Positions 1 to 31,163 of a stretch of DNA of 31,163 nucleotides are shown here, in pieces. The stretch is from positions 1 through 31,163 of the IMG/VR virus record IMGVR_UViG_3300032316_000335; one strand, 5' to 3'. Under the pieces are notes generated by a model that was not told where the DNA came from, made no database searches, and saw only the letters and a list, made by a program, of their open reading frames with translations. A program made the position numbers and the translations under genes. The first letter of the stretch is position 1, and every line of letters begins with the position of its first letter. This DNA comes from a virus.

Positions 1-596
1 ACGTCCTGCTCCGAGTGAGGATCGTCAATAACGAACAGATCAGCACCACGACCAGCAAGAGCGCCCCCGACACCAGCAGCATAGTACTGACCGCCAGCGC
101 TTGTAGACCACTTACCAGCAGCCTTCTGATCGTCTGCCACCATAGTGTTGGGAAAAACTTCTCTGTATTCATCAGAATCAATCAAGTTACGTATGCGCCG
201 CCCAAAGTCTTCAGACAGACCCGCAGTGTGCGTGCCCATGATGATCTTCTTCTCAGGGTATTTACCTAGGAAGTATGCAGGGAACAGATATGAGGAGAAC
301 TCAGACTTACCCATACGAGGCGCGATGTTGATGATGACCCTTTTTTTGCGACCCTCAACCACGTCCGTAAATATCTTGGCCAGCTTCCTGTGGTGGGGGC
401 CAACTTTGAATCCGGGGTATACCGCAGTGGCAAACCCGAGCATGTTGGTACTGGCCGCTTTTAGGCTGGCGCGTTTCTCCCGAAGTTCTAGGTCGTCAAA
501 CAACTCCATCTTTTCCTGCACGGACATGAATGGCAAAGCCTTCTGCATGGCTTCAAGCTCAATCTTACTCAGTGTTGTAAATTCGTCACGCTTCAT
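1..596 (-). CDS. terL: Terminase large subunit (partial, N-terminal ATPase part)
   Basis: The reading frame is open from an ATG at 596 to the left edge, giving about 198 residues with no stop, so the C-terminus and nuclease domain lie outside. Around residues 91-99 it reads IAPRMGKSE, a terminase Walker A of the PR-x-GKS type. Around 187-192 it reads LFVIDD followed by PHSEQD, a Walker B with flanking acidic residues. Between them are an adenine-motif-like GTHT stretch and a Gly-rich AAGVGGALAGRGAD segment typical of phage packaging ATPases. The enzyme would pump DNA into proheads and cut concatemers. The start overlaps the end of the upstream gene by 11 bases, so the two are probably translationally coupled. 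The family call is firm; the subfamily is not. Confidence 0.9.
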   Translation of the reverse strand, partial: MKRDEFTTLSKIELEAMQKALPFMSVQEKMELFDDLELREKRASLKAASTNMLGFATAVYPGFKVGPHHRKLAKIFTDVVEGRKKRVIINIAPRMGKSEFSSYLFPAYFLGKYPEKKIIMGTHTAGLSEDFGRRIRNLIDSDEYREVFPNTMVADDQKAAGKWSTSAGGQYYAAGVGGALAGRGADLFVIDDPHSEQD

Positions 597-1170
597 CGGA
601 ATTTTCTTCACTCACATCAATGACATCTATAACACCCATGAACCTGTTGAGTTTTTCTTTAATACGGGTTTCAAGCTCCACGTCTGACATCTCTGTCTTC
701 TTAATCTCAATTTTTTCCGTAAACAATCCAACTTCCGTCACTTTACCTAGGGCAACCAGCGCTTTGAGACGCACATTGGCGTTGGGGTGTTCAGTTTCTT
801 CCACCAACTTGGCCACTGCGTAGCCCCTAATTTGTTTAGCTTGATGAACAAACTCCCAGTCATAGGCTGAAAGCATGCCCACAAGTCTCTTCACGGCTTC
901 TGGCGTTTTGATATTTGCCAGAGAGTTATGCGTGATTTCTGCAGGTTTGGCGGTGACGATGTTGGTGAAAGCAGTACGTGCTGCTTGGCTTTGGTAATCA
1001 TTGACCAAGGTATCTGTGTCTACAGCGCCCAGTTCTTTAAGCCAGTCTACAGTATTGGACATTCCATCCACGGCATCTGCTGGATCGGTCTTCTCCATAG
1101 GGACGAAATCGCCTGAGTGAGCGTGCACTTCGGGTTCGAAATTGATTAAGTGATCTAACATTCTGCGCAT
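586..1170 (-). CDS. Probable terminase small subunit (by position)
   Basis: This 194-residue protein lies immediately upstream of, and overlaps, the large terminase gene, which is the usual place for the DNA-recognition subunit. It is helical. The C-terminal half has a HEAT-like stretch (NANVRLKALVALGKVTEV), then a basic/acidic coiled-coil-like segment and an acidic tail. I see no clear helix-turn-helix. The frame stays open up to an ATG at 1314, but that longer version would run through a terminator-like hairpin at 1300-1330 and has a Cys/Lys-rich, less protein-like N-terminus. I therefore prefer the ATG at 1170, which has AAGG just upstream. A weak minus-strand promoter (TTGCGC, 18 bp, TACATT, about 1193-1222) may sit in the leader. 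Function is inferred from neighbourhood only. Confidence 0.55.
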   Translation of the reverse strand: MRRMLDHLINFEPEVHAHSGDFVPMEKTDPADAVDGMSNTVDWLKELGAVDTDTLVNDYQSQAARTAFTNIVTAKPAEITHNSLANIKTPEAVKRLVGMLSAYDWEFVHQAKQIRGYAVAKLVEETEHPNANVRLKALVALGKVTEVGLFTEKIEIKKTEMSDVELETRIKEKLNRFMGVIDVIDVSEENSDEA

Positions 1171-1299
1171 AAGCCCTTGAACCTGCGATGTAGATAATGT
1201 ACACTTAAATCGAGTGGGTGCGCAAGATCGTTTTGGCCTTTGGCCAAACTCATCAAGTTCGCTTGCTTTCTCCTTGATGGTTTTACAGATGCCATCTTT

Positions 1300-1330
1300 A
1301 GCCCCGGCTCGCAAGGTCGGGGCTTTTTTT
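1300..1330 (+). terminator. Rho-independent terminator, reading rightward
   Basis: AGCCCCG (1300-1306) and CGGGGCT (1318-1324) form a 7-bp GC-rich stem with an 11-base loop, followed by six T. It acts in the plus direction, although the adjacent gene is on the minus strand. It would stop plus-strand (antisense) transcripts before they enter the divergent control region. Confidence 0.6.
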
Positions 1331-1348
1331 CGTCTGTACAGAGGGGGA

Positions 1349-1362
1349 GTCTAACGTTAGAC
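1349..1362. promoter_or_regulatory. Perfect 14-bp palindrome, operator-like
   Basis: GTCTAACGTTAGAC is an uninterrupted perfect dyad in the divergent intergenic region. Its GTCTAA half matches the half-site of the operator-like sites at 1625, 2138, 8418 and 17169, so it may bind the same regulator. No experiment supports binding. Confidence 0.45.
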
Positions 1363-1485
1363 ACGGGTATTTCTGAATTTTTATAAAATTTATGGGGGGT
1401 GCCTTTTAGTACTAAGGTTTTACAAAGTTTGTTTTGCGGTTATGGAACAGTGTTCGTATGTGACGGCAGGGGGTATCGTCTATAT

Positions 1486-1509
1486 GGGTTGGTGGGGGTA
1501 GGGTGGGGG
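1486..1509 (+). other. G-quadruplex motif
   Basis: The plus strand has four G-runs with short loops: GGG 1486-1488, GGGGG 1494-1498, GGG 1501-1503 and GGGGG 1505-1509, with loops of 5, 2 and 1 bases. This meets the canonical G4 pattern and directly abuts the phased A-tract array. Another G6 run lies at 1394-1399. In phage and plasmid DNA such elements occur at origins and promoters; the role here is unknown. Confidence 0.55.
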
Positions 1510-1608
1510 TCAAAAACCGCCAAAAACACGCCAAAACAGGGTCAAAGTGACCCGAAAATGCCCCGAAAACACCCCGAAAAAGGCTCTCGATGCCTATCAA
1601 AACAGGGT
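1507..1608 (+). repeat. 11-bp iterated array with phased A-tracts (bent DNA)
   Basis: Seven A-runs of 3-5 bases begin at 1512, 1522, 1533, 1544, 1555, 1566 and 1577, intervals of 10 then 11 bp throughout. An eighth lies two periods on, at 1599. The units read roughly C-G/C-C/T-C/G-AAAA; CCCGAAAA recurs at 1551, 1562 and 1573, and CGCCAAAA at 1518 and 1529. CAAAACAGGGT repeats at 1532 and 1598, 66 bp apart (six periods). A-tracts in helical phase are the classic cause of intrinsic curvature. The array lies in the divergent region upstream of the rightward genes, so it may be an origin, an UP-like element or a protein-binding array. Confidence 0.7.
1539..1553. repeat. GGGTCA/TGACCC hairpin repeat, copy 1
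   Basis: GGGTCAAAGTGACCC is the first of five inverted repeats with the form GGGTCA-N3-TGACCC between 1.5 and 4.5 kb. This copy lies inside the phased A-tract array and is followed by GAAAATG, like copies 3 and 4, which are followed by GAAA. Confidence 0.6.
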
Positions 1609-1624
1609 GTATGCACAATAGAAG

Positions 1625-1642
1625 TTGTCTAAGGTAGTCAGC
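1625..1642 (+). promoter_or_regulatory. Operator-like site in leader of first rightward gene
   Basis: TTGTCTAAGGTAGTCAGC shares its first 11 bases with the reverse complement of the site at 17169-17186, and its first 9 with the site at 8418-8435. It lies 35 bp before the ATG at 1678. The right half is degenerate (TAGTCA rather than TAGACAA). No convincing -35/-10 pair was found beside it. Confidence 0.4.
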
Positions 1643-1677
1643 CCTAGGCAATTCAATCAACCTCAAGGAGAAACAAC

Positions 1678-2067
1678 ATGACAAACAAAGCAAAAGCATT
1701 TAGCACACTCAACACATTCGCTGATTCACGCATCAAGCTCATCAAGGGCATGCAAGATGCAGGGTATGCGACAGTCGAGGCGTGCAGACCCATTGTGATC
1801 GAATGGGCTTGCGAGAAAATGGGCGTGGGCAAGGAGGGTTTCAAGGTGCATGAAGTCACAGGCAAGGTGTCCCTCATCACGAGTCACCCGAAGTACGAGT
1901 CCACGAAGACTGTGGTGCGTGACACGATGCACATGATCGAGGGAACCACGCGGAGAGCTTCGAGCGCAAAGAAAGAAGCCGATGACCCAGTTGCGAAAAT
2001 CATCAAAGCCTTTGGCAAACTCACCCCTGCACAGCAACGTAAAGCCTTGGCGGTTCTCGTTGCGTGA
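1678..2067 (+). CDS. Hypothetical early protein, 129 aa
   Basis: This is the first gene of the rightward block. It begins 8 bases after a strong AAGGAG (1665-1670). The product is basic and mostly helical. Residues 10-80 look like a compact alpha/beta domain (VEACRPIVIEWACEKMGVGKEGFKVHE region). A Lys/Ala linker follows, then a C-terminal helix (KLTPAQQRKALAVLVA). I do not recognise a family. Being first after the control region, with its own terminator hairpins directly downstream, it may be expressed strongly and early as a small host-takeover or DNA-binding protein. That function is a guess from position. Confidence 0.8.
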   Translation: MTNKAKAFSTLNTFADSRIKLIKGMQDAGYATVEACRPIVIEWACEKMGVGKEGFKVHEVTGKVSLITSHPKYESTKTVVRDTMHMIEGTTRRASSAKKEADDPVAKIIKAFGKLTPAQQRKALAVLVA

Positions 2068-2071
2068 TTTT

Positions 2072-2096
2072 CGGGTCACTGTGACCCGATTTTTTC
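2072..2096 (+). terminator. GGGTCA/TGACCC hairpin copy 2, as intrinsic terminator
   Basis: CGGGTCACTGTGACCCG (2072-2088) is followed by ATTTTTT, giving a compact rho-independent terminator five bases after the stop at 2065-2067. It is the only copy of this repeat family followed by a long T-run. Confidence 0.7.
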
Positions 2097-2103
2097 TGCG
2101 AAC

Positions 2104-2140
2104 CCGAGGGAAAGGGCTTCTCTCGGTGTTTCGTTTCTTG
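2104..2140 (+). terminator. Second tandem terminator-like hairpin
   Basis: CCGAGGGAA (2104-2112) pairs with TTCTCTCGG (2118-2126), with one G-U wobble in RNA. A T-rich TGTTTCGTTTCTTG tail follows. Placed just after the copy 2 hairpin, it may back up termination or lie in the leader of the next gene. Confidence 0.4.
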
Positions 2141-2147
2141 TCTAACC
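2138..2147 (+). promoter_or_regulatory. GTCTAA half-site upstream of gene at 2170
   Basis: TTGTCTAACC matches the left half of the operator-like sites at 1625, 8418 and 17169. It lies about 22 bases before the ATG at 2170, a distance similar to the other sites. No right half-site is visible, so this may be chance. Confidence 0.25.
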
Positions 2148-2169
2148 TTTTTAACCCAAGGAGAAAATC

Positions 2170-2403
2170 ATGAAAATCAACTTTGAACATACCGACACCT
2201 ACGGCGGAGAATCGAACTACTCATGGGTGCGCCGTCATGCACTCGAACTACCCGACACGACATCTGATCTTGCGTTGGTGCGAAAAGCCAAGGCGTGGGC
2301 AAACCTTACGGGTTTGCGTTGCCGTGTTGAATCTTACGGCGACATGATCGCCATTTACCCACGTGGCGTTTGCCATGTTGTCTTTGTAACTTTTGGAGAA
2401 TAA
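2170..2403 (+). CDS. Hypothetical protein, 77 aa
   Basis: It starts at an ATG 6 bases after AAGGAG (2158-2163). The product is small with mixed charge: an N-terminal acidic/aromatic part (HTDTYGGESNYSWVRRH), a central helix (DLALVRKAKAWANLTG) and C-terminal strands (RVESYGDMIAIYPRGVCHVVFVTF). This alternation resembles a small alpha/beta fold. I do not recognise a family. It is followed after 3 bases by another small gene. Confidence 0.75.
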   Translation: MKINFEHTDTYGGESNYSWVRRHALELPDTTSDLALVRKAKAWANLTGLRCRVESYGDMIAIYPRGVCHVVFVTFGE

Positions 2404-2406
2404 AAC

Positions 2407-2547
2407 ATGACACAAAACCAATTCAACGCCCTTTGCAATGAGCACGGCATAGCCCCAAGCATCGCGCTTGAGAACGAGGAACTCATCGAAGCCTTACGCG
2501 AGCGCAATGATGAGCAAGTCATCGAGATACTTACCAACAACTTTTAA
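2407..2547 (+). CDS. Small hypothetical protein, 46 aa
   Basis: A short frame starts at ATG 2407 after TGGAG, 3 bases past the previous stop, and ends 15 bases before the next start. The product is acidic and helical (HGIAPSIALENEELIEALRERNDEQVIEILTNNF). The second half resembles a helix-loop-helix. Tight spacing and the ribosome binding site support a real gene. Function unknown. Confidence 0.65.
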   Translation: MTQNQFNALCNEHGIAPSIALENEELIEALRERNDEQVIEILTNNF

Positions 2548-2562
2548 CCCAAGGAGAACATC

Positions 2563-2742
2563 ATGTCCAAATTCAAACACTACTCACCCAAAGAAGTCGC
2601 CCTCGCTAAGTGGAACAACGAGCAACGCCCCAAATACATGGAGAAGATCGAGCGTGATGTGAAGCGCACCTTCATGCTCAGGCGTGTCGAAGACATGGAA
2701 GCACGAGCCGAAATTCGGGTCATTGTGACCCGAAAATCTTGA
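2563..2742 (+). CDS. Small basic protein, 59 aa, with hairpin repeat inside its 3' end
   Basis: The ATG at 2563 lies 6 bases after AAGGAG (2551-2556). The product is basic and helical (KYMEKIERDVKRTFMLRRVEDMEARAE). The last residues, RVIVTR, are encoded by hairpin copy 3 (2716-2732), so the repeat appears to have been captured as coding sequence. The stop codon at 2740-2742 lies within the left copy of the direct repeat that brackets the palindromic element. No known family recognised. Confidence 0.65.
   Translation: MSKFKHYSPKEVALAKWNNEQRPKYMEKIERDVKRTFMLRRVEDMEARAEIRVIVTRKS
2716..2732. repeat. GGGTCA/TGACCC hairpin repeat, copy 3
   Basis: CGGGTCATTGTGACCCG extends by two more base pairs on each side (TT outside, AA outside), giving 9-bp arms. 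It lies within the last codons of the 59-aa gene and is followed by AATC rather than a T-run, so it is not an obvious terminator in the plus direction. The minus strand reads out into TTTCGGGT. Confidence 0.6.
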
Positions 2743-3087
2743 AAGGCGAAAATCATACCGAAAAACTACATATCCATATTTTCGCAACTATCTGCACGAT
2801 CAGACATCCGCAAACCCGCGCCAATACTGGCGTCCTTGAAAAACTGTCCATCTATCTATCTTTTTAAATATATATTTATATATAGGAGTGTGTCTGTATG
2901 TGTGCGTATATTTTCACAAGCCCGACCAACCCTGCAAACCTTGTAGAGTTAAAGCATTTCTCAAAACAGATAGATAGCTGGACACTTTTTCGTGTACACT
3001 AGCATACATGCGGTCTCCCGACTGTCCAATCGTGCAGATAGTTGCGAAAATTCACTGATACCTCCGACCCTAGAAAGCGAAAATCAT
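2738..3087. repeat. Interrupted 274-bp palindrome flanked by direct repeats
   Basis: Outer arms 2778-2800 and 3029-3051 are a perfect 23-bp inverted repeat. Inner arms 2839-2865 and 2964-2990 match at 24 of 27 positions. Both pairs share one dyad axis (coordinates sum to 5829), and the 37-bp segments between them still match at about half of positions, so this was one long palindrome. The 98-base centre begins with an AT-rich run (2864-2885). Near-identical direct repeats bracket it: 2738-2756 and 3070-3087, with one mismatch and one extra base. GATACCTCC also repeats at 3057 and 3089, the latter overlapping the next start codon. It could be a miniature inverted-repeat element, an origin or a structured RNA. 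This stretch otherwise holds only a doubtful 34-codon frame. Confidence 0.75.
2898..3002 (+). CDS. Possible 34-aa peptide encoded in the palindrome loop
   Basis: An ATG at 2898 follows ATAGGAG (2882-2888) by 9 bases and opens a frame to TAG 3000-3002. The peptide starts MCAYIFTSPTNPANLVELKH and ends in residues encoded by the inner right arm. The ribosome binding site is the only support. The coding potential of so short a frame cannot be judged by eye. Confidence 0.25.
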   Translation: MCAYIFTSPTNPANLVELKHFSKQIDSWTLFRVH

Positions 3088-3802
3088 GGATACCTCCTAC
3101 AAACACTACATAAAACTGACCCCAAACCAACTTCACAACCGCTTGATCGAACGCAAAACCCCACCGATGCAAGCCGAGCACATCAAGAAAACAGTCGCAG
3201 AACAACAAGCCATGCTCAAGTCAGAGAACGCAAGAACGATTCAACTCACGCGTCTTTGGCGTGAGTTCACTGAGCCGTTAAATACAGAGCGCGAAAATGT
3301 GCAGGGTATGTTGCGATACAAAGGTTGCGAAAATGATGAGGCGAGGCGCGATGCGCTCGAAGCGTACCTGACTGTTTTAAACTCCCTCAAAGCCCGCATG
3401 CAAAACCACTGCAAGCAAGATCGAAAGACACCCACAATGATCGCATCCGAAAAAGACTTGCCCAATGATGGTACGCATTGGACTGATTGGATACCGCAGA
3501 AGATAAAGGATAGGGTCATCACGCTATTCGAGCAGATCGAACGTAAGCCAAAGGCGAAAATCAAAATCCCATTCCAACGCCTTATCCCTGCTGACCTACA
3601 CGCCAAGCAAGTTACGCGGTTGAAGAACCGCACACTAAAAGACTTAGCCATGGCTGAGCAAGCGCAAGAGCTTGACCCTCATGAGGACAACGAAGCCAAG
3701 GTCAACCAAATTAAATACTCCCTCGAACTGATGGATGTACTAGATGACAGCGAGCCTGTGCCTGCAACGTGGCATGGGCTGAACAGAAACGGGTCACAGT
3801 GA
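3086..3802 (+). CDS. Hypothetical protein, 238 aa
   Basis: The frame starts at ATG 3086, which lies in the right copy of the direct repeat flanking the palindrome, and has no good ribosome binding site. Translation may be weak or depend on leader structure. The product is strongly helical and charged. Residues 25-120 look like coiled coil (IKKTVAEQQAMLKSENARTIQ onward), followed by a basic region (KPKAKIKIPFQRLIP) and an acidic C-terminal helix. Only two Cys are seen, far apart, so there is no zinc site. No family recognised. Its stop codon is inside hairpin copy 4. Confidence 0.75.
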   Translation: MDTSYKHYIKLTPNQLHNRLIERKTPPMQAEHIKKTVAEQQAMLKSENARTIQLTRLWREFTEPLNTERENVQGMLRYKGCENDEARRDALEAYLTVLNSLKARMQNHCKQDRKTPTMIASEKDLPNDGTHWTDWIPQKIKDRVITLFEQIERKPKAKIKIPFQRLIPADLHAKQVTRLKNRTLKDLAMAEQAQELDPHEDNEAKVNQIKYSLELMDVLDDSEPVPATWHGLNRNGSQ

Positions 3803-3806
3803 CCCG
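3790..3806. repeat. GGGTCA/TGACCC hairpin repeat, copy 4
   Basis: CGGGTCACAGTGACCCG overlaps the 3' end and TGA stop (3800-3802) of the 238-aa gene and is followed by AAAGTG. Its stem is identical to copy 5. Confidence 0.65.
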
Positions 3807-3809
3807 AAA

Positions 3810-3861
3810 GTGTGACTGCTTCGCCGTGTGGCAGTCGCACCCTACCTTGAAACTCACACGG
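3810..3861 (+). promoter_or_regulatory. Potential H-type pseudoknot in mRNA leader
   Basis: GTGTGACTGC (3810-3819) pairs with GCAGTCGCAC (3831-3840), with one mismatched pair in the stem. The loop contains CCGTGTG (3824-3830), which is exactly complementary to CACACGG (3855-3861) downstream. Together they make an H-type pseudoknot that ends 12 bases before the AAGGAG of the gene at 3887. It may act as a translational control element or as a barrier to mRNA decay. Confidence 0.4.
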
Positions 3862-3886
3862 CACTTGTAACTTAAGGAGAAACTAA

Positions 3887-4096
3887 ATGACTTACTTAAC
3901 AGACGCACAGCTACACAAAGCAGCGCATTACCTTGAAACTAGAGAGGGGGGATTCGCTAACGCCATCGCCCTCGCATACTACTCAGCAGATAGAGACAAT
4001 GAAAAGATTCTGCTCAACGCTTTCGCACCCCTGTTCGAGAGAGCCTATGAGAAGTGGGCAGACTATGACACACCACAACCAACCAAAGGAGAATGA
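3887..4096 (+). CDS. Hypothetical protein, 69 aa
   Basis: ATG 3887 follows AAGGAG (3874-3879) by 7 bases. The product is a small acidic helical protein (LTDAQLHKAAHYLETREGG, then AIALAYYSADRDNEKILLNAFAPLFERAYEKWADY). The two-helix pattern looks like a globular mini-domain, but I recognise no family. Its leader carries the potential pseudoknot at 3810-3861. Confidence 0.75.
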   Translation: MTYLTDAQLHKAAHYLETREGGFANAIALAYYSADRDNEKILLNAFAPLFERAYEKWADYDTPQPTKGE

Positions 4097-4097
4097 A

Positions 4098-4298
4098 ATG
4101 CAAAGAGAACCACACAGTAAGTACACCCACGGCATCACGGAGTTCCAACTGATCGCCGTATGGAACGATGGCAAGGTAGAGGACTTAACACTTTACTTAC
4201 CGCCTGCACTACTAGCGGAGGTCGAAGCCTATCTGTCCGAGATGGATGACCTACGCACACAAAACCCTGAAGACTACAACATGGAGGAAGTTAAATGA
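4098..4298 (+). CDS. Hypothetical protein, 66 aa
   Basis: I place the start at ATG 4098, just after AAAGGAG (4086-4092). An upstream ATG in the same frame at 3933 would overlap the preceding gene and give a Ser/Thr/Pro-rich, non-protein-like extension. The product has an N-terminal strand-rich part (ITEFQLIAVWNDGKVEDLTLYLP) and an acidic C-terminal helix (ALLAEVEAYLSEMDDL). It overlaps the next gene by ATGA, so the pair is probably coupled. Family unknown. Confidence 0.7.
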   Translation: MQREPHSKYTHGITEFQLIAVWNDGKVEDLTLYLPPALLAEVEAYLSEMDDLRTQNPEDYNMEEVK

Positions 4299-4483
4299 AA
4301 ACGAAGACAGCAAAGATAGCAAACCTAATATTCACTGCGCTATGTATGGCGCTGGTGTACATGGGGTACACAGGTCTTGACGAGTTCGGGGTTGGATACA
4401 TGTGGCTAGCTATGTACACCATCGGGGCGTACGGCTTGGCGTATCAGGTGTTCGACTATTTTGTAAGTGAAGCAACCAACTAA
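4295..4483 (+). CDS. Small membrane protein, 62 aa, two transmembrane segments
   Basis: ATG 4295 overlaps the preceding stop and follows GGAGG (4283-4287) by 7 bases. After a basic N-terminus (MKTKTAKIA) there are two hydrophobic stretches, about residues 8-25 and 34-54, separated by an acidic loop (LDEFGVG). This suggests a hairpin in the inner membrane. It has no holin-defining feature beyond size and topology, and it sits among early genes rather than next to the muramidase, so a superinfection-exclusion or membrane-modifying role is as likely as lysis. Confidence 0.7.
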   Translation: MKTKTAKIANLIFTALCMALVYMGYTGLDEFGVGYMWLAMYTIGAYGLAYQVFDYFVSEATN

Positions 4484-4510
4484 CGGGTCACAGTGACCCA
4501 CTTTTAAAAG
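4484..4510. terminator. GGGTCA/TGACCC hairpin repeat, copy 5
   Basis: CGGGTCACAGTGACCC (4484-4499) is followed by ACTTTTAAAAG. The short T-run could support weak termination or attenuation before the large gene at 4520. Its stem matches copy 4 exactly. Confidence 0.5.
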
Positions 4511-4519
4511 GAGAAAGCA

Positions 4520-6238
4520 ATGACTACAAACAATACATACGACCCCATCACTATGTGGGACAACTTTGCCAAGGCACGCAACGCAGTGCGTACTGTGAAC
4601 CACAACCTCAGACTTGATTGGCTCGAAGCCGAGTGTCCGTACGAGTCCATGAAAGTATCAGAGAAGCGTGAGGCTAGGGCATGGATTACCCGTGAGGTAG
4701 AGCGCTATCCTCTGCATCCTGTGATCGAAGCAGCAGTCAAGGCGTCTCGCCCCTACGATTGGCACCAGTTGTTCCTTGAGTGGCCTCATGTATCCCAAGG
4801 TGATCGCTCAAAGATTGCCTACACACAGAACGAGGTCAAGGGTCAGAAAGATATTCAGACTGTCACATCAGTGGGCAAGTATCTCAACAGACACTTCGAC
4901 TTACCCGATCACATCATTCGTGATCTTGTCTCACGCCATGGTTCATCAGCCCGCTTCCAACTCGTACACACTACCGCCGAGATGATCTACCACCTACATC
5001 GTGGGCCCAAGTCGTGCATGGTGTGGAGTCAGGATCATGGCATACGCTGTGATGATGGCGTGACCCGTCACCCCTACGAGGCGTATGACCCCAAGTATGG
5101 CTGGCACATGGCGGTTCGCATCGAGGGTGATGTGACGATGGGTCGTGCGCTGTGTATGACGAGCCCTATGGATGGCGTCAAGTATTTCGTTCGCAGTTAT
5201 CTCCGCCCATCCAACGAGTCAAGCTACAGTCAGACAGATGACGGCATGGATACGTGGCTCAAGGAACAGGGCTACACCAAGGAGAGCTACTGGCGTGATG
5301 GCGAGAAGCTAGCGTATCACCCTGCAAGGGATGCGTTCCTCGCACCCTACCTCGATGGCGGTGAGCGTCACGTTGATGTCAACGAGCATGAGCGCTGGCT
5401 TGTGATCGACTCGGATGGTTCATGGATATGCGAGAACACTGGCGGGTATCCCACCAACGATGAGGAGGACGAGAACTCCTTTGACTGCGAGGACTGTGGC
5501 GACCGCACCTCTGACGATGACGGCTACTGGATTGGACGTGGTGAGGACACTCGTGTCTGTGAGTCGTGCCTTAACAACAGTTATGTCTATGCGTACGGCA
5601 GACGTGGCAATCAATACTATGTGCATCAGGACAACGCTGTGTATGTCGAGTCCAACAGCGAGCACTATGACGAGGACTACCTGTCTGACAACGAGATCGT
5701 TGAGCTTGAGAATGGCGACTACGAGCAGATGGAGGAGGCCATCGAGATCAATGGTGACTGGTACACGATAGACGACGAGCGTATCTGTAGGTTCGAGGAC
5801 ACCGATGAGTACGGCTTGACCGAGGACGGATGGCAGTGCGCTTCGTCTTGCAACTGGTACTCCGAGGACTGCAACAAGTTCACCGAGTACAAGGGTGAGC
5901 GTTACCACGATGACTACATCCCACAGGAGATAGCTGACGTAACTGCCGACAAGGACGATGCCGAGGTACAGCCTGTGCCTACCATGCTGACCATGGACAT
6001 GATGTGGAATGTGCACATGATCTGGGACTACTCGATTGGTATGGGTGACGTAGTTATCAGCCTGACCTACACACACGATGGCCACAAGCTACACGCTGAG
6101 CGCAAGTACACCACTGAGTTTGTCAATAGCCAAGACAGAGCAGGATTCAACAGAAGCGTGCGTGAAATACTTTGCACTGACCTCATGGCACAAGCCAACG
6201 AGATCGCAAACAAATACTTAGAAACCCAAGGAGAATGA
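4520..6238 (+). CDS. Acidic zinc-ribbon protein of unknown function, 572 aa
   Basis: ATG 4520 follows AAAAGGAG (4506-4513) by 6 bases. Residues 1-310 are mixed alpha/beta with many aromatic residues. At 323-350 there is a clear zinc ribbon: C323, C326, C347 and C350, with a 20-residue gap. Residues 360-470 are very acidic and consist of irregular repeats of about 20 residues built on Tyr-Val/Thr-x-x-Asp plus Glu/Asp runs; further Cys residues occur at 423, 440, 444 and 451. The C-terminal 90 residues return to a less charged fold. The acidic repeats could mimic DNA or bind a basic partner, but this is inference. It overlaps or abuts the metallopeptidase gene downstream, so the two are probably made together. 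No family recognised with confidence. Confidence 0.85.
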   Translation: MTTNNTYDPITMWDNFAKARNAVRTVNHNLRLDWLEAECPYESMKVSEKREARAWITREVERYPLHPVIEAAVKASRPYDWHQLFLEWPHVSQGDRSKIAYTQNEVKGQKDIQTVTSVGKYLNRHFDLPDHIIRDLVSRHGSSARFQLVHTTAEMIYHLHRGPKSCMVWSQDHGIRCDDGVTRHPYEAYDPKYGWHMAVRIEGDVTMGRALCMTSPMDGVKYFVRSYLRPSNESSYSQTDDGMDTWLKEQGYTKESYWRDGEKLAYHPARDAFLAPYLDGGERHVDVNEHERWLVIDSDGSWICENTGGYPTNDEEDENSFDCEDCGDRTSDDDGYWIGRGEDTRVCESCLNNSYVYAYGRRGNQYYVHQDNAVYVESNSEHYDEDYLSDNEIVELENGDYEQMEEAIEINGDWYTIDDERICRFEDTDEYGLTEDGWQCASSCNWYSEDCNKFTEYKGERYHDDYIPQEIADVTADKDDAEVQPVPTMLTMDMMWNVHMIWDYSIGMGDVVISLTYTHDGHKLHAERKYTTEFVNSQDRAGFNRSVREILCTDLMAQANEIANKYLETQGE

Positions 6239-6240
6239 AC

Positions 6241-7374
6241 ATGAACAAGAAATCCATACTACACAAAACCCTAGCTCGTGCGTTGTCTGTCAAGCGTCCG
6301 CACAATACCCCTGCCGTCTCGGACTTCACCGAGTGGCTATTCAACGCACTACCTGCTGAACTCAAGTCATTCACATCTGTGGATGGTGCAGGCAATCTTC
6401 ACATCGACAACCGCATCGCAGGCAGCAAAACCCTGTTCATCGCTCACGTTGACACAGTGCATCGTGAGATCGGAGCCAACAAGATCAGGAAGACTGCATC
6501 TATGTGGTACGCAGACGGAGCACCGCTTGGTGCTGACGATGGGGCAGGCGTTGCCATGCTCATGCACCTGATACATGCTGACGTCAAGGGCTACTACATC
6601 TTCAGCCAAGGCGAGGAGTGCGGTGGTATCGGTGCTAAGCATCTTGAGAAGAATCACGCTGACCTACTCAAGCAGTTCGACAGAGCCATAGCGTTTGATC
6701 GCAGAGGTACAGACAGCATCATCAGTCATCAGGGCTGGGGTCGATGTGCATCCGATACATTCTGTCAGGCGTTAGCCGATGAGCTTAACTTGCACGATGA
6801 GAACCTGATGTACACACCCGATGACACTGGCGTGTATACGGACACCGCAGAGTTTGTTGACATCATCCCCGAGTGCACCAACATCAGCGTGGGCTACGAC
6901 CATGAGCACAGTCAGCAAGAGTGTCTCAACATCCATCACTATGAGTTACTGTCTCAAGCCGTACTTGCTGTGCAGTGGGACAAGCTGCCTACTGATCGTG
7001 ACCCGACTGTGCCTGAGTACAAGAAGACCAAGTACGACACCGCATGGTGGTCTAACTACGGCGTGTATGGTGATGCCACTACACACAACAAGCAAGTCGA
7101 TAGCAAATACTTTGGGGTATGGCAAGACGACGACTACTGGCAGACCGAGGACTTAATCGATGCCATATACGACGCGATGGTGGGGAACTACGACTTCCTA
7201 CTTGAGCAGATCAGCGAGGCGGTTTACCCCGAACAACCTGACCTAGCTTTGCGGTTCCTCAACCGCAGGCTACTGACTGACGAATTATTACAAGAAGCGC
7301 TGATACAGGCGCGTACCTACGACGCACCGACTGTGCTCTGCACACTGTTCGATGCGATTCACTGTGAAGCATGA
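6241..7374 (+). CDS. Zinc metallopeptidase, M20/M28/M42-like
   Basis: I choose ATG 6241, 7 bases after AAGGAG (6228-6233). The alternative ATG at 6235 is too close to the ribosome binding site. The 377-aa product has the co-catalytic zinc peptidase pattern: HVD (H69, D71), LGADDGAGVA (bridging D99/D100), GEECGG (general-base and metal Glu at 125-126), FDRR (D153) and a late DHEH (221-223). The spacing resembles peptidase T and M42 aminopeptidases more than proteases with HExxH. The last 130 residues form an unfamiliar acidic/aromatic extension. No signal peptide is seen, so it should act in the cytoplasm, cutting a peptide, N-acyl or amide bond. This is an uncommon phage cargo gene. The exact substrate cannot be read from sequence. 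Confidence 0.8.
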   Translation: MNKKSILHKTLARALSVKRPHNTPAVSDFTEWLFNALPAELKSFTSVDGAGNLHIDNRIAGSKTLFIAHVDTVHREIGANKIRKTASMWYADGAPLGADDGAGVAMLMHLIHADVKGYYIFSQGEECGGIGAKHLEKNHADLLKQFDRAIAFDRRGTDSIISHQGWGRCASDTFCQALADELNLHDENLMYTPDDTGVYTDTAEFVDIIPECTNISVGYDHEHSQQECLNIHHYELLSQAVLAVQWDKLPTDRDPTVPEYKKTKYDTAWWSNYGVYGDATTHNKQVDSKYFGVWQDDDYWQTEDLIDAIYDAMVGNYDFLLEQISEAVYPEQPDLALRFLNRRLLTDELLQEALIQARTYDAPTVLCTLFDAIHCEA

Positions 7375-7387
7375 AAGGAGAAATGAT

Positions 7388-7768
7388 ATGCAAGGACTAG
7401 ACGCTTACTACGATGGCCTACTGGCCGAACATCAACGCAACATTGACAAGCAAGCATACGAAGACGAAAGAAAGGAGAAAGAAATGGGACGACTGAAAGA
7501 CAGGATCATTGATCTACTGGAGGAGAATCACCCCGCAGAACTTGAACGCCTGACAGGGTACGACGACACGACATGTAAGAAGATTGTGCATGAAATTTAC
7601 ATGGAAGGGTTCAATGACCGCAACTGTTGGGAACCTGAGAGGGTAGGTGACATATGGGTCATCTTCGGCAAGACCTTCGCAGGCGAGTGGATAGATGAGA
7701 ACGGCGAGTATCGAGGGTTCGATACTGAGCGTGAAGCAAACGACTACATCAAGGAGACATTTAAATGA
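7388..7768 (+). CDS. Hypothetical protein, 126 aa
   Basis: The start at ATG 7388 is set by AAAGGAG (7374-7380). An ATG at 7352 in the same frame lies inside the peptidase gene and lacks a ribosome binding site. Residues 10-50 are a charged coiled coil (HQRNIDKQAYEDERKEKEMG then a basic/acidic helix). Residues 60-126 form a compact acidic domain rich in Trp/Phe (VGDIWVIFGKTFAGEWIDE). It overlaps the next gene by ATGA. No family recognised. Confidence 0.75.
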   Translation: MQGLDAYYDGLLAEHQRNIDKQAYEDERKEKEMGRLKDRIIDLLEENHPAELERLTGYDDTTCKKIVHEIYMEGFNDRNCWEPERVGDIWVIFGKTFAGEWIDENGEYRGFDTEREANDYIKETFK

Positions 7769-8115
7769 GTAAAGATTGGATGACTGAAGAACACGGAGTC
7801 CCACATAAGAATGGCATGGTGCGGTTCTACTTTGTAAGTATTTACGAAGACGTGCATGGATATCTTGGTTGGTATGACATGACCGATTGGGATAAGGGTT
7901 GGGAAAAAGTGTGGGCTGACGCAGTAGCAAGACAAAAGAGCATGGGTGATTCAGAACCTGAGAACCTTCAAGTGCTACGCCATGACCAACTAGAAGATTT
8001 ATCACGTAACGTGCAATGGGCTTTGTTTGAAGCCCTTGAGGATAAAGACGAGACCACATGGTTGTGGTGGTATAGAAAAGAACGTGAAGCAAAAGCTAAA
8101 GGAGAAGATAAATGA
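7765..8115 (+). CDS. Hypothetical Trp-rich protein, 116 aa
   Basis: The ATG overlaps the previous stop (ATGA). The product is notable for Trp and Tyr content (GYLGWYDMTDWDKGWEKVW) and ends in a charged helix (TTWLWWYRKEREAKAKGE). It reads as a single small alpha/beta domain. I do not recognise it. It overlaps the next start by 4 bases and is part of a run of coupled small genes from 7388 to 8374. Confidence 0.75.
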   Translation: MSKDWMTEEHGVPHKNGMVRFYFVSIYEDVHGYLGWYDMTDWDKGWEKVWADAVARQKSMGDSEPENLQVLRHDQLEDLSRNVQWALFEALEDKDETTWLWWYRKEREAKAKGEDK

Positions 8116-8285
8116 CACCAGAAGAAATACAAACACGCTACGGCAAGGAAGCATTAGAGAAGTTGTACGACTGCCTGCTACAAAACCCAGTGCATGAGCT
8201 AGCCGATTGGATACTCATGTTTCACACCTCAGAGCAGATCGATGCTTGGATTAACACACTAAAAGCAGACGAGGAGGAAGCATGA
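8112..8285 (+). CDS. Small acidic protein, 57 aa
   Basis: ATG 8112 overlaps the previous stop and follows AAAGGAG (8098-8104) by 7 bases. The product is all-helical and acidic (TPEEIQTRYGKEALEKLYDC, then ELADWILMFHTSEQIDAWINTL). Coupling on both sides supports a real gene. Function unknown. Confidence 0.65.
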   Translation: MTPEEIQTRYGKEALEKLYDCLLQNPVHELADWILMFHTSEQIDAWINTLKADEEEA

Positions 8286-8374
8286 TGACACCCTACGAAA
8301 AGTTCGAGCGGGTAATACTTTTGGTAGCAATCATGGTGCTTGTGCTTGATGTCGTGTACTGGCGACCCTTTTGA
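8282..8374 (+). CDS. Tiny membrane peptide, 30 aa
   Basis: ATG 8282 (or 8285) overlaps the stop of the previous gene and follows GAGGAGG about 4 bases upstream. The peptide has one hydrophobic segment (VILLVAIMVLVLDVVYW) after a charged start, so it is probably a single-pass membrane peptide. It closes the first rightward cluster before a strong palindrome and a new promoter. Confidence 0.5.
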   Translation: MMTPYEKFERVILLVAIMVLVLDVVYWRPF

Positions 8375-8395
8375 CTACTATCAACAACCTCTTTT

Positions 8396-8419
8396 CAAGG
8401 GGAATTCCCCTTGACTTTT
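8396..8419. terminator. 18-bp perfect palindrome, terminator- or operator-like
   Basis: CAAGGGGAATTCCCCTTG (8396-8413) is a perfect dyad followed by ACTTTTG. As RNA it would make a very stable hairpin with a short U-run, ending the cluster that stops at 8374. It also overlaps the -35 element at 8411, so it could instead bind a regulator. Confidence 0.5.
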
Positions 8420-8440
8420 GTCTAAGCCTAGACAAATAAT
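8411..8440 (+). promoter_or_regulatory. Sigma70-type promoter with operator in the spacer
   Basis: TTGACT (8411-8416), an 18-bp spacer and AATAAT (8435-8440) match 5 of 6 consensus bases at each box. The spacer holds TTGTCTA-AGCC-TAGACAA (8418-8435), a perfect 7-bp inverted repeat around 4 bases, which would block polymerase if bound. It drives the cluster beginning with the GTG at 8462. Confidence 0.65.
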
Positions 8441-8461
8441 GACAAAACTAAGGAGAAAACT

Positions 8462-8683
8462 GTGCTAAAACACACACCCTACGACACAGGGAAGGTCAAG
8501 ATTGGCCTGACCTATACACCACGGCTACCACAACTAACCCCAGAGGAGGAAAAGATCCAATCAGTCTTGCTTGGCGAAAAGCAAGGCATGTCCGAGGAGG
8601 CACTCGCGTGCGTCCAATCACTGGTGTTCATCGCCACCCTCATCATTGGCATTATTTTATTGGAAGGATACACAAGTGCCTGA
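8462..8683 (+). CDS. Small membrane-anchored protein, 73 aa
   Basis: The start is GTG 8462, 6 bases after AAGGAG (8450-8455); no ATG is nearby. The N-terminal 50 residues are soluble and charged. Residues about 51-68 form a transmembrane helix (SLVFIATLIIGIILLEGY). It is the first gene after the 8411 promoter. The 3' end overlaps the GTG start of the winged-helix gene. Function unknown. Confidence 0.65.
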   Translation: MLKHTPYDTGKVKIGLTYTPRLPQLTPEEEKIQSVLLGEKQGMSEEALACVQSLVFIATLIIGIILLEGYTSA

Positions 8684-9239
8684 TATACAAACCGCGTTAG
8701 CTAACGCACTCAAAACCACAATCAACAACTGGGAGAAAGAAGACATGCAAACCACACAAACAAACACACAACCAAAGCCCACAAGGTTCTTTGACATCAC
8801 CAACAACGTAACCCGCGCTACGTTTGAATACGTACAGCACCACCCCAATGAAACCTCGGCTGAGATATGTGCTTCGATGGCCAAGCTGGGGTACAAAGAA
8901 AGTTCGGTAGGCTCGCTCCTTGCGCAGTTTGCCAAGCAAGGGTTAGCTGAGCGTGATGATCGTGGCCGATACATCACCATCGTGCCTGAGTATCGCCCAT
9001 TGAAGGCCAGTAAGAAAGAAGTCAAGGTGGTGGCTAAACCAGTGGAAACACCCAAGCGCAAGTACGAGAAGAGAGCAGAAGGCATTGCTGCGCTACAACC
9101 CGATGCTAGTGAGATGACTGCACCCAAGCGCTTTGTGACCCTTGTGCGTACCAAGTCACCTGATGACATTTTGAAGGATATGACTGTATTCCAAGCGCGT
9201 GAGTTGTACGACTACTTGAAGAAGATGTTTGGAGGCTAA
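8676..9239 (+). CDS. Winged-helix DNA-binding protein, 187 aa
   Basis: I choose GTG 8676, which overlaps the previous stop and follows GGAAGGA by 8 bases. An upstream frame extension from 8571 would run through the previous gene and look unlike a protein. After a flexible Thr/Gln/Pro linker, residues about 45-105 match a winged helix: ATFEYVQHHPNETSAEICA, MAKLGYKESSVGSLLAQFAK (recognition helix) and GLAERDDRGRYITI (wing). A Lys-rich linker follows, then a C-terminal helix (DDILKDMTVFQARELYDYLKKM). It may regulate transcription or help start replication. The GTCTAA operators are candidate targets, but nothing shows that. Confidence 0.7.
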   Translation: MPDIQTALANALKTTINNWEKEDMQTTQTNTQPKPTRFFDITNNVTRATFEYVQHHPNETSAEICASMAKLGYKESSVGSLLAQFAKQGLAERDDRGRYITIVPEYRPLKASKKEVKVVAKPVETPKRKYEKRAEGIAALQPDASEMTAPKRFVTLVRTKSPDDILKDMTVFQARELYDYLKKMFGG

Positions 9240-9240
9240 G

Positions 9241-9432
9241 ATGGGCGACACACTTTTCAACAAAGAAGACTTTGACAACATCTTTGGCATGCCTACAGTG
9301 CGCATAAAGCCAGACCCTCTGGTGCGTAACGCTGTGCTTGAAGAAGTGGCGTTGGAGTTCGATGCCATGCGCATTGCATTTGGTGACACTGCCGACAGCT
9401 TTGCACGCTATGTGAGGGACATGAAGACATGA
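9241..9432 (+). CDS. Hypothetical protein, 63 aa
   Basis: ATG 9241 follows GGAGG (9231-9235) by 5 bases; a 9229 start would lack that site. The product has an acidic N-terminus (LFNKEDFDNIFGM) and a C-terminal helix (EFDAMRIAFGDTADSFARYVRDM). It overlaps the next gene by ATGA. No family recognised. Confidence 0.7.
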   Translation: MGDTLFNKEDFDNIFGMPTVRIKPDPLVRNAVLEEVALEFDAMRIAFGDTADSFARYVRDMKT

Positions 9433-9620
9433 ATGGTTTTGTTAGACGGCAATTAGATATTGGTAGTACGCAACCTGTGCACAAGTACAAAGAGTGCACG
9501 CGGTGTAATGAATCGAAGCCACCCGAAGGCGGGATTCAACTGAGCGATACCAAATGGCACTGCGCAAGATGCTGGGCCAACGGAGTGATAAGTAGGAACT
9601 TAAAAAATGCCAAGACCTAA
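9429..9620 (+). CDS. Small zinc-ribbon protein, 63 aa
   Basis: The ATG overlaps the preceding stop. Two CxxC knuckles (CTRC near residue 24 and CARC near residue 46), separated by about 19 residues, form a likely zinc ribbon. The C-terminus is basic. Small phage zinc ribbons often bind DNA or host polymerase, but the target here is unknown. It overlaps the next gene by 14 bases. Confidence 0.7.
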   Translation: MNGFVRRQLDIGSTQPVHKYKECTRCNESKPPEGGIQLSDTKWHCARCWANGVISRNLKNAKT

Positions 9621-9828
9621 ACCACCCGAGCCCATAACTTTTAGAAACATCCGTATGTCTGACAGGCAGTGGATGATATTTAATCAACTTGGCGGGGCTG
9701 AATGGTTGCGCACATTTCTTGAGAAGAAAGCACCGATGCCCAAGAAGTATTACGACAACGAACTGGCGCGTATGCAGAACCCTGCTGACGCTGTATTTTT
9801 AAACCGAAGGAGAGAAGAAAATGATTGA
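9607..9828 (+). CDS. Hypothetical protein, 73 aa, possible ribbon-helix-helix fold
   Basis: ATG 9607 lies inside the 3' end of the previous gene. The sequence opens with a Pro-rich basic tail (MPRPKPPEP), then a strand-like ITFRNIRMSD and two helices (RQWMIFNQLGG and AEWLRTFLEKKAP). This order resembles ribbon-helix-helix DNA-binding proteins. I have seen similar short proteins in phages of Burkholderiales, so the gene is likely real. The fold call is inference. Confidence 0.65.
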   Translation: MPRPKPPEPITFRNIRMSDRQWMIFNQLGGAEWLRTFLEKKAPMPKKYYDNELARMQNPADAVFLNRRREEND

Positions 9829-10360
9829 ACTGATTGAAGACAATGACGGCGAAGAACTTAGCTACGCCAATCTATACGAGGGTGCTACCCTGAACGAAGC
9901 ACGCGGTGTTTGGGGCAGTGTGATTAAAAGTGAAGGCGGCCACTGCCCTGTGTGCGATAGGTGGGGTAAACTGTACAGGCGCGGTATCAGTGCGGCCATG
10001 GCACGACAGTTAATATGGCTGTGCTTACAACCCCCACGGGAAGATGGCTGGATCGACGTACAACGCACTGCACCCGTGTGGTTGTTACGCTCCCCTCAAC
10101 TTGGGACTTTGCGGCACTGGAGCATGGTGGTGGACGCGCCTGTCAGCGGAGTTAAGAGTCGCAGTGCAGGGCTGTGGAAGCCAACACCTATCGGGTTGAA
10201 GTTTGCATACAAACAACTGACTGTACCCAAGTACAAATATGTGTACAACGACACTGTGTTTGATACCGAAGGCCCTGACATTGGTATCTTAGACTCTATT
10301 GGTGAACACTTTAGTTACGAAGAACTTATGAATGCGAGTTACTATGGCACAGACACCTGA
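9821..10360 (+). CDS. Hypothetical zinc-knuckle protein, 179 aa
   Basis: ATG 9821 follows AAGGAGAG and overlaps the previous gene by 8 bases. Near residue 42 is CPVCDRWGKLYRRGIS, a CxxC knuckle with basic residues. No second knuckle is obvious, so a metal site would need other ligands or dimerisation. Residues 55-130 resemble a winged-helix-like fold (ARQLIWLCLQPP, LRSPQLGTLRHWSMVVDAP, GLWKPTPIGLKFAYK). This arrangement is a recurrent phage hypothetical family. The DNA-binding role is inference. Confidence 0.7.
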   Translation: MIELIEDNDGEELSYANLYEGATLNEARGVWGSVIKSEGGHCPVCDRWGKLYRRGISAAMARQLIWLCLQPPREDGWIDVQRTAPVWLLRSPQLGTLRHWSMVVDAPVSGVKSRSAGLWKPTPIGLKFAYKQLTVPKYKYVYNDTVFDTEGPDIGILDSIGEHFSYEELMNASYYGTDT

Positions 10361-10655
10361 GTGGAAAGTGAAGAAGGCAGTGCGCATACTGCTAGATACC
10401 ATGGGTATATACCACTTCATGCCCCCTGCTAACGGCTTTGGCCGTGCGGGGATACCTGACATCATTGGCTGTATGGACGGACACTTCATCGCCATCGAGT
10501 GCAAGGCAGGCAAGGGGCAGACTACTGCACTGCAAGACAGGGAACTTAACATGATTCTCAACGCAGGGGGCACAGTGTTCATTGCGCGTGAGCACAACAT
10601 CCCTGACTTGGAATTACTGTTAAAGGAGAAACAAAATGAGTTACGTGGACGGTGA
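10344..10655 (+). CDS. VRR-NUC domain nuclease
   Basis: I prefer ATG 10344 (MAQTPEWKVKK), giving 103 aa; an ATG at 10332 would add four residues. The protein is a stand-alone VRR-NUC fold of the PD-(D/E)XK superfamily. It shows GIPDIIG (D39 metal ligand), AIECKAG (E52, K54), Q64 in the TALQ motif and the GG of NAGGTVFIA. VRR-NUC proteins in phages are thought to cut branched DNA, like FAN1 and Holliday-junction nucleases. It lies upstream of the polymerase in the replication/recombination block and overlaps the next gene by 20 bases. All core catalytic residues are present. Confidence 0.85.
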   Translation: MAQTPEWKVKKAVRILLDTMGIYHFMPPANGFGRAGIPDIIGCMDGHFIAIECKAGKGQTTALQDRELNMILNAGGTVFIAREHNIPDLELLLKEKQNELRGR

Positions 10656-10932
10656 TTACTCAATGACAGAGGAAGAACTCGAGCGCAGAGTCGAGGCCAT
10701 GTCAGATGAGGAGCAACACCATTTCAGATTACTGATTCACAAGATCGTGATGTGCTATGGCGAAGGCAAAGCACAGGGCGTGTTCATCATAGGACGCGCT
10801 GAAGACCAAGTCGCAGGAGTCGTTACCCTAAACTGTAATGAGATGGAGGCGTCGCAACTTATGTTGGCGGCAAACGATTTTTTCGGCTTTCTAAACGTCC
10901 TAGGCGCACCGCCCAAGGAAAACTTTAACTAA
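10636..10932 (+). CDS. Hypothetical protein, 98 aa
   Basis: ATG 10636 has AAAGGAG 6 bases upstream, inside the end of the nuclease gene. The product has an acidic N-terminal helix (EEELERRVEAMSDEEQHHF) and a strand-rich part with GVFIIGRAEDQVAGVVTLNC. A C-terminal helix ends in APPKENFN. It reads like a small alpha/beta adaptor. No family recognised. Confidence 0.7.
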   Translation: MSYVDGDYSMTEEELERRVEAMSDEEQHHFRLLIHKIVMCYGEGKAQGVFIIGRAEDQVAGVVTLNCNEMEASQLMLAANDFFGFLNVLGAPPKENFN

Positions 10933-10941
10933 GGAGAAGAT

Positions 10942-11190
10942 ATGACACAAAATGAAATCATTGAGATGGCTGAAAACGCCGAGCTTGTTGTATCCAAGCA
11001 CAGTGTGTGGACACCAGAGAAGAGGGAGTTTACGCACATGGGTCACACAGTTGAAGGCGACCTTGCAAACCTGATGCAGTTCGCTGAGTTGGTTTCACGA
11101 GCAGAGCGTGAGGCGTGTGCAAGAGAGGCAGAAAAAACTTTTTATTCAGTTCAAGCGGCTGAGAACATCCGAGCAAGGGGAAACAAATGA
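10942..11190 (+). CDS. Hypothetical protein, 82 aa
   Basis: ATG 10942 follows AAGGAG (10931-10936). It is helical and acidic, with a central strand pair (KHSVWTPEKREFTHMGHTVEG) and a long C-terminal helix rich in Ala/Glu/Arg (FAELVSRAEREACAREAEKTF). That helix type is common in small phage proteins that are predicted to oligomerise. It overlaps the next gene by ATGA. Confidence 0.7.
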   Translation: MTQNEIIEMAENAELVVSKHSVWTPEKREFTHMGHTVEGDLANLMQFAELVSRAEREACAREAEKTFYSVQAAENIRARGNK

Positions 11191-11462
11191 TTATCAAACG
11201 TGCTATTGCTGTAGAAAGCCTCACAAAAGTATGTGAGGAAAGTTTAAATCTCATCAAGCAACTGATTGATGCTGACAACGAGGTGTATTCCAAAGGATAC
11301 GAGGATGGCATGGCGGCTCAGGCTGACGTGCAAAAGACTTTAAGACCTTGGGTTGGGCTGACGGATGAGGAGCAACAGGAGATATACAAGAAACACAGCA
11401 TGGATGGATGGGGTCTTTTTTACGACGCCCTTGAAGCCAAACTCAAGGAGAAGAACACATGA
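11187..11462 (+). CDS. Hypothetical protein, 91 aa
   Basis: The ATG overlaps the previous stop. An N-terminal helical region (LTKVCEESLNLIKQLIDADNE) is followed by RPWVGLTDEEQQEIYKKHSM and then DGWGLFYDALEAKLKEKN. The RPWVGLTDEE motif recurs in small phage proteins of unknown function. It overlaps the next gene by ATGA. Confidence 0.75.
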   Translation: MIIKRAIAVESLTKVCEESLNLIKQLIDADNEVYSKGYEDGMAAQADVQKTLRPWVGLTDEEQQEIYKKHSMDGWGLFYDALEAKLKEKNT

Positions 11463-12091
11463 GTTACATCGTGGCATCGCTACCGCCCATCAAATGTTTT
11501 GTTCGTAAAGAGTTTCTTTACAACTTTCAAAAAGGTCATGGCGAGTTGGAGCCTGCGGTTTGGGTCAGCCTCAAGGCTTTGCGTGGTCAGGTGTTTCGCA
11601 TTGAGTCTTTGCTCCCTGCTTATGGTGCGTTGTATGACAAGCTACCTATGCACGCTTATGTGTGGCAAGAGGAGCATGGCGATTTGCCCGTTGATACGCT
11701 TCAGCTTTGGGACTGCATGGGCTACCGCTTCACAATCATTGAAAAGATTGGCTTGCGTAATTTAGGCGTGAAGTTCTTGGGTAAAGACAGGGAGTGGCAC
11801 TTTGGTCGCTATCTATTTACTGTGGACTTCTGCGCTGAAGGTATGGACTTAGACACTGGGTTTACTGAGCAAGCCGAGGAGCATAAGTCTTTTAATTGGA
11901 TTGCCCTTGACAACGGCCAGTTTGCCTGCCAGCCCAACAACCGATGCCTGTGGTACGACCAGAGCCTGATCCCCGCTGAAACAAAGTTCCCCGACTTTCA
12001 AGCCGCTAAGTCTTTATGGACTGTGGACGGCACTCGCAAGTGGTCAGCGGGTGATGATTGGTTTTACGACATAAAGGAGAAGAACAGTTGA
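11459..12091 (+). CDS. Hypothetical protein, 210 aa
   Basis: The ATG overlaps the previous stop (ATGA). The sequence is aromatic-rich with many strands and no low-complexity part, so it is likely a well-folded enzyme-like or binding domain. Landmarks are PPIKCFVRKEFLYNF, VWVSLKALRGQVFRIESLLP, DTLQLWDCMGYRFTIIE and FACQPNNRCLWYDQSLIP. It lies directly upstream of DNA polymerase and its stop overlaps the polymerase start, suggesting a replication link. No family recognised. Confidence 0.75.
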   Translation: MSYIVASLPPIKCFVRKEFLYNFQKGHGELEPAVWVSLKALRGQVFRIESLLPAYGALYDKLPMHAYVWQEEHGDLPVDTLQLWDCMGYRFTIIEKIGLRNLGVKFLGKDREWHFGRYLFTVDFCAEGMDLDTGFTEQAEEHKSFNWIALDNGQFACQPNNRCLWYDQSLIPAETKFPDFQAAKSLWTVDGTRKWSAGDDWFYDIKEKNS

Positions 12092-14058
12092 CCGCACCAT
12101 ACAAACAGATCATCACGATCGACTTCGAAACCTATTGGGACACCAAGGAAGGTTACACACTCAGCAAGATGACAACAGAGGAGTACATACGCCATGATAA
12201 ATTCAGAGCGTTCGGAGCTTGCGTCCATGTATACGGAAGCGATGAACCAACTAGATGGTTTGGAAATACAGAGTTACGTGAGTACCTTGATGGGGTCGAC
12301 TGGGGACGAACCGCAGTGCTTGCCCATAACGCACAGTTCGATGTATCCATTATGGAGTGGAGATACAACGCCCGACCATGTTTCATCTTCGATACCCTAT
12401 CGATGGCACGAGCTTTACGTGGCGTGGAAGTTGGAAACTCACTTGCAAAGCTCGCCCGTGACTTTGGGCTTCCAGATAAAGGTACAGCGGTTCATTCAAC
12501 TAACGGAGTTCACGAGTTGGACGCCGCGCTCGAAAGAGCACTCGCTGAGTACTGCAAACATGATGTGTTTCTGTGCGAGGAAATATTCAGACGGCTGGTG
12601 GATGCCTACCCATCGAAGGAGCTACGCCTCATCGACATGACACTCAAGATGTACACACGCCCAGTGTTGCAGCTTGACGCCCTCATGCTACATAACGCAA
12701 TCGAACAGGAGAAAGAAAATCGTGACGCACTACTACAAAGGCTTGGCGTGGAAGAAACTGCGCTGGCATCGAACCCAAAGTTTGCTGCACTACTTGAGAA
12801 ACTCAATGTGGTTCCGCCAACCAAGACAAGTAAGACGACTGGGAAGCAAGCATTTGCCCTCGCTAAAAACGATGCCCTATTTCAAACGCTACTCAATGGT
12901 GAACGTGAAGACGTTGCCCTACTTTGTGAAGCGCGTCTTCGGGTTAAGTCAACCACAGAGCGCACTAGGGCGCAGCGATTCCTCGACATCAGCCAGCGGG
13001 GTGCGCTTCCTGTCCCCCTCTCGTACTACGGGGCGCAGACGGGTAGGTGGACGGCGGCCAAAGGCTCGGCCATCAACATGCAAAACCTCAAGCGAGGCTC
13101 ATTCTTACGCAAAGCAATTATGGCTCCCGAAGGATACCAACTCGTTGTGGGGGATCTTTCGCAGATTGAACCGCGAGTACTCGCGTGGCTTTCGGATTAC
13201 CAAGATATGCTCACAATCTTCAGGGCAGGCGGTGACCCTTATGCCGCGTTCGGTGCACAGATGTTTAACATACCCGGACTTAGTAAGGAATCGCATCCAG
13301 ACTTACGGCAGTCTGCAAAAAGTGCGCTCCTTGGGTGTGGCTACGGACTTGGGTGGGCGGCGTTTGCGTCGCAACTTCTTGTCGGATTCCTTGGTGCACC
13401 GCCCGTTAGGTACGAGAAGGACTTTGCAAAGAAGCTAGGCGTGGATGGCCGGTACATTGACAAGTTCCTTGAGTGGGACGACAACTACACCAAGATGATG
13501 GAGATACCCCACACCTGTAGCGATCAGGAGCTACTCATTCACTGCGTAGCGGCCAAGAAGATCATCGACAAGTACAGGGCTACAGCGCACCCCGTTGTGA
13601 GCTTCTGGGACATGTGCTCTGGCCTGATTCAAACATCGCTTGCAGACGGCAAAGAGTTCGTGTATAAATGTATCACCTTCAGAAAAGGAGAGATAGTTCT
13701 GCCCAACGGCATGAGCTTGCTCTACCCAGACCTGCGCCAAGAGAAGGACGAGAAAGGTAGGAGCCAGTGGATATACGGGCCAGACGCTACCAAACTTTAC
13801 GCAGGTAAGATCACGAACAATGTGGTGCAGGGCACTGCGCGTATTGTGATGACAGATGGGATGCTGCGAACCGCAAAGAGATACTTTGTGGCGGGAACGG
13901 TGCATGACGAGCAGATCGTTGTTGTGCCCGAGGCAGAGGTTGAGGAAGCTAAGACTTGGGTCTTGGCTCAGATGACTATGGAGCCGCCCTACATGAAGGG
14001 TATTCCATTGGACGCTGACGGTGGTGCGCACCGTAGGTATGGATTAGCAAAAAACTAA
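12088..14058 (+). CDS. DNA polymerase I (family A) with 3'-5' exonuclease
   Basis: I choose TTG 12088, 8 bases after AAAGGAG (12073-12079) and overlapping the previous stop; no ATG lies nearby. The 656-aa product has an exonuclease domain with Exo I D12-F-E14, Exo II HNAQFD (D85) and Exo III YCKHD (Y155, D159). The polymerase part shows QTGRW (317-321), motif A VVGDLSQIEPR (D356), motif B RQSAKSALLGCGYG (R407, K411, Y419) and motif C VHDE (D607). No 5'-nuclease domain is present, as in T7-type phage polymerases. It would copy the phage genome with the primase-helicase encoded downstream. All catalytic residues are intact. Confidence 0.95.
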   Translation: MTAPYKQIITIDFETYWDTKEGYTLSKMTTEEYIRHDKFRAFGACVHVYGSDEPTRWFGNTELREYLDGVDWGRTAVLAHNAQFDVSIMEWRYNARPCFIFDTLSMARALRGVEVGNSLAKLARDFGLPDKGTAVHSTNGVHELDAALERALAEYCKHDVFLCEEIFRRLVDAYPSKELRLIDMTLKMYTRPVLQLDALMLHNAIEQEKENRDALLQRLGVEETALASNPKFAALLEKLNVVPPTKTSKTTGKQAFALAKNDALFQTLLNGEREDVALLCEARLRVKSTTERTRAQRFLDISQRGALPVPLSYYGAQTGRWTAAKGSAINMQNLKRGSFLRKAIMAPEGYQLVVGDLSQIEPRVLAWLSDYQDMLTIFRAGGDPYAAFGAQMFNIPGLSKESHPDLRQSAKSALLGCGYGLGWAAFASQLLVGFLGAPPVRYEKDFAKKLGVDGRYIDKFLEWDDNYTKMMEIPHTCSDQELLIHCVAAKKIIDKYRATAHPVVSFWDMCSGLIQTSLADGKEFVYKCITFRKGEIVLPNGMSLLYPDLRQEKDEKGRSQWIYGPDATKLYAGKITNNVVQGTARIVMTDGMLRTAKRYFVAGTVHDEQIVVVPEAEVEEAKTWVLAQMTMEPPYMKGIPLDADGGAHRRYGLAKN

Positions 14059-14070
14059 AAGGAGAAGTAA

Positions 14071-14352
14071 ATGGATGTGCATATTGAGTTGAAAAAAATT
14101 GACCTATCTGAGCACTATCTTGGAGACGTAAGTTTCCCCACGCTTGAAGCCGAGGTTCGCCGCATGGCGGCTGAGTATATTAAAGCCGTGTTGGAAGCAA
14201 ACCTGCGCTTCGAAATAGAGCAGATCAATGAGAGTAGCGAGTTGTACGCCGTACTGTGGGCGTGCTTGAGTGACGGGGTTGAAACCCCGATTGCTGAAAT
14301 ACCAGTTGATGCGCTATTCAAAGAATTTTTAGAAAGAAAGGAGAAAATATGA
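14071..14352 (+). CDS. Hypothetical protein, 93 aa
   Basis: ATG 14071 follows AAAAGGAG. The protein begins with a strand-like acidic segment (MDVHIELKKIDLSEHYLG), then a long helix (TLEAEVRRMAAEYIKAVLEANLRFEIEQ) and an acidic end. It overlaps the zincin gene by ATGA. No family recognised. Confidence 0.7.
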   Translation: MDVHIELKKIDLSEHYLGDVSFPTLEAEVRRMAAEYIKAVLEANLRFEIEQINESSELYAVLWACLSDGVETPIAEIPVDALFKEFLERKEKI

Positions 14353-14654
14353 GATTACCAACGCGTATGCGCGTGGGCAAGAAATGGTACAGCGTGGAGG
14401 TGGTGGAAGCCATGCTTCACCGCCGAGATATGGGGCGCACGTTCTATCCAGAGCAGTGCATCAGGCTTGGTAGGGTCAGCAACATTACAGGGCGTAAGTT
14501 CAGCAAGGATGAGTTAGCTGACACGTTCTGGCATGAGGTTGTCCACGCCATACTGGAGGACATGGGGCAGTACGATCTCAATAAAAACGAGGCGTTTGTC
14601 ACACAGTTTGCCAACCGATTAACAGTAGCAATAAAGACTGCGAAGTTTGAATGA
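14349..14654 (+). CDS. Minimal zinc metallopeptidase-like protein (HExxH), 101 aa
   Basis: The ATG overlaps the previous stop and follows AAGGAG (14337-14342). Residues 60-70 read FWHEVVHAILE, a canonical HExxH with H62, E63 and H66. E81 in the following helix (NEAFVTQFA) could be the third ligand, as in gluzincins. The first 55 residues form a small strand-rich domain. At 101 residues it is shorter than SprT or ImmA-type enzymes, so it may be an orphan zincin that cleaves a host or phage protein. Coupling to the Cas4-like nuclease gene (4-base overlap) suggests co-expression. Confidence 0.7.
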   Translation: MRLPTRMRVGKKWYSVEVVEAMLHRRDMGRTFYPEQCIRLGRVSNITGRKFSKDELADTFWHEVVHAILEDMGQYDLNKNEAFVTQFANRLTVAIKTAKFE

Positions 14655-15319
14655 CCAAGCCAATTACATGGAGCCACTCATCCCTCAAGGATTACGAGGG
14701 CTGCGCCCGTAGGTATCACGAAGTAAAGGTCTTGAAGAACTACAAGTTCCAAGAGACTGAGGCGACGCGCTACGGCACGGTACTACACGAAGCGGCTGAA
14801 CTCTACATCAAGGAAGGCAAGCCCATACCGCCTGAGTTTGCGTTCATCAAGGATACGCTCGATGCCCTGAACGTCAAGCCCGGAAGAAAGCTGTGCGAAC
14901 ACAAGATGGGGTTAACTGTGGACTTGCAGCCTTGTGAGTTTCTTGGCAAGGATGTGTGGCTTCGCGGCATTGCTGACTTGCTTATCATTGACGATGAGAA
15001 TTTAACTGGCTGGGTTGTAGACTATAAGACCGGCAACAACAAGTACCCAGATCGGGAGCAACTTAAACTGATGGCGCTCATGGTGTTTGCCCACTTCCCA
15101 CACATCCGCAAGGTCAACGCAGCGTTGCTGTTCGTGGTCAAGGATGATATGGTTAGAGCGTCATACACGATTGACCAAGCCGATGCAGAGTGGTGGCAGT
15201 ATCGCCAACGCGTAGCTAGGATTGAGCAAGCGCATGCAACAGGCGTATGGAACCCAAGACCCTCACCGCTGTGTCCTTGGTGTCCTGTTACAACCTGCGA
15301 AAACCACCCTAAACACTAA
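14651..15319 (+). CDS. Cas4/RecB-like PD-(D/E)XK nuclease with likely Fe-S cluster
   Basis: The ATG overlaps the previous stop. The 222-aa protein has the RecB-family signature: SSLKDYEGCARRY, GTVLHE (H46), GIADLL (D109), VVDYKTG (D124, K126) and QLKLMAL (Q137). It has four cysteines placed as in Cas4 and AddB: one at the N-terminus (C18) and three at the C-terminus (C208, C211, C216 in CPWCPVTTC). That pattern makes a 4Fe-4S staple. Such phage enzymes resect or trim DNA ends in recombination. No cas genes or CRISPR array are nearby, so a phage recombination role is preferred. Confidence 0.9.
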   Translation: MTKPITWSHSSLKDYEGCARRYHEVKVLKNYKFQETEATRYGTVLHEAAELYIKEGKPIPPEFAFIKDTLDALNVKPGRKLCEHKMGLTVDLQPCEFLGKDVWLRGIADLLIIDDENLTGWVVDYKTGNNKYPDREQLKLMALMVFAHFPHIRKVNAALLFVVKDDMVRASYTIDQADAEWWQYRQRVARIEQAHATGVWNPRPSPLCPWCPVTTCENHPKH

Positions 15320-15330
15320 AGGAAAAAATT

Positions 15331-15564
15331 ATGGCTACACGCAACTACCGCAGTGAGTACGACAACTACCAAGGCACACCCGAGCAGATCAAGAAACGCG
15401 CAGGCCGAGTCAAGGCTAGGCGCGTGATGGAGAAGACGGGTGCGGCCACCAAGGGTGACGGCAAGGATGTGGATCACATCAAGCCCATGCGCTCAGGCGG
15501 TACGTCAACGAAGGGCAACCTTCGCATGCGAAGTAAGTCAGCGAACAGATCAGATAATAAATAA
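15331..15564 (+). CDS. Small HNH-like endonuclease, 77 aa
   Basis: The protein is basic. Its core is KDVDHIKPMRSGG (D48, H49), then N63 in KGNLRM and N72 in SANRS, matching the D-H, N, N/H core of short HNH proteins. It lacks the paired zinc Cys often seen in larger HNH enzymes. Similar short basic phage proteins with an N-terminal YRSEYDNY-type motif are usually annotated as HNH or unknown. Cleavage activity is plausible but not certain. The start has AAGGAAA upstream. Confidence 0.65.
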   Translation: MATRNYRSEYDNYQGTPEQIKKRAGRVKARRVMEKTGAATKGDGKDVDHIKPMRSGGTSTKGNLRMRSKSANRSDNK

Positions 15565-15575
15565 ACGGAGAAAGC

Positions 15576-17135
15576 ATGGAAATCATCGAGGACAAAGCAC
15601 TTGTCTTTCGCACCCGCAACCCAGAGAAGTATCAGGTAATCCCAAAACACAAAATCATCGAGCGCATGGATGGTGGCTACGACGTGGCCGTGTATTGGGG
15701 TCTTGATGAGTGTCGGGTACTGCGCAATCTTGGTGTGAAAAACATTCAGTCGCCTATCACTAGGAGATATAACTGGCCGGGTAAATACACACCCATGGCT
15801 CACCAAAAAGATACATCGTCTTTCTTGACGCTAAACCGCAAAGCCTTCGTGTTTAGCGAGCCGGGTACTGGTAAGACGCTCTCCGCTTTATGGGCGGCTG
15901 ACTACTTGATGCAACGTGGTGAAGTTAGGCGTTGTTTGATACTGTGCCCCTTGTCGATCATGCAGTCCGCATGGCTTGGTGACTTGAACAACAGTATCAT
16001 CCATCGCTCTGCCATCGTCGCGCACCATGCGCAGGCTAGTCGCCGTATCGAGATGGTTCAGCAAGATTACGAATTTGTAATTGCCAACTACGACGGGTTA
16101 AATCTAATCGCTGACGAGATCAATAATGATGGGCGCTTTGATCTAGTAATTGTTGACGAGGCTAATGCGTACAAGACCATTACAACTAAGCGCTGGAAGA
16201 CCCTCAAGTCCATCATCAAGCCCAACACATTCCTGTGGATGATGACGGGTACACCCGCATCGCAGTCGCCTGCTGATGCGTACGGTCTAGCCAAGTTGGT
16301 CAACCCCGAAGGTGTGCCCAAGTTTTTCACTGCATGGCGAGATCAGGTCATGCACAAGGTAACGCTCTTTAAATGGGCGGCTAAACCAAACGCACCAGAA
16401 CTGGTACATGAAGCGCTACAGCCAGCAATACGCTTCACAAAAGAAGCGTGTTTAGATTTACCCCCTGTCCTTACCATGACGCGTGAAGTCCCGCTGACCC
16501 CACAGCAGGCCAAGTATTACAACCTTCTCAAAGACAAGATGATGGTGTACGCGGCAGGTGAGACGATCAGTGCAGTCAACGCCGCCGCAGGGGTATCCAA
16601 GCTCTTACAGATAAGTTGTGGTGCAGCCTATACCGATGACAAGGAAGTTGTAGAGTTTGACTCAGCGCCTCGCCTTGGTGTGCTAGAAGAAATCTTAGAA
16701 GAGACAACGCGCAAGGTCATTATCTTTGCGCTGTTCCGAAGCATCATCGACACGATACACACGCACCTCTCAAACCGAGGCATACCAAACGAGTGCATCC
16801 ACGGCAGTGTGACACCGCCCAAACGTGCAGACATCATCAGGCGATTTCAAAACGAGTCTGAGCCTCGCGTGTTGGTGATGCAACCGCAAGCTACCGCACA
16901 CGGGATTACCCTAACTGCCGCTGACACCGTGGTTTTTTATGGGCCACTCATGAGCGTGGAGCAATACGTGCAGTGCATAGCACGAGCCGACCGCAAAGGT
17001 CAAGATTCCGACAAAGTTACTGTGATACACATTCAGGGTAGCCCGATCGAGAAGAAGATGTTTAAAGCATTACAAGACAAAGTAAGTGATAACTCTTTAC
17101 TTACTGAGATGTTCGACACAGAAATAAATTCATGA
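15576..17135 (+). CDS. SNF2-family DNA helicase/translocase
   Basis: ATG 15576 follows CGGAG. The 519-aa product has two RecA-like lobes. Lobe 1 has EPGTGKT (Walker A, K100), LILCPLSIMQSAW (motif Ia), VDEAN (194-197, Walker B variant of DEAH) and TGTP (224-227). Lobe 2 has VIIFALFRS (IV), then QATAHGITLTAADTV (V) and QCIARADRKGQ (VI). The AHGITLTAA and ARADRKGQ motifs are typical of SNF2 helicases such as phage and RapA-like enzymes. A 70-residue N-terminal domain precedes lobe 1. It probably remodels protein-DNA complexes or works with the VRR-NUC and Cas4-like nucleases. It ends the polymerase-to-helicase run before a new promoter. Confidence 0.9.
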   Translation: MEIIEDKALVFRTRNPEKYQVIPKHKIIERMDGGYDVAVYWGLDECRVLRNLGVKNIQSPITRRYNWPGKYTPMAHQKDTSSFLTLNRKAFVFSEPGTGKTLSALWAADYLMQRGEVRRCLILCPLSIMQSAWLGDLNNSIIHRSAIVAHHAQASRRIEMVQQDYEFVIANYDGLNLIADEINNDGRFDLVIVDEANAYKTITTKRWKTLKSIIKPNTFLWMMTGTPASQSPADAYGLAKLVNPEGVPKFFTAWRDQVMHKVTLFKWAAKPNAPELVHEALQPAIRFTKEACLDLPPVLTMTREVPLTPQQAKYYNLLKDKMMVYAAGETISAVNAAAGVSKLLQISCGAAYTDDKEVVEFDSAPRLGVLEEILEETTRKVIIFALFRSIIDTIHTHLSNRGIPNECIHGSVTPPKRADIIRRFQNESEPRVLVMQPQATAHGITLTAADTVVFYGPLMSVEQYVQCIARADRKGQDSDKVTVIHIQGSPIEKKMFKALQDKVSDNSLLTEMFDTEINS

Positions 17136-17142
17136 AAGGGGG

Positions 17143-17186
17143 TTGCAACGTAAAGAAATCTATGTAAACTGTCAAACCTTAGACAA
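17143..17186 (+). promoter_or_regulatory. Promoter and operator upstream of the 17209 gene
   Basis: TTGCAA (17143-17148), a 16-bp spacer and TAAACT (17165-17170) match 4 of 6 bases at each box. CTGTCAAACCTTAGACAA (17169-17186) overlaps the expected start point and, in reverse complement, matches the 8418 operator at 14 of 18 positions. This suggests shared regulation of the two clusters. Confidence 0.45.
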
Positions 17187-17208
17187 AACAAATACAGGAG
17201 AAAGCACA

Positions 17209-17622
17209 ATGTCTGAACAAAACCAAGAGCCAATTCCATTGGACAGGCTCGCAAAAATCTATCGCAAAATCAAGGAGCGCATCGACCGCTTGACTCAAGA
17301 GTACGACACCGAAATGGAAACTCTTAAAGGTCAGCAAGATGAAATCCGCTTTGCGATGAAAGACCAAATGAAGTCCATGGGCGTCAAGTCCGTGCAGACT
17401 TCCTTTGGAACTGTGTCAATGGTGACCAAGACGCGTTACAACACGCAGGACTGGGACTCATTCAAGAAGTTTATTCTTGAGCATGAAGTCGTGGACTTGC
17501 TGGAGAAACGCATCGCGCAAACCAACATGGCACGGTACCTCGAAGAGAACCCGGGCTCTCTCCCGCCGGGCTTGAACTCTGTAACGGAGTTTGAGATTCG
17601 CGTAACTAAACCAACCAAGTAA
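17209..17622 (+). CDS. Gp157-like coiled-coil protein, 137 aa
   Basis: I choose ATG 17209, 8 bases after CAGGAG (17195-17200). A longer frame from TTG 17143 would overlap the promoter and operator. Residues 10-60 are coiled coil (YRKIKERIDRLTQEYDTEMETLKGQQDEIRF). Then comes a beta-rich part (SVQTSFGTVSMVTKTRYN) and a C-terminal region (WDSFKKFILEHEVVDLLEKR, then EFEIRVTKP). This coiled coil plus beta layout is typical of siphovirus Gp157-like proteins, found next to recombinases and SSBs. It is immediately upstream of the SSB-like gene, which fits that family. Family call moderate. Confidence 0.6.
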   Translation: MSEQNQEPIPLDRLAKIYRKIKERIDRLTQEYDTEMETLKGQQDEIRFAMKDQMKSMGVKSVQTSFGTVSMVTKTRYNTQDWDSFKKFILEHEVVDLLEKRIAQTNMARYLEENPGSLPPGLNSVTEFEIRVTKPTK

Positions 17623-17629
17623 ATTTATC

Positions 17630-18598
17630 ATGACAAATATCGCACTATTTAACCCTTCCAATGTTCCCTCATTCGTACGCAACCACGAGTTATCTGAGAC
17701 AGCCAAAGCCCTGACAGGTGGCGGCGTAGGCAACAGCACACAGCGCATCTCCATCAAAGGTGGTGTGTTCCGTTTGCTGGCCGGTGGCAAGGAGATTGCC
17801 GCTATCGACGAACGCTTTTTGGACGTCATCATCGTCAAGGCTGCCCCCAAGGTCAGCCGCATCTTCTACGCTAAGTCTTATGACGGTGATAACATCACTG
17901 GCCCTGACTGCTGGAGCAACGATGGTGATCGCCCAGACGCATCCGCTGAGAACAAGCAAGCTACAACTTGCATGTCATGCCCTCAGAATATCGCAGGTTC
18001 AGGTCAAGGCAACAGCCGCGCCTGCCGCTACCAACAACGCTTGGCTGTGGTGCTTGAGAACAACATTGAAGGTGCAGTATTGCAGTTGACTTTGCCAGCC
18101 ACTTCGGTGTTTGGTAAGGAAGACGGAGATAAGCGCCCATTGCAAGCCTTCGCTCGCAACTTGGCCATGCAGAACCCACCTATCAGCCCTGAGATGGTTG
18201 TGACTCGTATGAAGTTCGACACGAAAGCAGAAGCGCCCAAGTTGCACTTCGCGCCTAATCGTTGGTTGACTCCAGAAGAGTATGAGATCGTTAAGGCTCA
18301 AGGCGAAAGCGATGAAGCCAAGCGTGCAGTTGTGATGACTGTTGCCGCTTCTGATGGTGTGAAGCCTGCTCCTGCCCCTTTGAAGATCGAGGGCACACGC
18401 CCCATGGGTGAGTTGACCAAGGAAGAAGACGCTCCAGCATACGAGCCGATCGCGGCCAAGGCAAAAGCGAAAGCCAAGCCAGTCGAGGCAGAGGAAGATG
18501 CTGAACCAGAAGTCCGTAAGGAGTCTGCAAAGCCGTCGGCTGTGCCTGCCAAGAAAGGTAAGCTGGCTGACATCGTGTCCGATTGGGACGATGAGTAA
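17630..18598 (+). CDS. Probable single-stranded DNA-binding protein, zinc-containing
   Basis: ATG 17630 is 8 bases after the previous stop and lacks a clear ribosome binding site, so it may depend on coupling. Residues 35-215 form a strand-rich core. C94, C114, C117 and C132 could bind zinc (CxxC at 114-117), as one site does in T4 gp32. Residues 265-310 are a low-complexity Ala/Lys/Glu/Pro linker. The C-terminus is acidic with a hydrophobic/aromatic residue (LADIVSDWDDE), like the protein-interaction tips of SSB proteins. Its position between a Gp157-like protein and the primase fits a replication SSB. The family is not certain from sequence alone. Confidence 0.6.
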   Translation: MTNIALFNPSNVPSFVRNHELSETAKALTGGGVGNSTQRISIKGGVFRLLAGGKEIAAIDERFLDVIIVKAAPKVSRIFYAKSYDGDNITGPDCWSNDGDRPDASAENKQATTCMSCPQNIAGSGQGNSRACRYQQRLAVVLENNIEGAVLQLTLPATSVFGKEDGDKRPLQAFARNLAMQNPPISPEMVVTRMKFDTKAEAPKLHFAPNRWLTPEEYEIVKAQGESDEAKRAVVMTVAASDGVKPAPAPLKIEGTRPMGELTKEEDAPAYEPIAAKAKAKAKPVEAEEDAEPEVRKESAKPSAVPAKKGKLADIVSDWDDE

Positions 18599-18674
18599 TT
18601 GAATCGGGGGGAACGCTGTGCAAAGGCTTTTTCTAGCTTGCAGACGAGCAGTTAGTACCCCCACCTAAAACACT

Positions 18675-18953
18675 ATGGCCTATTCACAAAAAGTAATTGA
18701 CGCAGTGATGGCTGCAAAGAAAACGCCGGGCAATCAGCTTGGACGTTGGGCGATCTATTTGGATTTCCCTGTGACGAAGATTGCTTATGCGCTCGGGGTC
18801 ACACGCCAAACTGTATACAACTGGTTTGAAGGTAAGGATGTTTTTGTCGCGTATCAAAATCGCGTAGAACTCCTCTTAGAAATAATGAAGTCCTCAAAGG
18901 ACGCACAACAAGCATGGAGAAGAATATGCAAGGAATACAACCTAGAACCTTGA
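18675..18953 (+). CDS. Small helix-turn-helix protein, 92 aa
   Basis: The product is helical. Around residues 32-52, FPVTKIAYALGVTRQTVYNWF is a classic helix-turn-helix with a GVTRQTVYNW recognition helix, as in Cro/CI and host XRE-type proteins. It has no obvious oligomerisation or cleavage domain. No good ribosome binding site precedes ATG 18675; the 76-base gap upstream is GC-rich and may be structured. It could be the regulator that binds the GTCTAA operators, but the evidence is only that it is a DNA-binding protein encoded in the same phage. Confidence 0.75.
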   Translation: MAYSQKVIDAVMAAKKTPGNQLGRWAIYLDFPVTKIAYALGVTRQTVYNWFEGKDVFVAYQNRVELLLEIMKSSKDAQQAWRRICKEYNLEP

Positions 18954-19108
18954 CTAACAGGGAACTCATCAACTACTGCGCTGATGCGGTGGATGACCCG
19001 TTTGGTATGCCAAAGGAATGGCAGAAGGAATTACTGCGCCGCTTTGTAGCAACTGCCCCAACAGACGAACACCCGTTCATCGATCCAAACCAACAAAACC
19101 TTTTCTGA
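18926..19108 (+). CDS. Small hypothetical protein, 60 aa
   Basis: I choose ATG 18926, 4 bases after GGAGAA (18916-18921); an ATG at 18914 has no such site. It overlaps the 3' end of the HTH gene. The product is helical and acidic (TNRELINYCADAVDDPFGMP, then WQKELLRRFVAT) and ends with DPNQQNLF, similar to a short peptide tail that could bind a partner such as a clamp (QxxLF-like). That clamp-binding reading is speculative. Confidence 0.6.
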   Translation: MQGIQPRTLTNRELINYCADAVDDPFGMPKEWQKELLRRFVATAPTDEHPFIDPNQQNLF

Positions 19109-19123
19109 TTAAGGCGGACAAAT

Positions 19124-22087
19124 ATGGAACCGCTTGAGTTTGTAGCGGCTGTTTTGCCACCGCCCGGAAATGGGCGCTATTGCGTGGTGGAACTTTCAAG
19201 AAAAAAAGAACATGCTTATGTTCACACACTGGAGGAAGCACAGCCTTTCATCGACAGATGGAAGCAATCGGGTGAAGACATTTATTTTGCGCTAGGTACA
19301 TTCGGGGACGACAACAACCGGACTGCGGAAAATGTGCACATGGTCAAGACCTTTGCCATCGACGTGGACTGCAACCACCCCAAGGATTTACCTGATCCCA
19401 AAACGGGACTAATCAAACCCAAGGCATACGCTAGTGCGAAGCTGGCGGCACAGGCCATCATGGACTTTGCTGAGACTACAGGGTTGTCGGCTCTGGGCGA
19501 GCCTTGGATGGTGGCGTCTGGCGGCGGTGTGCACGCATACTGGCCGATTACTGAAGCCGTGGATGTCAACGAGTGGAAGCCTGTGGCCGAAGCGTTTAAG
19601 CGCATGTGCTACCAGAACAAACTGGACATTGACCCAACAGTGACATCAGACGCATCTCGCGTTCTACGTATCCCTGCCACGATCAATACCGGCATCAAGA
19701 ACAAGAAGAAGGTTCGGGAGCAAACCAACGTGCGTTTCATGAGCGAGGGCTCTGTGTTCGAGTTGGCCGACATCCGTGCTGTGGTAGAGAGGAATCTCAT
19801 CGGTACGCAGTACGAAGTCCAAGCCAAGCAACCCAGCAATGTGGTTGAGCTACCCGGTACTAGGCCAGCCACACCAAGCGCATCCCAAGTCAAACTGTTT
19901 GAGAACAGCGTCACCCGCTTCAAGAATATCGTGGTCAAGACCCGTGCAGGCACAGGCTGTGGCCAGATTGCACACTACGTAGAACATGCCGAAGAAGACG
20001 GGATGGAACCCTTGTGGCGCGGCATTTTGTCGTGGACAAAGGTCTGTGTGGATGGCGAAGGTGCATCGAAGTGGATCAGCGACATGCACCCGTACAGCGA
20101 AGACCGCATGCGCACCAAGTTGGCTGAGATCAAAGGCCCCTACCCCTGCACCAAGATGGACTCGGAAAACCCCGGAGTCTGCCCAAGTTGCCCACACTGG
20201 GGCAAGATTACAAACCCGCTGATCTTTGGCCGCGACATGGCGGTGACCACAGTTGAGAGTGTGGTGGAGTTGCCCCGCGTTGCAATGGACGAGGAAGTCA
20301 AGAAAGTGCTTCGCCCTGAAGCACCCCGTGGCTACGCTTATGGTGAGCGTGGTGGCATTTTTATTCAGAAGGAAGACGAAGACGCGCAGGGCAACAAGGT
20401 TACACGCAACGTTTTAATTATTCCCTACGATCTTTTCCCTGTGGACATCTTGAGCCACAACGGAGAGCACACAGTACACCTCATGGCCATCAGGCGCGAA
20501 GGTGTGCAGAACATCACAATGGCACAGAAGGCGGTCGTGAGCCAAGATGAAACGGTCAAGGCGCTGGCCAACCAGAATATCGTGGCATCGTTTGGTCGAG
20601 GCAACGACAAGAATTTGTTTGATTACGTACGTGCAAGCGTGGAAAAAATGAGCAACGATAAATCACCCGTCAAAGTACCAGCCAACTACGGCTGGCAAGA
20701 GAATGGCATGTTCGTGTACGCCGGTAAGATTTACAGCGCTACAGCCGCGCCTGTAGAAGTGCCGATGCCCGGCCTTGAGAACATCGTGGCCAATACCAAG
20801 CCCAAGGGCTCGATCGAGAACTGGGTGACGTTCATCAAGATGCTTATAGCAAAGAGGCTATACGGCCATCTCTCTGTGATTTTGGCAGGGGCAAGCGCTC
20901 CGTTCATGCGCTTCACAGGTATCTACGGCATGACCTATCACTGCGGCTCAACCGAGTCTGGTACGGGTAAGTCACTGGCACTGGAAGGGGCGGCTTCAAT
21001 CTGGGGTCACCCGACTCACTACCGCACAGGTAAGAGCACTTCCCCTGTTGCAATGCAGCAACGCCTTGGTCTGCTGCAAAGTCTGCCTTTGGTGACGGAC
21101 GAGATCACCGCCAAGAACCGTAAGGATTCTGAGTGGTTTCCCGAGTTCCTACTGGACATGACCGAGGGTCGCGGCAAGGAGCGTATGGAGTCAGGCGCTA
21201 ACAAGGAACGCTTGAACCTTTCCATCTGGCAGACAGTGGCCATCATGTCCTCCAATACCCACGTCGTGGACTACCTAACAGGTTCACGCAAGCACTCGTC
21301 TGAGGGTGAGATGCGCCGTGTTCTGGAGTTTGTCATGGACGAAGAACTGGCATGGGAGCCCCATGAGATTGAAGTTATCAAGTCTTTGCAAGAGAACTAT
21401 GGTGTAGTTGGCCATGAGTTGGCTGAGTTCTTGGCTAAGAACGTACCGATGCTCAAGACCCTTGTGCCTGATGTCGTGCGTAACTGCTACAAGGATTTCA
21501 ACGCTACCAACGACGAGCGATTCTGGATGGCGGGTGTGGGCACGATCATGACGGCAGGGGCTATTCTCGGCAATAAGTATCTGAACATTGTTGACTTCCC
21601 ACTCAATGAAATTAAAGAATTCTTGAAAGGCCGTGTCAACGTAGCACGCGGTACAGTCAGGTCAAGTAAGCGCAATGCAGAGGATGTGCTCAACGGCTTC
21701 ATCCAAGAGAACTACGGCAAGTTCGTGGTGGTGCGTTTCAACGCTAAGTCAGGGGCAAGTGCTCTGCTTGGGGATACCGCTTTGATAGACTCGTCCACTA
21801 CCCGATCGGTAGTTATGGGGCGCGTGGAGCACGGCGTAACAGCCAACCACGTTGACTTCTTTATTGAGGAACGATTACTTAAAACCTTTTGCTCCAATAT
21901 GAGCTTTGGCTACGCTGACTTTAAGCGCCAGCTTGAGAAACAATTTGTAGTGTCCTACATGCCAAAGAAAGACCTAATGGCACGAACTAGTGGCCCACCT
22001 ATGCGGGTGTCCACCATGAAAATTTCGAGAGAAATTTCTAGCTTGGATGAAGAAGTTATCAATCCAGTATCCGTGGCCGCGGCTTGA
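19124..22087 (+). CDS. AEP primase fused to DUF927-type superfamily 3-like helicase
   Basis: ATG 19124 follows AAGGCGG. The 987-aa protein has an N-terminal archaeo-eukaryotic primase: AIDVDC (D80, D82), SGGGVHAYW (H137) and DIDPTVTSDASRVLRIPAT (D170, R179). A Cys cluster follows (C342, C353, C356 in CPSCPHWGKIT), typical of the zinc/PriCT-like segment in phage primases. Residues 400-560 link to an ATPase with a Walker A GSTESGTGKS (608-617) and a Walker B-like LVTDE (656-660), as in DUF927 proteins. SSN (709-711) and RRVLEF (731-736) are candidate sensor and arginine-finger positions. It would prime and unwind DNA for the family A polymerase. It ends the rightward block. Confidence 0.9.
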   Translation: MEPLEFVAAVLPPPGNGRYCVVELSRKKEHAYVHTLEEAQPFIDRWKQSGEDIYFALGTFGDDNNRTAENVHMVKTFAIDVDCNHPKDLPDPKTGLIKPKAYASAKLAAQAIMDFAETTGLSALGEPWMVASGGGVHAYWPITEAVDVNEWKPVAEAFKRMCYQNKLDIDPTVTSDASRVLRIPATINTGIKNKKKVREQTNVRFMSEGSVFELADIRAVVERNLIGTQYEVQAKQPSNVVELPGTRPATPSASQVKLFENSVTRFKNIVVKTRAGTGCGQIAHYVEHAEEDGMEPLWRGILSWTKVCVDGEGASKWISDMHPYSEDRMRTKLAEIKGPYPCTKMDSENPGVCPSCPHWGKITNPLIFGRDMAVTTVESVVELPRVAMDEEVKKVLRPEAPRGYAYGERGGIFIQKEDEDAQGNKVTRNVLIIPYDLFPVDILSHNGEHTVHLMAIRREGVQNITMAQKAVVSQDETVKALANQNIVASFGRGNDKNLFDYVRASVEKMSNDKSPVKVPANYGWQENGMFVYAGKIYSATAAPVEVPMPGLENIVANTKPKGSIENWVTFIKMLIAKRLYGHLSVILAGASAPFMRFTGIYGMTYHCGSTESGTGKSLALEGAASIWGHPTHYRTGKSTSPVAMQQRLGLLQSLPLVTDEITAKNRKDSEWFPEFLLDMTEGRGKERMESGANKERLNLSIWQTVAIMSSNTHVVDYLTGSRKHSSEGEMRRVLEFVMDEELAWEPHEIEVIKSLQENYGVVGHELAEFLAKNVPMLKTLVPDVVRNCYKDFNATNDERFWMAGVGTIMTAGAILGNKYLNIVDFPLNEIKEFLKGRVNVARGTVRSSKRNAEDVLNGFIQENYGKFVVVRFNAKSGASALLGDTALIDSSTTRSVVMGRVEHGVTANHVDFFIEERLLKTFCSNMSFGYADFKRQLEKQFVVSYMPKKDLMARTSGPPMRVSTMKISREISSLDEEVINPVSVAAA

Positions 22088-22093
22088 GAGGGG

Positions 22094-22176
22094 GCAGGGG
22101 TTCTTTGTCCCCTGCATCGACACTGCGGCTGTTAGAACCGAGGGCTTGAACAAGGCCCTCGGCTTCCGTTTGTTTG
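22094..22176. terminator. Tandem hairpins between convergent genes
   Basis: GCAGGGG (22094-22100) pairs with CCCCTGC (22109-22115). A second perfect 8-bp stem is CCGAGGGC (22138-22145) with GCCCTCGG (22155-22162), followed by CTTCCGTTTGTTTG. The hairpins lie between the end of the primase gene and the end of the giant minus-strand gene, so they probably stop transcription from both directions. The T-runs are weak, so efficiency is uncertain. Confidence 0.55.
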
Positions 22177-22209
22177 ACGCCCGAGCAAAGATCGGGATCA
22201 GGGACGGCT

Positions 22210-25200
22210 TTACTGGCGTGTGGTTCTATCGACTGCCTTGAGGAAAGCTCTGGCGTATTCCGTCTGCGCCTTGTCAATACGTGCCAACATCTCGTCCTTT
22301 TGCTCAGTGGTCAGTTTGGGTGCGGCTTCTACCTGACGGCGGTACTTGGCAAAATCACCAAGCTTCTGCTGTACCGCGCCAGACACCGATGCTGCTCCCA
22401 AGGCTTCAGCGTGTTCCTGAGCAAACGCTCTGGCTTCGGCTGTCTTGCCCTGCTCAACGAGGCGGTTGAATGAGCCTTTGGTCTGCTGAATATCCAGCAT
22501 CCGGTCATACGCTTCATCAAGGGTTCCCCTGCCTTCAACGGGCTGGAACAAACCACCGATGAACGGTGTCTTACTGGCCTTGAGCGTAGGCTTGGCAACG
22601 TCTTCTTTCATCTCGAAGTTTAGTAACGGGTTGGCCAACTGCACAATACCAATACCAAGACCGCCCGTGTAACCACGGATGAGGTAGTCAATACCAATGG
22701 GAGACAAGCCTTCTTTGCCTGTGATCCGCTTGATCGTTTCGCTACCTGTGACGCTACCGAGCAATTTGGCAAACTCAGTGGTGGACTCACGCGCACGCTC
22801 ACCAGCCAGCATCTTCTGCTCACGCTGTGACTCGATAGCACCGCCAAAGAACGACTGACCAAGATAGACTTCAGTGAGGGGTTTGATGGCTTGGGGCAAG
22901 CTAAACGGGTTGGTCTGTGCGACCAACTTGAGCCAACCGCCCACCGCCTTGGATGCCTTCTCGTCGTTGGACGCCATATCCCACAAAGCTTCTGGCAACG
23001 CTTTGAACAAGTAACCCAATTCAAACGGGATAGGTACGCGTACAGGCTCATCAAAGCCGGGGATATACATGAACCAACTGCCGTAGCGTTCTTCAGGCTT
23101 GGCGCGTTTGTACGCCTCATCATCAGACATCAGGGCTGCGTAAGCCAGTGTGCCTGCGGAAAGCATCAAGCCACGAGCTATCATTTTTTGCTTGATCTTA
23201 AGCTGTTCACTAAATGGCATCTGACCTGTGTATGCACGGTACAACACATCCAGACCCTGAATCTGTGCATTGAAGAACGGGATGATGATCGACAGCGCTT
23301 GCATACTTGGCGACAAACCACGGCGACTAAAGTTCATGGACTCTAGCGTACGCAGAAGCGCTGCTTGCTCGGACATCCCTTTGGCTAGGGAGTCTTTGTA
23401 TATGACAGCACGGGTAGCCGCATCGCCCTGCATCGCAAACGCATCAGCCTTGGCGACTAACTTATCCCAACCAGACTTACCTGCGCTAATGTCTTTGAGA
23501 AACTTGGCCGCATCGCGCTGGTCGCCTGTAAATACGTTGCTACTGATAGCGCCTGAGCGCATCAGTTTGGATTCAACTTCACTGCGTCCGGCCACCATAC
23601 TGGCTAATTCTTTGAAAGAACTGAGCACAGGGGTAGCGTCTGTACCCGTGGTCAACCATGCGTTCAAAGGATCGCGTACAACTTGACGCAAAGCGTAGGC
23701 AGGGTTGCGTGTCACAAACTTACGGAGCAGATCAGCAGGGATACCCATCATCTTGATGGCGGCAGGCATCGTTGTCTTGATACCTTCCATGCCCTTGATA
23801 ACGAGTTCGGCAGGGATGCCGTACACTTCTTTGTCGATGAAGACAAAGTGATCTTTGCCGTTGACTTTAAACCGTACAGTGCTATCGCTTGCAGGGCCAG
23901 AGCCTTCTCCAAGCGCTGAAGCCATGCCCATCTTTTTAAGCAAGAACGCAGACTCTTTAATCATCTGGTTGCGTAGTGCCAAGTCAGTCAGCATAAACGT
24001 GTTCTGTACCGAGCTTGTAAAGATTGGCAAGATGTTCTTATTGCCGCCCACCAACTCTTTGAGTTGTGGCTCAGTCTTGACGTTACCGATACGAACAGGC
24101 GTCTCTTTGTCAACCATCAACTCAATGTTGCCACTGTTGCTGTTGACGCGGTAGTACGGGATGTAAGGTACGGACTTGAGTTCGTTGGCCAGTTTTGGAG
24201 TGATAGCGCCAGTCTGTACGAGGAAGTCGACTTGACCGTCGTTGAACTCTTTGTAGATACGTGCGGCTTCAAGCACCGCATCTTTCTTTGTCTTGTCGCT
24301 GTTGAGCAGACGCATGACATCGTTGTATTCCTTCTCAGCCAGAGCAGGGTTCTCGTAGTTGAGCTTCTGCCAGCCCTTGACCTTGGCACGCTCGCCTGCC
24401 ACATATGCGGTCAGGATAGCTTCGGCTTCTGAGTCGTTGGCAAACTTGCCCTTGTGCAAGGCTTCTGCCACTTCAACCATGTTAGCGCCCTTGACGCTGT
24501 CGTACACGTAGCCACCGCCTTCGCCTTTGCGCAAGACGAGCTTTCCGTTGGTCAGCGCTTGACCCGCATACTGGCTGCGCTGTTGGCCGAATCGCAGATA
24601 GAACTCTGCGTTTTGTGCTTCCAGAGATGTGATGGCGTTGGCGGCTACGCCACGTTTGAAGGCCTCAGACAAAGCTGCGTCTTTGTCCACAAACTGAACA
24701 CGGCCAGTCAGTCCCATGATGTTGCCTAGCAACTGGTCTTTCAGGGTAGTCTCTTTGGCAATAAACGACGCACCGTACTGCGTGGGTTCTTTCTTGGTAC
24801 GGAAGGCAATCTGGCCATCAGCCGCCCTGTAAGCACCAATTGTCTTGTTCTCAAACGCTTTGCGGGACTGCTTCAGGGCATAAAAGACGTCAGATGTTGA
24901 TAGTACAGAGGAAGAAGTGAAGCCTAGATCACGCAAACCTGCGCGAATCATACCGACAAACTCTTTGAGCCATCGGCCAGCTTTTTGTCTAAAGCTCTCA
25001 GTCACGCGAGCTTCTTCGGTGTGCGCAATAATCTCACGCAAGACTTGAAGTCTTTGGACTTCTTCGTTTTTACCCTGCGCTACGTTGAACTGAGCAGTCC
25101 TGATGACTTCGTCTACAAGTTTCTGACCACCAATTTCCTCGGCCAGTTTGCGTAGGTCTGTCTTGTTGGCGTATGCTTGGAGGCGGGGGATACCGATTAT

Positions 25201-28200
25201 GGTATCTATGCCGTAGTGACCAACCAACTCGTGGAAAACTGTGGCTTCCAAGTCTTTCAAGTCAGCATGCTGGTCACCAACCACCAAGACCGTGCCGTCA
25301 CTGAACACAGCGCCTTGTACCATGGCTTCGGTTGGGTCGATACCCTCTTCCGACATACGCTTAAGGAGCGCCACAGGAATCTTGCCGGGGTTAGCGGCGT
25401 ATACCATTTTTACGTTTGAAGGTAGTTTACTCTGCACTTTTTCCATGAAGTCAGCGGCTTCTTTGGCATCGATCGTGCCGCCTTCTGTCTCACGGGTGCG
25501 GTAGGCTGTGCCAGTATCGGTGTCGTAAGCTGCTTTGACCAGTTCTTCGACCTGTGCTTTGGTCAGGCGTGTGCCTGCTTCACGCAGGGACTTCTTCTCT
25601 GTAGCTACACGGCTTTCGGCAGAACCTGTACGGTCTTCTGTAGGTGCGCGGCGTACTTTACGAGTCTCTTGTTCCGTACGTTTGGATGGCGTTTCTTGTT
25701 TACTCTGAGACAGTGCCTCTCTGACAATCGCTATCTGCTCTGCAAGCGTAGCCTTGTACTCAGGGGTTTTTCTTCCAAGATCAAGCGCTTTGGCTTCCAT
25801 CGTGTCATTCATCTGCAACCGGAAAGTGGTTACTTCAGGATCATTTTTGCCATATTTCTCTTGAAGCGCTCCTAAGCGCTTGTTCATGGCTTTGCCTAGC
25901 TTGTCGTACTCGGCTTCTGCCATACCCAATTTAAGAGCAACCTTACGCATTTGCTCAGACTCTTCCGCTTCTTTACGGACATCGCCCGACTCAATTCTTT
26001 TGGTGGTTTTAACCGCACGGCTAACTTTGGCACCAATGACTTTGCCTTTTTTACCTTGTTCTGCTTCTTCTGGTGTTGGCGCTGCGCGGCGTTTCAACGT
26101 GTCAAGCTGTTCTTCGCCTGCTTTTTTCTTTTCTTCCGCAACAACGCTAGCTTTAACCGCAGGCGTGGCTTCGTACATGCTCTGGTACATTTTTTCAATT
26201 TGTTCACGCACAGGCGTAATCTTGGCCAACACTTTGTTGTACTTGCTAAGTGCCGCATTGATTTTGCGTTGAAGGCCAAAACTTTTATTTGTTTCCGCTT
26301 GTTTGATAAGTCCCGCGTGCACGTCTGCAACATCGTACAACTCTTGCAACCAAGACTTGTTGGCATTACCTTGCGCTTCCACAACTTTGTTGTGTAGCGT
26401 TTTAATCTTTTCCATCGTAGCGTCATACTGTTCAGGCGTCACAGTGCGTTTAGTTTCTGTACCGGCAAGGTTTAACCGCGTATCTAGTGCCCGAGTCATG
26501 CGCTGCTTTTCAGCATCCTTGACATACTGGGAGACACGGCCAGCCGACATGTTTGTGGCTTCTGCCATACGGCGGTCAGCGGCTTCCCGTTCTTCGGGCG
26601 TCATCTCTGTGCGCTGAATGTTCTCAGGGCTGAAGATGTCCAACTGCCTTGGGTCTTTCTGCATGGCCAACTGGATTGGCTTATCATCGGATACACGGGT
26701 GAGGCCATAACCTTCGGGGCGGGGCGTCTCAGCTAGCACTTCTTTGGGTTTAAACTCCAACGCTTCTTCCGGTGTCTTAGCAATACCGGGCACGGTGGTA
26801 GGCTGCTCTGGGCCTTCAGGCTTCTCCGATAAAGGGGTAGGCGCTTCTTTCTCGGTAAACAACTCACGAGTCTGGCCACGCTGTGCTTGGTTAATGGCTT
26901 TTTCTTCAAGGACTGAACGCTTCTGTCCAAAGCTTTCCATCAAGTCTGCGCGTTCTTTGTTCAACTCATCCAGCTTGGCTGTGAGTTTGGGTAGCTCATC
27001 AAATGAGCCTAGCTGCGCTGCGTCCGCCAGCTTCTTCTTGGCGTTCTTAATCTTTGTGTCAAGGCTACCAAGCGCGGCTTTTGATTGTGTTTCTAACTCT
27101 TGCGCGGTCTGCGTTGTACCGCCTAGACCTTCGATAGTCTGTGCCGTCGTCTCCATTTGTGTCTGGAGAGGGGTGTACTGCGCGTAGAGTGCGTTGACCT
27201 TGGTTGTGTCGCCCGCAGTGGCCGCTTCTTGCATCTGCGTTTGGAGTTTGTCCAACTGCAATTTGAGGCGATCGTATTCCTCCATCGTCCGGTTTAAGTC
27301 GGGCTTTGGTGGCTCGGGGGGAGCAGGTGGTGCAGCGGGGGTCACACCTGTGTCCATAGTACCCATGACCGCGCCGGGGCGAACAGTCTCTCTGATTGCC
27401 GTTGGAGCCGCTGGCGTAGGCGCAACTTCTGGCACAGCTACGGGCTCGGGTACAGCTACAGGCTCTGGAGTGACCTCTGGTACAGCTACAGCTTCTGGAG
27501 TAACTACGGGTTCAGGCGCAACAGCGGCTGGTGGAGGTGTCTCTTGCGGTGCGGCCTCTGGTGCGGGTACTGGTGCAGGAGCCGCTTGTGCGGCAGCTTC
27601 TTGTTCTGCGGCTTGTCTAGCGGCAACTTCATCTCGGGCTGCACCTTTTGCAGACAGACGACCGACAGCACCCAAAGGCCCAAGCAAACCAACCTGATAG
27701 GCGGTTTCCCCGTACTCTTTCATCGCATCAGGGGAGGTTAGGGATAACCCTGCCTGTGCACGCTGGAGCATCTGTTGGGCAATTTCTGTTGGCACTTCGG
27801 CCAACAAGCCTACGCCAGTACCTTTTGCAAGACTTGCCAGTAACTTTTCATCGGCTAACTTTGTGGCTTGTGCGGCAGACCTCCCAAAGAAGGCCATCTC
27901 GGGGATGCCCGTCAGCTTGCTGACCAGCTTGCCACCAAAGGGAATAAACGCTTGCGCTACATCCAAGGCAGCTTGCGGGGCGGCTGCGGTTCCGGCAGCA
28001 CCTGTGTCAATCTTAATGGGCTCGCCACGAGCCATTTGTTCTTGCGCTTGGCGCTCAATGTTACCGCCGTACTGCTGAATCAAAGAGGGAAGAAACGCAC
28101 CCGCTAAACCGCCTGCAATACCGCCAGCCACAGTACCCGCAGGGCCAAGAGCCGTACCAGCCATAGCACCAAGACGCGCGCCACCAAACGAAGCTGCAAG

Positions 28201-28584
28201 GTTAGGCGCTTGCTCAGCAATGGCCAAGGGAATTTGACGACCGACTTCTTTGGCCGCAGAAAGAACACCGTCTTTGTTGTAGGCTTCTTTGACTTTTTCC
28301 ATGCTGACTTGGTCAGCGTATCTGCCAGAGATATCTTCGCCGCGCTGGATACCAGCCCTAGCAGCTTCTTCGGGAGAACCAAAAGCGCCTTCAACGCCAG
28401 TACGAAGCCCACTCAACGTGGACTCAGCGCCTTTACTAAGGGCTGCAAGCATCCCCTTTTTAGGGGGAGGTGCGTTACCAATATCTTGAAGGACGGCGGC
28501 GTATACCTGCTCGTCTGTTAGCTCGGTCGGAGAATCGACTTTGAACTTACCCCTACCGGGGATTTCAACTTGGTAAAGCGGCAT
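22210..28584 (-). CDS. Giant polyvalent-type virion protein, 2124 aa
   Basis: ATG 28584 follows GAGGTG, about 20 bases after the 729-aa gene. Residues 1-32 match the short N-terminal module common in large phage proteins (VEIPGRGKFKVDSPTELTDE). Residues 120-170 are Gly/Ala-rich and hydrophobic (glycine-zipper-like), 335-430 are Pro/Ala/Glu repeats built on PEPVAVPE, and 430-980 are largely coiled coil. At 1118-1123 is HELVGH, an HExxxH zinc-ligand motif as in dipeptidyl peptidase III and polyvalent-protein zincins. From about 1610 to 2000 it has an LPD38-like region with RNPAYALRQVVRDPLNAWL, NFSRRGL and PFFNAQIQGLDVLYRAYTGQMP. Such proteins are thought to be carried in the virion and injected. 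The product may help DNA entry and host takeover. Some domain limits are approximate. Confidence 0.85.
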   Translation of the reverse strand: MPLYQVEIPGRGKFKVDSPTELTDEQVYAAVLQDIGNAPPPKKGMLAALSKGAESTLSGLRTGVEGAFGSPEEAARAGIQRGEDISGRYADQVSMEKVKEAYNKDGVLSAAKEVGRQIPLAIAEQAPNLAASFGGARLGAMAGTALGPAGTVAGGIAGGLAGAFLPSLIQQYGGNIERQAQEQMARGEPIKIDTGAAGTAAAPQAALDVAQAFIPFGGKLVSKLTGIPEMAFFGRSAAQATKLADEKLLASLAKGTGVGLLAEVPTEIAQQMLQRAQAGLSLTSPDAMKEYGETAYQVGLLGPLGAVGRLSAKGAARDEVAARQAAEQEAAAQAAPAPVPAPEAAPQETPPPAAVAPEPVVTPEAVAVPEVTPEPVAVPEPVAVPEVAPTPAAPTAIRETVRPGAVMGTMDTGVTPAAPPAPPEPPKPDLNRTMEEYDRLKLQLDKLQTQMQEAATAGDTTKVNALYAQYTPLQTQMETTAQTIEGLGGTTQTAQELETQSKAALGSLDTKIKNAKKKLADAAQLGSFDELPKLTAKLDELNKERADLMESFGQKRSVLEEKAINQAQRGQTRELFTEKEAPTPLSEKPEGPEQPTTVPGIAKTPEEALEFKPKEVLAETPRPEGYGLTRVSDDKPIQLAMQKDPRQLDIFSPENIQRTEMTPEEREAADRRMAEATNMSAGRVSQYVKDAEKQRMTRALDTRLNLAGTETKRTVTPEQYDATMEKIKTLHNKVVEAQGNANKSWLQELYDVADVHAGLIKQAETNKSFGLQRKINAALSKYNKVLAKITPVREQIEKMYQSMYEATPAVKASVVAEEKKKAGEEQLDTLKRRAAPTPEEAEQGKKGKVIGAKVSRAVKTTKRIESGDVRKEAEESEQMRKVALKLGMAEAEYDKLGKAMNKRLGALQEKYGKNDPEVTTFRLQMNDTMEAKALDLGRKTPEYKATLAEQIAIVREALSQSKQETPSKRTEQETRKVRRAPTEDRTGSAESRVATEKKSLREAGTRLTKAQVEELVKAAYDTDTGTAYRTRETEGGTIDAKEAADFMEKVQSKLPSNVKMVYAANPGKIPVALLKRMSEEGIDPTEAMVQGAVFSDGTVLVVGDQHADLKDLEATVFHELVGHYGIDTIIGIPRLQAYANKTDLRKLAEEIGGQKLVDEVIRTAQFNVAQGKNEEVQRLQVLREIIAHTEEARVTESFRQKAGRWLKEFVGMIRAGLRDLGFTSSSVLSTSDVFYALKQSRKAFENKTIGAYRAADGQIAFRTKKEPTQYGASFIAKETTLKDQLLGNIMGLTGRVQFVDKDAALSEAFKRGVAANAITSLEAQNAEFYLRFGQQRSQYAGQALTNGKLVLRKGEGGGYVYDSVKGANMVEVAEALHKGKFANDSEAEAILTAYVAGERAKVKGWQKLNYENPALAEKEYNDVMRLLNSDKTKKDAVLEAARIYKEFNDGQVDFLVQTGAITPKLANELKSVPYIPYYRVNSNSGNIELMVDKETPVRIGNVKTEPQLKELVGGNKNILPIFTSSVQNTFMLTDLALRNQMIKESAFLLKKMGMASALGEGSGPASDSTVRFKVNGKDHFVFIDKEVYGIPAELVIKGMEGIKTTMPAAIKMMGIPADLLRKFVTRNPAYALRQVVRDPLNAWLTTGTDATPVLSSFKELASMVAGRSEVESKLMRSGAISSNVFTGDQRDAAKFLKDISAGKSGWDKLVAKADAFAMQGDAATRAVIYKDSLAKGMSEQAALLRTLESMNFSRRGLSPSMQALSIIIPFFNAQIQGLDVLYRAYTGQMPFSEQLKIKQKMIARGLMLSAGTLAYAALMSDDEAYKRAKPEERYGSWFMYIPGFDEPVRVPIPFELGYLFKALPEALWDMASNDEKASKAVGGWLKLVAQTNPFSLPQAIKPLTEVYLGQSFFGGAIESQREQKMLAGERARESTTEFAKLLGSVTGSETIKRITGKEGLSPIGIDYLIRGYTGGLGIGIVQLANPLLNFEMKEDVAKPTLKASKTPFIGGLFQPVEGRGTLDEAYDRMLDIQQTKGSFNRLVEQGKTAEARAFAQEHAEALGAASVSGAVQQKLGDFAKYRRQVEAAPKLTTEQKDEMLARIDKAQTEYARAFLKAVDRTTRQ

Positions 28585-28603
28585 ACCCGCACCTCACTTA
28601 TTG

Positions 28604-30793
28604 TTAGCCGCGGGTCACCTTGACACCTTGAGGTATTGCTACCCCGGCCGTAGCAGCCATTGTAGCGGGAACATCCATACCAAACAAGCTGAAATAGTAG
28701 TTTGTAAGTTCCTTGCGTTTTGCTGCTTCTGCGCCGGGTTGCGCCATACTGCCTTCCATGGTCTTTCTCCAGCTTTCCAAGTCACGGTCAATAAGCGTTG
28801 CAGCTTTTAGGCGATCTGCCATGCGTCCTTTTTCTCCAGACGCAATGAACTCGGCCTCGGCTCCAGCTTTCTCTCCGAGAGAGCCGTAGTATTTCTTCAT
28901 GATGTCTTTGTACTCAAGATCAGTCTCAGCCTTCTCGCGCTCTTTCTTAGCACTCAAAGTCTGGATACCTGACTCGCCCAAAGCAGTTATAAAGTTTGGC
29001 GACTTGTTGGCCATCAAATTCAAACCAAGCCTTAACAAGTCTTCACCATCAAAACCTTTGCGGTCTTTGGCTGGAACAGTTTCTTTGGCTGCGGCAATCA
29101 CATCAGAAGGTTTGGGTGCTTTTGGAGGCAATTCATTTTGACGCAACAAACGTGCTGTTTCAGCAGCGCTTTGGTTTTCTGTGCCGTTTACTTCGGGCCG
29201 CGGAGCTTCTCCAAATAAGTCTTTGACTTTTTCTTCGGCCAGTTGTGTACCAGCCAGTGCTTTAGAGGCATTAGCTAATTTGGCAGCATCCAAAGCACGG
29301 GCGTTAGGGCCAGCGGCAATTGCTTCTTCCGTTGTACGGGCAATCTTAGATGTCATGTTGGCAGCATCTACAGACTGCTCTGCGGCTTTTGCCGCTTTCA
29401 CATCTTGTTCCACACCACGGGCACGACGGGCTGCTTCTGCAGCAGCACGAGTTGCTTGAGAAGCCTCATCAAGCGCTTCCAGTCCAGCCTTGGCCGGAGG
29501 TAACAGACGCTGTGTTTCAGCAATTTGTTTGGCTCTCTCAGCATTGGCAATCATCTCAGGAGTAGCTTCCAGTGCTTTAGACGCCTGACCAACAGCGCGG
29601 TTTGCTGTACTGATAGGGGAAGTGTACCCACTCAGGGCGTTTGCTGTGTTGGCAATATTGCGTTGGTACTCTAGGGGTATGCCCATTTTGTCAGCCAGCC
29701 GGCCAAAGTAGGAGTTTTGCTGGTCGTAAGTAGAAGCAGGCGCTTGTACAGACTGTCCGGGGATTTGAGAGGCTAAGTCTTTTACACCGCCCGCAGGTAC
29801 TGTGCCGGCTTGCGCAGAAGGAACTACCGATGTGGCCAAATCTGCTAAACGGCTCTGCCATCCAGCTTTATACGGACTAAATTTCTTAGGATCGTTTTCA
29901 ATCAACTTGTCGTAGTGCTGCTGACGCATTGCCAAAATAGCACTTGGGTCGCCTTTAGAATCGGTGACAAGTTGCTTGGCTTTACTAACTCCCATGTTGA
30001 CCGCAGTATCAAACGCCACTTTAGCTAGAGCAGGGTCTTTTGCGGCCAATGAATCTCCACCAATAGCATCCCAGTAACGTTTCTTGTAAAGTTCACGGGC
30101 TTGATCTTTGGTCAAATTCTTGACGTCTACATCAGGGTTGGCTGCTTTGTTAATGCCAAATTTGGATGGGCCTTTGCCAGCATCGTTTTCTACATAGCCG
30201 CCTTCGTATCGCAATGTAGTGCGGAACGCGTCTTCAAAAGCCGTATTGACCGCGCCGGTATCTCTAAAACCGGGCATATAACCAGCCATACCACCGCCAG
30301 CCATACGAACCACGGGCTCGCTTTGCTGGGCAAAGTTAAACATGCCGCCCATACCGCCCGTGGCCATGCCTTCTTGGTCGTCTTCATAGCCAGCAATACC
30401 GCCATCAGCCATACGTTGCATGTTGGGCGTAGGTAACTGCGCAATACCTTGATCTTCCGGTAAACCGCCAGCGGCCATACCTGTCGTCACAGGACCGCCA
30501 TAGCCAGTCTGCAAAGGCACGCCAGCGCCCGTCATAACAGGTGCAGGAGCCATACCCGCAATGTTCTGATCCGCTACTGTTGGTTGCTGGCCTGCATTTT
30601 GACCCTGCGCTGCTAAACGCAACGCTTTGCGTCGGTTTGATTCTGCGGTGGCAAGAGACAGAATGTATGGGTCGTTTTTGTGCATCCGCGCATAGTTTTG
30701 CAACGCAGAGTCAGGCTGCAGTTTTGCCAATGTCTGCGTAATCAAATCAACGTTTGGAACGCCACCACCAGTGGGTAATTGTGTAAAGGCCAT
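28604..30793 (-). CDS. Virion protein with GH108-like muramidase domain, 729 aa
   Basis: ATG 30793 lies 5 bases past the previous stop; its ribosome binding site is weak. Residues 1-180 contain Gly/Met-rich repeats (MADGGIAGY, MAGGGMAGY). Residues 186-320 match glycoside hydrolase family 108: LRYEGGYVENDAGKGPSKFGI, with E197 as the catalytic Glu, then LTKDQARELYKKRYWDAIG and AFDTAVNMG. Residues 400-560 are Ala/Glu/Lys-rich coiled coil. The C-terminal part is helical and strand-rich. It is probably a virion-associated lysozyme that opens peptidoglycan during DNA entry rather than an endolysin, because it is large and lies among structural genes. No signal peptide is seen. Confidence 0.85.
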   Translation of the reverse strand: MAFTQLPTGGGVPNVDLITQTLAKLQPDSALQNYARMHKNDPYILSLATAESNRRKALRLAAQGQNAGQQPTVADQNIAGMAPAPVMTGAGVPLQTGYGGPVTTGMAAGGLPEDQGIAQLPTPNMQRMADGGIAGYEDDQEGMATGGMGGMFNFAQQSEPVVRMAGGGMAGYMPGFRDTGAVNTAFEDAFRTTLRYEGGYVENDAGKGPSKFGINKAANPDVDVKNLTKDQARELYKKRYWDAIGGDSLAAKDPALAKVAFDTAVNMGVSKAKQLVTDSKGDPSAILAMRQQHYDKLIENDPKKFSPYKAGWQSRLADLATSVVPSAQAGTVPAGGVKDLASQIPGQSVQAPASTYDQQNSYFGRLADKMGIPLEYQRNIANTANALSGYTSPISTANRAVGQASKALEATPEMIANAERAKQIAETQRLLPPAKAGLEALDEASQATRAAAEAARRARGVEQDVKAAKAAEQSVDAANMTSKIARTTEEAIAAGPNARALDAAKLANASKALAGTQLAEEKVKDLFGEAPRPEVNGTENQSAAETARLLRQNELPPKAPKPSDVIAAAKETVPAKDRKGFDGEDLLRLGLNLMANKSPNFITALGESGIQTLSAKKEREKAETDLEYKDIMKKYYGSLGEKAGAEAEFIASGEKGRMADRLKAATLIDRDLESWRKTMEGSMAQPGAEAAKRKELTNYYFSLFGMDVPATMAATAGVAIPQGVKVTRG

Positions 30794-30798
30794 GTTCT

Positions 30799-31163
30799 TT
30801 AACCCATGTTATGAATAGCTAATTCTGCCAGACCAGCAGGGCGCCCATCAACCGCGCCGCCTTTAGCAAACAATTTACTAGCGCCCAACGCGGCTGTGCC
30901 AAGACCTGCTACCTGAGACACCATAGAAGGAGCTTGTTGATAAATCGTATTTGACTGCTGAGTCAAAGGCAAACCACGGAGCATGTCAGACATGAAGCCC
31001 AACTGCTTGTATGGGTAGTTCTGGTAGCTTTGGAAGTCCTGATACTGATTGTTCAGCATGTTCTGGACTTGCTGTTGTTGCTGACCGCCGTAGCCACTTT
31101 GCAACTGATTGATACCTAGTTGCTGACCAAACTGGTTCTGGCCTAAGTTACCCAATTGACCCG
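30799..31163 (-). CDS. Gln-rich virion protein, C-terminal part (partial)
   Basis: The frame is open to the right edge, so the N-terminus is missing; a TTG at 31157 is not a likely start. The visible part is Gln/Asn-rich (QNQFGQQLGINQLQSGYGG, then many Q and N), followed by a hydrophobic/helical segment (MVSQVAGLGTAALGASKLFAKGG). It ends in RPAGLAELAIHNMG. The KGGAVDG stretch resembles the Gly-rich MADGG and MAGGG repeats of the next gene. It is probably a structural or internal virion protein of the late block. No specific family is recognised. Confidence 0.6.
   Translation of the reverse strand, partial: GQLGNLGQNQFGQQLGINQLQSGYGGQQQQQVQNMLNNQYQDFQSYQNYPYKQLGFMSDMLRGLPLTQQSNTIYQQAPSMVSQVAGLGTAALGASKLFAKGGAVDGRPAGLAELAIHNMG

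Follow-up and report, generated by a model that had tools for sequence, protein, structure and literature searches.

Analysis of a record of an uncultured phage, the whole 31,163 bases of which are referred to here as the window, reveals a dyad-symmetric element of about 270 bases that is probably the replication origin of a phage family, or the core of that origin. We favor this reading from sequence comparison because short boxes at fixed positions, a candidate DNA-unwinding element, a nearby skew minimum and a conserved place in the genome fit together. The features are listed in Table 1.

Table 1. Features of the element and of the adjacent gene (positions in the window; distances are from the dyad axis)
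Feature	Positions	Strand	Basis or remark
Whole dyad-symmetric element, ~270-base palindrome	2771–3060	none	Self-complementarity scan and alignment, 31 non-redundant relatives
Outer left box, TATCC (TGTCC variant), ~142 bp	2771–2775	+	Coincides with TGTCC at -143 in other clades
Left arm, perfect 23-bp inverted repeat	2778–2800	+	
Middle left box, AGACA (inverted TGTCT), ~110 bp	2802–2806	-	
A+T-rich DNA-unwinding-element candidate; AT-only core 2861–2884	2835–2884	none	Nearest-neighbour stability scan
Inner left box, TGTCC, ~67 bp	2845–2849	+	
Inner right box, GGACA, ~67 bp	2980–2984	-	
Middle right box, TGTCC, ~110 bp	3023–3027	+	
Right arm, perfect 23-bp inverted repeat	3029–3051	-	
Outer right box position, TGATA here, GGATA/GGACA in relatives, ~143 bp	3056–3060	-	
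Conserved basic all-helical protein, 238 residues, possible partner of the element	3086–3802	+	Relatives, AlphaFold2

The palindrome and its place in the genome

The element is organized around one dyad axis at 2914.5, with approximately 135 bp on each side related by symmetry. The 23-bp arms are perfectly inverted about this common axis and the longer ungapped arms (2778–2865 and 2964–3051, 88 nucleotides each) are 76% complementary. Gapped self-alignment of the region (about 2778–3051) gives a score of 77, compared with a mean of 13 for 500-bp segments of the same genome and a best value of 21 elsewhere. Relative to shuffled sequences the fold z-scores are -7.95 and -7.60 for RNA of the plus and the minus strand, and -7.99 for DNA; the plus-strand RNA, the folding of which had been proposed as a check, is thus very stable. 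With perfect 23-bp arms, this score and fold z-values near -8, the long interrupted palindrome on one axis described in the original prediction is confirmed. Two further repeats were observed in the vicinity. The word GCGAAAAT occurs four times, once inverted, at the approximate positions 2745–2752, 2778–2785, 3043–3050 and 3077–3084, and in the window's clade its copies form a pair on either side of the axis, with a spacing of about 33 bp. Near-identical GGGTCA...TGACCC hairpins, probably a repeated type of terminator, lie between genes at 2071–2089, 2715–2733, 3790–3806 (minus strand) and 1539–1553 (minus strand), one of them abutting the left edge of the element.

The distribution of the element was analyzed from 25 loci found by a search with the next gene and from a profile search that yielded 189 matching stretches, the best 80 of which were listed and examined. 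A counterpart is present in the upstream regions inspected, at the same place beside the gene of the ~238-residue protein, which lies directly downstream in the relatives examined; in many members the right arm of the element ends at the Shine-Dalgarno sequence and start codon of this gene. Of 37 non-redundant members (less than approximately 90% identity), 31 reach a dyad score of at least 30. Together with the constant location, this indicates that the element is orthologous and old and not inserted. The palindrome is mostly gone in a few members (L059, L062, L066, L087, and L035), and since some lineages retain the A+T block with little of the dyad, the latter may contribute without being indispensable, or may be a by-product. 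In two loci (L016 and L039, approximately 1–235) the contig IMGVR_UViG_3300003493_000004 ends inside the palindrome, probably at an assembly break. A BLAST search of the INPHARED database with the element gave no match, and no description of it was found in a literature search that covered few subscription journals.

The original prediction had offered two readings, a structured origin or RNA on the one hand and, on the other, a miniature inverted-repeat element, the palindrome being bracketed by direct repeats. A transposable element of this kind with target-site duplications could invoke the inverted arms and the flanking repeats of the window's record alone, and we regard it as extremely improbable. 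The repeats (2738–2756 and 3069–3087) are identical at 15 of 19 positions, a similarity due in part to the likeness of both to a Shine-Dalgarno/start context, of which a third copy is found at 2551–2564; they are not conserved in the relatives examined and therefore do not bracket an insertion. The element is present in a single copy in the window's record and at one orthologous position, always beside the same gene, in every relative examined. The variable sites, empty sites or multiple copies that characterize miniature inverted-repeat elements were not found; in particular, no site with a single copy of the flanking repeat and lacking the element was seen among the relatives examined, and the transposon reading therefore fails.

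The window encodes a family A DNA polymerase (PolA), an SNF2-type helicase and a protein of the DUF927 type, whose relatives include primases/helicases. PolA, an SNF2 helicase and a DUF927 primase are likewise found in the ~60-kb genomes of its relatives. The larger relatives, 57–63 kb in length, consist of one block of minus-strand genes and one block of plus-strand genes, which in the genome-scale records diverge approximately 1–3 kb before the element. The 238-residue protein encoded immediately downstream of the element has a pI of 9.1–10 in relatives, and AlphaFold2 yields an all-helical model with a mean pLDDT of 90. Structural comparison with BFVD retrieved two uncultured-phage proteins of unknown function; comparison with PDB structures gave no convincing match and no recognized DNA-binding fold, and searches of INPHARED (tblastn) and of GTDB genomes returned no homolog. 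The protein carries a conserved HWTDWIPQ-like motif and its PHROG match is weak only. To designate it as the initiator would be a guess.

Covariation between the arms

Compensatory change, which the original prediction had suggested looking for, is abundant. In an alignment of 31 sequences comprising 154 pairs, 103 pairs have changed on both sides, corresponding to 484 cells compared with 174–239 when the partners are slid. The covariation score is 0.224 (0.06–0.10 for slid partners), and 65% of the cells are paired, compared with 34–42% in the slid controls, a percentage inflated by the derivation of the structure string from the same sequences and by the selection of members for the dyad, which affect the counts of double changes less. 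At 118–150 bp from the axis the left arms are only 34–35% identical between members, whereas the complementarity of each to its own right arm amounts to 57–62%, for a slid control of 22–24%.

Such covariation, the very stable fold of either strand and the position of the right arm at the start of the 238-residue gene would all suit a structured non-coding RNA or a long 5' leader of this gene, the hairpin acting as RNA. A selected RNA should, however, tolerate G-U over A-C mismatches, an A-C being the G-U of the other strand, and no such strand-specific tolerance is seen in the stems. One-sided changes in well-paired columns are balanced at the strict threshold (34 G-T vs. 38 A-C), and 23 G-T vs. 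30 A-C are counted within clades. At looser thresholds A-C changes prevail (102 vs. 71 G-T), an excess that argues against a plus-strand RNA and makes at most a weak case for a minus-strand one. Moreover, no Rfam family reaches the gathering score (weak matches to microRNA models, E 0.09–0.7, fall far below the cut-off), promoter-like matches in the region are about as frequent as expected by chance (3 vs. 2.7), and an RNA leaves both the fixed spacing of the boxes and the DNA melting minimum, described below, unexplained. We therefore consider a functional RNA quite improbable. Two other features of the region were considered. The reading frame of a short ORF inside the element is, on inspection, not kept in relatives. 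As to a T7/SP6-like start motif (TATAGGAG), a search for a T7-like polymerase with the phage single-subunit RNA polymerase family PF00940 gave no match in seven, possibly incomplete, records, but its controls were silent too.

Within the window's clade, a block of the right arm in L042, L047, L050, and L054 matches the left arm of the same sequences, while the window and L051 differ there. Block changes that copy the other arm fit template switching by a polymerase, a process documented as creating and repairing stems in blocks (PMC8794818). Given these blocks and the lack of an RNA-like G-U bias on either strand, the pairing appears to act, or to be maintained, at the DNA level, and the case for the proposed RNA that kept its stems is weak, the abundant compensatory changes notwithstanding. 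The same copying raises the question of whether the dyad has a role of its own: a quasi-palindrome could be repeatedly re-perfected by template switching, the boxes and the A+T block being functional and the hairpin not. This explanation, which is compatible with an origin, accounts for the copied block and for the members that retain the A+T block without most of the dyad; on the other hand, conservation of the dyad in 31 of the 37 non-redundant members over a large divergence suggests that it is not free to decay. We hold a by-product to be a serious possibility, if the weaker one. The 37 distinct versions of one quasi-palindrome constitute a natural series for separating arm-to-arm copying from selection for pairing.

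Conserved boxes and the A+T block

In divergent clades, TGTCC-type words occur on both sides at discrete distances from the axis, approximately 67, 110, and 143 bp, with alternating orientation. Because further words (TGTCT, CGTCC, TGGCC) were admitted once the sequences had been inspected, the histogram of positions is descriptive and carries no formal test. As five-base words are not rare (boxes occur about 1.5 times per kb, and a single genome may contain a denser cluster than the element), the evidence resides in their fixed position within diverged flanks and not in their number. In the clade of L072, L086, and L111 the corresponding positions show, by eye, TGGC/GCCA, which suggests a joint change of the recognition word. 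Repeated short words at conserved spacing are what is expected of initiator sites, and the boxes are putative sites of this kind.

According to the nearest-neighbour scan, duplex stability in the window is lowest over the 50 bp of the A+T block (z 5.0). Indeed, the least stable 50 bp fall inside the element in all seven genomes analyzed, that is the window and six large relatives (z 4.5–6.5), so that each of them has here the A+T segment of lowest duplex stability that characterizes origins. In the genome-scale records the cumulative GC-skew minimum lies within approximately 1–3 kb of the element, a coincidence in which gene orientation is a confounder, since the divergence of minus- and plus-strand genes is itself 1–3 kb away; averaging at a finer scale places the minimum in the plus block, about 0.3–1 kb downstream of the axis. 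Distant relatives of the DUF927 protein are also encoded by cultured phages, among them Rollin and RHph_TM3_14A. These two distant phages, which have related replication genes, likewise carry their least stable DNA close to the skew minimum in a non-coding gap, without a dyad. A strong palindrome in Pseudomonas phage Rollin (OR577172.1; L136–L137) proved to be an artifact of a run of N near 990–1090. In the same record no genes are annotated over about 10 kb (51.8 kb round to 1.4 kb), although this stretch contains open frames.

Boxes arranged in a dyad could bind any regulator, and the plus-strand gene block begins near the element; a double-stranded DNA site of another kind, such as an operator/promoter array of early genes, a partition site or a packaging start, was therefore considered. 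Such a site seems unlikely: the chance level of promoter-like matches speaks against it, and a regulator would account neither for the skew minimum nor for a melting minimum that is the lowest of the genome in all seven genomes analyzed.

A candidate origin compared with known origins

An origin accommodates the single genomic position, the fixed boxes and the location of the least stable DNA, and it is this half of the alternative between structured origin and mobile element that is supported. It is well established for oriC, lambda and iteron plasmids that an A+T block next to the initiator repeats is opened (PMC5043065). A phage initiator would bind the boxes on both sides and bend or wrap the DNA, and its binding would open the A+T block. 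The separated strands could then each fold back into a long imperfect hairpin, and the DUF927-type primase-helicase and the PolA polymerase would start divergent forks. Exposed single strands make arm-to-arm template switching plausible, and such block copying would maintain the complementarity of the arms at least in part. Only a minority of uncultured phages have a known origin; in this family, represented by at least 189 matching contigs, the sequence by itself marks the element, and a candidate marked in this way makes initiation directly testable.

The oriL of herpes simplex virus is palindromic. More tentatively, we propose that this tailed-phage origin is built as one long dyad in which the boxes keep their positions and the intervening sequence is replaced almost completely, yet remains self-complementary through arm copying coupled to initiation; it could then be an independent counterpart of the palindromic herpesvirus origins, although we would not give this even chances. 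The likeness to oriS (layout in PMC12543377) and oriL concerns the layout only and not membership: inverted initiator boxes surround an A+T-rich spacer, and the unwound strand is able to form a hairpin. The phage element differs in the sequence of its boxes, in its longer and imperfect arms, in belonging to a bacterial virus and in having no identified UL9-like initiator. With the phage lambda origin it shares inverted-repeat initiator sites beside an A+T block (approximately 40 bp in lambda and opened on binding; PMC5043065), whereas the lambda iterons are tandem and lie inside the O gene and the six box positions described here are mirrored over approximately 290 bp between genes. A viral non-coding DNA described previously (PMC3989284) belongs to different viruses, measures about 155 bp and contains three small dyads instead of one long one; like the present element, it combines clusters at strictly conserved positions with dyad symmetry and a high A+T content.
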